From Paenibacillus sp. 32O-W (GTDB lineage: Bacteria > Bacillota > Bacilli > Paenibacillales > NBRC-103111): 64,000 nucleotides of DNA. The notes beneath the pieces are model-generated. The model was not told where the DNA came from. It ran no database searches and was given only the letters and a program-made list of their open reading frames with translations. The position numbers were made by a program, and so were the translations under genes. Location: positions 1-64,000 of the forward strand of contig NZ_VEGP01000019.1 of the NCBI RefSeq assembly GCF_007679495.1, written 5' to 3'. Positions 1 to 64,000 of this stretch are shown here, one piece after another. Numbering within the stretch: the first letter of the stretch is position 1; the number at the start of each line of letters is the position of its first letter.

Positions 1-492
1 CGTACGGATCTGTGAGGGGTAAGGGGCACAATCCTCGAAGGAAAGGCCCCGCCTACTCGACCTCGTCTTTGCGACGTCTTTACCGACCCGGATGCAGCGC
101 GCCACCCCTTCTCTTGCTCAACATTTGCTCCAATGGGCAGCGATGAAAGAGAAGAGCGAATGTGACTGAAAAATTGAACACTAGACTCGCTTTTTTTCGA
201 AGCTTTCACGGTTCTGCCGGTTCAGGCCGGTTCTCACATATAGTTCTTTACTACGGCATTCCCCACAACATGAAGAGCGACCGCTTTTAGAGGGAGGGTT
301 AGACGTCGACTCCATTGGAGTGCGGACGGAATACGCCTCGAAGGCATTCGTCCCTTTGTGGGGGATTACAGGGCTCCCCGCAAAGTACCCGGAATAAGCT
401 TCGAAGGCTGCCCGTCAGTTTGCGGGATATAATTTTGAGGGGAGCCTCCACCCTCTGTTGCCTGAGCGGGGAATTACCTGTCGATGGGGGAA
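1..492. other. Left-edge non-coding stretch
   Basis: No convincing gene is visible. Short frames exist but lack a ribosome binding site or recognisable protein. At about 330-430 there are two imperfect direct repeats of the form GGAATA-GC-TCGAAGGC followed by a GTC/TTTG/GGG block, suggesting a locally duplicated, possibly structured stretch. It lies downstream of the XRE gene on the minus strand. Confidence 0.4.
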
Positions 493-945
493 TCATTCGG
501 ACGTTCCGTCAGGGACCACGCCTCGGTCCTGTACATGCTTCCCGGCGTCCGCGGAGGCTGCTTGCTCCTGCTCCGCCCGTGCTCTCTTTTCCTTCCAGAA
601 CAGGGCGCTTAGTATTCGTTCGATCCATTCTTTATCCTCCGGGGAAAGCAGTATTCCGTCGAATTCGAGCTCGTTCTCCCGTATAAAGCGGCGTAAATTA
701 ACCGGTGCCTGGGGTGGCGGGACGAGCTCGGTTTCGGGCTGCAGGTAGCCCGCTTCTTGCATGAGAACGGCATAGGAGGTATTGAGTCCGGCGGACAATT
801 TCAGCAATATTTCCGGAGAAGGAATTCCCCGCTGTCCATTCTCGATTTGGGATATATAGGAAGGGGATACCCCTGAACGGTCAGCGACTTCACGAATAGT
901 AAAACCTTTCCTTTTACGCATTTGGCGAAGTTTATCATAGAACAT
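493..945 (-). CDS. XRE-family helix-turn-helix transcriptional regulator, 150 aa
   Basis: DNA-binding repressor of the Cro/C1 type. Residues about 7-60 form the HTH_3 domain: TIREVADRSGVSPSYISQIE is a textbook recognition-helix region. Around residues 95-115 the sequence FDGILLSPEDKEWIERIL resembles the short C-terminal signature of prophage- or mobile-element-type XRE repressors. The last 40 residues are charged and probably disordered. The ATG at 945 has an AAGGAG about 12 bases upstream, rather far, so a weak start. The gene is divergent from a second, smaller XRE gene at 1132, and the spacer between them holds a paired operator-like repeat, so mutual or autogenous control is likely. The regulated genes are not evident. 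Confidence 0.85.
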   Translation of the reverse strand: MFYDKLRQMRKRKGFTIREVADRSGVSPSYISQIENGQRGIPSPEILLKLSAGLNTSYAVLMQEAGYLQPETELVPPPQAPVNLRRFIRENELEFDGILLSPEDKEWIERILSALFWKEKRARAEQEQAASADAGKHVQDRGVVPDGTSE

Positions 946-1003
946 GTTCTTCCATTTCTCCTTGATAGAAATAGGTTCCGTTAGTTAACAATAATAACAT
1001 AAA

Positions 1004-1061
1004 AGTTTACAATTGTGTAATCAATCTGACAAATTGCGAAAATTTATTACACTAGTAAACT
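1004..1061. promoter_or_regulatory. Paired operator-like inverted repeat between two XRE genes
   Basis: Two half-elements face each other: AGTTTACAATTGTGTAAT (1004-1021) and ATTACACTAGTAAACT (1046-1061). The second is close to the reverse complement of the first, and each is itself a rough TTTAC/GTAAA palindrome. The arms lie about 40 bp apart centre to centre in an AT-rich intergenic region separating divergent XRE regulators, the usual place for repressor dimers to bind cooperatively. Which regulator binds is inference. Confidence 0.6.
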
Positions 1062-1131
1062 AAAATGATTGCAAAAGTAAATATAATCCAGTATAATAGG
1101 AACAAAAATGGGAACAGTTGGAGGAGATTGC

Positions 1132-1338
1132 TTGAAAATCATTGCCAGACCAAATCTGTTTGCCAGAACCCGAATCATGAAGGGAATGTCTCAGCGTGAA
1201 TTGGCCAGGCGCTCCGGCCTGAGTCACACCTATATCAGTATGCTGGAGCGATCGAAGAAGTCGGTCGGACCAGCCGCGGCCAAGAAGCTGAGCGATGTAC
1301 TGGAAATACCGATGGATGAGTTGTTTATTATTAAGTAA
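1132..1338 (+). CDS. Small XRE-family HTH regulator, 68 aa
   Basis: A single-domain Cro/C1-type DNA-binding protein with no effector domain. The HTH covers nearly the whole protein: SQRELARRSGLSHTYISMLE is the helix-turn-helix, followed by the usual IPMDELF tail. The start is taken at TTG 1132 because GGAGGAG at 1120-1126 sits 6 bases before it; an in-frame ATG at 1108 has no ribosome binding site. The gene is divergent from the XRE gene ending at 945 and shares the operator-like repeat at 1004-1061. Small repressors of this kind are often part of mobile-element or quorum-type switches, but no partner gene is visible downstream. Confidence 0.8.
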   Translation: MKIIARPNLFARTRIMKGMSQRELARRSGLSHTYISMLERSKKSVGPAAAKKLSDVLEIPMDELFIIK

Positions 1339-1723
1339 TTCATTGCCGCGATGAATTTCTTCCCCTCTATCTTTCCTCGCTAGTAACATGGGATCCTTTG
1401 TTGCTTTCTACCGGCTTTCCGCGTGGGATAACGAGCTCTTAGCAATCATGCAATCGGTGGTTCGACATCTGAGCTCATCTCTCCATTATCTAACTTTATT
1501 TCAAATTGTAAAATTATTGTTGAAATATAGTTTCTTTAGAAATACAATAGTATTGGGACATATTGTAAGCGGTATCAAGGATTTGCAGTTCATCATTAAA
1601 ACATTTTCGTGAAGCGGGAGGTGAAATTGGAGCCGTTTCGAGTTTCGCCGTCTTTTATTGTGACTGCATGCTGATCATCATGTGAGGAGATTGAAGCAGA
1701 ACAAAATATGGAGGAGTGAGATC
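1339..1723. other. AT-rich spacer before the giant secreted protein
   Basis: No convincing gene. A 74-codon frame at 1388-1612 has no clear ribosome binding site and no recognisable fold. The stretch presumably holds the promoter of the large gene starting at 1724; no sigma-factor match is strong enough to name. Confidence 0.35.
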
Positions 1724-4700
1724 ATGTATGATCGTCAATCCAGGTTCGCAAAACAATCTTTGATGGTCTTATTATCGTTGGTACTTGCTGTAGGAGGCCT
1801 GCTGGCCGGTTTTCCTCAAGGTCGATCTTATGCGCAAACGTCTGATTTTCATCCGGTCCATCAGGATGAATTTCCGGTAGCTCCGGGTGCTTATCATAAG
1901 GAAATGACATTGGAGGGGGGAATTTATGTCGAGGAGGTTAAGGTGATGGAGATTGATCCGTCCCAACCCTTCCTTGAATTGGCGGTGACTTCTCCCAAAG
2001 GGAAGGTAGTCTCCCTGGATACGGTGCGCAATCAGGCGAAGCTGGCGGAAAGCGAGGGCCGCAGGGCGGTTGCGGCTTTCAACATGGATTTCTACAATAC
2101 GGATCCGAATTTCGCCGGTATACCGACGGGTCACCAGATCAGCGCGGGAGAAGTTATTACGGCCCCTTCCACTCGGCGCAACGTGCTGGCTCAGATGAAG
2201 GACGGCACAGTGCGGATCGAGACCGAGGTCGAGCTTGCCGCTTCTATCACGGCGGAGGACGGGGAGACGGCGGTCATCTCCGGAGTGAACCGTGCGGTGA
2301 CGGCAGCCTTGTCTAATCATCTCTTCGTATTCACAGACAGGTTCAGTTCCACGACCAAATCGGTTGGCGAACAGATCGTGGAGGTGATTATCGCTCCCGG
2401 TCCGGCCGGGTCCGTGCTGCAGCCCGGCATTCCGCTCTCGGGAACGGTTGAAGCTGTTGTAGAGGGGGGAAATCAGCCGATTCCGGGCGGCAAGCTGGTC
2501 GTCACCGCAACCGGCAGCAAGGCGGAGTGGGCCCGCCGCAAGCTGACACCCGGCAGCCGGGTAGAGCTGGATGTTCAATTTACCAAAGGAATGAACGAAG
2601 CCCTGCAGCTGGTTTCCGGCAGTGTATTATTGGTCAGGAACGGACAAGCCACCCCCGAGGCGCTTGCGGATAAAGACCGCCACCCGCGCACTTTCGTCGC
2701 GGTCAAGCAGGGGAAGCTGCACGTGTACACGTTCGATGGCCGCCAGCCCGGGTATTCAGACGGGGTTACGCTTGCGGAAGGAGCGCTGTTTCTGCAGGAG
2801 GAAGGGATGGAATTCGCTCTAAATGTGGACGGCGGAGGCTCGACCACCTATGCGGCCCGTCTGCCGGGGGATCAGAGCTTGTCTGTTCTGAATCGCCCGT
2901 CCGACGGCTACGAGCGTTCCAATTCCAATTCCCTGGTTGTTTTGTCCACGGCCCCCGTTAAGGAACTGTCCACTTTGCTTCCTGCCCCCAAAGGGCCGGT
3001 CAAGGTGATCGCGGGAGGCAGCATTTCATTTACTTCCAAGGGACAGGATGAGTTTTACAACGGCATACCCGTCGATTCTTCGCAGCTGACATGGGAAGCG
3101 GATGCCGCCATTGGGACGATAGATTCGCTGGGAAGATTTACTGCGGCGGCAACGCCCGCGGAAGGACAGGTAACTGTCCGCTTAGGAGAAATATCAGCAC
3201 AAGTAAATATACAGGTGGTTACGCAAGTGGAACGAATAGAGCTTATACCATCCATCGCGGTGATCAATCCTGGGGATAAGCAATCGTTCCGCGTGCGCGG
3301 TTACGATGCGAATGGCCAGGAAGTGATTTTGTCGCCGGATCGGTTGAATTGGAGCATGGAAGGCAATCTTGGCACATTATCTCCGTCGGGAGAATTGACG
3401 GCCGGTAACGAATCTGCTTCCGGCAAAGTAATAGTATCCATTGGCCAGGCTTCGGCCGAGGCGGTGGTTCATATTGGCAAGCCCCCCGTCTTGGTGGAGG
3501 ATTTCGAAGCGTTGGACGATTTAGTCCCGTCGCTTGTTAACGCGGTTCCGGGATCGGTGAAGCTGGAGCTGTCCAGCCGCCCCAATCCGGTACGGGTAGG
3601 CGCTCATGCGGTCAAGCTGACCTATGATTTTACGGGGACGAGCGGGACCTCCGCCGCGTACATCAATTTCCGGGAGAACGGAGCGGCAGGAAGGACGCTG
3701 GAGGATTATCCGATCAAGCTGGGGTTGTGGGTATATGGAGACGGCAACAAGCATTGGCTGAGAGGCCAAATTCAGGATGGCAACGGAACGAAGAAGCCGA
3801 TAGATTTTACAGGATCGGGTCAGTTGAATTGGGTCGGCTGGAAATATGTGACTGCGGACATCCCCGCGGGAATGCCGCTGCCCCTCAAGCTTACCCAGAT
3901 TTATGTCGTGGAAACAAGCAATGCCAATAAAAACGCGGGCGCCATTTATTTCGATCATTTGCGCTCCATCTACAGCGAGACCGGAGAAGACCTGGAAGGT
4001 CCCGTATTCGGTGACCGGACCCCGGAGCCCGGCAGTCAGATCTCCACGGGAACGCCGATCATTGCGGCTACGGTCAAGGACGCTGGAACGGGAGTCGATC
4101 GCGGCTCGATCGTCATGCGGCTCGATGGGACGGTCGTCGCCCATGAGTTCGATGAAGCCGGCGGACGGGTAAGCTATACCCCCGTAGAGGCGTTGAAGGA
4201 CGGCGAGCATCGCGTAGTCATCGAAGCGGCGGATCTGGCCGGAAATCCAGCGGTGCCGAATGCGGATTGGACCTTCAGCATCGACACGGCCCCCGACTGG
4301 GAAGCACCGACCGTCAGCGTCATCAGTCCGATGGACGGCATCCGTACCCGCACCGATCAGCCGAGAATCGCCGTCAAGCTGACGGATGACAAGTCGGGGA
4401 TCGATTCCGGCAGCATCACGCTGGAGCTGGACGGAACGGCCGTCCCCCATCGATATGATGAAGCGAGCAGCACGGTATATTATACGGTTCCGGACAAGCT
4501 GCAGCAGGGAACGACGCACAGGGTCAGGCTGTCGGCCGCGGATATGAGCGGCAATCGGGCGGAACAGGAGTGGTCGTTCACCATCGGCCGGCTTCCCGGA
4601 CAACCGAATGATCCGAACCGGTTCCAGATTAGCGTCATCGGAGATGGAGGGTATTATACGGCCGGGCAAGGGGAGACCGCTGCGGATATTCTTCTGCGGG

Positions 4701-7700
4701 AGCAAATTGCCCGGATTAACCGGGAGGATTCCGAGCTGGTTGGCTACACAGGAGATATTGTGGAGAACGACACCCCGGAGAATTACGCTATCGCAATCGA
4801 AAATATGAATCTGTTCCGGATGCCTTATCTGGTCAGCATCGGCAATCATGAAATATCCGGAACCGGGTCCAGAGTGAATTATCAGAGTACATTCGGCGAT
4901 ACGACCTACCTGTATGATTTCGGCAATACGAGAATCATCGGACTGGATACGGCCTCCGGCATGATTTCCAATTCGGACGCTTCTCAGTGGCCGTGGCTGG
5001 AGGAAACGCTGGCGGACACGGAGCAGAACAACATCATAATCATCATGCATGTCCCGCCCGATGAAATTACCGCGGACGGTGAAAACCTCAACACAGGGCA
5101 CGGTTTTCAAAACAGTGAGGAAGCCGGCCGATTGTATGATCTGCTGGGAACGTATAAGGCCGCGCACCCGAGCAAGAACCTAATTGTGTTCAGCGGAGAT
5201 TTGCATGCATACCTCCACAAGCAGGTTCAGGGAGTGCACTATATCGTCTCGGGAGGGGGCGGCAAGTATACCCATATCTCCCCCGACAAGGGTGGGTTCT
5301 ACCATTACTTGAATGTTCACGTCGAAGACGATTCGCTGAGCTGGGATGTCATCCCGCTTCTCGAACGCATCGATTTCGTTCAGGCGCCGGATACGATCCA
5401 GCGAGGCGAGACGGTAACCCTGCGGGCGGACGGACATTTCATGACCAGCACCAATCAGCCGATTACGATGCCGATTCAATCTCCTTTTAAAGTCGAATGG
5501 GAGTCTAGCAATCCGCAGGTAGCTTCGGTAGATTCGGAAGGCAGAGTTACCGGCCATTCAGCCGGCGAGGCGGTCATCACCGTTAAATCCGGGTGGGCGA
5601 AAGCGGAGAAGACCCTGCGTGTCAGCGGAGGAGAGCCGATAGGCCTCGAGCTGACGGGTCTCGAGCCTCTCGAGGCGGGAGATACGGCGCAGGCAGAGGT
5701 CTGGCAGTTATTGAGCGACGGCAGCCGGGTGAAGCTGTCCGGGGATGTCCGCTTCCACAGCAGCAACGACCTGGTGGCCGAAGTGTCCGATGACGGACTG
5801 GTCAGCGCCTGGCAGGCGGGGGAAGCCGTTATTACGGCGGAATACGGGACATGGAGCGCGACTTATACGCTCATCGTCTCCCCTTATACCGGCGTTCCTC
5901 TGCAGGAGAAGGTGATGGCTGTAGATGCTGCCGCCGGAGCGATAGAATTAGAGTTTGCGGGGGCAATGCCTCTTACCGAAACTTTCAAAGTATTCCAAAC
6001 CGGGCAAGGACAGCCGGCGGAGAGGACGTTAAACGATGTAAGAGTCGGAGCGGAGAATGTTACTGCGTTCATTAACCGCTCGGGGGCGGTTTACAAGCTC
6101 CTGATCGAAGGGGAGACCCCGCCGGGCCGCATGCGGGTAGGCATCCGCACCGATATCGGTAATATTGCCGACCTGACGACCCTTAACCACAGCCGCATTG
6201 AGCTTGTGGCCAAGGAAGACTTCCGGCTGGAGGACAAAATAGCGGGCGTAACGTTCGATATTGCCGCGGACAGCCCGGCCGCACTCACGGTAAGCGGCGG
6301 TCAGACCGTTGTTCACTATGGAGGAGCGGAGCTCTACCGAACGGCGAACCGGCTGTATGCCCATCCGGTCGGGGAGGATTCGCGGATTCAGGTAAGCAGC
6401 ATCCGCCGCTCGCAGGGGCAGCCGCAGTACCGGGGAACCCTGGAAATGACATTGACCCCTGCCAAAGATGCTTTAAGATTAATTAACGATATCGACTTGG
6501 AGCGATATTTGTATCAGGTCGTTCCGAGCGAGATGCCGGCTTCCTTCGGGCTCGAAGCGCTGAAGGCCCAAGCTGTAGCGGCCCGGACCTATGCGCTGAC
6601 CGATTATTACAACAGTCGGTTTGCCGATCGCGGCTTCCATATCGACGACAGCACGCTAAGTCAGGTGTATAACAACAGTGCAGAGAATGGTTTGACGACC
6701 CAGGCGGTTAACGAAACCGCCGGGATAGTGATGAAGAGCGGCAACGAGCTTGTGGATGCCCGGTTCTACTCCACATCGGGAGGATACGGGGCCTCCAGGC
6801 ATGAGGTGTGGGCGGATGCGCCTCCCTCCAATGCATTCCCGGGCACGCCGGCCCCTTATCTGACCGCTCAGAGCTATACGTATGATCCGTCCGACCCCGG
6901 GGAAATGCTGAGGATCGATACGGCCAACGAGCGGCAAATCAACGAGTTTTATAAAACGTTGTCGCATACCGGATACGATTCGGATTCTCTCTATTTCCGC
7001 TGGAAGGTCGGCTTGACCAAGCAGGAGCTGGAGAATACGATCAACCGGAATTTGCCCGACCGGTACGCGGCGGACCCGCTGTTTATCTTAACCATGCAGC
7101 CGGACGGAAGCTTCGCCAGCCAGCCGATTCCGCCAGGCGGCATCGGAAGCCTCCGCAATATGTACGTGGCCAAGCGGGGGGCGGGCGGTAATATTATGGA
7201 GCTTGTCGTGGAAGGCAGCAGCGGAACCTATAAAATTGTCAAGGAATTTAACATCCGCTTTACCATTCGCCCAAGCCAAGCGTACACGGGCGGCGGCGAT
7301 ATTCTCGCTTACCGGGCCAAGGGGGGATCAGCCGACTACGATCCGGCGGCAACGTTACGAAATCCGAGCATCCTGTATTCCGCCTTCTTCACTTTCGATC
7401 TGGAGAGGGACGGGCAGGGAGACATCGTGCGCATTACATTCTACGGGGGAGGCAACGGTCACGGTGTGGGCATGAGCCAGTACGGCGCCTCGTTATTAGG
7501 CGGCAGAGGCTGGAGCTATGACCGGATTCTGACCACGTATTATCCGAATATGAATCTGGTCCCCATTTACGGTCCCTCCAGGCAGCTGGAATCGATTGAA
7601 CTGTCCGGTCCCGATTCGCTGGTTGCGGGAGAGACAGGCCAGACCGAGGTGACAGCCTACTATTCGGACGGCACGATGGAAGTAATAACGGAAGGCGTTA

Positions 7701-8620
7701 ACTACGCCAGCAGCCATCCGGAGGTGGCTGCCGTCGACGAGTCGGGTCTGGTGACGGCTCTCCGTCCGGGACAGACGGTGATAGCTGCCGAATATGAGGG
7801 GCAGACGGTCAGCTACCGCTTGACGGTTACATCATCCCTGAACAAGCTGGAGATAAGCGGACTCGGTCCGATGCGGCCGGGAGAGCAGAGCCAGACCGTC
7901 GTCATGGCCGTCTATGGAGATGGGTCGAGGCATCCCGTTATGACGGGAGTCACCTTCTCCAGCAGCCGTCCGGAGGTGGCCTCCATCAACGAGACGGGTC
8001 TGGTGACGGCTCTCCGTCCGGGACAGACGGTCATATCCGCCGTATATGCCGGGCAGACAGCAGGCTACAACCTGACGGTGATCTCCCCGGAGCCGGAGAC
8101 CCGCCTCGAAATCATAGGTCTGTCGGCGATGAATGCGGGCGAGAAGCGCCAGATTGAAGCGAAATTGATTCATGCTGACGGTTCCTCGGAGACGGTATCG
8201 AAGGGTGTGCAATGGACAAGCAGCGACCCTCAAATAGCCAAGATCGATTCCAAAGGCAGGATCACTGCACTTAAACCGGGAGTTGCTACGATCCGGGCGC
8301 AATATCGGGAGTGGGTTGCGGAAGCAGAGCTTGTAGTGCGGGTTCGATTGCAGAAGCTGGATATAGGCAAGCTGAAGCCGATGAAGGAAGGTGAGACATT
8401 CCAGATCGTGGTTACGGCTATCTACAGCGACGGGACCCGGGAGACGGTTACTGCCGATTCGGCTTTTACGAGCAGCGACCCCGATACAGCCACGGTGGAT
8501 AACGGAGGTTTAATCCGCGCCCTGCACAAAGGAAAGACGACCATTACGGTCGAATATGGCGGCCTGCAGGTCACAGAGAAGCTTAATGTCACCAAGGCGC
8601 CCCCTGGCCGCAACAAATAA
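1724..8620 (+). CDS. Giant secreted multidomain protein: phosphodiester glycosidase, metallophosphoesterase, SpoIID/LytB and Ig-like domains (about 2,298 aa)
   Basis: The start is ATG 1724: GGAGG at 1710-1714 is 9 bases upstream, and the next residues form a signal peptide (about 1-37, ending SYAQ). Domains in order: phosphodiester glycosidase (NAGPA/DUF2233) about 40-415, with HPRTFVAV and the catalytic-region NVDGGGSTTY; two Ig-like Big_2-type modules to about 590; a carbohydrate-binding jelly-roll-like module about 600-760; Ig-like modules about 770-960; a calcineurin-like metallophosphoesterase about 965-1215, with GDIVEND, GNHE, MHVPP and GDLHAY; further Big_2 modules; SpoIID/LytB about 1580-1945, with VVPSEMP and GNGHGVGMSQYGA; and four C-terminal Big_2 repeats about 1950-2297. 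SpoIID family members are lytic transglycosylases acting on peptidoglycan; NAGPA-type domains cleave sugar-phosphodiesters. The combination suggests an extracellular enzyme that remodels wall polymers, which is inference. Four shorter homologues would normally carry these functions. Confidence 0.88.
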   Translation: MYDRQSRFAKQSLMVLLSLVLAVGGLLAGFPQGRSYAQTSDFHPVHQDEFPVAPGAYHKEMTLEGGIYVEEVKVMEIDPSQPFLELAVTSPKGKVVSLDTVRNQAKLAESEGRRAVAAFNMDFYNTDPNFAGIPTGHQISAGEVITAPSTRRNVLAQMKDGTVRIETEVELAASITAEDGETAVISGVNRAVTAALSNHLFVFTDRFSSTTKSVGEQIVEVIIAPGPAGSVLQPGIPLSGTVEAVVEGGNQPIPGGKLVVTATGSKAEWARRKLTPGSRVELDVQFTKGMNEALQLVSGSVLLVRNGQATPEALADKDRHPRTFVAVKQGKLHVYTFDGRQPGYSDGVTLAEGALFLQEEGMEFALNVDGGGSTTYAARLPGDQSLSVLNRPSDGYERSNSNSLVVLSTAPVKELSTLLPAPKGPVKVIAGGSISFTSKGQDEFYNGIPVDSSQLTWEADAAIGTIDSLGRFTAAATPAEGQVTVRLGEISAQVNIQVVTQVERIELIPSIAVINPGDKQSFRVRGYDANGQEVILSPDRLNWSMEGNLGTLSPSGELTAGNESASGKVIVSIGQASAEAVVHIGKPPVLVEDFEALDDLVPSLVNAVPGSVKLELSSRPNPVRVGAHAVKLTYDFTGTSGTSAAYINFRENGAAGRTLEDYPIKLGLWVYGDGNKHWLRGQIQDGNGTKKPIDFTGSGQLNWVGWKYVTADIPAGMPLPLKLTQIYVVETSNANKNAGAIYFDHLRSIYSETGEDLEGPVFGDRTPEPGSQISTGTPIIAATVKDAGTGVDRGSIVMRLDGTVVAHEFDEAGGRVSYTPVEALKDGEHRVVIEAADLAGNPAVPNADWTFSIDTAPDWEAPTVSVISPMDGIRTRTDQPRIAVKLTDDKSGIDSGSITLELDGTAVPHRYDEASSTVYYTVPDKLQQGTTHRVRLSAADMSGNRAEQEWSFTIGRLPGQPNDPNRFQISVIGDGGYYTAGQGETAADILLREQIARINREDSELVGYTGDIVENDTPENYAIAIENMNLFRMPYLVSIGNHEISGTGSRVNYQSTFGDTTYLYDFGNTRIIGLDTASGMISNSDASQWPWLEETLADTEQNNIIIIMHVPPDEITADGENLNTGHGFQNSEEAGRLYDLLGTYKAAHPSKNLIVFSGDLHAYLHKQVQGVHYIVSGGGGKYTHISPDKGGFYHYLNVHVEDDSLSWDVIPLLERIDFVQAPDTIQRGETVTLRADGHFMTSTNQPITMPIQSPFKVEWESSNPQVASVDSEGRVTGHSAGEAVITVKSGWAKAEKTLRVSGGEPIGLELTGLEPLEAGDTAQAEVWQLLSDGSRVKLSGDVRFHSSNDLVAEVSDDGLVSAWQAGEAVITAEYGTWSATYTLIVSPYTGVPLQEKVMAVDAAAGAIELEFAGAMPLTETFKVFQTGQGQPAERTLNDVRVGAENVTAFINRSGAVYKLLIEGETPPGRMRVGIRTDIGNIADLTTLNHSRIELVAKEDFRLEDKIAGVTFDIAADSPAALTVSGGQTVVHYGGAELYRTANRLYAHPVGEDSRIQVSSIRRSQGQPQYRGTLEMTLTPAKDALRLINDIDLERYLYQVVPSEMPASFGLEALKAQAVAARTYALTDYYNSRFADRGFHIDDSTLSQVYNNSAENGLTTQAVNETAGIVMKSGNELVDARFYSTSGGYGASRHEVWADAPPSNAFPGTPAPYLTAQSYTYDPSDPGEMLRIDTANERQINEFYKTLSHTGYDSDSLYFRWKVGLTKQELENTINRNLPDRYAADPLFILTMQPDGSFASQPIPPGGIGSLRNMYVAKRGAGGNIMELVVEGSSGTYKIVKEFNIRFTIRPSQAYTGGGDILAYRAKGGSADYDPAATLRNPSILYSAFFTFDLERDGQGDIVRITFYGGGNGHGVGMSQYGASLLGGRGWSYDRILTTYYPNMNLVPIYGPSRQLESIELSGPDSLVAGETGQTEVTAYYSDGTMEVITEGVNYASSHPEVAAVDESGLVTALRPGQTVIAAEYEGQTVSYRLTVTSSLNKLEISGLGPMRPGEQSQTVVMAVYGDGSRHPVMTGVTFSSSRPEVASINETGLVTALRPGQTVISAVYAGQTAGYNLTVISPEPETRLEIIGLSAMNAGEKRQIEAKLIHADGSSETVSKGVQWTSSDPQIAKIDSKGRITALKPGVATIRAQYREWVAEAELVVRVRLQKLDIGKLKPMKEGETFQIVVTAIYSDGTRETVTADSAFTSSDPDTATVDNGGLIRALHKGKTTITVEYGGLQVTEKLNVTKAPPGRNK

Positions 8621-8662
8621 TCCTCTCTGCCGCTGAAGTTGCGGAGAGGACCTGTTTCGCCG
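8621..8662 (+). terminator. Hairpin after the giant gene
   Basis: TCCTCTC and GAGAGGA flank a GC-rich loop just after the stop codon. No T-run follows, so it is a weak terminator or an mRNA-stabilising hairpin. Confidence 0.4.
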
Positions 8663-8685
8663 ATAGAAATCTCGTTATAGCGGTC

Positions 8686-9438
8686 TTGGAAGAGGACTTC
8701 AATGGAAGTCCTCAGGTGGTAGCCATTCGAAAGAGAAAGACTAAGACAAAAATGGTTGCTCAACACAAATGGGCTAAATTCCGAGTTTTAAAAGAAATGA
8801 ATGAACTCGAGCCTTTTTTACCGGCAACGCAAAAATTTAGAAAACGAGTTTTATGGGACTTTATCGACAAATACGGAAAAGTTATGCTTAAGCCTTACCT
8901 CGGACATTCCGGCCGCGGCGTAATTCAAGTATCGCGGTTGGAAGAAAATCGGTTTGCAATTCATATTGAAAACAAGAAAATAATTGTGGACGGAAAGCGA
9001 TCTGTTTCCGATCAGCTTGAGAAATTGACGAATGCCCGGAGATATATTGTACAGCGCCGAATATCATTAGCTGAAATTAACAAAAGGCCGTTCGATATAA
9101 GAGTTATGGTAAAAAGGAAAAAACAATCTCCCTGGAAAGTAACGGGGATGTTCGCCAAGGTAGCCGAGAGAGATTATGTCGTTTCCAACGTGTCCGGAAC
9201 CCTGCTTCCGGTTGAAGCCGCGATTGAACAATCGCTTATGAAACCCGTTCCAACTGAAAAATTATTAAAGCGAATCAAGAAAGTCTGTTTGACCGCGTCA
9301 AAGCAACTGGGCAATGTTTATGCTGCGCAGAATATTATAGGCTTCGATATCGGCTTGGATCATGATGCTAACGTCTGGATTATAGAAGCCAATTTTAAGC
9401 CGAGCCTGCGGCCGCTTATATTATTGAAGGGTACCTGA
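8686..9438 (+). CDS. YheC/YheD-family ATP-grasp protein (endospore coat-associated type)
   Basis: ATP-grasp fold protein of the YheC/YheD family, known in Bacillus as endospore coat-associated proteins of unknown reaction. The family opening KWAKFRVLKE...LEPFLPAT is present. The ATP-binding core follows as VMLKPYLGHSGRGVIQV, and the metal-binding end as IGFDIGLDHDANVWIIEANF near the C-terminus. The start is uncertain. TTG 8686 gives 250 residues without a clear ribosome binding site. ATG 8752 begins just before the conserved region and is also weakly served. The gene is more AT-rich than the flanking giant gene, as is common for this family or as a sign of separate history. It follows the SpoIID-domain gene in the same direction, which fits a sporulation or envelope setting. 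Confidence 0.8.
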   Translation: MEEDFNGSPQVVAIRKRKTKTKMVAQHKWAKFRVLKEMNELEPFLPATQKFRKRVLWDFIDKYGKVMLKPYLGHSGRGVIQVSRLEENRFAIHIENKKIIVDGKRSVSDQLEKLTNARRYIVQRRISLAEINKRPFDIRVMVKRKKQSPWKVTGMFAKVAERDYVVSNVSGTLLPVEAAIEQSLMKPVPTEKLLKRIKKVCLTASKQLGNVYAAQNIIGFDIGLDHDANVWIIEANFKPSLRPLILLKGT

Positions 9439-9452
9439 GAAGGTGCCCTTCT
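9422..9452 (+). terminator. Hairpin at the end of the YheC/D gene
   Basis: AAGGGTACC and GGTGCCCTT form a stem with one wobble pair around a TGAGAA loop that includes the stop codon. There is no clear T-run. Confidence 0.4.
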
Positions 9453-9929
9453 GGCCTTGTAACGGCCCTCCGCCGTTTCATTATTCTGGTCGGATTAAAC
9501 GCCCTGTGCTTATAATTTCCACCGGAAAAACCGCCCAAAGACTTTCAGTCTATTCGATTTTTTATCCTGGGTATCTCCTTATGTCGGGCTATAAACGGTC
9601 CATACGAACGGGAGAGCGTTTGGAAAGAGGGCAAACGGCCAAGGAGCAAACGCATACACTAATATTGGAAGCTATTTTTTGAACGAGGGCTTGGCTTACC
9701 AAATCGGACTGACTCCGGATGGGGTTCCGGGCAGTCATTTGGCTGGAGAGCCGACTTTCCAATCCTGTCCCGGAAGAGTACAATAGATATGATAAGAAGC
9801 GAACGTTTGTTTTTTGCCTTTAAGCGAAGTTATCGGGCGAAGTCTTTCCGGTGTGGCGCTCGAAGGTCAGACATAGGATCGAAGTACAGTCATATCACCA
9901 AACCTTATTGAAGCATCGTTAAGAACCGG

Positions 9930-10110
9930 CAAAAATGCAGGTCTTTGGAAGAAATTCGGTTGAAATCGGCCAAAGACATGCGAAAGTGCAGTTGAATTCG
10001 GCATTTAACTGATTTTGGTCTTTTCCGGGGATTTACCTGCAGGTTTGCTCGTCTTCGGCAATGTTTGGCGATATCACGCTGATTGACATGCATTTTTGCT
10101 TGTCATTTGA
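9930..10110. repeat. Intergenic repeat, family shared with 30023-30222
   Basis: Contains GCAGGTCTTTGG, CCAAAGACATGCGAAAGTGC, GATTTACCTGCAGG and TTTGCTCGTCTT. Matching pieces (AAAGACGAGCAAAAGTGCAG, ATTTACCTGCAC and related words) occur in the intergenic region after argS. Direct and inverted copies coexist, as in REP-like extragenic repeats. Confidence 0.5.
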
Positions 10111-10140
10111 AGCCATCCTTCGGCTGTTCAGTTGATAGGA

Positions 10141-10256
10141 AGGAAGCCCAAACATGCCTTGATGTGCTGAACATCACCATACATCGCGCAGATAAAAGAG
10201 ACAGGAAGCCAAACTTGTCTCTAAGGGCCGAGCATCGCCTTACATTGTGCAGACAA
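10141..10256 (+). repeat. Two imperfect direct repeats of about 55 bp
   Basis: Units at 10141-10194 and 10203-10256 share AGGAAGCC, AAAC-TG, GAACATC/GAGCATC and ACAT-G-GCAGA-AA with about 25 percent difference and a period of 62. They sit just upstream of the glycosyltransferase gene and could mark a duplicated regulatory segment. Confidence 0.45.
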
Positions 10257-10324
10257 GTTAGCTTCGCGGTCCGAACTTGGCGTAAAGTGTTCTAATCATT
10301 CACCAGACTTTTAGGAGGATTCTC

Positions 10325-11464
10325 ATGAACGTACTGCAAGCATTATTTTTCCCGCCGGAGCAGCCCGGGGGAGTATCTTCGATGATTCCGTTTATGAAGG
10401 AGCGTTTTGTCAGAAACAGCTGGGGAATGGAACTGTTCTACCTGCCGAGGAGACTTAGGGGGAAAGGAAACGAGCCGGTGGAGTTCGCCACCTTCGATTG
10501 GAAGGCTTACGGGGGCCATCCCGTTGTTGATAAATATATTCAAACCTATAAAGATTACGTTTGGTGGACAAGGCTGCGCATCCGTCAGCGCTATGACCTC
10601 ATCCACGCCCATCATCCGATTGCCGCGTTGGCTATGCGCCAGCTTTTTCCGGAGACCCCGGTTCTGTTGACCATCCATTCCAGCTACGAGAGAGAGCTGG
10701 TGCTGAACGGGCATATCGAGGCGGACGGGCCGGAGCATCGTTTCCTGACTTCGCTGTATCATGAGCTGGAAGTGAAGCTGGAGCAAATATTAACGGTATC
10801 GGAATCGTTTAAAAGCTACCTGTCCCATTATGTGCAGGAGCCGGACAAAATCAGAGTCGTTCCGAACGGGTTCGATGAAAGAAGATTTCGTCCCATGCCG
10901 CATGAGAATGAAGTTCCTCAATTGATTACGGTCTGCCGTCTGGTTCCGGCCAAAGGATTGGACATATTGCTGGCAGCCTGTTCGGAATTGAAGAAGCGCG
11001 GTCATTCCTTCGTGCTGCATATTATTGGAGACGGACCATACCGGCCGGAGCTGGAGCGGATGGCTGTTGATCTTGATGTGTATGAGGAAACTATATTCTA
11101 CGGCTATATGCTTCATCCGGAACAGTTTATGCCGTTCTTTGATATTTTCGTGCTGCCTTCCCGTGCCGAGGCCTTCGGCTCCGTCTTCGCGGAAGCGGCT
11201 CTCTGCCGGCTTGCGCTGGTCGGAACGAATGTCGGGGGAATCGCCGAGCAGATCGAGCATGGACGGAACGGGTTTCTAGTCCCGCCCGAGGATGCCGAAG
11301 CTCTGGCGGAGGCGCTCGCCAAGCTGATGGAGGAGCCCGATCTGCGCTCCCGGATGGCGGGCCTGGCGGAGAAGAAGGCCAAGTCAAATTACTCACTGCA
11401 GCGGGTGATTCGCCAATTGGCCAAGGTATACGAAGAATACCGGCGTCCCGAGGCCCGGGGGTAA
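10325..11464 (+). CDS. Glycosyltransferase family 4 (GT-B fold), 379 aa
   Basis: A cytoplasmic GT-B fold sugar transferase that uses a nucleotide-sugar donor. The N-terminal acceptor domain starts MNVLQALFFPPEQPGGVSSM, with the glycine-rich loop typical of GT4 enzymes. The C-terminal Glycos_transf_1 domain begins near residue 195 (LITVCRLVPAKGLDILL). It contains the donor-binding E-x7-E type segment FVLPSRAEAFGSVFAEAALC and the GTNVGGIAEQIEHGRNGFLV loop. AGGAGG sits ideally before ATG 10325. The gene stands alone, before a two-component system. Acceptor and product cannot be read from sequence; an envelope polysaccharide or glycolipid is the usual role. Confidence 0.88.
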   Translation: MNVLQALFFPPEQPGGVSSMIPFMKERFVRNSWGMELFYLPRRLRGKGNEPVEFATFDWKAYGGHPVVDKYIQTYKDYVWWTRLRIRQRYDLIHAHHPIAALAMRQLFPETPVLLTIHSSYERELVLNGHIEADGPEHRFLTSLYHELEVKLEQILTVSESFKSYLSHYVQEPDKIRVVPNGFDERRFRPMPHENEVPQLITVCRLVPAKGLDILLAACSELKKRGHSFVLHIIGDGPYRPELERMAVDLDVYEETIFYGYMLHPEQFMPFFDIFVLPSRAEAFGSVFAEAALCRLALVGTNVGGIAEQIEHGRNGFLVPPEDAEALAEALAKLMEEPDLRSRMAGLAEKKAKSNYSLQRVIRQLAKVYEEYRRPEARG

Positions 11465-11679
11465 TAGTTGTCTACGCCGTGCCGAAGCGGCGGAAGCGGC
11501 TAGACAGCAGGTTCTTGCCGCCTTTAGGCTGGCAGAGCGACCGGTAGTCACGCATAGTTTTCCTTTTTTTTCATTGCAAGAACTTGGACCGTACGATGTG
11601 TTAAAATAGGACAATGATGGAAAAAACAAACCGATGATGAGGCTACGAACATAGGGATTGGAAAGGGTAGAAGGTACAG

Positions 11680-12375
11680 ATGAACAAACAAGTTCTTATC
11701 GTGGATGACGATAAAGAAATTGCCAAGCTTATAGAAATCTATTTGGTGAATGAAGGGTATAAAGTCATCAAGGCGCATAACGGTCGGGAGGCGCTGAAAG
11801 TCATTTCTACGGAAAGTATTCAACTGGTCATTCTCGATGTTATGATGCCGGGGCTCGACGGATTGGAGGTTTGCCGGCAAATTCGGGAGAAGGATAATAT
11901 TCCGATTCTGATGCTGAGCGCCAAGGGAGAGGATATAGACAAAATACTCGGGCTCACGACCGGAGCCGACGATTATATGGTCAAACCGTTCAACCCTCTG
12001 GAATTGCTTGCGCGGGTCAAGTCGCTCTTCCGCAGAACTTTTGACCTCAATCCGCAGCTTCAGGCTTCAGGCGACGGGACAATTACGATTCATTCTCTGC
12101 AAATTAACAAATCGACTCACACCGTTACGGTAGAGGGACATAGGGTCAATTTAACCTCGTTGGAGTTTGATATTCTTTATTTGCTGGCCAGCCATCCGGG
12201 GAGGGTGTTCAGCGCCGAGGAAATTTTCGAAAGAGTGTGGAAAGAGAAGTATTACCAATCCCATAACACGGTTATGGTTCATATCAGCAAGCTGCGGGAT
12301 AAATTGGAAAGCGAGCCGGGAGGAACGAAGCTGATCCAAACGGTATGGGGAGTCGGGTATAAAATTGATCACTAA
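11680..12375 (+). CDS. OmpR/PhoB-family response regulator, VanR-like, 231 aa
   Basis: Receiver domain residues 1-118 with acidic pocket D9/D10, phospho-acceptor D53 (VILDVMMPG) and conserved K101 (YMVKPFNP). A winged-helix Trans_reg_C domain spans about 130-231, with LTSLEFDILYLLASHPGRVF and the final QTVWGVGYKI. It accepts phosphate from the histidine kinase that overlaps its 3' end and then binds promoter DNA. An AAGG element precedes ATG 11680. The receiver resembles VanR-type regulators, whose known members control cell-wall modification genes. A D,D-carboxypeptidase gene lies 2 kb downstream in the same direction. Confidence 0.92.
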   Translation: MNKQVLIVDDDKEIAKLIEIYLVNEGYKVIKAHNGREALKVISTESIQLVILDVMMPGLDGLEVCRQIREKDNIPILMLSAKGEDIDKILGLTTGADDYMVKPFNPLELLARVKSLFRRTFDLNPQLQASGDGTITIHSLQINKSTHTVTVEGHRVNLTSLEFDILYLLASHPGRVFSAEEIFERVWKEKYYQSHNTVMVHISKLRDKLESEPGGTKLIQTVWGVGYKIDH

Positions 12376-13474
12376 TTTATTTTACAGACTTCGTTGGAAG
12401 CTGCTTCTGCTTTTTGTCATTTCGCTTGTATTTTCTTTGCTGGGGGTGCTGTTTCTGTTCGTTACCGCCCAACTGCTGGTGGCGGCTGGGCCCAATATTA
12501 TCAGCCAATTCTTTAGAAGCTTGTACTACACGGTCGGGCCTGTGTCGGTATCGCTTGTAACGGGGGTGGTTTTGTTCATTGGCTTTGTTGTCCTGCTCAG
12601 CCATCGAAGTATCCGATATCTTGGTCAAATCACGAAAGCGGTACAGCAAATCTCCTCCGGCGATTTCGATGTGCGTATCCCCGTCCGTTCCCGGGACGAG
12701 CTGGGGGAACTCGGAGAGAACATCAACCGGATGGCGGAACAGCTCAAGGTGTCTATTGAAGAAGAGCGGAGAGCGGAGCGGACGAAGAACGAGCTGATTA
12801 CCAGCGTTTCGCATGATTTGCGGACGCCGCTGACATCGATTAACGGCTATCTGGGGCTGATCGAGCAGGACCGTTACCGGGACGAGGTAGAACTCCGTTA
12901 TTATGTCAACATTGCCTACGACAAAGCCCAGCGGCTGACGGGGCTGATCAACGATTTGTTCGAATATGCAAGAGCAAGCGGAGGAGGAATGAAATTGAAG
13001 CCCTCCCCCATTAATCTCGTCGAGATGCTCGGGCAGCTTGCGGCCCAATTTCGTTTGCAGCTGGAACGGACGGGCATGGAGTGCCGGTTGTTTTTTCCGG
13101 AAGAAAAAATTATCATTACGGCCGATGGAGACAAGCTGGTCCGTGTGTTTGAAAATTTGCTGATCAACGCCATGAATTACGGCAAGGACGGAAAATATAT
13201 CGATTTAAGAGTGACACGGGAAAACGGCGATGCGGTTGTGCATGTGGTCAACTACGGGGAGCCTATTCCGAACACGGATCTTCCTCATATTTTTGACCGG
13301 TTCTATCGTGTGGAGAAATCGAGGGCCGAGGAAACGGGTGGCTCGGGTCTCGGGCTGGCGATTGCCAAGACGATTGTCGATCTCCATGGCGGTACGATCT
13401 CGGCCGATAGCGATCAATTAAGAACGCTGTTTGAAATCAGACTCCCGATAACAAATCCCGCGGCTCAGGCATAG
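12365..13474 (+). CDS. HAMP-domain sensor histidine kinase, VanS-like, 369 aa
   Basis: Membrane sensor kinase, partner of the preceding response regulator. The TTG start overlaps the regulator stop by 11 bases, indicating translational coupling. Two transmembrane helices (about 13-40 and 57-79) flank a very short outside loop of about 17 residues, so the sensor probably reads the membrane or a partner protein rather than a soluble ligand. A HAMP linker follows (about 80-132), then the HisKA domain with H150 in SVSHDLRTPLTS. The ATPase domain carries the N box (ENLLINAMNYG), IFDRFYRVEKS and the G box GGSGLGLAIAK. VanS-like architecture and the nearby D,D-carboxypeptidase suggest a role in wall stress; the signal itself is unknown. 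Confidence 0.92.
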   Translation: MITNLFYRLRWKLLLLFVISLVFSLLGVLFLFVTAQLLVAAGPNIISQFFRSLYYTVGPVSVSLVTGVVLFIGFVVLLSHRSIRYLGQITKAVQQISSGDFDVRIPVRSRDELGELGENINRMAEQLKVSIEEERRAERTKNELITSVSHDLRTPLTSINGYLGLIEQDRYRDEVELRYYVNIAYDKAQRLTGLINDLFEYARASGGGMKLKPSPINLVEMLGQLAAQFRLQLERTGMECRLFFPEEKIIITADGDKLVRVFENLLINAMNYGKDGKYIDLRVTRENGDAVVHVVNYGEPIPNTDLPHIFDRFYRVEKSRAEETGGSGLGLAIAKTIVDLHGGTISADSDQLRTLFEIRLPITNPAAQA

Positions 13475-13533
13475 TTCCTTTCGCATGGCGAGCCGTCTGC
13501 CGATACAAGGCTTCTTTGCAAGGTCTTTTCGAA

Positions 13534-13560
13534 AAGGCTTCGCATAGAAGCTTTTTTTAT
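13534..13560 (+). terminator. Rho-independent terminator of the two-component operon
   Basis: AGGCTTC-GCATA-GAAGCTT stem followed by a run of T residues, about 60 bases after the kinase stop. Confidence 0.75.
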
Positions 13561-13656
13561 TTTCGGGTAATCGGAAAATTGTGTGGTTCTTCAGCAACAC
13601 TTCAACTTTCATCCATATCCGGCAATTTCTCAAAGAAGGTTTCATAGGTTGTTTTG

Positions 13657-14157
13657 TTAATTAATTATATTTTCTTCGTTTAATCCACTAACATGAAAGG
13701 CTTCCATTTTGTTATCATAACGTGCTATAAAAGCAACTTTCCCCTCCGTTATTCTCATATAAGTAAAGACGGTGGCTTGGCCTCTTATTTCACCATTCTC
13801 TTCATACCATGTACCTTGTTGTTCGAGAACAATATCATGCCATTTAGCGAAGCGATTTACCGTGACTAATTTAAGGTTTGCTCGATCTAACCAGTCCGCT
13901 AAATGATGACTTCCACTAACCGACCCTTTAGGTCCGATAATTTCAATGTCTGTACGAGTCAATCCAAGTAGTGAGGGAATATCTTTTTCATTCGACTTTT
14001 CAATCCATTGTTCAGCCGTTTCAATTGTTGATGTTAGTGTTGCTCTTTCAGATTTATGTTTGAGGAACGAGGAAGAACGTTCAATAAGCTGCTGTTCATT
14101 GATGTTAAAAACGTTTAGCAAAAGCTCCCTGACCTCTTGTTTGTTAGATTCATCCAT
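13657..14157 (-). CDS. NTF2/SnoaL-like protein, 166 aa
   Basis: A small cytosolic protein with the look of a SnoaL/NTF2-like cone fold in its second half: RTDIEIIGPKGSVSGSHHLADWL, then EQQGTWYEENGEIRGQATVFTYMRITEGKVAFIARYDN. Such domains bind small ligands or act as isomerases; here no catalytic residue can be assigned. The first 45 residues are helical and not part of the fold. No strong ribosome binding site precedes ATG 14157. The gene is clearly more AT-rich than its neighbours and lies on the opposite strand between the two-component system and the D,D-carboxypeptidase, so it may be an insertion from elsewhere. Confidence 0.6.
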   Translation of the reverse strand: MDESNKQEVRELLLNVFNINEQQLIERSSSFLKHKSERATLTSTIETAEQWIEKSNEKDIPSLLGLTRTDIEIIGPKGSVSGSHHLADWLDRANLKLVTVNRFAKWHDIVLEQQGTWYEENGEIRGQATVFTYMRITEGKVAFIARYDNKMEAFHVSGLNEENIIN

Positions 14158-14404
14158 AAATAATCCGATTACGTTATTTTTCTAAATAGAAATTTAAGAA
14201 ATTCTTTAGCTATTGTTATCTATTGGTTAAACAATTTTCGGTAAAGTAAGGACCAGATATAACGAGAGTTCGGTAAACGTGGAATTAAGCAATGCATGAA
14301 GAAGGCAGCGGCGGCTATGGGCCGAGATTTGGCCATTCTTGCAGAGCTGGTCCAGGGACGGACGTTCAGACAGTAACAGATTGACGGAGGAAAGGGTCGG
14401 AAGC

Positions 14405-15334
14405 ATGAAGCAAAAATTTGCACTTTTTGTATGTATTGTTGCAGTAGTACTACTGGTTAATATGGTAGGGAAAGATCAGTGGAGCCGGGTATGGGGACAT
14501 GTCAAGGTTCAGACCAACAACCGCCAATTCGCGATGAATGAAATTCGGGGAGAAGCCGCCATTCTGATGGATCAGAGAACAGGCAAGGTTCTTTTCTATA
14601 AGAATGATAAGGAAAGGATGTATCCTGCCAGCACGACGAAAATATTGACCGCACTTCTTGCCCTCGAGCTGGGAGACCTGGACGAAATGGTTCAGGTTGG
14701 GGAAGAAGCGGTTCCGCACCCCGGGGAAAGCAGGGCGGGGCTTGTGCCCGGGCAGCAGTTCAAGCTGATCGATCTGCTCCATGCCCTCATGCTGCCTTCA
14801 GGCAATGACGCGGCAAGGACGATCGCCATTCATATTGCGGGCAAAGTAAGCGGCCGCGAGGATATGGAGCCTGACGAGGCAATAGACTACTTCGCCCAGC
14901 TTATGAATAATAGAGCGAAGCAAGCGGGGGCGAAGCAGTCCCATTTTGTCAATCCTCACGGTTTGCATGATGAGAATCACTATACAACCGCCCGCGATCT
15001 GATGATGATCGCCAGTGAAGCGATTAAGAACGAGCAGTTCCGGAAAATTGTCAATACGGGGCAATATACCGCATACAGCAAGGGTAGAAACCATGCAGAT
15101 ACGCTAAGCTTTACCAACACCAATCAATTACTTCAAAGAAACAGCGGCTACTATTTCGAAGGGGCGGACGGCATTAAAACCGGGTTTACGGATCAGGCAG
15201 GTTATTGTTTAGTCTCCTCGGCTACCCGTTATAATGCCGGATTGATCGCTATCGTGCTCAAATCTACGAATGATGAAGTCTGGCGGGATTCCAACCATCT
15301 GCTCGAGTACGGATTCAAGGCTCTGTCCCAATAA
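14405..15334 (+). CDS. D-alanyl-D-alanine carboxypeptidase (peptidase S11, DacF-like), 309 aa
   Basis: Penicillin-binding-protein-type serine peptidase that removes the terminal D-Ala from peptidoglycan stem peptides outside the cell. The N-terminal hydrophobic segment (residues 5-21) is a signal or anchor helix. All three active-site motifs are present: S76-T-T-K79, S132-G-N134 and K258-T-G. The protein stops soon after the catalytic domain, so it lacks the C-terminal PBP5_C domain and amphipathic anchor of full-length DacA/DacF. GGAGGAAAGG lies 10-19 bases before ATG 14405, which fixes the start. The VanRS-like pair upstream is a possible regulator, since D,D-carboxypeptidases (VanY) accompany VanRS in known clusters; that link is inference. 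Confidence 0.9.
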   Translation: MKQKFALFVCIVAVVLLVNMVGKDQWSRVWGHVKVQTNNRQFAMNEIRGEAAILMDQRTGKVLFYKNDKERMYPASTTKILTALLALELGDLDEMVQVGEEAVPHPGESRAGLVPGQQFKLIDLLHALMLPSGNDAARTIAIHIAGKVSGREDMEPDEAIDYFAQLMNNRAKQAGAKQSHFVNPHGLHDENHYTTARDLMMIASEAIKNEQFRKIVNTGQYTAYSKGRNHADTLSFTNTNQLLQRNSGYYFEGADGIKTGFTDQAGYCLVSSATRYNAGLIAIVLKSTNDEVWRDSNHLLEYGFKALSQ

Positions 15335-15630
15335 GATTCAACCGTTCTTATGTAAATGAAGCATCATCTGATACTGTGCATACGGATACTGATCTCGCGT
15401 TCTAGTGAAGAATGCTGCATCTTTTTGTACCGGGCCAATCGAAAATAGTTTCTGGACAGAGCTTTCCGCGTATAGGATAATTAAATAGAATTCAATTGAT
15501 TTTCGGAGAACGGGAAACCGCGATCGGAAAGGAGACGGAAGGAACGCTTCTTTTCTTCGTAGGACGATTGGCAGAAACTCTTAATCGTCCCAACTGAAAA
15601 TCTTGAATGATCTATTACGCAGGGGGCTTG
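15335..15630. other. Intergenic region before the secreted hydrolase
   Basis: About 300 bases with no gene. AT-rich tracts around 15470-15500 may carry the promoter of the next gene; nothing can be assigned firmly. Confidence 0.3.
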
Positions 15631-17307
15631 ATGAAAACGATGAAACAAGTTAAATGGAAAAAGGTTGCGGCCGGTACTGTGCTTGCTATTAGCTTAAGCC
15701 TTCCAGTGAATGTGATGGCGGCTCCGGTTCCCGTTGCTAGTGTGACAGTTGAGGCTGCCATTGCGGATTTGGTGCCTCTCAGAGCCGTTGCAGAATCGAT
15801 CGGTGCCCAAGTATCTTGGAATCAGGAAACTTATCAGGCGGAAGTGCGCCGGGGAACCCAGTCGCTTACGGTGACCATCGGCGAACAGAAGGCAATCGTG
15901 AACGGTGCGGAAGTGCATATGAACAAAGCGGCAGAACTGGTCAATGAAACGACGATGGTTCCGCTGGATGTCATTAGTCAGGCTTTCCAGGCCGAGCTCG
16001 AATGGAATGACGAAACCGGCCTTACGATTGACAGCAATGATCTTATCTCTATTAGCGGTTATCTAATGAGCCTTGTCCAGAATGGGCAAATTTCCGAAAT
16101 CCCCTCTTACATGAGCGCCCCATTGCAGAAGGCCATGCAGCCGGAGTTGATTGCGGCTATTAATGCGCAATTAACTGCAATGTACGGCACTATTGAACAG
16201 TTGGCCGGCGTACAGCGGGAAGATAATGCTGTGCACAACAATGTGAAATTGACCTATATGACGGACAGACAGCTTCCTCTTGAAATAACGCTGCGATTCG
16301 ATCAGAATCAGAAGCTGGATGATGTTTACATTCCTTACTTGTCGGCGGGCGGTTATGAGAAGCCGGATTATGACGATTCGAGCGCCTACACGGAGAAAGA
16401 GGTAGTTATTGGCGAAGGGCAGTTTAAATTACCGGGCACCCTGACGCTTCCTGCAGGCGAAGGCCCGTTCCCGGTTGTTGTACTGGTTCATGGTTCGGGT
16501 CAGAACGATCGTGACGAAGCGGTAGGAGCCTATAAGCCTTTCCGTGATATTGCGGTCGGTCTGGCCGCGCAGGATGTAGCTGTGCTCCGATATGAGAAGC
16601 GGACTCGGGAATATCCTTACCAATCCATGTCCATCCCGAATTTCACCGTTAAAGAGGAAACGGTCGATGACGCTCTGGAAGCAGTGAAGTATCTGCTTAA
16701 GGAAGACAAGATCGATTCCGAACGGATTTATCTGGCCGGGCATAGTCAAGGCGCCATGCTCGTTCCCCGGATGATCGAGGCGGATGAAGAAGGCCATATT
16801 GCCGGCGCCGCCGTTATTTCCGGACCTTCAACTCCTCTGGAGGATATCCTGCTGTGGCAATTCGAGAACCAATTGGACAATGCCAAGAAAGCCCAGGCTC
16901 CTGCAGAGCAGATTGCGCAGCTGGAGCAGCAGATTGCATTGTTTAAGGAGGATTTGAAGGCGATCAAGGATCCTGCGGTGCAGACCCAACCGGATAATTT
17001 CTCCTTCGGAAATTTTGCCTGGTGGAAGGACTTCAGCAACTACTACGGCGGAGAAATCGCCAAGGAACAATCGGTTCCGCTGGTCATTATGCAGGGGGAG
17101 AACGATATCCAGGTGCCTGCTAAAGAGCTGGATGGCTGGAAAGAAGCGCTAACCGCACGCAGCGATGTGACCTACAAGCTTTATCCGAAGATGAACCACT
17201 TCCTGATCGAGGTGGACCAGCCGTCTACCGGAATGGAATATTCGGTTCCGGGTAACGTATCCAAGCAGCTCATAGACGATTTGGCGGAATGGATTAAGAA
17301 TAATTAA
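15631..17307 (+). CDS. Secreted alpha/beta hydrolase with copper-amine-oxidase-like N-terminal (stalk) domain, 558 aa
   Basis: Exported esterase/peptidase-type hydrolase. Residues 1-32 are a signal peptide ending VNVMAAP. Residues about 40-140 form the Cu_amine_oxidN1 'stalk' domain (LVPLRAVAESIGAQVSW), a wall-associated module common in Paenibacillaceae and not a copper enzyme. A DUF3887-like region follows (about 145-245). The hydrolase domain starts near 260. It has VLVHGSGQNDRD (oxyanion hole), the nucleophile elbow GHSQGAM, the acid in MQGENDIQVP and the histidine in KMNHFLIE, so the triad is complete. AGGGGG lies just before ATG 15631; ATG 15640 is an alternative. A strong terminator follows. 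The substrate is unknown. Confidence 0.87.
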   Translation: MKTMKQVKWKKVAAGTVLAISLSLPVNVMAAPVPVASVTVEAAIADLVPLRAVAESIGAQVSWNQETYQAEVRRGTQSLTVTIGEQKAIVNGAEVHMNKAAELVNETTMVPLDVISQAFQAELEWNDETGLTIDSNDLISISGYLMSLVQNGQISEIPSYMSAPLQKAMQPELIAAINAQLTAMYGTIEQLAGVQREDNAVHNNVKLTYMTDRQLPLEITLRFDQNQKLDDVYIPYLSAGGYEKPDYDDSSAYTEKEVVIGEGQFKLPGTLTLPAGEGPFPVVVLVHGSGQNDRDEAVGAYKPFRDIAVGLAAQDVAVLRYEKRTREYPYQSMSIPNFTVKEETVDDALEAVKYLLKEDKIDSERIYLAGHSQGAMLVPRMIEADEEGHIAGAAVISGPSTPLEDILLWQFENQLDNAKKAQAPAEQIAQLEQQIALFKEDLKAIKDPAVQTQPDNFSFGNFAWWKDFSNYYGGEIAKEQSVPLVIMQGENDIQVPAKELDGWKEALTARSDVTYKLYPKMNHFLIEVDQPSTGMEYSVPGNVSKQLIDDLAEWIKNN

Positions 17308-17315
17308 ACTCATTG

Positions 17316-17340
17316 GCCGGGGGAAACCCCGGCTTTTTCT
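17316..17340 (+). terminator. Strong rho-independent terminator
   Basis: Perfect 7-bp stem GCCGGGG-GAAA-CCCCGGC followed by TTTTT, directly after the hydrolase gene. Confidence 0.9.
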
Positions 17341-17382
17341 TTTCCGGCACGGATATCTAGTGGATTTATTTGTGGGTGTTTT

Positions 17383-17448
17383 ACCTGTTCTTATATTTCA
17401 TCGGTAGAACGCGCCTGTCCAAAGGACGGCGATAGCCGTTTATCCTTG
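17383..17448 (+). repeat. Structured intergenic repeat, copy A
   Basis: One of four copies in the window (A-D). Core: CTTATATTTCATCGGTA, then CGCCTGTCC-AAA-GGACGG, then GATAGCCGTTTATCCTTG. This copy has GTAGAACG where the others have GTAAACG, so its outer stem is damaged. It lacks the AT-rich 5' hairpin seen in copies C and D. Confidence 0.75.
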
Positions 17449-17449
17449 T

Positions 17450-18010
17450 GCGAGTTTGCTCTGACGCGTCTAACTGAATTTATACAGCTAGTTTGCTTTT
17501 CTAGAGCGAAAGACGGTAACTACCTTGAAAATCCGTCTATTTTACCGTCTGCAGGCATCGTTGCAAGCGTAGCGGCACGTCTAACTGTATTTTGTACAGG
17601 TAGATTCAAGCGAATGGGCGAAAATGATCAAACTAACTGGATAAACTACAGTTAAAATGGGCAACTTTGGGTGAAACGACTGTTTTGGCGCAAACTAGCT
17701 GTAGGTTTTCCAGTTAGTTTCCATATTTCTTCCGAATATAGAAATCTAACTGTATGAAATCCATTTAGTCTTCAAATTTCACACTATTGAAGCAATTCAA
17801 CTCTATTCTACCTTGATAATCCATCCATTTTCATCATCGATGGTGTCGCGTTCAGCGGCATGGGGGTCTAGCTGCAAAATGCAGCTAGTTTGTGCAAAAA
17901 GGCGATTTCAGCAAAAAACCTCGATTCAAAATGTAGTTTTTCCATTTATTTCAATAGCCTTCCACCATTCGCTCGAATTTACCTACATACAAATACAGCT
18001 AAATGTTTAC
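17450..18010. repeat. Cluster of CTAACTGTA/TACAG short repeats
   Basis: Repeated near-copies of TCTAACTG-ATTT-TACAG and their reverse complements (for example near 17467, 17580, 17630, 17695, 17746 and 17868). They are spaced irregularly with no open reading frame. Confidence 0.5.
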
Positions 18011-18147
18011 CAAACGAAGGGATGGCGACCGACCGGCCATGAATATTTGATGGGTCCCGCTAGTCGGCCGCGTTCAGAAGAATTAGACCCCGTCTCAGCC
18101 GGGGGCGAAGGAGCTACGAAGGTTGCAGCTTAGCGGCTTTTTCCCGA

Positions 18148-18184
18148 ATAAAACAAACGGCCAACGCCTCACAAGGCACTGACC
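18148..18184 (-). terminator. Terminator of the YjcZ-like gene
   Basis: Read on the minus strand: an 11-bp stem with wobble pairs (GGTCAGTGCCT / AGGCGTTGGCC) followed by GTTTGTTTT. Confidence 0.65.
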
Positions 18185-18222
18185 GTAATCAGACATATCC
18201 GGTTTCTCTGCAAGGACTTAAA

Positions 18223-18315
18223 TCAGATCCAGGCGCGAGAAACGATGACCAAGAGTATGAAGAGAACCAGAATAACTCCGGTGCTGGTCCAGAGTCCACC
18301 TGCAGGATGTCCCAT
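18223..18315 (-). CDS. YjcZ-type sporulation-associated membrane peptide, 30 aa
   Basis: A tiny protein, MGHPAGGLWT followed by a single hydrophobic helix (STGVILVLFILLVIV) and the tail SRAWI. The glycine-rich start and VLFILLVI helix match the YjcZ/YuzM family of short sporulation peptides in Bacillus and Paenibacillus. A purine-rich AAAGGGGG lies 7-8 bases before ATG 18315, and a terminator follows the stop, so the unit is complete and monocistronic. It probably sits in a spore or forespore membrane. The exact role of the family is not known. Confidence 0.8.
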   Translation of the reverse strand: MGHPAGGLWTSTGVILVLFILLVIVSRAWI

Positions 18316-18419
18316 GTTCAAGTCCCCCTTTCTCTTCCATCTGGTCCTATTTTATGCGATCGCGAGAAGGGAGGTCACGAGGGCATCATGAAATGTGCGA
18401 ATGCCTCTATTGTCTACGG

Positions 18420-19310
18420 TTAACCGATCAGCCGAAGCAGAATCATACCGCAGAAAGCGCAAATAATTCCCGCCGTTTCCTGGCGGTTGAATTTCTCCTT
18501 CAGAAACAATCTGGCATAGAACAGAATAATCAGGACATTCATCGCTACGACCGCCGATACGAGCCCGGTGACTCCAAGCTTGAACGCGGGAAGCAGGAGC
18601 AGCATTCCGGATATGTTGCTGACTCCGACGACGAGTCCCCAGAGAATAGTTTTCGAGAAAGACCAATTTGATTTAGTGTCGGGCGAATTACCGGGTTCCT
18701 TCTGTGCTTCATCAGAGCTCCTTTTGTTCCGTCCCCATAGCCAAGAAATAAAGAACAAAACCATCCCTGTCGCATACATAATGACTAGTGTGGGAATGGT
18801 CTCACCGCCCCATAATACGGCCTGCTTGGAGGCGACGTCGGTTAACCCGAAAGAAATAAGAGTAATGATTCCCCACTGAAGCCCCTTCAAATTCGAGAAC
18901 GAGAGATCACTGGAATAACGGATCAAGATGATGCCGCAAATAATGACAAGAAAAGCGGCCCCTTGCCCCCACGTAAGTGCTTCCCCCCACAAACCGTAAG
19001 CGAGAATAACGACGACAACCGGAGGAAGACCGGCCATAATCGCAATTAAAGAGGCTTTGCCGACCGCAAAACCTTTATACATGGCCGCATTGGCCGTAAA
19101 GGAAAATACCCCCATGAAGAGTCCAATCCAGACTCCGGGAGTCCATTCCGGCTGAACGATGAAATTAAGTCCGACCCCAATGAGCGTTCCGGACAAATAA
19201 ACGGCGAATAAAAGCAAATTGCGATCCAACGGCTTCTGGGAAGACCATTGATACAGAATTCCTCTTAGCCCAAAGCATAGGCAGGCTAAACCAGCATAAA
19301 CAAGCCACAT
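18420..19310 (-). CDS. DMT-superfamily (EamA) transporter, 296 aa
   Basis: Integral membrane protein with about ten hydrophobic helices arranged as two EamA repeats of five helices. The first repeat spans about 1-140 and the second about 160-296, joined by a polar loop (GRNKRSSDEAQKEPGNSPDT). Family members export or import amino acids, sugars or other metabolites; the substrate cannot be read here. The final segment GIICAFCGMILLRLIG matches the usual end of EamA proteins. An AAAGGAT lies upstream of ATG 19310. It stands alone, divergent from trpB. Confidence 0.85.
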   Translation of the reverse strand: MWLVYAGLACLCFGLRGILYQWSSQKPLDRNLLLFAVYLSGTLIGVGLNFIVQPEWTPGVWIGLFMGVFSFTANAAMYKGFAVGKASLIAIMAGLPPVVVVILAYGLWGEALTWGQGAAFLVIICGIILIRYSSDLSFSNLKGLQWGIITLISFGLTDVASKQAVLWGGETIPTLVIMYATGMVLFFISWLWGRNKRSSDEAQKEPGNSPDTKSNWSFSKTILWGLVVGVSNISGMLLLLPAFKLGVTGLVSAVVAMNVLIILFYARLFLKEKFNRQETAGIICAFCGMILLRLIG

Positions 19311-19408
19311 TGTACTACTCAGATCCTTTCTGTCATTCTATCAGGCTGTGCCAAGTCACTCTAACCACTATAGGCAGACTCACGAATTCCGTCAAGGAGG
19401 GAATCTTT

Positions 19409-19585
19409 ATGCTGGTGAACCGGCGAGAAGAAAACCGGCCCCCCCATTTCAGCATTGATCTGATAAGAAGCACTGGCTCTCCCGGCAAAGAAGCATCATC
19501 TCTCATCCTAAAAGCGGGAGGGTTCCGGAATTTAGTATTCATGACAAAAGGACGGGATTCTAGTAAAATGAGGTGGACAGCTTAG
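19409..19585 (+). CDS. Small hypothetical protein, 58 aa (doubtful)
   Basis: The frame starting at ATG 19409 has an excellent ribosome binding site (AAGGAGGG about 7 bases upstream) in the space between the divergent DMT transporter and trpB. The protein, beginning MLVNRREENRPPHFSIDLIR, is basic with no recognisable domain or membrane segment. It could be a real small gene or a trpB leader whose translation has no product of note. There is no T-box or tryptophan-rich leader peptide visible. Confidence 0.35.
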   Translation: MLVNRREENRPPHFSIDLIRSTGSPGKEASSLILKAGGFRNLVFMTKGRDSSKMRWTA

Positions 19586-19646
19586 TGCAGCCAACCTTAA
19601 TCGCTAAACTTTGAAAAATTTGATTGTCTATCGGGAGGGTTTAAGA

Positions 19647-20807
19647 ATGAGTGCGGAACAGCAAGCGGGTTATTTCGGTTCATTCGGGGGCAGCTTTATT
19701 CCTCCGGATTTGCAGCAGGCCATGGATTACTTGGCGGAGCAGTTCGAGAAATATAAGAATGACCCCGAGTTTACTGAGGAGTACAAGTATTATTTGAAGG
19801 AATATGTCGGCCGGGAAAACCCTCTCACGTATGCCAAGCATTTGACCGAGAAGCTCGGCGGGGCCAAAATTTATTTGAAGAGGGAAGATTTAAACCATAC
19901 CGGTTCTCATAAAATCAACAATGTGCTGGGTCAAATCCTGCTGGCGAAGCGGATGGGGGCCAAACGGGTCATTGCCGAAACAGGAGCGGGACAGCATGGA
20001 GTGGCTACCGCCACGGTCTGTGCCATGTTCGGAATGGAATGCGTTATTTATATGGGAGCCGAGGACACCCGCCGTCAGGCGCTGAATGTATTCCGTATGG
20101 AGCTGCTGGGGGCCAAGGTAGTACCGGTCAACAAAGGGCAGGGAAGGCTGAAGGACGCGGTTGATGAGGCTCTGGAAGACCTGGTGGCCAATTACAAGAA
20201 TACGTTCTATTTGCTCGGATCCGCCGTAGGGCCTCATCCGTTTCCAACGATGGTGAAGCATTTCCAATCGATTATCAGCGAGGAATCGAAGAGGCAGATT
20301 ATGGAGAAAGAAGGCCGCTTGCCGAATGCGGTCATCGCTTGTATGGGAGGAGGAAGCAACGGCATCGGTTCGTTCGCGCATTATATTGATGAGCCGTCCG
20401 TCCGGTTAATCGGAGTGGAGCCCGATCAAGCCCCGACCCTGACGCAAGGCGTGCCGGGAATGCTGCATGGATTTAAATGTCTCGTTCTGCTCGATGAGAA
20501 CGGCGAACCGCGGAAAACTTACTCCATCGCCGCCGGTCTGGATTATCCGGGAATTGGACCGGAGCACAGCTATTTGAAAGAATCCGGCCGCGCCGAATAC
20601 TATACCGTTACCAACGAGGAAGTGCTTGAAGCTTTCCAGGTGCTCTCCCGCACCGAAGGAATTATACCGGCCCTGGAAAGTGCTCATGCGGTTGCTTATG
20701 CTCTGAAATTGGCCCCGATCCTGGATAAGGATCAATTATTGATCGTTAACTTGTCCGGCCGTGGTGACAAGGATGTCGAGCAGGTATTCGAAATGCTTAA
20801 TAAATAA
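19647..20807 (+). CDS. trpB: Tryptophan synthase beta subunit
   Basis: PLP enzyme that condenses indole with L-serine to make tryptophan. Start ATG 19647 follows GGGAGGG. The 386-residue length is normal for TrpB1. The PLP lysine is K89 in HTGSHKINN, with the glutamate loop [13 protein letters not shown]. The phosphate-binding GGGSNGIG and the C-terminal SGRGDKD are also present. TrpB normally works as an alpha2-beta2 complex with TrpA and is encoded in the trp operon; here no other trp gene is adjacent. It is therefore either a relocated main copy or a second trpB used for indole salvage. A bidirectional terminator follows. Confidence 0.95.
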
Positions 20808-20814
20808 AAATGAG

Positions 20815-20850
20815 AAGGAACGGGGGATGATATTCCCTCGTTCCTTATTC
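20815..20850. terminator. Bidirectional terminator between trpB and the SDR gene
   Basis: A 13-bp stem AAGGAACGGGGGA / TCCCTCGTTCCTT with one wobble pair around a TGATAT loop. It ends in the stop codon of the convergent gene. Confidence 0.75.
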
Positions 20851-21603
20851 GTAAATCATTCGGATCGTCATGCCCCCGTCAATGATCAGGTTCTGGCCGG
20901 TAATAAAACCGGACTGCGGCCCGGTCAAATAAAGGCAGGCTTCGGCAATATCGTCCGGGGTGCCGACTCGGCCTACCGGATGCTGCTTCTTGTCCCGCTC
21001 ACTATGCTGTGGCAGGGTGGCACGCGAGGATAACTGCCAGTCGCATGTTTCGATCCAACCCGGGCTGACGGCATTCACCCGGATTCCATACGGCCCCAGA
21101 CTGACGGCCATGGAATGGGTCAGAGCCAGCAGTCCTCCCTTGGATGCGGAGTAGGCTTCCGTATCCGGCTCGGACATGAGCGCCCTCGTTGACGCAATAT
21201 GCAGAATGCTGCCTCCTCCCTGTGTTCTCATCACCTGTGCGGCTTGCTGTGAACAGAGGAAGGCACCACGCAAATTGACGGCTATGACGCGGTCGAAATC
21301 GTCGGCAGACAGCTCCATCATCGGCGCATTGCAGCTGATACCTGCGTTATTCACCAGTACGTCAATTCGCCCGTATTCTTCCATCGTCAGGCGAAACCAG
21401 CGCTTGACCGCTTCTTCATCGGCGATATCGACGCACATGAACATGGCCTGCCCGCCGATCTGCCGGATTTCCCGAATGACTTCGAATCCGGCTTCTTTGT
21501 CTATGTCGGCTATGGAAACCAAATATCCGCAGGAAGCAAATTTCCAGGCAACGGCCCTTCCGATTCCTTGTCCTCCTCCTGTTATCATGACCACTCGGTT
21601 CAT
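20845..21603 (-). CDS. Short-chain dehydrogenase/reductase (SDR), 252 aa
   Basis: NAD(P)-dependent oxidoreductase of the classical SDR family. Rossmann motif TGGGQGIG at residues 8-15, NNAG near 88, and catalytic serine in SILHIASTRA. YSASKGG supplies the Tyr-x3-Lys pair. The C-terminal SGFITGQNLIIDGGMT is the typical end. D37 in ADID after the second strand suggests NAD preference. The ATG at 21603 is chosen because AAGGAGGG precedes it and the following MNRVVMITGG starts the first beta strand; longer upstream frames lack a site. The substrate is unknown; similar proteins are often annotated as glucose or 3-oxoacyl dehydrogenases. Confidence 0.9.
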   Translation of the reverse strand: MNRVVMITGGGQGIGRAVAWKFASCGYLVSIADIDKEAGFEVIREIRQIGGQAMFMCVDIADEEAVKRWFRLTMEEYGRIDVLVNNAGISCNAPMMELSADDFDRVIAVNLRGAFLCSQQAAQVMRTQGGGSILHIASTRALMSEPDTEAYSASKGGLLALTHSMAVSLGPYGIRVNAVSPGWIETCDWQLSSRATLPQHSERDKKQHPVGRVGTPDDIAEACLYLTGPQSGFITGQNLIIDGGMTIRMIYE

Positions 21604-21624
21604 ATTGACCCTCCTTCTTGCAGC

Positions 21625-21654
21625 TTGACGGTACCGTACCGAAAGCATTAAAAT
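21625..21654 (+). promoter_or_regulatory. Possible sigma-A promoter of the terminator-ending element
   Basis: TTGACG at 21625-21630 and TAAAAT at 21649-21654 are separated by 18 bases. Transcription would run through the element ending at the terminator at 21740. Confidence 0.45.
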
Positions 21655-21740
21655 GGGACAAACTTTCTAATTGGCATAAAAAAGCTAACTTTAAAACCGG
21701 GTTATTCGTCTTCGAAGAGGCTCCGTTAGGAGCTTTTTTT
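21643..21740 (+). ncRNA. Candidate small RNA element, copy 1
   Basis: A stretch of about 97 bases nearly identical to 56500-56595, ending in GCTCC-GTTA-GGAGC plus a T-run (21720-21740). Internal conserved words include TTTCTAATTGGCATAAAA, TTAAAACCGGGTTATTCG and GTCTTCGAAGAGG. It has no coding potential. A promoter-like pair lies just upstream in this copy. It may be a small RNA or leader; no known riboswitch family fits. Confidence 0.5.
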
Positions 21741-21795
21741 ATATTTCATCGGTAAACGCACCCGTCCTAAGGACGGCGATAGCCGTTTATCCTTG
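21740..21795 (+). repeat. Structured intergenic repeat, copy B
   Basis: ATATTTCATCGGTAAACG, then CCCGTCC-TAA-GGACGG, then GATAGCCGTTTATCCTTG. The outer arms GGTAAACG/CGTTTATCC and the inner arms CGTCC/GGACG pair. It lacks the AT-rich 5' hairpin and begins right at the T-run of the preceding terminator. Confidence 0.75.
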
Positions 21796-22003
21796 GCGGG
21801 GTCATTTCATTATACGGAAAGCTAGAGAAATATGGAAATGTTCGTTGCTTTTTCGATAAAGGTTCGAATACTATAGAACTAGTACATAAGATAATAGGAA
21901 ACGTAAGATGTATCAATCATTCAGCTCGGGCTGAACACAAGCCGAACTTGCATCATGGACGGTAGGAAGATACATTTCGTCGGCTTGCGAAAGGAGGCAG
22001 GAC

Positions 22004-22324
22004 ATGGGTTCACCGAGAGGAAACCGGCCGAACAGGCCCATTACCTATCAGATCGGATGGAGAAAAGGCAGGATTGAATATGATCCGGCGGGAAAGGGGA
22101 GCAAGGACCACGGACATTCGGGTTCGAAACCGGGCTCCAGAGCCGGAATCGCCACATATCCCGCAGAACGTCCTACCTTAACGGGAATAGCCGGTTTGCT
22201 GTGGAAAAGGCTGCCTTTCGTTCCGTTGAAGGCCGCTGAAGTGCTGCTGTGGGCACTGCCTGCTGTCAGTTTTGCCATGATTATTTGGCTCGTGCATTCG
22301 CTGATTCATATAGGGAAGGGGTGA
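22004..22324 (+). CDS. Small membrane protein of unknown function, 106 aa
   Basis: GAAAGGAGG precedes ATG 22004, so the start is firm. The N-terminal 50 residues are basic and glycine/proline-rich (MGSPRGNRPNRPITYQIGWR) and probably cytosolic or surface-exposed. A single strong hydrophobic helix lies near the C-terminus (about 77-102). No family is recognised. It is followed after 5 bases by another membrane protein in the same direction, so the two are probably an operon and may act together in the envelope. Confidence 0.65.
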   Translation: MGSPRGNRPNRPITYQIGWRKGRIEYDPAGKGSKDHGHSGSKPGSRAGIATYPAERPTLTGIAGLLWKRLPFVPLKAAEVLLWALPAVSFAMIIWLVHSLIHIGKG

Positions 22325-22329
22325 CCGGC

Positions 22330-22779
22330 ATGTACACTACGTGGGCGATTTTTGCCGGAGTCGTTGGATTGATAGTGACTGGAGCGGCCGTTTTTACAGT
22401 GTGGCATGTCTATTTTGCGGCACAGCAGGATGCGGACAGGCAGGGAAAGCCTGCGCCCGGACACTCACTGGAATCGAGAGTAAGCTCCTACTTTTTGCAA
22501 TGGACCGTGCTTGATTATGTAATGCTCGGGTTGATCGTAACCGGCCTGCTGTTTCTATTTGTCGATTTATTGGCGGTAATGCGCAATCCCGGCCGATTTC
22601 CGTATCATCATCATGCTTACCTGATGGTGGGCTTTGTGTTCAGCTTTCTGGGCACGCTGTTCATGGTCGTTCGTCTTGCCTTGACCTTACAGAGTATACG
22701 TCCTTCTGCGACGGGGGAAGAGCATCATGATCAGCCAGAGCAGACTGACCCCGCCGAACAAGGGATACAGAACGGATAG
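22330..22779 (+). CDS. Membrane protein of unknown function, 149 aa
   Basis: Three hydrophobic helices are visible: residues about 5-30, 60-82 and 92-115. A histidine-rich PYHHHAY loop lies between the last two, and the C-terminal tail is acidic (EEHHDQPEQTDPAEQ). GGAAGGGG lies about 10 bases before ATG 22330, directly after the stop of the preceding small membrane protein, so they are co-transcribed. The last 93 bases overlap the 3' end of the convergent YkvI-like gene. The histidine cluster could bind metal, but that is only a suggestion. No family is recognised. Confidence 0.65.
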   Translation: MYTTWAIFAGVVGLIVTGAAVFTVWHVYFAAQQDADRQGKPAPGHSLESRVSSYFLQWTVLDYVMLGLIVTGLLFLFVDLLAVMRNPGRFPYHHHAYLMVGFVFSFLGTLFMVVRLALTLQSIRPSATGEEHHDQPEQTDPAEQGIQNG

Positions 22780-23733
22780 CAGCTTGCTGAATCCGATTTG
22801 GCTGACCAGATAGCTGACAGCAAGAATAAGGACGATCCCTTGAGTCCGGGAGATTCGGGTCCGCTGCTCTAACTGGAGAGTGAGTCCGTATGCATCCGCA
22901 ATAAAAGTGGTGAAGATTTCTCCGAAAATAACGAAAACATACAGCAATTGAATGACGGGGCCCAGGTGGCGGATAATTTGTCCCATAGGAATTTCGAACT
23001 GAGCTATATCCGGCATCCGTGCGGCCAATGCGATATGAGCGGCCAAGAGCATTACCCCGATGCCGATCCCTCCGATAAGCCCTCCCCAGAACAGGACCGA
23101 ACGGTCCCGAATGGCTGAGCCAAGCGGTACCAGAACCGCTTGCGCCATAGCCAAATTGAATGCGCTATATAGGAAAGGGGAGAACCATACCCTCCATGCG
23201 GAAGAGTCGGTGGACAACTGCAGCCATTGGCCGGCGTTAGGCAAGCTCAGGGTTGACCAGACGACAATGACCGAGAAGATCATCATAACAGGAACAACGA
23301 TAGAGTTAACGACCAATATCCCCTGAATACCCCGGGTCAGTACCAGGTAAGAGAAGATGATCGTCAGAAGGAGTCCCGCCTGATAGGACATGTTCAGTTG
23401 TTCCTTGAACAGAGAACCGGCTCCGGCCAGCATAATCGTCGTCACGCCGAAGAGTACGATCATGGTAAACAGACTGACATAATTTCCGATTCGCTCCCCG
23501 AACAATATCCGATTGAGATCCTCATAAGACTGTGCCTCCAATTTATGGGCCATCAGCATAATTTTAATCCCGATCCATGTGAAGAACAGACAGGAGAGGC
23601 CGATGGTGAATGCGGCAGCAGAACCGTACCGGGTATAGAACTGCAAAATTTCCTGTCCGGTAGCAAACCCGGCTCCGACAACGGTTCCGATGTAGGTAAA
23701 GGCAACCTGCATAATCTTCCCTGTCCTGCGCAT
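22687..23733 (-). CDS. YkvI-family membrane protein (APC-superfamily transporter-like), 348 aa
   Basis: A membrane protein with about ten transmembrane helices. Helix 1, QVAFTYIGTVVGAGFATGQE, is the diagnostic YkvI-type start with the broken-helix GAGFATG motif of LeuT-fold transporters. The B. subtilis YkvI family has no assigned substrate; similar folds carry amino acids or branched-chain compounds with sodium or protons. A purine-rich AAGGGGG lies 11 bases before ATG 23733. The 3' end overlaps the convergent membrane-protein gene by 93 bases, so either gene could affect the other's messenger. Confidence 0.85.
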   Translation of the reverse strand: MRRTGKIMQVAFTYIGTVVGAGFATGQEILQFYTRYGSAAAFTIGLSCLFFTWIGIKIMLMAHKLEAQSYEDLNRILFGERIGNYVSLFTMIVLFGVTTIMLAGAGSLFKEQLNMSYQAGLLLTIIFSYLVLTRGIQGILVVNSIVVPVMMIFSVIVVWSTLSLPNAGQWLQLSTDSSAWRVWFSPFLYSAFNLAMAQAVLVPLGSAIRDRSVLFWGGLIGGIGIGVMLLAAHIALAARMPDIAQFEIPMGQIIRHLGPVIQLLYVFVIFGEIFTTFIADAYGLTLQLEQRTRISRTQGIVLILAVSYLVSQIGFSKLLSVLYPLFGGVSLLWLIMMLFPRRRRTYTL

Positions 23734-23833
23734 AAAAATAAAGCCCCCTTGTCCACACCATTAATATAAGGTATGTCCAAGAGGGAGCGGGCATGACTAT
23801 TGGATTGCAAACTATCTCTTGTTTCCGGCCAGC

Positions 23834-24511
23834 CTATTGCTTCTGGGCATCATCGAACAATTTGATCGACTGGATTTTCCCTGTTTTGGAATCGATGTCG
23901 AGCCTGAGCACGGTAGCTTCGTTAGAATAAGCCATGACGTAGTTGGTGGTCGTATCCGGCTCGCCCAGAGCCTTGATGGCATCGGCTGCTTTCTGTCCGA
24001 GCTTCAAACCGTTCAGACCCGGGTCGATATCGATCGAATCAATGCTGACAAATTCAACCTTGTCGGAACGATTGATTCCTACGGTAAAATCCGAATAATC
24101 CAACACCGTGATGGGATCGGTCGGATCATCCATAACAAATTCGTTGTCAGGTTCTCCAAACTTGTCCAGGACGGTCTGCCTGCTATCCGAGATGGACAGT
24201 CCCATCAGCAACGGTCTTTCGCTGCTGTAGGCTTCTATTTCGGGCTTGTTCCGATCAGGCGTCATCGATTGGGCCGTTCCGGAAGGAGGTTCGCCCTCCT
24301 GTGGTACGAAGACAGGAGTGCCGTTAACCGGTGCCCCCTCTCGGGATTCGAAAGGGGAAGGGGCGGGCTGGGACTCATTCAGCTTGTCGTTCATTGTCGA
24401 AGGAGACGGGGCCGGTTGAGCTTCCTTGCCGCCGCTTTGGCAGGCAGTGAGAGCGGCGGCAGCGGCACAGGCCAGTCCAACCAGGGCGACCCTTCTAATA
24501 AAGGGGTACAT
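23834..24511 (-). CDS. Putative lipoprotein, 225 aa
   Basis: Start ATG 24511 follows AAAGGA. Residues 1-22 form a lipoprotein signal peptide with lipobox LTAC, so the mature protein is attached to the outer face of the membrane by a lipidated cysteine. A low-complexity Pro/Ser/Gln linker follows (about 25-90). The folded part, about 95-225, contains two similar segments: SISDSRQTVLDKFGEPDNEFV and GLKLGQKAADAIKALGEPDTT. These look like SmpA/BamE-like or DUF4309-type repeats, known from Paenibacillus stress lipoproteins. Function is unknown. Confidence 0.75.
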   Translation of the reverse strand: MYPFIRRVALVGLACAAAAALTACQSGGKEAQPAPSPSTMNDKLNESQPAPSPFESREGAPVNGTPVFVPQEGEPPSGTAQSMTPDRNKPEIEAYSSERPLLMGLSISDSRQTVLDKFGEPDNEFVMDDPTDPITVLDYSDFTVGINRSDKVEFVSIDSIDIDPGLNGLKLGQKAADAIKALGEPDTTTNYVMAYSNEATVLRLDIDSKTGKIQSIKLFDDAQKQ

Positions 24512-24792
24512 GATTTTTCTAGTCCTTTCAATTGTACTGTAATGAGGTACGTTCCATTCTTTTCTATACTTATATAGACAACTTAAACGCGTCGAAAGTT
24601 TCACTTTTTTTGTAAAAAAACAAAAAAAGTTGTCTCTTGATCAAGACGGACCGGCTGTGATAAGTTTTTAATCAAACCATATGCAAAGGATGCTGTTTCT
24701 TCTTCCGTTATGACTATGCCAGTAATGGGAGTGAAGGTCGGCTTAAATGGGAAGTAGCATTTTGTGTCAAGTTGGGGAGGCTGAGTTTTGTT

Positions 24793-25365
24793 ATGGAACG
24801 GTTAAAACAACAAATACGCGAGCATGGAAAAATTTTATCGGATAAGGTTCTTAAGCTGGATGCCTTGCTGAATCACCAAGTGGAGCCTTCTCTTATTATG
24901 GAAATGGGGCAAGAATTTGCACGAAGATTTCAGGGGGATAACATTACGAAAGTGATTACAGTGGAATCTTCCGGGATCCCGGTTGCTTTCGCAACGGCTT
25001 GTCATCTTGGGGTTCCCATGGTTTTCGCCAAGCGCAAGAAGACGCTGACGACCGATGAGGATTGTTATATGGAACGGGTTCCTTCCTTCACCAAAGGAAT
25101 TGTAACGGATATAATGGTATCCAAATCGTTCCTGTCTCCGCAAGACCGGCTGCTCTTCATTGATGATATTATTGCAAATGGGGATGCAGCCCGAGGCTTG
25201 ATTCGGATTATCGAGCGGGCCGGAAGCCAATTGGCAGGAATGGGGATTGTCGTAGAGAAGTCCTTTCAGAAAGGGGCGCAAACGATCAGGGAACAGGGAA
25301 TCCGCTTGGAATCTCTGGTCAACATAACCGGATTAACGGATGGGATCATTCACTTCGGTTCCTGA
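24793..25365 (+). CDS. xpt: Xanthine phosphoribosyltransferase
   Basis: Cytosolic purine-salvage enzyme that joins xanthine and PRPP to give XMP. At 190 residues it has normal Xpt length. The family start MERLKQQIREHGKILSDKVLK is clear. The PRPP-binding loop is LFIDDIIANGDAARGL, with the base-binding/flexible region near AKRKKTLTTDE. Start ATG 24793 has GGGGAGG 12 bases upstream; the frame extends to TTG 24772 but that would overlap the ribosome binding site. Bacillus xpt genes usually have a guanine riboswitch; no such conserved loop sequences are seen upstream here. The AzgA-type purine permease at 51.7 kb may act in the same salvage. Confidence 0.93.
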   Translation: MERLKQQIREHGKILSDKVLKLDALLNHQVEPSLIMEMGQEFARRFQGDNITKVITVESSGIPVAFATACHLGVPMVFAKRKKTLTTDEDCYMERVPSFTKGIVTDIMVSKSFLSPQDRLLFIDDIIANGDAARGLIRIIERAGSQLAGMGIVVEKSFQKGAQTIREQGIRLESLVNITGLTDGIIHFGS

Positions 25366-25485
25366 TTTTGCAAGAATCTGCCGAGCGGGATTAGGCAGGT
25401 GGATTTTGACAGACGTTCTTTACCTTCCCAACCTTGTTGTTTTTCGTTATAATTAAATCAGACTATAGAGAGAGGAGGCATTGCT

Positions 25486-25803
25486 ATGGGGAAAGAGAAC
25501 GTGCCGGTGGACTATTTCAAGACGAAGCTGAGGGAAGCCAAAGTTCATTTTGAACGTGCCCTGGACTGCAAGCATACAGAATTCGACGACTTGTATCCCT
25601 ATATGATAGAGCATCCCCAATTCTTCTGGTACAAACGCTATGTAGCTTGGTCGGAATTGTTGACGATCGTTAAGCTGTGCGGTGAACTCGAGGTTAATTG
25701 GAAAGAGCAATTTACTCCTCAACAGATCAATTACATTGAGTCAAGAGTGATGTCCGGAACAGTGTTGGATTGCTGGTATGAGTCGAAAGAGCATGTCGGT
25801 TGA
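25486..25803 (+). CDS. Conserved hypothetical protein, 105 aa
   Basis: A soluble, mixed-charge protein with no recognised domain. It is mostly predicted helical, with aromatic-rich stretches (MIEHPQFFWYKRYVAWSELL). GAGAGAGGAGG precedes ATG 25486 and an excellent terminator follows at 25832, so it is a complete single-gene unit downstream of xpt. There is no signal peptide or membrane segment. A function cannot be proposed. Confidence 0.65.
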   Translation: MGKENVPVDYFKTKLREAKVHFERALDCKHTEFDDLYPYMIEHPQFFWYKRYVAWSELLTIVKLCGELEVNWKEQFTPQQINYIESRVMSGTVLDCWYESKEHVG

Positions 25804-25831
25804 CAGCCTTCGGGATAACGAATCGGATACG

Positions 25832-25866
25832 ACCTAAAAGCGGCTTCGCTTTTAGGTCTTTATATT
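25832..25866 (+). terminator. Rho-independent terminator
   Basis: GACCTAAAAGC-GGCTTC-GCTTTTAGGTC, an 11-bp perfect stem, followed by TTTATATT. Confidence 0.85.
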
Positions 25867-25885
25867 ACTATCCGCAGCATGCGGA

Positions 25886-26203
25886 TCACAGCTCATGAGG
25901 CAAAATGTTCATGCTCTCGATATGCTTCCTTGTTTCTGGAGTTCCTAACTGATGCAGCATTTGATAAATTTGCTGCAGGTTGGCATCATACCATTCATTT
26001 TCTTTATCATGGGAATATTCGCGGAAAGGGATGACGGCTCTGGCGGCAGTACTGATTTCCGAAGCGGATGTATCTTCGAATAATTCCTGCAGCTTGTCCA
26101 ATTCATCATCGGTTGCCTGAATAACGAACTCGTAATTCAAGGCTTGCTGATCCTGCAGAATCTCGCCGGGGGCGACCGCTACATAGTATGTTTTTTTCTC
26201 CAC
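25886..26203 (-). CDS. Conserved hypothetical protein, 105 aa
   Basis: Cytosolic protein beginning MEKKTYYVAVAPGEIL. It shows alternating beta and helical segments: a strand at YYVAVAPGEI, another at YEFVIQATDDE, helices at DELDKLQELFED and NLQQIYQMLHQL. No catalytic motif or family is recognised. The sequence GGAAGGAGAGCGACACCC lies shortly before ATG 26203. It is convergent with the preceding 105-residue gene and shares its terminator region. Confidence 0.6.
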   Translation of the reverse strand: MEKKTYYVAVAPGEILQDQQALNYEFVIQATDDELDKLQELFEDTSASEISTAARAVIPFREYSHDKENEWYDANLQQIYQMLHQLGTPETRKHIESMNILPHEL

Positions 26204-26512
26204 GGGTGTCGCTCTCCTTCCATAAACCGAATCTTTACAGAGCTTCTCTCAGTCAATTACTTTGTATATATAGAGCAAAAAAACCAACCTTATATCCTAT
26301 ATTGCCCCGAAGAAACCATGTTATGTATGTCCGTTGGCCATAACTACATGAATTAGCTTACTATGGATATAAAGAAGATCAAGAGGCCTGGCCAAAAGGC
26401 CGTGAATAGAAAACAAATCGGGAGCATTTGGTATTATACCAAGGGCAACGAATTAATACGGCATGAAGAGATGAATAACAGGAGCAATAAATTAAGTCGG
26501 GAGGCGATAAAT
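26204..26512. other. AT-rich intergenic region
   Basis: About 300 bases with promoter-like AT tracts (for example TATATATAGAG near 26265). The frame upstream of ATG 26513 could extend the next gene leftwards to 26363 or 26471, but no ribosome binding site supports that. Confidence 0.35.
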
Positions 26513-26725
26513 ATGATTTCGGATGAAGAACTGGATCGTTATCGGTTGGATGGAACGAGGGTAAGGGTGGTCAGAGATGCGGACCCTGCCAACGATGTAA
26601 GAGGCTTCGTTATGGCCTGGGACGATAAAACGGTACTAATCCGCAAAATGAACCGGAAAGTCATCAAATTGGACCGAAATTATATATACCAACCGTACAA
26701 TGAGGAGCGGAAGCTGCCGGAATGA
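26513..26725 (+). CDS. Conserved hypothetical protein, 70 aa, coupled to cbiZ
   Basis: Start ATG 26513 follows GGGAGG at 8 bases. The small basic protein reads MISDEELDRYRLDGTRVRVV, then NDVRGFVMAWDDKTVLIRKMNRKVIKLDRNYIY. This pattern of five short strands suggests a small SH3-like or PRC-barrel-like beta fold, which is inference. Its stop overlaps the start of cbiZ by four bases (ATGA), so the two are translationally coupled. Function unknown. Confidence 0.7.
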   Translation: MISDEELDRYRLDGTRVRVVRDADPANDVRGFVMAWDDKTVLIRKMNRKVIKLDRNYIYQPYNEERKLPE

Positions 26726-27420
26726 CGATCATTAGCGGAGTAAATGAAGCATTCGTCGAGCAGAACGGCAGTCCCTATCTTCTGATCACATCGGAAAAAT
26801 CGCTGTATACTTTAAATTCCTCCATCTGGGGAGGAGGATTCTCCGAATGCCGGTATCTGATAAATCGGCAGGTGAGCAAAAATTACTGCTGTGACGACCC
26901 AGTATTGGAGATGGAGCAATTTCTGCAGGGCGCAGGTCTTGCCCCCGCGGAGACGGCCGGAATGCTGACAGCGGCCCGGGTAGCGGATGCGGGACGTTGC
27001 GAGGCGGAGGACTCCGGAATCCGGGTAAGCACCATAGTTACCGCAGGGTTGAGCAATCCGGCAAGAGCAGGTTCCAGACGGGAAAGGCAATCGTTATTCC
27101 CCGGCACGATTAACACGATTGTCATAGTGGAAGCCGCAATGACCGATTCGGCCATGGTCAATGCGGTCATAACGGCAACAGAAGCCAAGACAGCTGCTCT
27201 ACAGGACTTGCGCGTACAAGCGGGTGACGGGGAAGGAACGGCAACCGGAACGACGACGGATGCCATCATCATCGCGGCGACCCAGACGGGGCGTGCGTGC
27301 CAATATGCCGGTACGGCCACCTTGCTCGGGCATATGATCGGCCGTACGGTATATGAGGCTGCGTATTCATCGGCCCAGCGTAATTTGAATTATTGGCGGG
27401 AGAGAAACGCCGGCCAATAA
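26722..27420 (+). CDS. cbiZ: Adenosylcobinamide amidohydrolase
   Basis: Salvage enzyme that cleaves the aminopropanol side chain of adenosylcobinamide to give adenosylcobyric acid, which can re-enter cobalamin synthesis. The CbiZ signature is clear: VSTIVTAGLSNPARAG, GTINTIVIVEAAMTDSAMVN and AVITATEAKTAALQDL, followed by TGTTTDAIIIAATQTG. At 232 residues it has normal single-domain length. Start ATG 26722 overlaps the upstream small gene by four bases. No BtuFCD-type transporter or other cob/cbi gene lies nearby. The B12-dependent nrdJ at 38.4 kb shows that this organism needs the cofactor. The stem CGGCCAATA/TATTGGCCG spanning the stop codon may end transcription. Confidence 0.9.
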   Translation: MTIISGVNEAFVEQNGSPYLLITSEKSLYTLNSSIWGGGFSECRYLINRQVSKNYCCDDPVLEMEQFLQGAGLAPAETAGMLTAARVADAGRCEAEDSGIRVSTIVTAGLSNPARAGSRRERQSLFPGTINTIVIVEAAMTDSAMVNAVITATEAKTAALQDLRVQAGDGEGTATGTTTDAIIIAATQTGRACQYAGTATLLGHMIGRTVYEAAYSSAQRNLNYWRERNAGQ

Positions 27421-27441
27421 TGAAACGGCAGCTATTGGCCG
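27411..27441. terminator. Hairpin between cbiZ and the convergent gene
   Basis: CGGCCAATA (27411) and TATTGGCCG (27433-27441) form a 9-bp perfect stem that includes the cbiZ stop. There is no strong T-run on either side. Confidence 0.5.
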
Positions 27442-27451
27442 ATTAAGGCTG

Positions 27452-27844
27452 CTAGATACGGGAATGGACATAGTTCCCGGCAAGAATGCTGATCTCAGCC
27501 TTCACCATGCTGCGGGACAAGGTCAGGCTGCCTCTGTTCTCACGGCAGATGTATTTACAGCGTATGCCTTGGGCATCCTTCACTTCGCTATATATCCGGA
27601 TGCCCGCTGATCTCAGCCGCTGCTTGAGCTGGACGAGATCAATCTGAATCATCTCGAGCATCCTCTGCATGACGACAATGTTCGGAAGGCAGAGCCTATG
27701 CGGTGAAGCCGATGAATTCTGCATCCGGTCCATATCCCGCCTGATCATGGTCAACAGAACAGGCAGTAACACAGCTTCCTTGACCAAATCGGATTCTTCC
27801 ATCGTAATATGCTGCGGCTTGCGGACTAATGTATTTGTCGTCAT
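27452..27844 (-). CDS. Conserved hypothetical protein, 130 aa
   Basis: Cytosolic, mainly helical protein. Residues 15-90 contain long amphipathic helices (KEAVLLPVLLTMIRRDMDRM, VVMQRMLEMIQIDLVQLKQRL). The C-terminal part looks beta-rich (GIRIYSEVKDAQGIRCKYICRENRGSLTLS) and has two cysteines spaced C-x3-C. A CGGAGGT element precedes ATG 27844. It is convergent with cbiZ. No family is recognised; similar unknowns occur in Paenibacillus as far as memory serves. Confidence 0.6.
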   Translation of the reverse strand: MTTNTLVRKPQHITMEESDLVKEAVLLPVLLTMIRRDMDRMQNSSASPHRLCLPNIVVMQRMLEMIQIDLVQLKQRLRSAGIRIYSEVKDAQGIRCKYICRENRGSLTLSRSMVKAEISILAGNYVHSRI

Positions 27845-28052
27845 AATAGCGAACCTCCGTTCGTATATTTGTTTTTATTGTAATGGAAAAAATCGTAAAA
27901 CGCAAGTCAATTTTGGGATTTATTTGAATATATATAGTAGGTTAAATTTTTTTTAAAAAAAAGGTTTGACAACCTATAAGCAGTCATGGTATATTACTTC
28001 TTGTCGCCGCAATAATTACTTAAGACGAAGCAGAAGACGGCAGACACCATTC

Positions 28053-28139
<87 letters not shown>

Positions 28140-28156
28140 TTACATAATCTACGAGG

Positions 28157-28182
28157 GCACCCCTAATTGGGGTGCTTTATTG
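28157..28182 (+). terminator. Terminator of the tRNA-Leu gene
   Basis: GCACCCC-TAATT-GGGGTGC stem followed by TTTATT. Confidence 0.85.
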
Positions 28183-28225
28183 CATAGATTTCCTATATTC
28201 ATAGCCCGAAAGGACGAAAGCGAAC

Positions 28226-29947
28226 ATGATTCAGTATAAACATAAGGTAGCCGGCTACCTCGTTCCCTCTTTGGAAGGAATGGAGGAGGCTGCGATTGCC
28301 GGAATGTTGGAATATCCGCCGAATCCGGACATGGGAGACTTGTCGCTGCCATGCTTCAAGCTGAGCAAGGTTCTGCGCAAGGCTCCTCAAGCGATTGCTG
28401 AAGACCTTAAGGCCAAGCTGGAGCAGGCTGATTGGCTGGAGAAGGTTGAAGCGGTATCGGGATATTGCAACTTATATTTGAAGAAAGATAGTTTTGTTCA
28501 AGATCAGTTGGCCTCCGTACTCTCCTTGAGACAGCAATTCGGTTCCCAGAACCTGGGCCAGGGCCGGACGATTGTCATCGATTATTCCTCTCCCAATATC
28601 GCCAAGCCGTTTCACGTCGGACATCTGCGCACGACAATTATCGGCAATGCGCTCTATAAAATTTTCTCATTCCTCGGGTACAATGTAGTTCGGGTCAACC
28701 ATCTCGGAGATTGGGGAACCCAGTTCGGCAAGCTGATTGTCGCTTATAAGGAATGGGGCCAGGCGGAAACCATCGAGCAGGAAGGAATCAGCGAGCTTCT
28801 GAGGCTTTACGTCAAATTTCACGATGAAGCGGAAACTCATCCTGAACTGGAGGATAGAGCCCGCGGCTGGTTTGTCAAGCTGGAGCAGGGGGATGAAGAA
28901 GCGATCCGGCTGTGGAAATGGTTTGTCGAGATCAGCCTGAATGAATTCAACAAGATTTATGATTTGTTGGGGGTCAGCTTCGATTCCTATGCGGGAGAAA
29001 GCTTCTACAATGATAAGATGGCCGCGGTCGTTCAGGAGCTGAAAGACAAGCAGCTTCTGGAAGAAGACGACGGAGCGATGCTTGTACGTCTGGACGACTA
29101 TAATATGCCCCCGGCTTTAATTATCAAGAAAGACGGAGGCACCCTGTACCATACAAGGGATATTACAGCGGCCCTGTACCGGAAGAACACCTACGATTTC
29201 GAGAAGGCGATCTATGTCGTCGATGCGGGGCAGAGCCTTCATTTCAAGCAAACGTTTAAGGTTATTGAACTGATGGGTTACGATTGGGCAGAGGATCTGG
29301 TGCATGTCGCTTTCGGCAAGGTAAGCCTGGAAGGAGCCAAGCTCTCCACGCGTAAGGGCAACGTTGTCATGCTTGAGGACCTGCTTACACAATCGATCTC
29401 CAAAATTCGGGAAATTATCGAAAGCAAAAATCCGGACATGAAAAATAAAGATGAGGTGGCCCGTCAGGTTGGCGTTGGTGCCATTATCTTTAACGATTTG
29501 AGCACAAATCGGATTAAAGATATCGTCTTCTCTTGGGAAGAAGCTCTCAATTTCGATGGGGAGACCGGACCGTATGTGCAGTATACCCATGCCCGCTGCT
29601 GCAGCGTCCTGCGCAAAGCCAACGATGGCCAATCGACAGAGCTTCCGGACGGAGGCGCATCGTTCGATGCTTCGCTGTTGCTGAACGAGGAAGCCTATGC
29701 GGCAGCAAAGCAGATAGCACTGTTCACGGAGACGGTAGAGCAGGCCATGGTCAAGATGGAGCCTTCAATCATCAGCCGTTATCTGGTCGATTTGGCTCAG
29801 AGCTTCAACCGCTTCTACCATAATTGCCCCATTCTAGTGGATGATGAAGAACAGCGCAAAGCAAGATTGGCACTGGTCAAGAGCGTGCAGATTACGCTTC
29901 AAAACGGCCTGGCCCTGATCGGCTTGGAATCGCCTGAGAAAATCTGA
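28226..29947 (+). CDS. argS: Arginyl-tRNA synthetase
   Basis: Class I aminoacyl-tRNA synthetase that charges tRNA-Arg in the cytosol. The N-terminal tRNA-binding (Arg_tRNA_synt_N) domain lies before residue 110. The catalytic core carries the HIGH-type motif as HVGH (130-133, within SSPNIAKPFHVGHLR). The KMSKS equivalent is KLSTRKG, the usual divergent form in ArgS. The C-terminal DALR anticodon-binding domain starts near 445. AAAGGACG lies before ATG 28226. There is no T-box leader. The 573-residue length is normal. A clear terminator follows at 29956. Confidence 0.96.
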   Translation: MIQYKHKVAGYLVPSLEGMEEAAIAGMLEYPPNPDMGDLSLPCFKLSKVLRKAPQAIAEDLKAKLEQADWLEKVEAVSGYCNLYLKKDSFVQDQLASVLSLRQQFGSQNLGQGRTIVIDYSSPNIAKPFHVGHLRTTIIGNALYKIFSFLGYNVVRVNHLGDWGTQFGKLIVAYKEWGQAETIEQEGISELLRLYVKFHDEAETHPELEDRARGWFVKLEQGDEEAIRLWKWFVEISLNEFNKIYDLLGVSFDSYAGESFYNDKMAAVVQELKDKQLLEEDDGAMLVRLDDYNMPPALIIKKDGGTLYHTRDITAALYRKNTYDFEKAIYVVDAGQSLHFKQTFKVIELMGYDWAEDLVHVAFGKVSLEGAKLSTRKGNVVMLEDLLTQSISKIREIIESKNPDMKNKDEVARQVGVGAIIFNDLSTNRIKDIVFSWEEALNFDGETGPYVQYTHARCCSVLRKANDGQSTELPDGGASFDASLLLNEEAYAAAKQIALFTETVEQAMVKMEPSIISRYLVDLAQSFNRFYHNCPILVDDEEQRKARLALVKSVQITLQNGLALIGLESPEKI

Positions 29948-29955
29948 TAATTGTT

Positions 29956-29982
29956 AGACCGCCCTCTGGGCGGTTTTTTAAA
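29956..29982 (+). terminator. Terminator of argS
   Basis: ACCGCC-CTCT-GGGCGGT stem followed by six T residues. Confidence 0.9.
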
Positions 29983-30022
29983 TGCCAGATGTTTACAATA
30001 TTTAGGGGCCGATTTCGTTACT

Positions 30023-30222
30023 GGCACCAAAGACGAGCAAAAGTGCAGGTCATTTTGCGTAATTCCGGTAAATCTCGGGAAAGACGAGCAAAAGTGCAGG
30101 TCTTTTTCCGCAAAACGCTGAAAATCCGCAAAATGGCTGAATTTACCTGCACAATTGCACGTCTTTTGCTGTTTTTGGCTTAAATCGTTCCGAAGACCTG
30201 CACTTTTGCAGGTCCTTGAGCG
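30023..30222. repeat. Extragenic repeat cluster (family of 9930-10110)
   Basis: AAAGACGAGCAAAAGTGCAG occurs twice in tandem (near 30030 and 30079). Inverted words follow: ATTTACCTGCAC near 30138, GCACGTCTTTTGC near 30155 and the palindrome GACCTGCA-CTTT-TGCAGGTC at about 30195-30214. Confidence 0.6.
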
Positions 30223-30349
30223 CCTCGTCCTCATTCATTGACCTTTAAATCTAAAAAGTTAGGAAAGGTACGGTCTGCTGTTGATAGCGAGTTTTGAATA
30301 AACTTTATTTAGAAGAGATAATATTAAATCTGGTAACTTTACGGAATTT

Positions 30350-30553
30350 TAATGAGTAGTGCCGTTATGAGATATAGTTTAAAGAAGTGCGAACCTATAG
30401 CTCACATGCAAACCCCGGGAAACTCGCACCGACGTAACGACGCGGGTTTTTGGCATTTTTGCAGATTTTGTTGGCAGTATGAACCTCGCAAAATGGAGAT
30501 TCGCACTTTTAACTGTTTGAGCCCTTGTGGTATGCTGGATTTGGCAGCACCCT
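30350..30553 (+). promoter_or_regulatory. Probable CRISPR leader
   Basis: The sequence next to the end of the array with perfect repeats, therefore the likely site of new spacer insertion and pre-crRNA promoter. It contains ATTCGCACTTTTAACTG and TGTGGTATGCTGG near the array; no promoter is certain. Confidence 0.55.
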
Positions 30554-32532
30554 GTCGCACTCTACGCGAGTGCGTGGATTGAAATGGATATACGATGGAG
30601 CCAAAGAATTGCGTTTTGGTCGCACTCTACGCGAGTGCGTGGATTGAAATGAAGTACTGAGTATCAATGTGAGTGGCACAAGTACCGTCGCACTCTACGC
30701 GAGTGCGTGGATTGAAATTTCCTCTGTGGGCATTTCATTTAGGTCATTCATGTAGTCGCACTCTACGCGAGTGCGTGGATTGAAATTGAACATCGTCCGT
30801 ATTGGGAAAACAAAGGCAGTGTCGCACTCTACGCGAGTGCGTGGATTGAAATATAGTCGCCTGCTACAAGCGGGCGTGGATTGAAGTCGCACTCTACGCG
30901 AGTGCGTGGATTGAAATGTCTTCGTTGGCTTGTGCCACCAGTTCAAGGTAGTCGCACTCTACGCGAGTGCGTGGATTGAAATCGGCGTTTCCAATGGATG
31001 CAGCTCCCCGGCACAATGTCGCACTCTACGCGAGTGCGTGGATTGAAATCACCCAATCTTCACCTGAATAATACGGCCCCTCGTCGCACTCTACGCGAGT
31101 GCGTGGATTGAAATATCTGGCTTTTCGTTTTTTCAACGAAGTAATGTTGTCGCACTCTACGCGAGTGCGTGGATTGAAATGCTGACCTTGAATCCAGATT
31201 CCCTAAACTCATCGGTCGCACTCTACGCGAGTGCGTGGATTGAAATTTAACGCCGGTCAACACGTCGATTGCCATCTGATGGACGTCGCACTCTACGCGA
31301 GTGCGTGGATTGAAATGCTGATGCCGGGTCCAGAGAGATATTCGTAAAGCGTCGCACTCTACGCGAGTGCGTGGATTGAAATTCGGCAACATACAGCAAC
31401 AACGGCAACCTCCCACGGCAGTCGCACTCTACGCGAGTGCGTGGATTGAAATTGGGGCTGTATCAAAGAATAAGTTCGCGTGCCATTGTCGCACTCTACG
31501 CGAGTGCGTGGATTGAAATTAGTGTGTCAGCTGCGGCGAATTCAGCCAGTTCCTCCAGTCGCACTCTACGCGAGTGCGTGGATTGAAATATGTCGCTGAG
31601 CAGACGGATGAAAAACACGCGGATAGTCGCACTCTACGCGAGTGCGTGGATTGAAATTTTTCTTTTGGTTTAGGATTTCTTTCGTACAGTGTCGCACTCT
31701 ACGCGAGTGCGTGGATTGAAATAGGGATGCTATCCGCAAAGGGACAAAGAACCTCGGTCGCACTCTACGCGAGTGCGTGGATTGAAATCGCCGGGACCTC
31801 TCCGAACCCTGTTGTACAGGTAAGTCGCACTCTACGCGAGTGCGTGGATTGAAATCCTATTTTACAGCGGATTCTACTATCCGTTGTATGTCGCACTCTA
31901 CGCGAGTGCGTGGATTGAAATCCTTTATCCCCTTCCATCTGCTATAATGGACTTAAGGTCGCACTCTACGCGAGTGCGTGGATTGAAATCGTGAGTGTGA
32001 TCCGGTGTTGTAAGATAGAAATCGGTCGCACTCTACGCGAGTGCGTGGATTGAAATTCTACATAAATGGAGCAAACCGGGGCGCCGCGCAAAGTCGCACT
32101 CTACGCGAGTGCGTGGATTGAAATCAACACGAAGTTTGTCTTGAGATCGACCGGTTGAAAGTCGCACTCTACGCGAGTGCGTGGATTGAAATTTGGAGTG
32201 ATTCTTAAGCAAACCCCTAAATTTCCAAGTGTCGCACTCTACGCGAGTGCGTGGATTGAAATAATATCGAATTTATGAAATCCGTTGCGGATCTGAGTCG
32301 CGCTCTACGCGAGTGCGTGGATTGAAATAATCGGATTTAGGAAGCAGCAGCCTAAATGGATGTCGCACTCTATGCGAGTACGTGGATTGAAATGGTCTCC
32401 TTCTTAGGCTTTTCCGGCTCCCCTGCTGGAGGTCGCACTCTACGCGAGTACGTGGATTGAAATCACTTGACCGGATTTAATATACTTAACTGCGCTTATC
32501 GTCGCACTCAACGTAAGTGCGTGGACCAAATC
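30554..32532 (+). CRISPR. CRISPR array, type I-C-like, 30 repeats and 29 spacers
   Basis: 32-base repeats start GTCGCACTCTACGCG and end AGTGCGTGGATTGAAAT, with a 6-bp stem GCACTC/GAGTGC. This is the type I-C (Cas5d/Cas8c) repeat class known from Bacillus halodurans. Repeats 1-26 (30554 to 32262) are identical. Repeats 27-29 carry one to two changes and repeat 30 (32501-32532) is badly degenerate, so the leader is on the left and the array reads on the plus strand. Spacers are 33-38 bases. Spacer 5 (30853-30885) is itself a diverged repeat. No cas1, cas2, cas3, cas4, cas5, cas7 or cas8 gene lies anywhere in the window, so the array must depend on a distant locus or be a relic. The long run of identical repeats argues for recent activity. 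Targets could not be searched. Confidence 0.98.
30853..30885 (+). repeat. CRISPR spacer 5: a foreign-type CRISPR repeat
   Basis: After ATA, the remaining 30 bases start GTCGCCTGCTACAAG and end CGGGCGTGGATTGAA. They match the array repeat at 23 of 30 positions. All seven differences lie in the hairpin, and the stem is kept (GCCTGC/GCGGGC) by two compensatory base-pair changes and one wobble. Total length of 33 equals an ordinary spacer. Confidence 0.9.
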
Positions 32533-32557
32533 AATTGCCCGTTATTCGTTGTTATAC

Positions 32558-32589
32558 GTCGCTCTGCATACCGGAGTGTAGAATCGAAT
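32558..32589 (+). repeat. Possible relic CRISPR repeat beyond the array end
   Basis: GTCGCTCTGCATACCGGAG followed by TGTAGAATCGAAT resembles the repeat (start GTCGC, CTC/GAG stem, GAAT end) 25 bases after repeat 30. The similarity is weak. Confidence 0.35.
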
Positions 32590-32741
32590 CATTTATAGGA
32601 GACTGCAAATAGCAGTGCTCCTTTTCGGCTTCTCTTTGATTAAGATGCAGAGAAAAGGGGAATGCTGGTGACTGAAAGGGGCGGGAGATGCTGCCCTCTG
32701 GACGGCAAGCTGACGATCCATTGGAGGAAAGAAGGAGTGCC

Positions 32742-32939
32742 ATGGTGAAATCGGATGAATTGGTTAAATATATTACCCAGCAAGTAGTTACTTATATCGA
32801 CACCCCGCGTGAAATCAGACGGGAAAGGAAGCAGCAAAGGAAACAGGCGAAATCTATGGAGGGGTGGACGGTTCGCTGGTTCGGGCTGATTCCTGTTTCT
32901 CTACGGATGTATTATGATCAGCGCAAACGTAAAAAGTAA
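32742..32939 (+). CDS. yqzE: YqzE-family protein, 65 aa
   Basis: A small basic protein of the YqzE family. The family marks are KSDELVKYITQQVVTYIDTP near the start and RWFGLIPVSLRMYYDQRKRKK at the end; in between lies a Lys/Arg/Gln-rich helix. In B. subtilis yqzE follows the comG competence operon, but its role is not known. Start ATG 32742 has GAAGGAG 5 bases upstream; the frame extends to 32688 without support. It lies just downstream of the CRISPR array and is followed by a strong bidirectional terminator. No comG genes are present here. Confidence 0.88.
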   Translation: MVKSDELVKYITQQVVTYIDTPREIRRERKQQRKQAKSMEGWTVRWFGLIPVSLRMYYDQRKRKK

Positions 32940-32980
32940 AAAGCTCTGCACCGCTTGTCGCGGGCAGAGCTTTTTTTCTC
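32938..32980. terminator. Bidirectional terminator after yqzE
   Basis: AAAAAGCTCTGC and GCAGAGCTTTTTTT arms around a CACCGCTTGTCGCGG loop. It serves yqzE and the convergent gene. Confidence 0.88.
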
Positions 32981-34064
32981 ATTCCTGCGGCTGTTGAAAC
33001 CATTGACCCGTTTGTTGAAGCTGTTCAAACATGAAATAACGGGGGCCATCCTGATCCAGAGCCGCATACAGCGAGCCGTCATTCCAGAGGTGAACTCCGG
33101 TTACCGCATAAGGATTGTAGACCTTACCGGCAAACAACCGTGCGGTATAAGTAACTTGATTCATGGAGGACAGCTTGAAGAAGGCATTCTCTGCATTCAG
33201 GTCCTCAACAGGTTTTCCCGTTAGCCAATAGGCATGCTCGAAAGGGTCGAATTCGGGCATTTCCAAGGATTGTACTTTCTCCTTTGGCTTGGCGGGTTCC
33301 CTTTGAAAGATAGTCTCCGCGGATGGGCGGGAAGACAGCCATTCGGACAGATCAGGCAGCTCTTCTCCCGATTTGGCATCGAAGTAATGGAGCTTGTCAT
33401 CTATCGTTACTTTCCACAGTGCCTGTAATCCGTTGGAATAGCAGGCTTCTTTGCGAATTGTGAGATCGGCGGCAAAATCAACATAAGAAACCGATGAATC
33501 GATAATTCCGGACTGTACCAATCCCTGGTACAGTGTTTGCATACTGTAGAGAGGCTTGCTGCCCGTTCCGTATTCCGTCAACTGGTAACCGCCGTCCTCT
33601 GCAGCGTTCACGATCAAGTATCCGACCTGGCGGTCTCCTTGGTTTAATAACACCACCCAGCCGTGCAGGCCGGGGCCGAGAGGGAGAACCTCGCGGCTCG
33701 CCCCTTTCCATGTATCGAATCCGGGCTGATCGTAGAGGGAAGCAATCCATTTGTCGATTTGCTGATCCAGCTCCGGCTGAGCGGAGATTCCCGCTTGTGC
33801 ATATTCATTTTTGATATAGTTGGAGGGCTCTTCGTCCCTTGCCTCACTTGAAGCATCCTCCATCTTGAGCTGGTAATCGTTGTTGGAGACGGGGCTGCCG
33901 GCAACCGGCAGGGAGCCTTCCTCCGGCCGGACAGACAGCTTGTCCTCCATGCCTTCGGCCTTCACCTTATCGATGGAAGCAGCGGTGGAGAGAGCTTGCG
34001 GGAATACCGCATAACCAACGAAACCAAGCAGGAGCAGCAGCGGCCAAATCCATATTTTATTCAT
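32979..34064 (-). CDS. Membrane-anchored or secreted protein of unknown function, 361 aa
   Basis: Residues 1-25 are a hydrophobic signal or anchor (IWIWPLLLLLGFVGYAVFP) without a lipobox. A polar linker (30-85) is followed by the folded region, with WVVLLNQGDRQVGYLIV, KPLYSMQTLYQGLVQSG and LWKVTIDDKLHYFDAKSGEELPDL. These echo PepSY/YcdB-type domains in which a short 'substrate-like' strand follows a helix, but no firm family can be named. It is probably located on the outer face of the membrane. It is convergent with yqzE and follows yqhG in the same direction at a distance of about 130 bases. Confidence 0.7.
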   Translation of the reverse strand: MNKIWIWPLLLLLGFVGYAVFPQALSTAASIDKVKAEGMEDKLSVRPEEGSLPVAGSPVSNNDYQLKMEDASSEARDEEPSNYIKNEYAQAGISAQPELDQQIDKWIASLYDQPGFDTWKGASREVLPLGPGLHGWVVLLNQGDRQVGYLIVNAAEDGGYQLTEYGTGSKPLYSMQTLYQGLVQSGIIDSSVSYVDFAADLTIRKEACYSNGLQALWKVTIDDKLHYFDAKSGEELPDLSEWLSSRPSAETIFQREPAKPKEKVQSLEMPEFDPFEHAYWLTGKPVEDLNAENAFFKLSSMNQVTYTARLFAGKVYNPYAVTGVHLWNDGSLYAALDQDGPRYFMFEQLQQTGQWFQQPQE

Positions 34065-34194
34065 CCTTTACCCGCCCCTTGTTCAAATAGTTTTGTTTTC
34101 CTAGCTGTATTCCAGTGTATCGGAACCCGATGAAAAAGTTTGTTTAAATCTGTTGCCGGACCTGTTTTTTTTTCAGTTCTTTTCTTGCAAGCTT

Positions 34195-35148
34195 TTAGCG
34201 ATTTTCGTCAGATAGTGGGGCCTTTCCGTCCTTGAGATGAAATAATCCGCAGTTCATGACGGAAACTACGATCCGGGGCTTATACTGCCACTCCAATTCC
34301 TGCTGGCGGCCCCGATATTCCTGTTCCATCTCCGGCTTCTTCTCCGGTTCCGCAGTTTGCAGAAGCTCCTCATAATAATGTTTGATTCGGTCCAGCTCTT
34401 CCTGCAGCCGTTCCGATGCTTCGTCCGCCCAAGAATGATCGTAGCGCTTTATCTTTTTCTCCAGATGGTTTTCCATCGTGCTGACGGCTTTGGCAACGGT
34501 ATGCCGGGTCGGGAGGAGGTGGATGTTGGTCGGCAGCAGAGGGGTCAGCTTCACGTTCTCCATCTGCTCGTGAAAGTGCTCCATGAATTCACCGCTGCAC
34601 AGATTGAAGCCGAATGAATGATATTCGTCTCTCTTTAGGTCGCAAGTGAATTCCACCTTGAAATTGACTCCGAACCACGAAGTATACCCGACGGCTTGCG
34701 GTCGCCGGTTAGCGGTCCCGCGGTTTTCCTCGAACAGCCGGACGAACTTTCCCTTGCCGCGGACGACGTTGAAGATTTGCTCCAATCTGCGGCTGCCGTA
34801 AGTCAATATATCCTGGGGGAGCCTTCTTACGGTCTGGGCGGAGACATGGCCGAAATACCGGCCAAGAATGCTGTCCTGAGGCGGCGTCGAGGGCTGTGGG
34901 GAAGAAGCGGATTCGGCATCCGTTTCGTTCTTCAGCCCTTCCGGATCGAAGACGAATTGAAAGGTCATCGTCTCGGGCTCGGCACCGGTCCGCTCGACGA
35001 AGCTCCAATAATAGGACCGGCCGGTCAAATCTTTGTCCGCTTCGGGAGACAGCTTGACGGTTACGTAGGAGCGGCCTTTTTCAATGATCTGGCACTCGGT
35101 CGCCTCGAGATAGCGCATGACGTATTTCTGAATTTGTTTCGTATTCAT
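34195..35148 (-). CDS. yqhG: YqhG-family protein, 317 aa
   Basis: Cytosolic protein of the YqhG family (unknown biochemical role), always found with the helicase YqhH in Bacillus. Family marks: QKYVMRYLEATECQIIEKGR at the start, YYWSFVERTGAEPETMTFQF near residue 45, and WFGVNFKVEFTCDLKRDEYH near 155. The C-terminal region (about 215-285) is a coiled-coil-like helix rich in Glu/Lys. An acidic insert, ENETDAESASSPQPSTPPQD-like, lies near residue 75. The ATG at 35148 overlaps the yqhH stop by four bases, so translation is coupled. Confidence 0.88.
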   Translation of the reverse strand: MNTKQIQKYVMRYLEATECQIIEKGRSYVTVKLSPEADKDLTGRSYYWSFVERTGAEPETMTFQFVFDPEGLKNETDAESASSPQPSTPPQDSILGRYFGHVSAQTVRRLPQDILTYGSRRLEQIFNVVRGKGKFVRLFEENRGTANRRPQAVGYTSWFGVNFKVEFTCDLKRDEYHSFGFNLCSGEFMEHFHEQMENVKLTPLLPTNIHLLPTRHTVAKAVSTMENHLEKKIKRYDHSWADEASERLQEELDRIKHYYEELLQTAEPEKKPEMEQEYRGRQQELEWQYKPRIVVSVMNCGLFHLKDGKAPLSDENR

Positions 35149-36932
35149 CTGCGCCCTCCCGCCTGGTCCGCTGCCGGCCCGCTAATTCCGTTCAATACCG
35201 AAAGCATGGGGGCAATTTCTTTCTGAACCTCGTCACGGATGGAAAGAATCGATTGGCCCCATTCATCCATTTTGCTGCGTAATTCCTCGTCATCCCGCGA
35301 TTCCAGGAAAAGCTTCATCAGATCGCTTTCTATGGAGCTTTTTTTGTCCAATCTCTCCAGAATGACATCCAGCTCGCCAATGACCAGCTCAAACATATTG
35401 ATCTTCTCGTGAAGCAGCGATAGAATATGCTCCTCGATCGTTCCTTTGGTAGAGAGATTGAAGATGTGAACATCCTTGGACTGGCCGAGACGATGCACTC
35501 TTCCTATTCTTTGTTCCACGCGCATCGGGTTCCAGGGAAGGTCGAAGTTAATGATATGGTTGCAGAACTGCAGGTTGATTCCTTCTCCCCCTGCCTCGGT
35601 CGCGACAAGCACTTGGGCGCGGTTGCGGAACAGATCCATCATCCAATCCTTCTTGCCCCGGTTCATTCCTCCCCGGTAAGGAACGGACGTTATGCCATGA
35701 TCCTTGAGAAATTTGAGCAGATATTCCTGTGTCGCCCGATATTCGGTGAAAATAATCGCTTTATCCCCGATGCTCTGCAAAATCTCCAACGCTTTCTCCG
35801 CCTTGGTATTCGCCTGAATGCCGCGGATCATCTCCACGAGCTCCCAAATTCGCACCCGGTCGGGGGAGTCTTCGGCCGTTTTCTTGAATAAATTGACCAG
35901 AGAAACGAACACCGCATCCCTGCTGCTGCATACTTCCCTCTGCAGCGTCACAAGGGACAGGATGCTGCTCAGATTGCCCCCGGCCGCGTTGTATCTGCCT
36001 TTGACAAAATCGGTTACCCCTTCATAAAGCCGCTGTTCTTCCGGGGATAACGTCAGCAGCAGGTTATTGACCTGTCGTTTAGTAAACGAAATGCCTCCGT
36101 CGCTCCGCCGGTTGCGGATCATCACCTTGGACAGCTCCTGCTGAAGCTGGTCCTCGTTCTTCGGAATCCGCTTGTCTACGACGAAATTGGTCGCAAAGCT
36201 TCCCTGTCCCCCGAGGTGTCCCGGCTTTAAGAGCGTTATCAGGTTGTACAGCTCGCTCATATCATTTTGAATCGGAGTGGCCGTGAGAAGCAGGCAATAT
36301 TTTTTGCGGAGTTCTTTGACAAATTGGTAGTTGGTGGTCTTCTTGTTCTTCAGCTTATGGGCTTCATCCACGATCAGCATGTCATATTCCTGCTGGAGAA
36401 CGATGCTGCGGTGGGGATCCCGTTTGGCCGTATCCATCGAGGCGACAATAACGTCGCAGGAGGTCCACATGTAAGCTTTCTTCTGGGCAGCGGCGGGGAT
36501 ACCGAATTTCTGGTTCAATTCCCGGACCCACTGCAGCACGAGAGAGGCCGGAACTAGAATCAGAGCTTTGCGGACGAGTCCCCGGACCATATATTCTTTC
36601 AGGATGAGCCCGGCTTCAATGGTTTTACCCAACCCCACTTCGTCAGCCAGGATCGCCCGGCCTCTCATCTCGTACAGCACTTTCTTGGCCGTATCGATTT
36701 GGTGGGGCATCGGTTCCAATTGCGTCGTATGAGCCAGACACTGCAGTTCGTCGAAGCTGGAGATCAGAGCCGCCTTCTCGGCCTCTACGGCCAATTGATA
36801 CAGCGTCCAGCTGTCCCAGGGTCCGTTCCTGTCCATGCGGGATTGCCAGTCTTCCATCCAGCCGCGGTCGAAATATAGCTGCAGCCTGTCGTTGATGCTT
36901 CGAACATGTTCCGTCTTATCCGATCTGGTCAT
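35145..36932 (-). CDS. yqhH: SNF2-family helicase YqhH, 595 aa
   Basis: DEAD-like/SNF2 ATPase of the RapA/HepA group, probably a DNA or RNA-polymerase translocase. N-terminal helicase lobe: DEVGLGKTIEAGLI (Walker A), VDEAHKLKN (DEAH) and LTATPIQND (motif III). C-terminal lobe: TEYRATQEYLLKFL and TEAGGEGINLQF. It ends in NPMRVEQRIGRVHRLGQ (motif VI with arginine finger). The ATG at 36932 is preferred because GGGAGGAG precedes it; the longer frame to 37019 lacks a site. It forms an operon with yqhG. In B. subtilis the yqhH-yqhG pair lies beside the gcv glycine-cleavage operon; here lipM is the divergent neighbour instead. Confidence 0.93.
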   Translation of the reverse strand: MTRSDKTEHVRSINDRLQLYFDRGWMEDWQSRMDRNGPWDSWTLYQLAVEAEKAALISSFDELQCLAHTTQLEPMPHQIDTAKKVLYEMRGRAILADEVGLGKTIEAGLILKEYMVRGLVRKALILVPASLVLQWVRELNQKFGIPAAAQKKAYMWTSCDVIVASMDTAKRDPHRSIVLQQEYDMLIVDEAHKLKNKKTTNYQFVKELRKKYCLLLTATPIQNDMSELYNLITLLKPGHLGGQGSFATNFVVDKRIPKNEDQLQQELSKVMIRNRRSDGGISFTKRQVNNLLLTLSPEEQRLYEGVTDFVKGRYNAAGGNLSSILSLVTLQREVCSSRDAVFVSLVNLFKKTAEDSPDRVRIWELVEMIRGIQANTKAEKALEILQSIGDKAIIFTEYRATQEYLLKFLKDHGITSVPYRGGMNRGKKDWMMDLFRNRAQVLVATEAGGEGINLQFCNHIINFDLPWNPMRVEQRIGRVHRLGQSKDVHIFNLSTKGTIEEHILSLLHEKINMFELVIGELDVILERLDKKSSIESDLMKLFLESRDDEELRSKMDEWGQSILSIRDEVQKEIAPMLSVLNGISGPAADQAGGRR

Positions 36933-37109
36933 AGTCTCCTCCCGCTTGAAAAGCCATTTATTCTTGTGTCTAGTATGAACATAATGCCCCGGTTTCATAA
37001 CTTTCGGACGGCAAACCATCCATTAGTTGGAGGTGGAAAACAGGGGGGATTTTCGCTATGATGAAAGAATGGGCAACAACTAGCACACGGAAAAGAGGCT
37101 GGATACATA

Positions 37110-37952
37110 ATGAATCAATGGAGATGGATCCGTTCGGGGGCGGAAGCCCCGGCGATGAATATGGCGGTGGACGAAGCTATTCTCATAGCGCACAGCGAAG
37201 GGCGGACTCCTCCGACGCTGCGGTTTTACGGCTGGAGTCCGGCATCGCTCAGTATCGGGTATTTTCAGAGAGCGAGGAATGAAGTAGATTTCGAGGAGCT
37301 TAAGCGGCAGGGAATCGGGTTTGTCCGCAGAGCGACCGGAGGACGGGCGGTGCTTCACGACCGGGAGCTGACCTACAGTATGATTGTCGCCGAGTCGTAT
37401 CCCGGGCTGCCCAGAAGGGTTACGGAGGCTTACCGTGTGTTGAGTCAGGGCTTGCTTAACGGCTTTATCAACCTGGGGCTCGATGCGGAAATGGTGACTC
37501 TCGCTTCCGAAGAAGAGAAGGCGAAATATGAGTCTATGGGCTCAGCCGCTTGCTTCGATTCCCCGTCCTGGTACGAGCTGGTTGTCGAAGGGCGCAAGGT
37601 GGCCGGCAGCGCGCAGGTCCGGCAGAAGGAGGTTGTGCTCCAGCACGGATCGATTTTGCTTGATCTGAACGTAAAGCAGTTGTTTTCGCTTTTGAAATTT
37701 CGCAGCGAAGCCTTGAAGGAGCGGCTTGAGCAAAGCTTCGAGTCCAAAGCGGTGGCCATCAATCAGCTTCGCAGGGAGCGTGGGATGAACCCCGTCAAGC
37801 TGGAAGAAGTGGAGCAGGCATTCGTCCGCGGCATAGCGGAAGGAATGGACATCCGGTTGGAAGAAGCGGAACTGACTCTTTATGAGAAGGAGCTGGCGGA
37901 GCGTCTGGTCCGCGCGAAGTACGGCACCGACGAATGGAATTTCCGCCGATGA
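37110..37952 (+). CDS. lipM: Octanoyl-[acyl carrier protein]:protein octanoyltransferase LipM
   Basis: Transfers octanoyl groups from acyl carrier protein to lipoyl domains, usually GcvH, the first step of lipoic acid assembly in Firmicutes. BPL/LplA fold: RFYGWSPASLSIGYFQ, RRATGGRAVLH (RRxxGGxxVxH motif) and the catalytic C148 in SAACFDSPSWYEL, matching Cys150 of B. subtilis LipM. GRKVAGSAQVRQKEVVLQHGSI supplies the lysine loop. It is 280 residues, as expected. GAAAAGAGG precedes ATG 37110. It is divergent from yqhH, as in the yqhL-yqhM neighbourhood of Bacillus, but the gcv genes are not in this window. Confidence 0.93.
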   Translation: MNQWRWIRSGAEAPAMNMAVDEAILIAHSEGRTPPTLRFYGWSPASLSIGYFQRARNEVDFEELKRQGIGFVRRATGGRAVLHDRELTYSMIVAESYPGLPRRVTEAYRVLSQGLLNGFINLGLDAEMVTLASEEEKAKYESMGSAACFDSPSWYELVVEGRKVAGSAQVRQKEVVLQHGSILLDLNVKQLFSLLKFRSEALKERLEQSFESKAVAINQLRRERGMNPVKLEEVEQAFVRGIAEGMDIRLEEAELTLYEKELAERLVRAKYGTDEWNFRR

Positions 37953-38089
37953 CAGGGGGCTTGTCAAGGCCTATTTTTTGACTTGCGTTCAGGTGCCTGA
38001 TTTAAAAAAATGAGCTTAATAGAGAAAATAAAAGAAAAGATCATTTGCGGACAGGCTAAATGATTTTTTTGGATGTTTGGTTATTAGTA

Positions 38090-38138
38090 GTACTATATAT
38101 AGTGTTGTATAATGGATATCGCACACAATATGTTGTAA
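38090..38138 (+). promoter_or_regulatory. Two NrdR boxes flanking a -10 element
   Basis: Box 1 GTACTATATATAGTGT (38090-38105) and box 2 ACACAATATGTTGTAA (38123-38138) both fit the NrdR consensus (ACACWATATMTTGTGT type). Their centres are 33 bp apart, about three helical turns. TATAAT (38108-38113) lies between them, so NrdR bound to both would block transcription of nrdJ. Confidence 0.8.
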
Positions 38139-38190
38139 TATTATACATATAGACAGGGTGCGTAAAGGGCCCGAACTATCGTCTTTTATC

Positions 38191-38286
38191 AAAATATAAG
38201 AAAGTATAAGTTTCACCTTATACTTGTTCTTATATTTCATCGGTAAACGGGCCTGTCCAAAGGACGGCGATATCCGTTTATCCTTG
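38191..38286 (+). repeat. Structured intergenic repeat, copy C (complete)
   Basis: Full form of about 96 bases: an AT-rich hairpin (ATATAAGAAAGTATAAG pairing with CTTATACTTGTTCTTATAT), then TTTCATC, then a GC-rich double stem (GGTAAACGG, CTGTCC-AAA-GGACGG, CCGTTTATCC) and a TTG end. It sits between the nrdJ promoter and coding sequence in the same orientation as nrdJ. Confidence 0.85.
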
Positions 38287-38435
38287 TCATATATGGACAT
38301 TGGGGGCTATGAGGCGGGATTGGATGCTCATACCCGACGCCTTAAGTCTCTTTTTTCTGCCTTCGGACACTGTGTAAACAGTGCAGGAACGGGACGATAA
38401 CGACAGGGCTTGATTATTTATAGGAGGTCGTATAA

Positions 38436-41039
38436 ATGGGAGCTGCACAGACGACACGTCTGGAAGGATTAAGCGAAAAAATATTTCTGGACCGTTATGC
38501 AATGAAGGATGCGGATACGAGCAACGCCAAGGTAGGGGATGTTGTTCTTGTACTGACGAAGGATGACCCCAAATTTCCGGCTAAGGAAGTGGGGGAAATT
38601 ATAAGCAGGGAAGGCCGTAACGTGACAGTCAAGCTTCGCAGAGGAGAGGTGGTCGAATCGACGATCGAGAAGCTCACTCTGACGAAGGAAAGCACTCCCG
38701 ATCAGATGTGGGACCGGCTGGCCGGAGCTATGGCCTCTGTTGAAGCGACTCCGGAGAAGCAGCGGGAATGGGAAGAAAAGTTCAGATATATCCTTGATGA
38801 CTGGAAGCTTGTTCCGGGAGGACGGATTGCAGCGGGGGCCGACGCGAGCGATGAACTGACTCTGTTCAATTGTTATGTCATTCCGTCACCGCATGACAGC
38901 CGCGGCGGAATTATGAATACCTTGTCCGAGATGACCGAAATTATGTCGCGTGGCGGCGGAGTCGGCATTAACCTGTCCTCGCTGCGTCCGCGCCGGGCAG
39001 TTGTCAAGGGAGTTAACGGCTCCTCCAGCGGTGCTGTTTCGTGGGGCGGACTGTTCAGCTATACGACTGGTCTAATTGAACAGGGCGGAAGCCGGCGCGG
39101 GGCACTTATGCTGATGATCAACGACTGGCATCCGGACCTGCTTGACTTCATTACCGTTAAGCAGACGATGGGGCAGATCACAAATGCCAACCTGTCGGTT
39201 TGTGTAAGCAACGATTTCATGAAGGCTGTCAAGGAAGATTTGGAATGGCCGCTTGTGTTCCCCGATACGAACGATCCGGACTATAACGATGTATGGGACG
39301 GCGATTTGAAGAAGTGGAAGGAAGCCGGCAAGCAGGTCAAGGAATACCGTACCGTTCGTGCGAGAGAAGTATGGCATACGATCATTGAATCCGCCTGGAA
39401 ATCGGCGGAGCCGGGTGTCGTCTTTATTGAATACTATAATGAAATGTCCAACAGTTGGTATTTCAACCCGATTATCTGTACCAATCCATGCGGGGAGCAG
39501 GGGCTTCCGGCTTGGGGAGTGTGCAATCTGTCTGCGATCAATCTGTCGAAATTCTATGATGAGGCCAATGATGACGTGGCATGGGAAGAACTTGGCAAGG
39601 TTGTCCGTTACTCCACCCGGTTTCTGGATAATGTCATCGACAAGACTCCTTATCACTTCCCGGAGAACGAACGCAATCAGAAGGGGGAACGCCGCATAGG
39701 GCTCGGTTCCATGGGATTGGCGGAGCTGATGATCAAGCTGAAAATCCGTTACGGCAGCCCGGAATCGATGGAATTCCTGGATAAATTGTATGGATTTATG
39801 GCCAAGGAAGCCTATCTCGCATCGGCCGAAATTGCCGAAGAGAAAGGTGCTTTCCCGCAGTTCATAGCCGATAAATTCCTGCAAAGCGGATTTATGAAAA
39901 ACATGATAGCCGTTTATCCCGAAGTGGAAGAGGCTATTCGAAATAAAGGAATGCGCAACGTCACAGTTATTACGCAAGCACCGACAGGAAGCACGGGAAC
40001 GATGGTGGGCACATCGACAGGGATCGAGCCGTACTTCGCCTTCGAATACTTCCGCCAAAGCCGGCTCGGTTACGACAAGCAATACGTGCCGATTGCCCAG
40101 GAATGGAAGGACAGTCATCCGAATGAAGAGCTCCCGGATTATTTCGTAACCGCGATGGACCTGTCGGCGGAGGACCATATCCGTGTGCAGGCAGCTATCC
40201 AGCGCTGGGTGGACAGCTCGATTTCGAAGACGGCCAACTGTCCGGCGGATTTCACCGTCGAGGAGACGAAGGAACTGTACGAGCTTGCATTTGATCTCGG
40301 CTGCAAAGGCGTAACGATCTATCGGGACGGAAGCCGCGACGTGCAGGTGCTGTCCACGGACAAGAAGGAGGACAAAGCGAAAGCCGACTCCACAGCAAGC
40401 TCCGAAGCCGGGGCATCGGCTGCTGCCCAAACGGCGGCAGGCGGGAATGATGCGGCTGTGCTGCCATCGCTGTCCGTTACTGCGGCCGCCGTGGAACCGA
40501 AAGTGTTCGACAAGCAGTACAAGAGCCGTCCGCAGGTGCTGCGCGGAGCCACGTACAAAATCAACACGCCGTTCGGTATGGCCTACATTACGATTAACGA
40601 TTTGGACGGTATTCCGAGCGAAATTTTCTTGAACGTGGGCAAAGCGGGATCGGATGTCTTCGCCATGTCGGAAGCGCTGGGGCGCGTCTGCTCGCTGTTC
40701 CTCCGTTACGGGGACCACGGAAACAAGGTCAGCCTGCTGATCAAGCACCTGAAGGGAATCGGCGGTTCCGGAGCCATCGGCTTTGGCGTCAATCGGGTAG
40801 AATCGATCGCCGATGCGGTGGCCAAAGCACTGGAGACGCATATCGGTTCCACCGCCGAGCAGGAGATGGCTACAACGTCGGCACAGGTCAATGAGGAAGC
40901 TCCCGTCACCGCTTCTCTCGAAATCCCGATGCCCGGCGTCAGCTCGAAGGACATCTGCCCATCCTGCGGCTCCGTCGCCTTGCTGAACGTAGAGGGCTGC
41001 AAAACCTGCTCTAACTGCGGATACAGCAAGTGCAGTTGA
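38436..41039 (+). CDS. nrdJ: Adenosylcobalamin-dependent (class II) ribonucleotide reductase
   Basis: Reduces ribonucleotides to deoxyribonucleotides using a radical made from adenosylcobalamin; works with or without oxygen. AGGAGGTCG fixes ATG 38436. At 867 residues it has the usual NrdJ length. Residues 30-85 form a small beta N-terminal domain. Catalytic barrel marks: LFNCYVIPSPHDSRGG (first redox cysteine), SRGGGVGINLSSLRPR, NPCGEQGLPAWGVCNLSAIN (active-site and radical cysteine region) and APTGSTGTMVGTSTGIEPYF. A Ser/Ala/Glu-rich linker (about 645-685) precedes a C-terminal domain that ends in a zinc-ribbon, CPSC...CKTCSNCGYSKCS, used in active-site re-reduction. NrdR boxes lie upstream. 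It depends on B12, consistent with cbiZ in the window. Confidence 0.97.
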   Translation: MGAAQTTRLEGLSEKIFLDRYAMKDADTSNAKVGDVVLVLTKDDPKFPAKEVGEIISREGRNVTVKLRRGEVVESTIEKLTLTKESTPDQMWDRLAGAMASVEATPEKQREWEEKFRYILDDWKLVPGGRIAAGADASDELTLFNCYVIPSPHDSRGGIMNTLSEMTEIMSRGGGVGINLSSLRPRRAVVKGVNGSSSGAVSWGGLFSYTTGLIEQGGSRRGALMLMINDWHPDLLDFITVKQTMGQITNANLSVCVSNDFMKAVKEDLEWPLVFPDTNDPDYNDVWDGDLKKWKEAGKQVKEYRTVRAREVWHTIIESAWKSAEPGVVFIEYYNEMSNSWYFNPIICTNPCGEQGLPAWGVCNLSAINLSKFYDEANDDVAWEELGKVVRYSTRFLDNVIDKTPYHFPENERNQKGERRIGLGSMGLAELMIKLKIRYGSPESMEFLDKLYGFMAKEAYLASAEIAEEKGAFPQFIADKFLQSGFMKNMIAVYPEVEEAIRNKGMRNVTVITQAPTGSTGTMVGTSTGIEPYFAFEYFRQSRLGYDKQYVPIAQEWKDSHPNEELPDYFVTAMDLSAEDHIRVQAAIQRWVDSSISKTANCPADFTVEETKELYELAFDLGCKGVTIYRDGSRDVQVLSTDKKEDKAKADSTASSEAGASAAAQTAAGGNDAAVLPSLSVTAAAVEPKVFDKQYKSRPQVLRGATYKINTPFGMAYITINDLDGIPSEIFLNVGKAGSDVFAMSEALGRVCSLFLRYGDHGNKVSLLIKHLKGIGGSGAIGFGVNRVESIADAVAKALETHIGSTAEQEMATTSAQVNEEAPVTASLEIPMPGVSSKDICPSCGSVALLNVEGCKTCSNCGYSKCS

Positions 41040-41129
41040 TTAAGTAGTTGTAGCGGTGTGAATGGATGTAGTCGGTCAAATGTAATGGAAAAATGATCGA
41101 AGTAATGAGAAAGTTTGTTCATAAATAAG

Positions 41130-41198
41130 AGAAACCACTGTGATATACAGGCTGATTGCATTTTATGCATGTGTGCCGATATCACAGTGGTTTTTATT
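41130..41198 (+). terminator. Terminator of nrdJ
   Basis: Long stem AAACCACTGTGATAT / ATATCACAGTGGTTT with a 32-base loop, followed by TTTATT. Confidence 0.8.
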
Positions 41199-41208
41199 GC
41201 AAAATTAG

Positions 41209-41242
41209 TTGACAATGCATTATAAATTCAAGTATTATGCAT
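41209..41242 (+). promoter_or_regulatory. Promoter and operator of the MarR gene
   Basis: TTGACA (41209-41214), 18-base spacer, TATTAT (41233-41238). An inverted repeat ATGCATTATA / TATTATGCAT (41215-41224 and 41233-41242) spans the spacer and -10, the expected position for MarR autorepression. Confidence 0.7.
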
Positions 41243-41275
41243 AAAGTTGGAAAATAAACTAATGGAGTCGAGGTT

Positions 41276-41740
41276 ATGATGAATCGTGATCTGTTCCAGC
41301 ATGGAGCGTATGGGAAAGAAATCGCCGCCATTTACCGCCATCTGCAGATTCTTGTCTCCGCCAGGCTTGCCCCACTGCGGGTCGGATTCGGACAGCATAT
41401 GTTTCTGCTCATGCTAGCTAAGAAGGAGGGATTAAATCAGAAAACGTTAAGCGAGCTTCTGCTGGTCGACAAGACGACTACGGCCAAAGCAATCCGGAAG
41501 CTCGAGAAAGAAGGTTATGTCCGAAGAGAAATCGACCCCGTCGATTTCCGAAACCAAAACATTTATTTGACGGATGACGGTAAGGCCATCGTGCCGAAGA
41601 TCGAAGAAGCGTTAGCTGAGGTAATGGAAGCGGGATTAGCCGGTATTGATCTTGACGAGTCGGGGTATAAGGAGTTTATGGATTTGTTAAAAGTCATATT
41701 AACCAACTTCCATAGGAAAGTTCGTCAGAACGATCAATAA
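41276..41740 (+). CDS. MarR-family transcriptional regulator, 154 aa
   Basis: Dimeric winged-helix repressor. The wHTH covers about residues 45-105: NQKTLSELLLVDKTTTAKAI is the recognition region and GYVRREIDPVDFRNQNIYLT is the wing with the conserved D-x-R. N- and C-terminal helices form the dimer interface. The start could be ATG 41276 or the adjacent ATG 41279; a TGGAGTCGAGG precedes both. An inverted repeat overlapping the promoter points to autorepression. A deleted oxidoreductase relic and a DUF2269 membrane protein follow in the same direction and are likely members of the same operon, so the original target was probably that enzyme. Confidence 0.9.
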   Translation: MMNRDLFQHGAYGKEIAAIYRHLQILVSARLAPLRVGFGQHMFLLMLAKKEGLNQKTLSELLLVDKTTTAKAIRKLEKEGYVRREIDPVDFRNQNIYLTDDGKAIVPKIEEALAEVMEAGLAGIDLDESGYKEFMDLLKVILTNFHRKVRQNDQ

Positions 41741-41765
41741 CCATTTTCGTGGGAGGGAAGTGCCT

Positions 41766-41910
41766 ATGAAGATTGCCGCTATCGGCTCAACGAGTCCGAC
41801 GGGGCCATCGAATGACCGCTCTTACGAGACGCCTCGCCTCCGTCCTAATGGATGCGGCGGAATCCGCCTTATATTGTCGAGCGGTCGTATATGTGACGGG
41901 CAGTAAGTAA
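41766..41910 (+). pseudogene. Deletion relic of an NAD(P)-binding oxidoreductase
   Basis: ATG 41766 has a good site (GGGAGGGAAG) and opens MKIAAIGSTSPTGPSNDRS, matching the first strand and glycine loop of NmrA-like NAD(P)H-binding proteins, but it soon turns into unrelated sequence. In another frame, the segment ending at TAA 41910 reads MDAAESALYCRAVVYVTGSK, like the C-terminal end of the same family. So about 180 codons appear to be missing with a frame change. It sits directly between the MarR gene and the DUF2269 gene, as expected for a lost operon member. Confidence 0.6.
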
Positions 41911-41923
41911 AAGGAGGAATACG

Positions 41924-42382
41924 ATGCATTATCTTTATACCGCATTATTGGTGATTCATATCTTGTCGGCTATCTTAGGTGTCGGACCCGTCTTTCTCCT
42001 TAATATGATTTTGCGGAAAGCGAAGACGGCGGAGCAGCTTCGCTATGCTCACCGGATCGTGAGCAGATTGAATCGGAACGCCAACGCTTCCTTCGGCTTG
42101 ATCCTTCTCTCCGGGTTGTCGATGGGGTGGATAAATCCTTGGTTGTTTCGGTTGGAATGGTATATCGCATCCTTGGTCTTATTTTTCGTATCCGGCGTAT
42201 ATGCCATCACGGCGGTAGAGCCGATTTTGAAGCAAATGAACAGAGTAGCGGGGCAAACGGAGGACAGCGACATCCCCCGCGAGCATGCGGCGTTGCTTCA
42301 GAAAAAGCAAGTTCGCGATCGGGTCGCAAACCTCATCGCGATAGCCATTATCCTTCTTATGATCGTCAAGCCTACGTTCTGA
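41924..42382 (+). CDS. DUF2269-family membrane protein, 152 aa
   Basis: Four hydrophobic helices (about 3-25, 48-68, 75-98 and 128-148), beginning MHYLYTALLVIHILSAILGVGPVF, the pattern of DUF2269 proteins. Conserved histidine H12 in the first helix and arginine-rich loops are kept. The function is unknown; relatives resemble small haem or quinone membrane proteins. AAGGAGG precedes ATG 41924. It probably belongs to the MarR-controlled unit. Confidence 0.8.
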   Translation: MHYLYTALLVIHILSAILGVGPVFLLNMILRKAKTAEQLRYAHRIVSRLNRNANASFGLILLSGLSMGWINPWLFRLEWYIASLVLFFVSGVYAITAVEPILKQMNRVAGQTEDSDIPREHAALLQKKQVRDRVANLIAIAIILLMIVKPTF

Positions 42383-42731
42383 TCCGGATGAAGAAGGGGA
42401 ATCATGAATCGGCCCATCCATGAGTGGCAAGCCCTTCGAGATGCCGGCTGATGAATAACGACGGCAGTCAATCCAAGATTGGCTGCCGTTGCCCGTTGAA
42501 GTAACGGGCAGGAGAACACAGCAATACAAGCTCGAATATTCCATGTCACATGTGCAAAAATGAGCAAACCAAAAGAAATACCCTATAATTTGAAACAGTG
42601 GTATTATTATGATGAAATACGTAATTTCGAGGGTTTGTGCGCAGGAATTGTTATGGACGATGTCGATGCATCCCTTATTTTTTAGCGTTAAAGCTTGCTC
42701 TTAATGTTTCATGGAAATGGAGGGGCGACAA
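42383..42731. other. Intergenic region with double hairpin
   Basis: Contains two adjacent hairpins at 42461-42510 and AT-rich DNA with possible promoter elements before the DppA-like gene (for example TATAAT near 42585). No gene is seen. Confidence 0.4.
42461..42510. terminator. Double hairpin after the DUF2269 gene
   Basis: ACGGCAGTCAATC-CAA-GATTGGCTGCCGT (13-bp stem, one wobble) followed at once by TGCCCGTT-GAAGT-AACGGGCA. No T-run, so a weak terminator or a structured RNA. Confidence 0.5.
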
Positions 42732-43517
42732 ATGAAGGTTTATATACTTACAGATATGGAAGGCATCAGTCTGGCTTATCATTGGGATCATGTTAAGGAA
42801 GGGACGCCTTATTATCGGAACTATCAGAACATACTGACGAACGAAGTTAACGCGGCGGTTGAGGGAGCACTGGCCGCCGGCGCAAGTACAGTTATTGTAA
42901 ATGACGGGCATGGGGGCGGTTCGGATTACAACTTGCTCTGGGAGAAGCTCCATTCGTCTGCAATCCTCGAAAAACCCGGTTCTTCTACAAATATATTAAC
43001 TTCGTTGGACGAATCTTTCCATGCGCTGCTTCTTGTTGGTTACCACGCTATGGAAGGAACACCTCTTGCGGTAATGCCGCATACTCAAAGTCATGTGAAA
43101 TGGAAGTCTTATGAAATTTGCGGACAGGTCTACGGTGAAATTGGCCAAATGGCCCTTATAGCCGGCGATTATGGCGTTCCTGTGGCTTATATTAGCGGTG
43201 ATCTTGCCGCTGTCCAGGAGGCGAGACAGTTGTTGGGACCGGATCTGCCTAATACGGTTGTCAAATGGGGGCATCCCAACGGCAAGGTTAGAAGTCTTCA
43301 CCCGGAACAATCGGCAAGACAAATTAGGGCCGACGTGGAACGGGCGCTGCAGTTCAAGGATCGGAAACCATTCTACTTCCCGGGCCCTTATGAAATTACC
43401 GTCAGGCTTAAAGAACCGCAATTCGCGGACGAATATGTTTCCAAAGACATTCGGCGGGTGGATGAAGTCACTATTTCCAAGACTGTGAACTCTGCTCAAT
43501 ATATTTTGGACCTCTAA
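42732..43517 (+). CDS. M55-family D-aminopeptidase, DppA-like, 261 aa
   Basis: Zinc-dependent peptidase that removes N-terminal D-amino acids, related to B. subtilis DppA. The N-terminal MKVYILTDMEGISLAYHWDH contains the conserved metal-binding Asp-x-Glu pair (TDMEG). VNDGHGGGSDYN supplies a second metal site with DGHG. LLLVGYHAMEGTP and MPHTQSHVKW carry the remaining conserved histidines. The start at ATG 42732 follows GGAGGGG; an upstream in-frame ATG at 42711 lacks a site. DppA normally forms a decamer and is encoded with a dipeptide transporter (dppBCDE); here it stands alone. A likely role is recycling of D-Ala-D-Ala from the wall. Confidence 0.9.
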   Translation: MKVYILTDMEGISLAYHWDHVKEGTPYYRNYQNILTNEVNAAVEGALAAGASTVIVNDGHGGGSDYNLLWEKLHSSAILEKPGSSTNILTSLDESFHALLLVGYHAMEGTPLAVMPHTQSHVKWKSYEICGQVYGEIGQMALIAGDYGVPVAYISGDLAAVQEARQLLGPDLPNTVVKWGHPNGKVRSLHPEQSARQIRADVERALQFKDRKPFYFPGPYEITVRLKEPQFADEYVSKDIRRVDEVTISKTVNSAQYILDL

Positions 43518-43681
43518 AAAGAGTTGGCCGAAGAGGGTACCCTCATGAACGGGAAGCAGATAAAAGATGCAGCCGCAGACCGTCATGAGGGGTTATTCGG
43601 CCGATATTCCTCGCCCCGCTGTCCGTTCATCAACCAATCCTGTGCTAAATTCAGCATCCAAATTTGACGTTTCGAAGATAG

Positions 43682-44278
43682 CTATTGTTCTCGGATTTGA
43701 AGCAGCTCGAAGATTACGAGCAGCATTTCCTCCAGTTTAATTCTTTCGTCAACAAAGTGCTGCAGATTAATTCCATTAAATAAGGCCATGGATGCTGTAG
43801 CAAGAATCCTCGCGTCCAGGGGACTTCCAATAAGGTCTTCGTCCTTCATCACTTGAAAAAAATGCGTGAGGAATTGTCGCCATTCTTCCATTTGTTCAAT
43901 AAGCCTTTCCTTGACCAGGGGAAGCTCATTCGAGTTCATGCATCCATGAATCAGTAATAACGAGGAACCTTGCTCATAAGATTCTCTGATTAACCGTAGA
44001 GAAAATTCCTTGAAATTGCTCAGCATATTCTGATCCTTCCGTGCCAATGCCGCTTTTAATTCATCAAAATAAAAGTCGATTCCTTCCTTGATGATGGTAA
44101 GCAAGAATTCCTCTTTACTAGTGAAATGAGCATAAAAGCCGCCTTTTGAATAACCTGCGTGTTTTACGATTTGCTCGATGCTTGTATTTGAATAGCCTTG
44201 GCGGGAGAACAGCTCTACTCCGGACTTAATTAATCTATCGATTGTTTTCTGTGATTGCTCCTGATTTCCCATTTCCAA
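43682..44278 (-). CDS. TetR/AcrR-family transcriptional regulator, 198 aa
   Basis: Dimeric ligand-responsive repressor. The TetR_N HTH domain is at residues 10-57: SGVELFSRQGYSNTSIEQIV, then HAGYSKGGFYAHFTSKEEFL, which is the recognition helix. The rest is an all-helical ligand-binding domain. A near-palindromic operator lies 67 bases upstream of ATG 44278 at 44345-44362, between this gene and the divergent secreted-protein gene, so both may be controlled. AAAGGAG precedes the start. AT-richer than the nrdJ region. Confidence 0.9.
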   Translation of the reverse strand: MEMGNQEQSQKTIDRLIKSGVELFSRQGYSNTSIEQIVKHAGYSKGGFYAHFTSKEEFLLTIIKEGIDFYFDELKAALARKDQNMLSNFKEFSLRLIRESYEQGSSLLLIHGCMNSNELPLVKERLIEQMEEWRQFLTHFFQVMKDEDLIGSPLDARILATASMALFNGINLQHFVDERIKLEEMLLVIFELLQIREQ

Positions 44279-44344
44279 ATCTCCTTTTATAATTCTGAAG
44301 ACCCATTGATTATAACATATTTTGAAATGTATAATGATCCCTAA

Positions 44345-44362
44345 ATACCGACCGGTTGGTAT
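44345..44362. promoter_or_regulatory. TetR-type operator
   Basis: ATACCGACCGGTTGGTAT is an 18-bp near-perfect palindrome centred on CCGG. The ACCGACCGGT half-site form is common among AcrR/QacR-like TetR operators. It lies between the divergent TetR gene and the gene at 44430. Confidence 0.8.
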
Positions 44363-44429
44363 GAAGACGGAGTGAAAAGTTTTTCGTAAGCAATCTCTCG
44401 GTGAGAAAATAGTAAAGGAGACATCGATA

Positions 44430-44900
44430 ATGAATAAAAAGAGTTGGATGATTGCGGCGGCATTTGTTGTACTTTTGACTCTCGTATTCTTACCTGTCCA
44501 GCAGTCTTACAGTGCGGAGGGCTCTGAGACAGCCGGAATTACAGGCAGTGCGCTTGATGGCAAGTTTCATCTTAGTCACGTGATCAAAATCTACGTACCG
44601 TCTACGGTAAAGGGCAACATCCCGATTACCGAGGAAGCACAGCAAAGATTCGTTGATGAGGCGCTTACGAATTTCTCGGAATGGTTTGGGGGCGCTACCG
44701 CTGTGGATGGGGAAGGAGCTTGGGTCGATAAAGATAAGACTTTGATTAAGGAAAACGTCACGATTGTTTACGCTTTCGCCGAAAAGCTCGATAAAAAATC
44801 GATTGATCAAGTGGTGGCTTACGCGAAGCAGCTGAAAGAAGATTTGGCACAGTCTTCGGTATCCCTCGAAGTGGATGGCAAAATGTATTTTATAGAGTAA
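44430..44900 (+). CDS. Secreted protein of unknown function (DUF3574-like), 156 aa
   Basis: Residues 1-30 are a signal peptide (MIAAAFVVLLTLVFLPVQQSYSA). The mature part reads HVIKIYVPSTVKGNIPITEE, NFSEWFGGATAVDGEGAWVD and KENVTIVYAFAEKLDKKSID. This alternating strand-helix order resembles the DUF3574 group of small beta-alpha proteins; the match is tentative. AAAGGAG precedes ATG 44430. The gene is divergent from the TetR gene across a palindromic operator, so it is a likely TetR target. A terminator follows at 45002. Confidence 0.65.
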   Translation: MNKKSWMIAAAFVVLLTLVFLPVQQSYSAEGSETAGITGSALDGKFHLSHVIKIYVPSTVKGNIPITEEAQQRFVDEALTNFSEWFGGATAVDGEGAWVDKDKTLIKENVTIVYAFAEKLDKKSIDQVVAYAKQLKEDLAQSSVSLEVDGKMYFIE

Positions 44901-45001
44901 AAAAGTTTCGTCAGCAAGACTGGGTACCATTGGAATTGCAGTCGAAGTAGGACGTGGGAATCGTTTCTTTTCGTAAGGAATAATTTATGAGATGTCATCG
45001 A

Positions 45002-45034
45002 CTCGTACCTTTAGGGTGCGGGCTTTTTTTTGTT
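45002..45034 (+). terminator. Rho-independent terminator
   Basis: CTCGTACC-TTTAG-GGTGCGGG stem with two wobble pairs, followed by TTTTTTTT. Confidence 0.8.
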
Positions 45035-45145
45035 CAACGAATAAAATGCTGAATGATATTGCCAATAGTATTCATTATTGAAGAAACTTTTTTTCTTTGT
45101 TATAATCCTTTTGAATTTCCAACTATTAGAAAATAGAGGAGTGTA

Positions 45146-46199
45146 ATGATGGCTATCATTTCTTTACATGATGTAGTAAAGGAATATAAGCAATATAAGC
45201 GATATAAAGGGTTCTGGGGGTCATTTCGCAATTTGGTCACTCAGGAATATTCTATTAATCGAGCAGTAGAAGAGATCTCTTTTTCAATAGCCAAGGGAGA
45301 GGCCGTTGGACTGCTTGGGCAAAATGGTGCAGGCAAATCAACAATTATTAAAATGCTGACAGGCATTCTTGTCCCCACTTCGGGCCATGTTCTTGTTCGC
45401 GGAAACAATCCGCATAAAAAGAGAAGAGAAAATAATCGGCATATCGGAGTTGTATTTGGACAGAGGAGTCAGTTGTGGTGGGATCTTCCTGTCGCCGATT
45501 CGTTTGATTTGCACAGGCATATTTATAAAATACCCCTTAAATCATACAAGGAAAATTATAATAAATACATTGAATTGCTGGGCATGCATTCATTCATCAC
45601 ACAGCCTGTACGTCAATTAAGTTTGGGGCAGCGGATGCGCGCAGAAATTGCGATCTCCCTCTTGCATGAGCCCGACATTTTATTTCTGGATGAGCCTACG
45701 ATCGGGTTGGATATTATGGCAAAGGACCGGATACGGGAGTTTCTGCGAACCGTAAATCAGGAGAAAAAAGTAACTATCATTCTGACAACCCATGATATGA
45801 AAGATATCGATGAGATTTGTCCCCGATTGCTGGTTGTGAACAAAGGGAAGTTAGTTTATGACGGCGAGGTCAAGCAATTGAAGGAGCAGTTAGGCGGGGG
45901 GCAGAAGGTGACGATTGAATTTGCCGATCCAATCCATCCTATATCTATTCCCGGTGCCCAATTGATTCAATGAAGGAAAGCGCAAGCATTATCAGTTTTC
46001 TCGGAATAATGCTTCTGTTTTTGAACAAATCAGCAAAATAGCAGCACAGCATCCGGTTATCGACGTGACGATGCGGGAGAACGATATTGAGGACGTCATA
46101 AGGTCTTTATACCAACACCTGGAGGGTGAAGGTTCTGAAAGCGATAAAAGTATGCAAGGATTGTCCAATTTCGTGGAGAAGAAGGTGGCCGGCACATGA
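45146..46199 (+). pseudogene. ABC-2 exporter ATP-binding protein, frameshifted near 45970
   Basis: ATPase of an ABC-2 type exporter. All nucleotide-binding motifs are intact before the shift: Walker A GQNGAGKST, Q-loop FGQRSQLWWD, signature LSLGQRMR, Walker B ILFLDEPT and H-loop LTTHD. The frame stops at 45973 after QLIQ. Adding one base at 45971 lets translation continue EGKRKHYQFSRNNASVFEQI to VRSLYQ-like family end and stop at 46199, giving about 351 residues, the family length. The next gene's ATG (46196) overlaps this second stop, as expected if the original gene ended there. The core ATPase could still be made as a 275-residue protein. Programmed frameshifting is unlikely, since there is no slippery heptamer. 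Sequencing error is possible. Confidence 0.75.
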
Positions 46200-46984
46200 T
46201 GGCTTATTTCTCCCAAGCCATGAAATCGTTCTCAAGAAGTATGGCCTATCGGGCTGAAGTATGGCTACAAATTGGCGGCAACATCCTTTTTCTTCTCATT
46301 CAAATATCGATATGGAAAGCCCTGCTTGGAGATTCCATTACGAGTGGTGTAGGACTTAAAGAAATGGTAATCTATTCCATATTGAATACGAGCTTATCTA
46401 TCATACTGATGACACATGTACATAACCAGGTTGATGAGAGTTTGAAGACGGGCGGAATAATGATGCATCTTGTAAAACCGCTTCGCTATCCTTTCTTTTT
46501 GTTTGCCGATGAAGCGGGGAAAAACATGTATAAGATTGTTTTTCAGTTGATACCGACTTTGCTTATTGCCGCGTTGCTCTTCGGGCTGCAGCCGATCTCC
46601 GCAACTCATGATCTCATTCCCTTTGTGGCCACTGTTATGATCGCCTTGTTGATTTCTTTTGGGATTGGCTATCTTATTGCCCTGGTCGCCTTTTGGTTTA
46701 TGACAACCTTTGCTCTAAGGTGGACGGTGGGAGGACTTATTAAAATTTTTTCAGGTTCATTTATCCCGCTATGGTTCTTCCCTCCGGTCTGGCAGGATAT
46801 TGCCAATATGCTGCCTTTCAAGTTTCTGGGATTTGTTCCTGCTGCAGTTTATTTAGGGAAAATGACATCAAACGAAATCTATCAAAATATCATTGTCGGC
46901 TTGATTTGGATTGCTATTCTGTACGGTTTGGTATCGTTATTATGGTGGAAGGCACTACGGCGTCTGGCAATACAAGGCGGTTAA
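46196..46984 (+). CDS. ABC-2 family transporter permease, 262 aa
   Basis: Membrane subunit of the same exporter. Six transmembrane helices are apparent. The N-terminal MMAYFSQAMKSFSRSMAYRAEVWLQIGGNILFLL and the central LKTGGIMMHLVKPLRYPFFLFADE match the two-permease ABC-2 family (with a daunorubicin-type ATPase) common in Bacillales. The start overlaps the shifted reading frame of the ATPase by four bases. An intact frame throughout contrasts with its two damaged partners. The substrate is unknown. Confidence 0.82.
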   Translation: MMAYFSQAMKSFSRSMAYRAEVWLQIGGNILFLLIQISIWKALLGDSITSGVGLKEMVIYSILNTSLSIILMTHVHNQVDESLKTGGIMMHLVKPLRYPFFLFADEAGKNMYKIVFQLIPTLLIAALLFGLQPISATHDLIPFVATVMIALLISFGIGYLIALVAFWFMTTFALRWTVGGLIKIFSGSFIPLWFFPPVWQDIANMLPFKFLGFVPAAVYLGKMTSNEIYQNIIVGLIWIAILYGLVSLLWWKALRRLAIQGG

Positions 46985-47011
46985 CAGATTATGTAGAAAA
47001 AGAAGGGATCC

Positions 47012-47780
47012 TATGGGCTTGTCGCTATTTTTGCGTTTCGTTCTATATAAATTTAAATCGCAGATGGAATATCGTGGGGCATTCCTAATCGGGATCTGGG
47101 GGCAGGGATTAGGATATGTTGCAGACTTTGTTGTGCTATGGCTGTTGGTGCAAAAATTTCAAACGATTAACGGATGGAATTGGTCTGAGATAGCACTGCT
47201 CGTTAGTCTTAATGTATTTACTTACGCGCTTGGCGCATCATTTTTTTACCATATGACGGGTTTCGATTCATTGGTTATAAGCGGGGGATTCGACCGCTAT
47301 TGACTTCACCTCTTCATCCGCTTACCCACCTTAGCGCAAATCAATTCAATATAGGGTATATTGCGCATTTCATCGTTGCCGGTTCGTTTTTAATTTGGTC
47401 GTTAGTGCAATTGGAGACCGATTGGTCCATTGCCACCATATTTTTTCTTGGTGTCGTATTAGTCAGCGGCGGGTTGATGCATGCTGCCGCATTCATTTTC
47501 TACAAGATCTCAGTTTTTATTTACTTTGTATGGCGCGTTGCGTGACTTTATATCTTATCCCATATCCATTTATGGTTTCTTCGTGCAAACGCTGCTAACC
47601 TTCGGTATTCCGTTTGCGTTTATTAATTATTACCCATCCGTCGTCATCCTTTCCAAGGATGGGGGAATATTCCCGACTTGGTTAGGTTTAATTGCCCCTC
47701 TAGTTGCCGTAGCTTGTTTCTTGCTTTCACTTTTGATGTGGTTTTATGGAATTAAAAGATATCAGAGTGCGGGAGGATAA
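47012..47780 (+). pseudogene. Second ABC-2 permease, two frameshifts
   Basis: Begins MGLSLFLRFVLYKFKSQMEY, matching the partner-permease family, with GAAGGGA before ATG 47012. The first frame ends at 47303 after ISGGFDRY. Removing a shift near 47295 restores the family text LLTSPLHPLTHLSANQFNIG in the next frame. That frame is lost again near 47502, after which TRSQFLFTLYGALRDFISYP and IPFAFINYYPSVVILSKDGG continue in the original frame to 47780. So one base is lost and one gained, about 205 bases apart. The gene is about 256 codons long and probably not functional as read. Confidence 0.8.
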
Positions 47781-47816
47781 ATCTTCGATTTCCTCGATAA
47801 TTAACGTGTTCACTGA

Positions 47817-47876
47817 AAAAACAAGCGATCCTCGAGGAGACGGTTAAACTATAATCTCCAGGGATCGCTTGTTTTG
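47817..47876. terminator. Bidirectional terminator
   Basis: AAACAAGCGATCC and GGGATCGCTTGTTTT arms, with an inner GGAGA/TCTCC stem. It lies between the ABC operon and the convergent methyltransferase gene. Confidence 0.85.
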
Positions 47877-47916
47877 CTTATGTTGAAATGACGAGCTTCT
47901 TTTGTTGTTGCTACCC

Positions 47917-48798
47917 TTATATCATTTTCTTGTTTACCCCGACTAAAATATCCAAATCTATTGTGATCTGCGCGGAGTCTTGATTTTTGAACATATCCGT
48001 GTGCAATTTGTCTGACGACCAGGCAAGAGGGGTCATTTGTGTCAAATGATCCATTTCCTTCCGGTTTAATTTTTTGGCATAGCTGATATGGGCAGCATCC
48101 AGTAAATCGAAGTGTTTTTTAAAAAGCTCCGCGGATTCATCATTTTTATATTGCTCTTTTTCATTGTTTTCAAAGAAGGCTTTTCGCAGCTCCAATAAAT
48201 AATCGGGCCGAGGCACGACTTTAATGATCAACCCGTCAGGAACCAAAACCCTCTTGAATTCCTTATAATTCGAGGGAGACAAAATATTCAATATGACATG
48301 GAACGAATCATCTCTGAACGGCAGCTTGGCTAAATCGCTAACAAGCCAAATGTGGTTTTCGTATCTTTTGGAAGCCAGGTTAATAGCCTCCTTCGATATA
48401 TCCAGGCCGAATCCGGTCATGGCTGGGTGTATCCGCTCATTCAAAATTTTCTGCAGATGAGAGCCTTCTCCGCAGCCTAAATCTACAACCATTAAAGGAG
48501 ATGCGGAGGCAGCCGCATGCCCTTGTATACATCTTACGATGGCTTCATGCAAAGGAGTATATAATTCACTTTCGGCAATCATTTTGTGTCTTGCTTCAAA
48601 TAATTCTTTTTTGTAATGACTGTTAGCGGGACGGGTCAGTAAATTCAGATAGCCGGTTTTGGCAAAATCAAATGTATGCTTATTAAGGCACCTCATGCTT
48701 TTTAGTTCCGTTACCTTCATCGAACCGCTGCAGTGGGGGCATTTGAAGATCGTTTCAAATGTCTTCGCTATTTTTGCGCTGTTGTTTAACTTGTTCAT
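47917..48798 (-). CDS. 23S rRNA (guanine-N1)-methyltransferase, RlmA/TlrB-like, 293 aa
   Basis: SAM-dependent methyltransferase that would methylate N1 of a guanine in helix 35 of 23S rRNA (G745 or G748). Some relatives (TlrB) give tylosin resistance. N-terminal zinc finger: CPHCSGSMKVTELKSMRCLN followed by KHTFDFAKTGYLNLL. SAM-binding motif VVDLGCGEGSHL near residue 107, then FGLDISKEAINLASKRY and ILNILSPSNYKEFKRVLVPDG. AAGAAAGGGAGAG precedes ATG 48798. The 5' leader contains a seven-codon upstream ORF, competing hairpins and an intrinsic terminator, so expression is probably induced by ribosome stalling, for example by an antibiotic. Confidence 0.85.
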   Translation of the reverse strand: MNKLNNSAKIAKTFETIFKCPHCSGSMKVTELKSMRCLNKHTFDFAKTGYLNLLTRPANSHYKKELFEARHKMIAESELYTPLHEAIVRCIQGHAAASASPLMVVDLGCGEGSHLQKILNERIHPAMTGFGLDISKEAINLASKRYENHIWLVSDLAKLPFRDDSFHVILNILSPSNYKEFKRVLVPDGLIIKVVPRPDYLLELRKAFFENNEKEQYKNDESAELFKKHFDLLDAAHISYAKKLNRKEMDHLTQMTPLAWSSDKLHTDMFKNQDSAQITIDLDILVGVNKKMI

Positions 48799-48821
48799 TC
48801 TGTCTCTCCCTTTCTTACCAA

Positions 48822-48929
48822 AATAAAAAAATCACAGGCTATTTGCCCGTGATTCAGAGTAAATGGGAAGAAGACCTTACAGGTAAGGTTTATTATATGA
48901 AAATAGTCGTAGCCCAATAAACCTTCCCC
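48822..48929 (-). promoter_or_regulatory. Probable transcription attenuator of the methyltransferase gene
   Basis: Read on the minus strand: AAGGTTTATT pairs with AATAAACCTT (10 bp); the overlapping ACCTTAC-CT-GTAAGGT forms an alternative hairpin. An intrinsic terminator AATCACGGGC-AAATA-GCCTGTGATT plus TTTTTTATTTT follows (48822-48854). It all lies between a short upstream ORF and the coding start, the layout of ribosome-mediated antibiotic-responsive attenuators. Confidence 0.75.
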
Positions 48930-48953
48930 TTAATACAAAGAGAAGGTAATCAT
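48930..48953 (-). CDS. Leader peptide MITFSLY of the methyltransferase attenuator
   Basis: A seven-codon ORF ending in TAA immediately upstream of the first attenuator arm. If a ribosome stalls on it, the 10-bp stem just downstream would be disrupted. No strong ribosome binding site is visible, so translation is uncertain. Confidence 0.5.
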   Translation of the reverse strand: MITFSLY

Positions 48954-48960
48954 CTGCATA

Positions 48961-49055
48961 CAAGGATAAACGGCTATCGCCGTCCATAGGACGGGCGCGT
49001 TTACCGATGAAATATAAGAACAGGTATAGATAAAAACTTATACTTTCTTATATTT
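48961..49055 (-). repeat. Structured intergenic repeat, copy D (complete)
   Basis: The full form on the minus strand: AAATATAAGAAAGTATAAG, a short loop, CTATACCTGTTCTTATATT, TTCATC, GGTAAACGCGCC, GTCC-TAT-GGACGG and GATAGCCGTTTATCCTTG. It is in the same orientation as the methyltransferase gene and ends 7 bases before the leader peptide start. Its promoter may lie within or beyond it. Confidence 0.85.
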
Positions 49056-49127
49056 AAATAAAAGAAAGGCAGATTAACCCGCCTTTCTTCATTAATTTAT
49101 TGCGTAATGAAGATTATTAAAAATGGG

Positions 49128-49214
49128 CAGACTGATCCCGTTTACTCTGTTTTAAGACAAACAGAGTCTTTGAACATATTCAATTACTTGTTCAAAGAAG
49201 GGAGTCGCAGTCTG
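49128..49214. repeat. Three-way-junction palindrome
   Basis: Outer arms CAGACTG (49128-49134) and CAGTCTG (49208-49214), with CCC/GGG inside. They enclose two perfect 9-bp hairpins: ACTCTGTTT-TAAGAC-AAACAGAGT (49144-49167) and CTTTGAACA-12 bases-TGTTCAAAG (49168-49197). No coding potential. It may be a structured RNA or a remnant of a palindromic mobile element. Confidence 0.7.
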
Positions 49215-49310
49215 ATATAGTACACCATTATTTAATAATCCTCCTCAAGATTTAAAGAGATACCTGAACTATAGCATGACTTTAAGGAATATTCAAGACG
49301 CATATTCAAA

Positions 49311-49352
49311 CAATTGCCCGTCACCCCGGAACTCCGATAACGGGCAATTGTT
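49311..49352 (-). terminator. Terminator of the serine-hydrolase gene
   Basis: CAATTGCCCGT and ACGGGCAATTG arms (11-bp perfect stem) about 25 bases after the stop, followed on the minus strand by TTTGAATAT. Confidence 0.75.
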
Positions 49353-49375
49353 AATTAAATACCTACTTCTCAGGA

Positions 49376-51454
49376 TCAATAAATCTGGCGCAGCATGAAA
49401 TAGAGCAGAGCGGCGGCTTCCTGCCGAAGCAGAACGTCTTTGGAACGGAACTGGACGGAGCCGTTGGCCGAAACAATTACTTCCGGCCCGAACATCCGGT
49501 TGGCCACCAGGCCTTGAACCGCTTCACGGGCCCATTCATCCGTTTCATCAGCGAGGATGGCTTCCCCAGGCTGAGTCCCGAACGTCTTCATCAGGTTCCA
49601 CAGCATGACGGCAGCTTCCTGACGGGTAACCGGCTTATCCGGCTCGAAGATGCCGGGAGCCGTTCCCCGGACGATTCCCGATTCCAGTGCGGTTTGCAGC
49701 AGGGCGGCTTCCGGATGCTGCGCGGCATCGGCAAACATCACCGGGACTTTCGATGGCTCCAGCCCGAGTGCAGTTACGATTTGCGAGGCAAACTGGGCTC
49801 TTGTCATCGGGATCTCCGGCCCGAACGAACCGTCCGGCTCAGGGCGAATGATTTCCAATTCAGCCAGCTCCCGGATATAAGAGGCATAAGGATGATGATC
49901 GGGAACATCGATAAATCCGTCCGGTTCGGCCATTTTCTCCGCCCAGGAAACCGGATTATTGTAGAACAGGTAAAGGATGCTTCCATCTTCCCGTTCTTTG
50001 AAGGCAAGAGGCTGCCCGTCTTCATCTTCAAACAGGAGGGCATCCCGCTGGCGCAATATTTTCGACGTTTTGCCGGACTGAACCTCTAATTGGCCTTCCG
50101 GCGTTACGGAAACGCGGCTGACCAGAAACTTCTGCCGCAAATCCCGGTAAGTTCCCTCAAAACGCAGAAGTTCCTCCCGCGTGGACGTTATATACTCCTT
50201 CGGCTCCGATTCCGGAAAATACCGGTCCATGAAGGCATTGAACCATTCTTTTCTCAATTCGGCCGTCAAAGTGTCATCTTTATTATAGGCAATAAAGGCA
50301 CCGGTGTTATGCTCGGGAAGCAGCCACATCCACGATGAAAATCCCGGGATATTTCCTCCTTTACCAATGACGGAATGCCCATTATGGTGATTGTGGTAAG
50401 CCGTTTCGAAGCCATAGCCCATATGCGGCACCTCGGGATGAATGGCATTATGGATTTGCTGCATCTGTAGTACGCTTTCTTCCTCCAGGACGCGGGCATT
50501 ATCCAGGGCTCCTCCATTCAATTGCATCAGCATAAATCTGGTAATGTCCGAAGCTGTGGCAAACAGGCTGCCCTGCGGCATATCGGTTGGTTTGAGAGTA
50601 TATAGCGGTACAGGCTGTCCCAAGGAGCTGTACCCGGTTGCCAGCTTGTCGCGAATGGAGTCTTTAAGCAAGAAGCTGCTGCTGTTCATGTTCAGCGGCT
50701 GAAAAATATGTTGATCCACATATTCATTGAATGGCATCCCCGATAAGTTCTGTACAATGTATCCTTGCAGCATGGAAGCGAAATTGTCATAAGTAAATGT
50801 AGTTCCGGGTTGGCGGACGACGGTAGGCATGTGCTCTTTAATATAATCTTCCATTGGAGTGAAGAGTCCCAGATCCATATGTATGTCGGTGCGCTTAAGA
50901 TCGGGAAAATCGAAGCCGGTCGTATGCGTCAGCAGATGCTTCAGGGTCAATGGAGTTCCTGAAGGATTGTTTAGCTGAATATCCCCCATATAGGTTTGGA
51001 TATCCGATGTAAGATCGAGCTTGCCTTGCTCCAGCAGCTGCATGACCGCCGTCGCGGTAAATACTTTGGATACGGAGCCGACTCTAAGGACGGTAGTATC
51101 CGGATCCATCGGAATTTTGCGCTCCCTGTCTGCATAACCGTAGCCTTTGGACAGAATGATCTCTCCGTCTTTGATGACGATCAGTACGGCTCCCGGAATG
51201 TCCATCGCCTGCACGTCGTCCCGGGCAAAGAATTGGTCCGCAAACGATTCAATATCGTCGGCGTTCAGCAAAGCGGTTGTCCCAGCCTCGGCGGAAGGAC
51301 GGGCTGCTGCCATAGGTCTGCTCTCTTGCTCCATCTCTTTTTCTTGCGCGGAACCGGGTAAGCCCGTCCCGTAAGCGGCAGGAAGAACAGAAGCGGAAAC
51401 TGCTAAAGCTGCGGATAAAGCGAGGCATTTTTTTCTCCCCCATGTTATTTTCAA
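49376..51454 (-). CDS. Secreted serine hydrolase (class C beta-lactamase fold) with three SLH domains, 692 aa
   Basis: Exported serine hydrolase held on the cell surface by S-layer homology domains. The start is TTG 51454: AAGGAGGT lies 8 bases upstream and the following basic-hydrophobic stretch (GRKKCLALSAALAVSASVLP) is a signal peptide. The frame extends to ATG 51520, without a site. The beta-lactamase domain (about 70-430) has the nucleophile motif S-V-S-K in VGSVSKVFTATAV and the Tyr motif YDNFASML. A lipocalin-like C-terminal module (about 430-515) follows, then three SLH repeats, beginning PYASYIRELAELEIIRPEPD, VMFADAAQHPEAALLQTALE and WAREAVQGLVANRMFG. Substrates could be D-amino peptides or esters; resistance activity cannot be assumed. 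Confidence 0.9.
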   Translation of the reverse strand: MKITWGRKKCLALSAALAVSASVLPAAYGTGLPGSAQEKEMEQESRPMAAARPSAEAGTTALLNADDIESFADQFFARDDVQAMDIPGAVLIVIKDGEIILSKGYGYADRERKIPMDPDTTVLRVGSVSKVFTATAVMQLLEQGKLDLTSDIQTYMGDIQLNNPSGTPLTLKHLLTHTTGFDFPDLKRTDIHMDLGLFTPMEDYIKEHMPTVVRQPGTTFTYDNFASMLQGYIVQNLSGMPFNEYVDQHIFQPLNMNSSSFLLKDSIRDKLATGYSSLGQPVPLYTLKPTDMPQGSLFATASDITRFMLMQLNGGALDNARVLEEESVLQMQQIHNAIHPEVPHMGYGFETAYHNHHNGHSVIGKGGNIPGFSSWMWLLPEHNTGAFIAYNKDDTLTAELRKEWFNAFMDRYFPESEPKEYITSTREELLRFEGTYRDLRQKFLVSRVSVTPEGQLEVQSGKTSKILRQRDALLFEDEDGQPLAFKEREDGSILYLFYNNPVSWAEKMAEPDGFIDVPDHHPYASYIRELAELEIIRPEPDGSFGPEIPMTRAQFASQIVTALGLEPSKVPVMFADAAQHPEAALLQTALESGIVRGTAPGIFEPDKPVTRQEAAVMLWNLMKTFGTQPGEAILADETDEWAREAVQGLVANRMFGPEVIVSANGSVQFRSKDVLLRQEAAALLYFMLRQIY

Positions 51455-51648
51455 TCGAATGACCTCCTTATATGATGACGAATCTGAAGATAGTACGCCC
51501 AAGGAAAGGATTTCGTTCATTGAACTCTTGTCAAACGATTATTTCTCTCTCTTTTAACAAAAAGTAAAGGTAAAGCATTGGAAGCTCGGTTCGGGAGATT
51601 GTAATTTTTCGGTAATAATTTAAATAAAGATCGGGGATTTTTCTACAG

Positions 51649-51677
51649 TTGACAAAGGAACCGGTTTGGACTAGGAT
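51649..51677 (+). promoter_or_regulatory. Sigma-A promoter of the purine permease
   Basis: TTGACA (51649-51654), 17-base spacer, TAGGAT (51672-51677). About 48 bases separate it from ATG 51725, leaving no room for a purine riboswitch. Confidence 0.7.
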
Positions 51678-51724
51678 ACGGAAGTGTTGTTTTGCATGAG
51701 ATACGGGAAGGAGCTTTTTTTGAC

Positions 51725-53014
51725 ATGGAAAGATGGTTCAAGTTAAAGGAAAACGGCACCAATGTCCATACAGAATTGACGGCGGGCGTGACTACGTTCC
51801 TGACTATGGTTTATATCGTAGTAGTTAACCCGGCTATTCTTTCGGGGGCGGGTGTGCCTTTTCAACAGGTGTTTACGGCAACGGTTATTGCCGCCATCAT
51901 CGGAACACTGACGATGGCCCTGGCAGCCAACTATCCGATAGCGGTGGCGCCGGGAATGGGAATGAACGTTTATTTCACCTCGGTCGTTGCCTCTCATGGG
52001 GTGAGCTACCAGGTGGTCTTCGGTACGGTCTTTCTGGCAGGTGTTCTTTTCCTGCTGCTCACTTTCACCAAACTGCGTGAGACACTGATTGCATCGATTC
52101 CGTCGCCGCTAAAGTTCGGCATAACTGCGGGAATCGGACTGTTCATCGCCTTCATCGGTTTAAAATCGTCGGGGATCGTGGTTGCCAACGAATCCACCAT
52201 GGTAGCCTTTGGCGACCTGCATCAGCCGGTAACCGTTTTGACTCTCGTCGGGCTATTTCTTACCTTAATTTTAATGGCGCGCAAGGTCCATGGAGCTCTG
52301 TTTATCGGCATGGCCGTAACGGCGATTATCGGATATATCATGGGAATGATGGAGTTTAAGGGCGTTGTGGCCCTCCCTACGGCACCGGTGTTATTTGATC
52401 TGGACATTCCGGGTGTATTCTCCCACGGGCTGTACACGGTTGTCTTCGCCTTCTTGCTCGTCACCATCTTCGATACGACGGGAACGATGATCGGTGTCGC
52501 TGAGCAGGCAGGATTAATGAAAGGAAATACGTTCCCCCGGGCGAAGCAGGCCCTGGTGGCGGACGCTTTGGCTACAACAGCGGGCTCCTTGATGGGAACC
52601 ACTCCATCCAGCGCCTACGTGGAATCGACGGCGGGGGTGGCGGCCGGGGGGCGTACCGGGTTGACTTCGGTCGTAGTCGCCGGACTGTTCTTCCTGTCGA
52701 TCTTTTTCTCGCCGATCATCGAAGGAATTTCCTCCCTTCCGGCCATTACGGCGCCCGTGCTTATTATTGTAGGCTGCTTTATGATGGAGGGGCTGGCGCG
52801 TATCCAATGGAAACAATTCGATGAAGCTTTCCCGGCGTTCGCGATCATGATCAGCATGCCTCTCACTTCGAGCATTGCGACGGGAATAGCGATCGGCTTC
52901 ATTACTTATCCGCTGATGAAGCTGTTCAGCGGCAAGGGGCGGGAGGTCCATCCGCTATTGTATGCATTAGGTGTCATTTTTGCACTGCAAATGGTCTTTT
53001 TCCCAGCACACTAA
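51725..53014 (+). CDS. NCS2/AzgA-family purine permease, 429 aa
   Basis: Proton-coupled uptake of hypoxanthine/guanine or adenine at the membrane. It has 12-14 hydrophobic helices. AzgA-group marks: NVHTELTAGVTTFLTMVYIV at the start, ANYPIAVAPGMGMNVYF in helix 3, and the central FDTTGTMIGVAEQAGLM. GTTPSSAYVESTAGVAAGGR completes the set. ATG 51725 is chosen (GGAAGGAG at about 11 bases, and MERWFKLKENG is the common family start). Possible partner of xpt in purine salvage. PbuG of B. subtilis is the nearest familiar relative; substrate choice cannot be fixed. Confidence 0.92.
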   Translation: MERWFKLKENGTNVHTELTAGVTTFLTMVYIVVVNPAILSGAGVPFQQVFTATVIAAIIGTLTMALAANYPIAVAPGMGMNVYFTSVVASHGVSYQVVFGTVFLAGVLFLLLTFTKLRETLIASIPSPLKFGITAGIGLFIAFIGLKSSGIVVANESTMVAFGDLHQPVTVLTLVGLFLTLILMARKVHGALFIGMAVTAIIGYIMGMMEFKGVVALPTAPVLFDLDIPGVFSHGLYTVVFAFLLVTIFDTTGTMIGVAEQAGLMKGNTFPRAKQALVADALATTAGSLMGTTPSSAYVESTAGVAAGGRTGLTSVVVAGLFFLSIFFSPIIEGISSLPAITAPVLIIVGCFMMEGLARIQWKQFDEAFPAFAIMISMPLTSSIATGIAIGFITYPLMKLFSGKGREVHPLLYALGVIFALQMVFFPAH

Positions 53015-53127
53015 CCGGCGGCATTTATGGACATAAATTCGTTCCCCCGCACCCTTTCGGTTAAGACCGTTCCATTGATATAATTAAACCATGCGGGGGA
53101 GCGTGGCCGTTTTTAACAAACAATTAG

Positions 53128-53155
53128 GAGCGCTTGTGGAAGCGCTTCTTTTTTG
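53128..53155 (+). terminator. Rho-independent terminator
   Basis: GCGCTT-GTGG-AAGCGC stem followed by TTCTTTTTT, about 120 bases after the permease gene. Confidence 0.8.
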
Positions 53156-53201
53156 CCATCCTGCGGAATAGGTTAGAACAACAATTCTAGGAGGAGATAG
53201 A

Positions 53202-54443
53202 GTGATCCATTCAGGGAAATCGGTTATCCAGCTCGGCGTGATCGGATTAGGCGGGCGGGGAAGAAGTTTATTGAAAGAATTGTTGGCCATGGATGATGTC
53301 TCCGTAACGGCAGTTTGTGACGTTTATGACGACAGGCTGCAGATGGGATTGACCATCGCGAAACAAGCGGAAAGTCCCGCGGAGGGCTATAGCGATTATA
53401 AAGCCATGCTGGAGCGCGATGACTTGCAGGGGGTTATCATTGCAACTACATGGAATACTCATGCGGAAATTGCCATTGCCGCGATGAAGGCCGGCAAGTA
53501 TGCCGGTATCGAAGTTGGAGGAGCAGCTTCCCTGGAGGAATGCTGGGAGCTTGTACGCACTTCCGAAGAAACCGGCTTGCCCTGTATGCTGCTGGAGAAC
53601 TGCTGCTACGGCCGTGATGAGCTTGCCGTGCTGAATATGGTCAAGCAGGGCCTCTTCGGCGAATTGATCCATTGCCAATGCGGGTATCAGCATGATTTGC
53701 GGGATGAAGTCGCCATGGGAGAAGAGAACCGCCATAACCGGTTCCACAATTATTTGCACCGCAACGGTGAGCTGTATCCGATTCACGGCTTGGGCCCGAT
53801 ATCCAAATGTTTGGATATCAACCGGGGGAATCGTTTGCTTTCCCTGACATCTATGTCCTCCAAGGCACGCGGCATCCGCCATTGGGTCAACGAGAATCTG
53901 GGCGAGGAGCATCCTCTGGCCAAGCTGGAGTTTGCCCAGGGCGATATCGTGACGACGATGATCAAGTGCGCACGGGGAGAGACGATACAGCTCATCCATG
54001 ATACTACCCTGCCGCGTCCCTATTCACGGGCCGGTAGAGTGCAGGGAACGAAAGGCATATGGATGGAGGATAATAATTCCATACATATAGAGGGCCGCAG
54101 TCCGGCTCATCGATGGGAATCGTTCGATTCGTATCGGGAGCAGTATGAGCATCCAATCTGGAAGCATTATTTGAAGGATGGAGTCCGGGAAGGGCATGGC
54201 GGCATCGATTATTTGGTCCTACGGGCTTTCGCGGAAAGCATCAAGCATGGAACGGATACGCCGATCGATGTATACGATACGGCGGTCTGGATGGCGATTA
54301 CCGTTCTTTCGGAGCAGTCTATCCAACTGGGAAGCGCCCCGATGAACATTCCCGATTTTACCAAGGGAAAATGGATTAAGCGGTCCCCCGGACCGGACAG
54401 CCGTTATACTCTGGAGAAGGTCGATAATACTTTATTCGGGTAA
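53202..54443 (+). CDS. Gfo/Idh/MocA-family protein, GH109-like, 413 aa
   Basis: NAD-binding oxidoreductase-fold protein. Rossmann motif GVIGLGGRGRSLL near residue 12, then CDVYDDRLQMG. The C-terminal part resembles glycoside hydrolase family 109 enzymes (NAD-dependent alpha-N-acetylgalactosaminidases): LLENCCYGRDELAVLNMV, GELIHCQCGYQHDLRDE, YPIHGLGPISKCLDINRGN and GHGGIDYLVLRAF. GH109 enzymes cleave sugars by a transient oxidation at C3. The start codon GTG 53202 follows AGGAGGAGATA. It is a single gene. The length and motif order fit GH109, but simple sugar dehydrogenases share much of this pattern. Confidence 0.82.
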   Translation: MIHSGKSVIQLGVIGLGGRGRSLLKELLAMDDVSVTAVCDVYDDRLQMGLTIAKQAESPAEGYSDYKAMLERDDLQGVIIATTWNTHAEIAIAAMKAGKYAGIEVGGAASLEECWELVRTSEETGLPCMLLENCCYGRDELAVLNMVKQGLFGELIHCQCGYQHDLRDEVAMGEENRHNRFHNYLHRNGELYPIHGLGPISKCLDINRGNRLLSLTSMSSKARGIRHWVNENLGEEHPLAKLEFAQGDIVTTMIKCARGETIQLIHDTTLPRPYSRAGRVQGTKGIWMEDNNSIHIEGRSPAHRWESFDSYREQYEHPIWKHYLKDGVREGHGGIDYLVLRAFAESIKHGTDTPIDVYDTAVWMAITVLSEQSIQLGSAPMNIPDFTKGKWIKRSPGPDSRYTLEKVDNTLFG

Positions 54444-54576
54444 CGTTCACCTCTTGGTTATCGAGTAGCAGATATGGAATAACTTCATCAACATGTCCGC
54501 CCCGGTTTCGCCGCAAACTAATAGCGTTCAGTCAATGAACATGCGAACCATAATCCCATATCAGGCGGTGAAAAAG

Positions 54577-54768
54577 ATGCAGTGGATGATGTCCTGGTTC
54601 AGAGGCCGAAATCGGCGGAATGCCGTTAAATGGCGCAGACCGTGGATGATGTCGGCATTGGCGCTTGCAGTGGGGGCGACAGCCGTCGGTTTAGCCAGAG
54701 GCCGAGGGGCCAATGTTGTTCAGCGAGTCCTTCAGCCATTCAGAAACAGAAGAATCGCCGGACAATGA
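54577..54768 (+). CDS. Small membrane protein, 63 aa
   Basis: Starts MQWMMSWFRGRNRRNAVKWR, highly basic, followed by one hydrophobic helix (MMSALALAVGATAVGLA) and a basic tail (GRGANVVQRVLQPFRNRR). AGGCGGTG lies 7 bases before ATG 54577; a longer frame to 54493 has no site. It looks like the DUF3918/YrzQ type of small spore or envelope protein, but this is a tentative resemblance. A terminator follows the stop. Confidence 0.6.
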   Translation: MQWMMSWFRGRNRRNAVKWRRPWMMSALALAVGATAVGLARGRGANVVQRVLQPFRNRRIAGQ

Positions 54769-54776
54769 CAGCCTTC

Positions 54777-54805
54777 AAACCTCAGCTAACGGCTGAGGTT
54801 TGAAG
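54777..54805. terminator. Bidirectional terminator
   Basis: AAACCTCAGC-TAAC-GGCTGAGGTTT stem between two convergent genes. Confidence 0.8.
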
Positions 54806-54817
54806 CTTTATTCGTGA

Positions 54818-56404
54818 TTAATCGTTTTTTACATTTAATAACTGGAGAAGCCATGGTTTCATGTCTACTAATCGCAGAGAATGTGGCAGCAAATCGGTTC
54901 CCGTTACGATAAGCGGGACCAGGGAATCGTCTTTATGCAGTGAGCCATGTCCTCCTCCGCCTACATGAGTGGGAGAGCCATCTCCGATGAATTCATATCC
55001 GGGTTTCGCAGTAATGACCAGATATCGGCCCTCGTGGGAATTTAACGAGCTGTACAGCCTTTGGAGTGCATCAGGATAGGAGCCGTATTGGATTTTATTG
55101 TCCCCTTCGCTTACCGTAATATCCAGCAGATCATGATCACCTTGGAGAGACCATTTCTGATTGTAGGTATCCACGTAAGTTCCGTTAACGTTGTAATGCA
55201 AGGTTTTCTCGCTGCCTCCCGCCCGAACCCTGACCCCGTCATTTTCTTTCCACGCGATTACATCCATTCTGTCATCCTGACGCAATTGTTCGGCTACGTC
55301 TTCGAAGCTCAGATCGGGCGTTAACAAATAGACGTAGGCCATCCGTTCATTCACACAGAGGACCATCTGATCTTGACCGGCAGCAGGTGGATTCTGATCG
55401 GCAATCCGGTACGCTCCGAGCCTCTCCTTGAGAGGAATGACGGATTTATTGCGGTCGGCGCCGATCACCGCTTGTCCGCTGTCTCCCATCACTATCCATA
55501 TCGCTTGCTTAAGCGATTCTTCCCAAGATCCGTATGCATTCAAAATTTCCTGAAGCTGTTGATCCATCTCTCTAATCCCTTTCAGCGTTTCCGGTCCTTT
55601 CCGATGGACGATCAAGTCGTTATCCGGGAAGTAAACTACATTTAAATCCGTCAGCCGGTTTTCCTTAATCATCATTTTCAGCTCTTCAGCCGAAAATTTG
55701 TTATTGATGCCGTAGCTTTGCCATACAAACGTATTCCACTGATTAGCCGGATTATGCTGTGACAATACGCCAAGAGAAAGTAGCTTGGGACCTTGGGTTT
55801 CTAATTCAGAGGGTAAAGGAGATAGGGATGCGACCGATTCCGGCAGGACAAGCTTATGCTTTGTATTTCCTCTATAAATCAATGCATTTATGGATGCCGA
55901 TTCTTTCCCGTGGTCTGCCAACTGTTCATGAATCGTCCGGATGTCCGGGTTTAAATGTCTATTGTTCAAATGAAGGAGACTGTCTGTAAGAACCTGATTG
56001 GGCCCTTGCTTGATAACTTCCCGCAGACCGGTGCCGTAATTAATGACCCGCTGCTCGCCGGCATTGAACCAAACGAGACCGGGAATACGATGCTGATCGG
56101 GATGGGTTCCGGTTAATAAAGTGCTGTCGACCGTTACCGACATGGTAGGAAAAGAGCTCACCACATCGGGATAGTAACGTCCATGGGTGATTAGAAATTC
56201 GAAAGCAGGAGCCTGCCCGTTCCGGATCGCCTCCTGTAGGGGCTTATCCATGATGGAATCCGCCATAAGCAAAATAACGGGCTTCGATGATGGAGTCCGC
56301 TCCGATTGAGTGTGCAGCTGGTGCATGTTCGGCGGCCTTGTCTGACAACCGGCCAACAACGCTGCATTGATTAATAAAATCAGAATGATTTTTTTCATGA
56401 ACAT
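54818..56404 (-). CDS. Alkaline-phosphatase-fold lipoprotein (phosphodiesterase type), 528 aa
   Basis: Type I phosphodiesterase/nucleotide pyrophosphatase-like protein anchored outside the membrane by a lipidated cysteine (lipobox LLAGC, residue 20). The nucleophile region is DVVSSFPTMSVTVDSTLLTG, with a threonine in the catalytic position, and metal ligands appear in ILLMADS and in VGGGGHGS near the C-terminus. The position that usually reads Asp-His-Gly is VMGDSGQAVIG, without histidine, so one zinc site may be altered. It is probably a phosphodiesterase or phosphatase of teichoic-acid or nucleotide substrates, which is inference. AAAGGA precedes two adjacent starts (ATG 56404 and 56398). 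Confidence 0.8.
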   Translation of the reverse strand: MFMKKIILILLINAALLAGCQTRPPNMHQLHTQSERTPSSKPVILLMADSIMDKPLQEAIRNGQAPAFEFLITHGRYYPDVVSSFPTMSVTVDSTLLTGTHPDQHRIPGLVWFNAGEQRVINYGTGLREVIKQGPNQVLTDSLLHLNNRHLNPDIRTIHEQLADHGKESASINALIYRGNTKHKLVLPESVASLSPLPSELETQGPKLLSLGVLSQHNPANQWNTFVWQSYGINNKFSAEELKMMIKENRLTDLNVVYFPDNDLIVHRKGPETLKGIREMDQQLQEILNAYGSWEESLKQAIWIVMGDSGQAVIGADRNKSVIPLKERLGAYRIADQNPPAAGQDQMVLCVNERMAYVYLLTPDLSFEDVAEQLRQDDRMDVIAWKENDGVRVRAGGSEKTLHYNVNGTYVDTYNQKWSLQGDHDLLDITVSEGDNKIQYGSYPDALQRLYSSLNSHEGRYLVITAKPGYEFIGDGSPTHVGGGGHGSLHKDDSLVPLIVTGTDLLPHSLRLVDMKPWLLQLLNVKND

Positions 56405-56809
56405 ATATATCCTTTCGCTTGGCGTTAGTACAAAGGATCCCTATCGGCATGAAAAGCTAGAAGCTTTTTCTTATCACATTAGAAAGTTCATGTTCATTAA
56501 AGCATTAAAATGGAACAACTTTCTAATTGGCATAAAAAGCTACCTTTAAAACCGGGTTATTCGTCTTCGAAAAGGCTCCGTTAGGAGCTTTTTCTTAATA
56601 TGGCCTGCCAGTCTGAAATTCATTAGTGATACACAAAAAAACGCCCTTACGGCATTAAGGCTTCCCCGCGATTACGCAGCAATCATTAGAAAAACTAATG
56701 CTCAGAATAGCATATCGGTATTTCACATTTTGCTTTCCCCGCTTTATATTGAATAGCGTAAGGAATAAGCATGTTCAAATAATGACAAGCAGCAGAGGTG
56801 GGAGAAAGT
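56405..56809. other. Intergenic region with candidate small RNA
   Basis: Holds the second copy of the terminator-ending element (56500-56595) and about 200 bases of leader before the YeiH-type gene. No other gene is seen. Confidence 0.5.
56500..56595 (+). ncRNA. Candidate small RNA element, copy 2
   Basis: Matches 21643-21740 with only a handful of differences over about 96 bases, including TTTCTAATTGGCATAAAA, AAAACCGGGTTATTCGTC and the terminator GGCTCC-GTTA-GGAGC plus TTTTTC. As in copy 1 it follows the 5' end of a minus-strand gene and precedes a plus-strand gene by about 210-260 bases. There is no clear -35 here. Confidence 0.5.
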
Positions 56810-57844
56810 ATGGGGGAACCGTTAACTCGACAAAATAAAAAAAGACAAACCGCCGGTTTTGCGCTCGGCATCGGACTAACGCTGATTATTGCACTCGTCG
56901 CCAAATATTTGGCCGGGTTTCCTTTCCTCAGTATCATGGGGCAGCTTGTCATCGCCATCTTGATCGGGATTTTTTGGAGGGCGACGATAGGGGTGCCGGA
57001 CAGGCTCATAGCCGGTACCAACTTTTCTAGCAAAAAACTGCTTCGCCTCGGGATCATTTTGCTGGGGATGCGGCTTAATTTAATGGATATCGTGCATGCC
57101 GGCCCCAAAGTATTCCTGATGGCGATCATTGTCATCTGCTTTGCGCTAACGGTCGTATACGGGCTGGCCCGTTTGTTCAAAGTGGAGAAACGGCTAGGCA
57201 TACTGACGGCTTGCGGTACCGCCATCTGCGGTGCGGCGGCCGTGGTGGCCATTGCTCCGCAAATTAAAGCAAAGGACGAGGAAACGGCCATAGGAGCAGC
57301 CATGGTCGCGATTCTGGGGACGCTTTTTACATTAATTTATACATTCTTGTATCCGGTTATCGGGTTATCGGATTTGGGGTACGGTATTTTCTCAGGGGGA
57401 ACCTTGCATGAAATAGCTCACGTCATTGCCGCATCCGATCCGGTAGGCAGCGAAGCCGTAGATATGGCTGTAATTGTCAAACTGACGAGGGTTGCTTTGT
57501 TAGTCCCGGTAGCCATTCTAATCGGGATATGGGCCAGCCGGTCGGAACGTAGTGAAGGCAGGAGCGGAACCTCCTGGAAGTCCATTCCCATTCCGTGGTT
57601 TATAGTGGGCTTCCTGATCGTCAGCGGAATTAATTCTCTCAACATCGTATCGTCGGATGTAGCCGGCGTAATAGTGACGGTGGCCTACATGTTGATCGCC
57701 ATGGCGATGGCCGGTCTAGGGTTAAATGTGGATCTGGTTACGTTCCGGCGTCTCGGTATGAAGTCGTTCGCTGCCGGTCTTATCGGTTCGGTCCTGCTGT
57801 CGGCATTGGGTTTTGGTCTCGTTCATCTTCTGAATTTGACCTAA
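56810..57844 (+). CDS. YeiH-family (UPF0324) putative sulfate exporter, 344 aa
   Basis: Membrane protein with about ten helices. The UPF0324 marks are the GTNFSSKKLLRLGIILLGMRL segment, the paired ACGTAICGAAAVVAIAP loop and the GTLHEIAHVIAAS loop with histidines. Some homologues export sulfonate- or thiosulfate-type sulfur compounds. ATG 56810 is preceded by GAGGTGGGA, and a GTG at 56798 is an alternative start. Single gene. Substrate not proven. Confidence 0.88.
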   Translation: MGEPLTRQNKKRQTAGFALGIGLTLIIALVAKYLAGFPFLSIMGQLVIAILIGIFWRATIGVPDRLIAGTNFSSKKLLRLGIILLGMRLNLMDIVHAGPKVFLMAIIVICFALTVVYGLARLFKVEKRLGILTACGTAICGAAAVVAIAPQIKAKDEETAIGAAMVAILGTLFTLIYTFLYPVIGLSDLGYGIFSGGTLHEIAHVIAASDPVGSEAVDMAVIVKLTRVALLVPVAILIGIWASRSERSEGRSGTSWKSIPIPWFIVGFLIVSGINSLNIVSSDVAGVIVTVAYMLIAMAMAGLGLNVDLVTFRRLGMKSFAAGLIGSVLLSALGFGLVHLLNLT

Positions 57845-57977
57845 GGGCAAGCGGATTGGTTAAAATTGGTGAAGAAGTCCCAATAAACCGCGCGCGACTC
57901 CCCAGCACGCGGTTTTGGCGTCGCATGACGGTAGTCGAGCACATGCCGCCCCTTCACATTCTCTTCGTCCAGCATGA

Positions 57978-58018
57978 GTCGACCAGACTGCGGTTTCGCG
58001 GTCTGGTGTTTTTTTGTG
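57978..58018 (+). terminator. Terminator downstream of the YeiH gene
   Basis: CCAGACTGCG-GTTT-CGCGGTCTGG stem followed by TGTTTTTTT, about 140 bases after the stop. Confidence 0.75.
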
Positions 58019-58371
58019 CATGAAAATAACTTCCCGTTTCTGTAAACCCCAAAGTAGCATTTATTGTGCACTAGTCGTTAAATGCGATTCCGTCTTGTGC
58101 AGAATTTCGTGTGCAGGTTTCCATTTTCTCTCCCTTTTGACTAGTATCCCTTTGACTCAGGAAGCTCGTATACGCCATGAATTTGGAAAATAGGATTCCA
58201 TACTGGATAGGCAAGGAATAAGGTTAGAAGGAATGGAATGGGTTTAGATTCTATTTGGCCCCAGTCGTCAAAGGATGGGTCTATTTTTAGTTGTAGTTGC
58301 TCTGCAAAAGTGAATGAGGGCTGGATAAATTCTTATGGTGGAGAGAGAGAGAAAATTTTGAAGCGATAGGT

Positions 58372-58637
58372 TCCTGATTGAAGGGGATAGCAGTCGAAGG
58401 CCTGTTGAAGCAATGTTGGTTTCTGATTGAAGGGGATAGTGGTCGAAGGGTCTACTGAAGCACTGTTGGTTTCTGATTGAAGGGGATAGTGGTCGAAGGT
58501 CCATTGAAGCACTGTTGGTTTCTGATTGAAGGGGATAGTGGTCGAAGGCCCATTGAAGCACTGTTGGTTTCTGATTGAAGGGGATAGCAGTCGAAGGCCC
58601 GATGAAGCAATGTGGGTTTTCTGATTAGAGGGGAACT
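58372..58637 (+). repeat. Tandem repeat, five units of 49-50 bp plus a partial
   Basis: Units begin CTGATTGAAGGGGATAG at 58374, 58423, 58473, 58522, 58571 and (partial) 58621. They continue TGGTCGAAGG, a short variable stretch, then TGAAGCACTGTTGGTTT. Units differ by only a few bases. A minus-strand frame through it would encode a periodic peptide, without a start signal. Confidence 0.9.
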
Positions 58638-59369
58638 GAATTACACCAAACGAACAACGGGGGGCTGTCGATTTAATGTAGAATAGGTAACAGGATGATT
58701 GTACAAGTGAAAAGCGAATTGGTGCAGCATCAATGAAACTGGCAATGGATAACAGCGAAAATGTAACGGACCTGAGAGACTCTATTTCGTCAAATTAGGC
58801 GGTTTTTTTAGAATAAACATTCCTGTATACGCTAAGATACGGTCTTTGAAAAAAACAGGAGCGCCTCGCCTACTTTCGCGTGCGTTTCTTGGGAATAAGG
58901 TCGTCTCAGTCCGTTAAAGTTACCGAAAGGCCCTTACGAAGCGATTAAGGTCTCTTGGGTCCGTTATAACCAAACCGTGCAGGTTTCCCACATGATCTTA
59001 GTTGCACACCATTAATCGGCAGTCTCATCGGAATCGTTATTTGCGGCAAAAAGGGCGTTTTTCCCGTGTTACGGATTGAGAAGGCGTTATTTAGTAATCA
59101 ACGTATCCCATCGCGTTCAATAACGGCTGGCGTGTTCGTTGGCAAGGCTAAAAGGAGAAAATCGGCCCAATAACGACAGAGATGTCTGTTACACCACCTT
59201 CGATGTCCGTTATACCTACCTTCTCAACATCTCCTACCTATTATGAAGAAGCAGGTCAACTAACTGAATTAATTTCACGGATGGAATAATTAACCGATCT
59301 GCTGCTGGAATCCACCATAATCTCTGCCCACCTTCCTTAAATATCCTTTATGGAACCTTTACATTATTA

Positions 59370-59399
59370 TTGACACTTAAAAAAACAGTCTGCTATTAT
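59370..59399 (+). promoter_or_regulatory. Sigma-A promoter of the ROK gene
   Basis: TTGACA (59370-59375), 18-base spacer, TATTAT (59394-59399). The resulting leader of about 130 bases contains no recognised riboswitch. Confidence 0.65.
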
Positions 59400-59533
59400 T
59401 AATACCATTGGAGAATATAAAGGGTTGTTTTTGCATAGTAGCCTCTAACAAAGGACTTGAATGAAGAAATAACAGGGAAAACGGCGAATATTTAGTTTTA
59501 TTATTCCCTCGAAGAAAATAATTAAGGGGGCAG

Positions 59534-60709
59534 GTGACGGTCCTCGTGCAAAAACACGATCAGGACTATATCAAAAAGAAAAACAAGGCCACCGTCTTCC
59601 AACTGATCAAGTCCAGCTCTCCTATATCCCGAGCCAGTATAGCCAAGAAAACCGGGATGAGTCCAACTACGGTGGGGCGAATTGTCGCCGAGCTCTATGA
59701 GCAGGGTTTCGTTAAGGAAACGGAGGAGCAGGTAACGACCGGTTTAGGAAGAAAGGCGACTATGCTGGAATTGGACCGTACTTCGGTACTGACCGCCGGA
59801 GTAGAGCTGGATAAGTCGAAATTCAGGATCGGAATGGTCGATTTCGACGGGCGCATTATCAGTTTGCGCGAGGTGAACCGGGAAGTCTCCGAAACGGCGG
59901 AACAGACGCTGAACCGGATCGGCCTCGAATTGCGGTCGATGATTGAGCAAGAGGGGATGGACCCCGGCAAAATTATCGGTCTTGGCATCGGGATGCCCGG
60001 AATTGTAGACGAGCAAAGCGGGGAAGTTATATTATCGGCCCAGCTTGGCTGGAGAAACGTTCGCGTGGCTGAAACGTTAAAAACGATTACCGGTTACGAG
60101 GTGGCTGTCGATAACGAGCTTAAGGTGAAAGCGCTGGCAGAATATTGTTACGGTGCGGCCAAAGGCTCGAAGCGAACGGCCCTGATCGGCTTCGGTACCG
60201 GAGTCGGCTCCGCGCTAATCATTAACGGGGAAATCTATCGCGGTGAAACCAATAGTGCAGGAGAGATTGGCCATACGATTGTCGATCCTAACGGAGTCAT
60301 GTGCGAGTGCGGCAAAATAGGCTGCCTTCAAACCTACATAGCGGAGAGCTCGCTAATAACCGAGTCGAATAAGATTAAACCGATCTCCACGCTGAATGAA
60401 TTGTTTGAAGAACGCCGTAAAGGGCAGTTTTGGGCGGCCAACATACTGGACCGTGCCATTACATTTATCGGAATTACAATTGCCAATGTCATCTGCCTGT
60501 ACAATCCCGACACGGTCATTGTCAGCGGGGATCTGGTGGAAAAATACGACGAGGTCCGTTCTTTCTTCGAAAATGATCAACTGCAGCAGTATGTTTGGGA
60601 GCCACTTCGGGATACGTATCAGGTCGTATATTCCGCACTTGGCAGCGAGGGAGTCGTTATAGGGTCGAGCCTGCTGGCTCAGGAGAAGTTTTTAAGCATT
60701 GAGTGCTAG
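59534..60709 (+). CDS. ROK-family transcriptional regulator, 391 aa
   Basis: NagC/XylR-type sugar-responsive repressor. Winged helix at about 15-75 (SSSPISRASIAKKTGMSPTT is the HTH), followed by an actin-like ROK domain: GLGIGMPGIVDEQSG, IGFGTGVGSALIINGEIY and GETNSAGEIGHTIVDPNG. The zinc-binding loop CECGKIGCLQTY has Gln where sugar kinases have Glu. AAGGGGG lies directly before GTG 59534; GTG 59546 is an alternative. It is followed in the same direction by asparaginase and a peptide importer, so it likely controls them in response to a sugar or sugar-amino-acid ligand. Confidence 0.9.
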   Translation: MTVLVQKHDQDYIKKKNKATVFQLIKSSSPISRASIAKKTGMSPTTVGRIVAELYEQGFVKETEEQVTTGLGRKATMLELDRTSVLTAGVELDKSKFRIGMVDFDGRIISLREVNREVSETAEQTLNRIGLELRSMIEQEGMDPGKIIGLGIGMPGIVDEQSGEVILSAQLGWRNVRVAETLKTITGYEVAVDNELKVKALAEYCYGAAKGSKRTALIGFGTGVGSALIINGEIYRGETNSAGEIGHTIVDPNGVMCECGKIGCLQTYIAESSLITESNKIKPISTLNELFEERRKGQFWAANILDRAITFIGITIANVICLYNPDTVIVSGDLVEKYDEVRSFFENDQLQQYVWEPLRDTYQVVYSALGSEGVVIGSSLLAQEKFLSIEC

Positions 60710-60781
60710 GGCTCCGGTGGCTGGGAACGAGGTGTTCCAACATTCACCGCGCCTCTAGAATATTAATCTGGAGGGAAGACG

Positions 60782-61789
60782 ATGAACTACGAAGTATTGG
60801 TCGAGGAATACCGCGGAGGTATTCTGGAAAATGTCCATATGGGCGTCCTGTGCGGGATCAATGAAGAAGGAAAGGTCGTCTATTCGGTAGGCAACGAGAA
60901 TCATATCACCTTCATGCGCTCGGCCGCGAAGCCTTTCCAGGCCATCCCGGTCATTCAACACGGGGTTGTGGAGAAATTTGGCTTGACGCCTAAGGAAGCG
61001 GCGCTTTTTGCCGCCTCCCAGCGGGGGGAGAAGTATCATATTGAAGCGCTGGAATCCATTCTGCGAAAAACAGGCGTCGCCGAAGAGCAAATTCTGTGCT
61101 GCCCGACCTACCCGCTGAATGAGGAACCGAAAGCCGCGTACCACAGGGAGCACGGGGAGAAGCGCAAGCTCTATCACAATTGCTCGGGCAAGCATAGCGG
61201 CTTCCTCGCCCTGGCCAAGCTGCTCGGACATGATATGGACCGCTATTGGGAGCCGGATCACCCGGTGCAGCAGCTAAGCCTGGCCGCGATGGCCGAAATG
61301 GCCGACTACCCCAAGGAAGATATTCAAATCGGGGTGGATGGATGCGGCTTCCCGGTTTACGCGCTGCCGCTTCAGCATATCGCGAGAGCATATCTGAAGC
61401 TCGCCTGTCCGGATTTGATCGAAAATCCGGGGACAAGGGAAGCGGCCGTGAAAATCGCCGGATACATGAATGCTCATCCGGAAATGGTCGCGAGCCATGA
61501 CTTTATTTGCTCCGTCCTTCTGGCGGATCCTAACATCGTGGCCAAAGGGGGAGCCAAAGGAGTCTACGGCTTCGGCCTCAAGAAGGAGCGCATGAGCTTC
61601 GCTCTGAAAGTACTGGATGGGTCCGAGCTTGTATGGCCGAACATCGTTGCTTCGATTCTGGAGCAAATCGGTTATGACAACCGGGAGACGATCGAGCGTT
61701 TATACGCCCTGTCGCCCAAACAGATCAAGAACGACAATCAAGTCATTGTCGGTGAGAGAAAGGCCGTCTTTACTCTGGAGGGAAAATAA
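60782..61789 (+). CDS. Asparaginase (pfam06089 type), 335 aa
   Basis: Cytosolic amidase of the Asparaginase_II (Rhizobium etli-like, COG4448) family, which releases ammonia from L-asparagine. This family is unrelated to the classical bacterial type I/II enzymes. Marks: TFMRSAAKPFQAIPVI near residue 44, ASQRGEKYHIEALESILRKTG, LYHNCSGKHSGFLALAKLLG and VDGCGFPVYALPL. The NCSGKHSG segment holds the catalytic Ser-Lys. GGAGGGAAG precedes ATG 60782. It lies between the ROK regulator and a peptide ABC importer. Confidence 0.88.
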   Translation: MNYEVLVEEYRGGILENVHMGVLCGINEEGKVVYSVGNENHITFMRSAAKPFQAIPVIQHGVVEKFGLTPKEAALFAASQRGEKYHIEALESILRKTGVAEEQILCCPTYPLNEEPKAAYHREHGEKRKLYHNCSGKHSGFLALAKLLGHDMDRYWEPDHPVQQLSLAAMAEMADYPKEDIQIGVDGCGFPVYALPLQHIARAYLKLACPDLIENPGTREAAVKIAGYMNAHPEMVASHDFICSVLLADPNIVAKGGAKGVYGFGLKKERMSFALKVLDGSELVWPNIVASILEQIGYDNRETIERLYALSPKQIKNDNQVIVGERKAVFTLEGK

Positions 61790-61932
61790 CGGCCGGGCTC
61801 AGGCTAAGTTGGGTGTCCAACAGCATGTGATTGCCGAATTTTCTTAATAGAGAAACACCGCGTCAGCGACTTCATCCAGCCATTAACCGATGGCGAGAAG
61901 TATATATTTTAAAAAGGGAGAGGAACACAGAA

Positions 61933-63510
61933 ATGAGGAAATATTTCCTAAGCTTAATGGCTGTTGTTATGGCTGTATTTATATTTGCCGGCTGTTCCAG
62001 CAAGCCTCAGGAAACCCACCAGGGAGGCGGCGAAAACCAACCGTTAGCCAAGAAAGAAGGCAATAGCGTAACGATAGCGGTTAACGCCAACTTCATTACA
62101 CTGGATCCGCATAATGCCGCAGATACTCTTTCGATTAGCGGATACCGTACCATGTACCAAGGTCTGCTAGGCTTTGACCAGGATATGAAGGTCGTGCCGG
62201 TATTGGCCGAAAGCTATGAAGTAAGCGAAGACGGTAAAGAGTATGTGTTCAAGCTGAAAGAGAATATCAAGTTCCATGATGGCACACCATTCAACGCCGA
62301 AGCGGTCAAAATCAATCTGGACCGCCTGAAAGACAGCAATTTGCGGATGTCCAAAAGCTTTGCCGTAGTGGATCATACCGAAGTTGTTGATGAGAAAACG
62401 GTCAAGCTTACATTGACCAAGCCTTATTCCGCCATGTTGAACAAACTGGCGATGCTGATGATTATCAGCCCCGATGCTCTAGAGAAGTATGGTAAAGATA
62501 TCGGACAGAATCCAGTCGGAACCGGTCCTTTCAAATTCAAGGAATGGATGCAGGGGAATCATCTGACTATCGAGAAAAATCCGGATTACTGGGAAGAAGG
62601 TCTGCCGAAGGTGGACAGCATTACGTTCAAGCCAGTGCCGGAGAACGGTTCCCGCGTGGCCATGCTGAAAACAGGAGAAGCCGATTTCGTCTATCCGCTG
62701 CCTACGGAACAAGTTGAGCACATTGACGGCAAGGACGGCATTGTCGTAGAGAAGAACCCTTCGACGATCGCCCGCTACATTTCCATCAACACGACGAAGA
62801 AGCCTTTCGACGATGTTCGTGTTCGTCAAGCAATGAACTATGCAATCAACAAAGATGCTTTCATTAAAGTAGTCAAGCAAGGATTTGCCGAGAAGCTGGA
62901 TTCGGCTATGGCCCAGAAAACCCAACACTATGCCCAGCAAGGTGTGTATGATTTCAATCTGGAAAAAGCGAAGGAGCTTCTGAAAGAAGCGGGCTACGCT
63001 GACGGTTTCAAAGCCGAAATCTGGGGCAACACCGATTCCGAAACGATTAAAGGAATGCAGTTTATTCAACAGCAATTGGCCGCTATCGGCATCGAGCTCG
63101 ATGTGAAGCCGATGGAGGAAGGCACGCTGTCTCAAGAAATCAATTCCGCGAATTCTCCGGAAGAAGCCAAGGTTCAAATGTGGTATGTAAGCTGGTCTCC
63201 GTCTTCGGCGGATGCGGATGCTGCTATCCGTCCTTTGTTCGCGAGTGAAATGTTCCCTCCGAACGGAGCTAACACCGCCTATTACAAAAACGACCAAGTG
63301 GACGAGATGATCGCTACGGCGAACCAGCTGTCCGATCCGGAAGAGCAGAAGAAGTACTATTCCGATATTCAAGCTCAAATCTTCAAGGATGTACCGTGGA
63401 TCTTCCTCGTTGTGGACGATACGGTCTCCGGTAAGAAAAACTATATCGAAGGCATCCACGTATACCCTGACGGTTCCATCAATGTCCGGGATGCCGAAAT
63501 CAAGAAGTAA
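61933..63510 (+). CDS. Peptide ABC transporter substrate-binding lipoprotein (SBP family 5), 525 aa
   Basis: Extracellular solute receptor. Lipoprotein signal peptide with lipobox FAGC (C21), then a short polar linker. The SBP_bac_5 fold shows VNANFITLDPHNAADTLSIS, QGLLGFDQDMKVVPVLAESY, the family signature NIKFHDGTPFNAEAVKINLD and NPVGTGPFKFKEW. ARYISINTTKKPFDDVRVRQ and AMNYAINKDAF follow. GGGAGAGG lies about 10 bases before ATG 61933. The permease gene follows at 63687. Similar proteins in this class import di- or oligopeptides or glutathione; the ligand is not defined. Confidence 0.93.
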   Translation: MRKYFLSLMAVVMAVFIFAGCSSKPQETHQGGGENQPLAKKEGNSVTIAVNANFITLDPHNAADTLSISGYRTMYQGLLGFDQDMKVVPVLAESYEVSEDGKEYVFKLKENIKFHDGTPFNAEAVKINLDRLKDSNLRMSKSFAVVDHTEVVDEKTVKLTLTKPYSAMLNKLAMLMIISPDALEKYGKDIGQNPVGTGPFKFKEWMQGNHLTIEKNPDYWEEGLPKVDSITFKPVPENGSRVAMLKTGEADFVYPLPTEQVEHIDGKDGIVVEKNPSTIARYISINTTKKPFDDVRVRQAMNYAINKDAFIKVVKQGFAEKLDSAMAQKTQHYAQQGVYDFNLEKAKELLKEAGYADGFKAEIWGNTDSETIKGMQFIQQQLAAIGIELDVKPMEEGTLSQEINSANSPEEAKVQMWYVSWSPSSADADAAIRPLFASEMFPPNGANTAYYKNDQVDEMIATANQLSDPEEQKKYYSDIQAQIFKDVPWIFLVVDDTVSGKKNYIEGIHVYPDGSINVRDAEIKK

Positions 63511-63686
63511 TGACCTACATGATGCTGTGTTGAGCCGTCACCCGAGCTTAACACAGCATCGTTACTAAATGACAGGAACTTAACGTTCGGTGCGGAGCAT
63601 CTGGGAATCCCAGCGCTCGATATGCTTTGGCCACGGCTGAGGCAAGGACTTAGGACCGGACATAATGCTGGGAGGTTTGGAAGGTT

Positions 63687-64000
63687 TTGGCCAAATTTGT
63701 GTTGAAACGGTTGCTTGGCGTGATTCCGATCCTATTGATCGTTTCTGTGCTGGTTTTTTTCTTTATTCACTTGATTCCCGGTGATCCGGCACGAATGGTT
63801 GCCGGCAAGGAAGCCACTCTGGACGAAATCAATATGATCCGTGCCGAGCTTGGCCTGGATAAGCCGCTTTGGGAGCAATACGTTATTTATATGACCAAGC
63901 TGTTTCAGGGGGATCTAGGCACCTCGCTGAAAACGGGACAACCCGTGACCGAAATCATTCTGTCGCGGCTGATGCCCACCGTCTGGCTTACTTTGTTCAG
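63687..64000 (+). CDS. Peptide ABC transporter permease (DppB/GsiC type), 5' part
   Basis: Runs off the right edge of the window. The frame from TTG 63687 reads AKFVLKRLLGVIPILLIVSV (first transmembrane helix), then FFFIHLIPGDPARMVAGKEA, ELGLDKPLWEQYVIYMTKLF, GDLGTSLKTGQPVTEIILSR and LMPTVWLTLF. This is the standard N-terminus of DppB/OppB/GsiC permeases. A GGGAGG lies 11 bases upstream. It pairs with the preceding substrate-binding lipoprotein; further permease and ATPase genes are expected beyond the edge. Confidence 0.92.
   Translation, partial: MAKFVLKRLLGVIPILLIVSVLVFFFIHLIPGDPARMVAGKEATLDEINMIRAELGLDKPLWEQYVIYMTKLFQGDLGTSLKTGQPVTEIILSRLMPTVWLTLF

What the first reader, a model, noticed from the sequence alone, without database searches (positions are those of the whole stretch)
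30853..30885. A CRISPR spacer that is itself a type I-C repeat with compensatory stem changes
Spacer 5 is ATA plus 30 bases that match the host repeat at 23 of 30 positions. All mismatches are in the hairpin, where stem GCACTC/GAGTGC becomes GCCTGC/GCGGGC: two fully compensated pairs and one wobble. That is the signature of a real repeat from another I-C array, not a random hit. Its 33-base length equals a normal spacer. Two explanations stand out. It may be a spacer captured from a rival or former CRISPR array, so the crRNA would target CRISPR DNA. Or it may be a relic of recombination between arrays. If transcribed, the intact hairpin could also be cut by Cas5d inside the spacer, giving an odd short crRNA.
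Basis: partly seen in the sequence, partly recalled or inferred. Interest (0 to 1): 0.85.

Follow-up and report, generated by a model that had tools for sequence, protein, structure and literature searches.

The report
CRISPR spacer made from foreign repeat
One memory slot in this bacterium's CRISPR array holds not ordinary virus DNA but a copy of a foreign CRISPR repeat, most likely taken from a phage that carries such repeats as decoys against CRISPR; when transcribed it should be cut by the cell's own processing enzyme and so may ruin its own guide RNA.

Summary
Spacer 5 (30853-30885) is ATA plus a 30-nt type I-C repeat matching the host repeat at 23/30 positions. All 7 differences lie in the hairpin; two stem pairs are compensated and one becomes G-U. 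The next best of the genome's 94 spacers scores 17; 20,000 shuffles reach at most 20. The genome has three I-C arrays and one complete I-C cas operon, but no other copy of this repeat. No copy of its core was found in 84,980 GTDB genomes, IMG/VR, phages or plasmids. Spacer length and intact flanking repeats point to normal capture, not recombination. The nearest relatives are a repeat in a phage-contig array (27/30) and a solitary phage repeat behind TATAAT (26/30). Best reading: a spacer captured from foreign I-C repeat DNA, probably a phage solitary repeat. Its hairpin should be cut by Cas5d inside the spacer, giving 35- and 30-nt pieces instead of a 65-nt crRNA. The donor was not found, so phage solitary repeat versus foreign array stays open, and cutting is untested.

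The parts
30400..30553 (+). Leader of the CRISPR array (left side); closely similar to the leader of the cas-linked array on contig C173
   Evidence: upstream sequences printed; degenerate repeats lie at the right end
30554..32525 (+). Type I-C CRISPR array, 32-nt repeat GTCGCACTCTACGCGAGTGCGTGGATTGAAAT, 28 spacers up to the 29th repeat, last repeats degenerate
30821..30852 (+). Repeat 5, canonical, upstream of spacer 5
30853..30885 (+). Spacer 5: ATA plus 30 nt of a foreign type I-C repeat
30858..30876 (+). Hairpin inside spacer 5 (8 bp, 3-nt loop, one G-U); predicted Cas5d cut between 30876 and 30877
   Evidence: fold; cut position by analogy with the 21-nt/11-nt split reported for B. halodurans Cas5d (PMC3890593)
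30886..30917 (+). Repeat 6, canonical, downstream of spacer 5

Best explanation
Spacer 5 was inserted by ordinary spacer acquisition (host Cas4-Cas1-Cas2) from foreign DNA that carried a type I-C CRISPR repeat. The most likely donor is a solitary repeat in a phage, the form of RNA anti-CRISPR (Racr) genes. In the array it is transcribed inside the pre-crRNA as a third hairpin between two normal ones. Cas5d should cut it at the stem base, so that the normal 65-nt crRNA (30842-30906) is replaced by a 35-nt piece (11-nt handle + 24 nt ending in a hairpin; 30842-30876) and a 30-nt piece (9-nt partial handle + host hairpin; 30877-30906). The spacer would then give weak or no immunity against its donor, and its products resemble the short non-productive RNAs made from Racrs. 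Shown: sequence, register, absence of another copy in the genome, intact I-C cas operon, predicted hairpin, abundance of solitary I-C repeats in viral contigs. Inferred: the phage donor, cutting inside the spacer, any effect on immunity. I put capture of some foreign I-C repeat at about 0.85, and a phage solitary repeat as its source at about 0.55.
For: Match 23/30 with compensated stem pairs, far above other spacers and shuffles. Spacer length normal and both flanking repeats intact. The three host I-C arrays use other stems and hold no copy. No exact core in viral contigs or 84,980 genomes. GTCGCNTGCTNNNNGCGNGCGTGGATTGAA is absent from the 84,980 genomes; in viral contigs only the solitary phage repeat L130 fits the looser GTCGCNTGCNNNNNGCGNGCGTGGATTGAA (26/30). 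L130 lies just after TATAAT beside phage head and portal genes. Viral contigs: at least 120 stretches with the generic I-C repeat, mostly single copies; 79 distinct solitary against 33 distinct array-type sequences by a simple flank test. Complete cas3-5d-8c-7-4-1-2 operon. Cas5d closely similar over its length to BH0337 of B. halodurans (1e-113), which cuts nearly the same repeat at the hairpin base. The spacer keeps both bottom G-C pairs and most of the 3' single strand of the repeat. Solitary phage repeats are known RNA anti-CRISPRs, including a type I-C one (PMC10651486).
Against: No donor sequence was found, so the PAM and the phage origin are untested. The closest sequence of all is one repeat of a phage-contig array (27/30, L168), not a solitary repeat. 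Non-Watson-Crick stems are nearly as common in array repeats (33%) as in solitary ones (41%), so the wobble does not discriminate. Cutting inside the spacer is not shown.
Confidence: 0.55

Rival explanations
1. The spacer was captured from a real CRISPR array (of another bacterium, a plasmid, or a phage that carries its own I-C array), so that it is a memory of CRISPR DNA rather than of an RNA anti-CRISPR.
For: The best match of all (27/30, same TACAA loop) is a repeat in an array on the 113-kb viral contig IMGVR_UViG_3300045115_000211 next to I-C cas7/cas5/cas8/cas3 homologues. An array in a genome of the same order has one copy with the same stem GCCTGC/GCGGGC but another loop (L153).
Against: No array in 84,980 genomes carries this stem-loop family. 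Among viral I-C repeats seen here, solitary ones outnumber array ones. Spacers from other cells' chromosomes are rare (own knowledge).
Confidence: 0.28
2. Relic of recombination between arrays: a foreign repeat entered the array with flanking spacers that were later deleted.
For: The leaders of two host arrays are alike, so arrays have been duplicated or exchanged.
Against: It needs two separate deletions that happen to leave 33 nt, a normal spacer length. All neighbouring repeats are identical to consensus, no host array carries the variant, and nothing of a foreign spacer is left beyond ATA.
Confidence: 0.07
3. Ordinary protospacer from a phage protein gene that resembles a repeat by chance.
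For: Viral contig L166 matches 21 contiguous nt of the hairpin part inside a gene for a putative structural protein; the antisense frame of spacer 5 would read FNPRPLVAGDY against GYARPLVAGDP.
Against: L166 fails in the remaining 12 nt (4/12). A 19-mer is expected about 0.3 times by chance in a collection of this size (my estimate). Its homologues are in phages of Sinorhizobium, Pseudomonas, Myxococcus and the like, and the degenerate peptide pattern is absent from viral contigs. All 17 conserved I-C bases at the right spacing have a chance of about 6e-11 per position.
Confidence: 0.04
4. Decay of a host repeat with two shortened spacers, or an assembly error.
For: The right end of the array shows repeat decay.
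Against: Decay does not produce compensated stem pairs, and this position is near the leader where all repeats are perfect. The spacing of 65 nt from repeat to repeat is that of one normal spacer.
Confidence: 0.03

Closest known systems
Racr / solitary repeat units (PMC10651486, Nature 2023), including RacrIC1
   Same: A single type I-C repeat mimic with intact stem-loop and altered stem sequence; expected to be cut by the host crRNA endonuclease and to leave non-productive RNAs
   Different: Racrs sit alone on phage or plasmid DNA with their own promoter. This one lies inside a host CRISPR array as a spacer, lacks the last 2 nt and is transcribed from the leader. Its inhibitory activity is untested.
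Virus-borne mini-CRISPR arrays and stand-alone repeats (Medvedeva et al. 2019, PMC6858448)
   Same: CRISPR repeats on viral DNA that resemble those of the host
   Different: There the repeat is on the virus and spacers target viruses; here a repeat has itself become a host spacer.
Type I-C system of Bacillus halodurans (Cas5d BH0337, PDB 4f3m)
   Same: Nearly the same repeat, a close Cas5d homologue, 33-36 nt spacers
   Different: No repeat-like spacer reported in the papers I could read.

Membership tests
CRISPR spacer (type I-C) | Lies between two intact repeats with a length inside the array's range | tested here: met
   33 nt between canonical repeats; range 33-38
CRISPR spacer (type I-C) | Full protospacer with PAM (TTC type) on a foreign element | tested here: inconclusive
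   No protospacer found. A TTC at the right place occurs before 5 of 90 solitary viral repeats, once as TTCATA (L100), which shows only that such a PAM is possible
Type I-C CRISPR repeat | Conserved GTCGC and GCGTGGATTGAA 13 nt apart | tested here: met
   17 of 17 bases
Type I-C CRISPR repeat | 6-bp stem with loop | tested here: met
   5 Watson-Crick + 1 G-U in the 6-bp stem; folds as 8 bp
Type I-C CRISPR repeat | Direct copies of the same repeat in an array | tested here: not met
   Single copy in genome G000; it is not an array repeat here
Racr / solitary repeat unit | Solitary repeat on a mobile element, intergenic | tested here: not met
   It lies in a host array; only its presumed donor could meet this
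Racr / solitary repeat unit | Bound and cut by the host crRNA endonuclease | not testable with these tools
   Substrate features kept (stem base, most of the 3' single strand); Cas5d present
Racr / solitary repeat unit | Inhibits the matching CRISPR-Cas system | not testable with these tools
   No assay

The most novel reading that the evidence does not exclude
The bacterium acquired a spacer from a phage RNA anti-CRISPR gene. Because the spacer is itself a Cas5d substrate, the resulting immunity cuts itself and a Racr-like RNA is now made from the host's own array. Solitary repeats would then be protospacers against which this system cannot be immunised in the forward orientation.
Probability: 0.35. 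Interest if true: 0.78.

Novelty: new variant of a known kind. Interest (0 to 1): 0.57.

Why it matters
Racrs were described in 2023; I found no report on whether hosts acquire immunity against them. A repeat-derived spacer makes the question testable: does Cas5d cut inside the spacer, and does that make a Racr locus a protospacer that protects itself, or even plant the decoy in the host array? It also gives a search rule (repeat tail, 0-8 nt, repeat) for finding such events in other arrays; here it was unique in 398 genomes of the phylum.

Tried and rejected
Exact and degenerate pattern scans for the donor in viral contigs (8 of 8 used) and genome contigs (2 of 2): no donor. blastn in phages and plasmids: chance hits only. 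L166, a 21-nt exact match inside a phage structural gene, was followed up and judged chance. Stem wobble as a marker of solitary origin: not discriminating. Sister-genome comparison: G001 has only a decayed two-repeat remnant. Targets of other spacers, sought to find a shared donor phage: only spacer 20 gave one (nrdF of SPO1-like Bacillus phages); spacers of this array had no protospacer in 103 family genomes. Self-targeting of host repeats by spacer 5: 7 or more mismatches, and no site has both TTC and ATA in place. One PADLOC scan of a stretch of ArgS was uninformative.

Full report
Observation. It keeps all 17 bases of the I-C framework (GTCGC, 13 nt, GCGTGGATTGAA) and differs from the host repeat only at 7 hairpin positions. 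Two stem pairs are changed on both sides (A-T to C-G, T-A to G-C) and one becomes T-G. Best match to the repeat among 94 spacers of the genome: 23 for spacer 5, 17 for the next, median 12; 20,000 shuffles of spacer 5 reach at most 20. This is not chance.

Surroundings. The genome (5.76 Mb, 235 contigs) has three I-C arrays: contig C15 (loop TGCAT), the window (loop TACGC) and C173 (loop TGTAC). None carries the spacer-5 stem, and no other copy exists in the genome. A complete cas3-cas5d-cas8c-cas7-cas4-cas1-cas2 operon follows the C173 array. The leaders of the window array and the C173 array are closely alike, so the window array is presumably served by that operon. Cas5d aligns over nearly its full length with BH0337 of Bacillus halodurans (1e-113), for which cutting at the hairpin base of nearly the same repeat, leaving 11-nt and 21-nt tags, is described (PMC3890593).

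Search for the donor. The 27-nt core is absent from viral contigs and from 84,980 GTDB genomes; phages and plasmids give chance hits only; 104 genomes of the family have nothing within 3 mismatches apart from the window itself. GTCGCNTGCTNNNNGCGNGCGTGGATTGAA is absent from the 84,980 genomes. In viral contigs a slightly looser form has one match, the solitary repeat L130: GTCGCGTGCTACGTGCGCGCGTGGATTGAAAT, 26/30, placed just behind TATAAT and beside head and portal genes. The closest sequence of all (27/30, the same TACAA loop) is one repeat of an array on a 113-kb viral contig with homologues of I-C cas7, cas5, cas8 and cas3. A genome of the same order has an ordinary array with one copy of the same stem and another loop.

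A false trail. L166 matches 21 contiguous nt of the hairpin inside a phage structural gene. The remaining 12 nt do not match (4/12), homologues lie in phages of other host groups, and the degenerate peptide pattern is absent from viral contigs. With about 1e11 positions searched, a 19-mer hit is expected about 0.3 times by chance (my estimate). I treat it as chance.

Interpretation. Normal spacer length, intact flanking repeats and the lack of leftover foreign spacers favour normal capture over recombination. Whether the donor was solitary or in an array cannot be decided here: non-Watson-Crick stems occur in 41% of solitary and 33% of array sequences, and the closest relative is from a phage-contig array. 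The pattern 'repeat tail, 0-8 nt, repeat' was found in no other of 398 genomes of the phylum, so such events are rare, at least in this orientation and register.

Mechanism. The array transcript should hold three hairpins here; the one in spacer 5 forms with pair probabilities of about 1 in the 97-nt context. If Cas5d cuts it at the same place as a repeat, the 65-nt crRNA 30842-30906 becomes a 35-nt piece (30842-30876) and a 30-nt piece (30877-30906), neither with a normal guide. Even uncut, the guide is locked in an 8-bp hairpin. For RacrIF1 the inhibitory part is the product upstream of the cut (PMC10651486), so the 35-nt piece is the first to test for Racr-like action. All these steps are inferred. 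Self-targeting of host repeats is unlikely: sites have 7 or more mismatches and none has both the PAM and ATA.

Novelty. I found no paper in the held library that describes a host spacer made of a CRISPR repeat or solitary repeat; the library lacks most subscription journals, so this is weak evidence of novelty. I rate it a new variant of a known kind: a known type of object (a spacer) with an unusual content (a repeat), and with a testable consequence for how hosts and RNA anti-CRISPRs interact.

Noticed in passing
window 31856-31889: Spacer 20 matches nrdF (ribonucleotide reductase beta subunit) of SPO1-like Bacillus phages at 31 of 34 positions (best records Goe17, Goe27), so the array remembers large lytic phages.
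   Followed up: partly
L078 and L168 (IMGVR_UViG_3300045115_000211, about 74290-81870): A 113-kb viral contig carries homologues of I-C cas7, cas5, cas8 and cas3 and an I-C array with variable loop sequences, plus one solitary repeat 6 kb away; it may be a phage with its own I-C system.
   Followed up: partly
L154 (G001:C5:8124-8153): The only other genome of the genus keeps just a decayed two-repeat remnant of an I-C array.
   Followed up: partly
window 30029-30225: Repeated and inverted AAAGACGAGCAAAAGTGCAGGTC-like elements between argS and the leader, three copies.
   Followed up: no
L100:1026: A solitary viral I-C repeat preceded by TTCATA, i.e. a TTC PAM and the same three bases as spacer 5, but with a different stem (20/30).
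   Followed up: no
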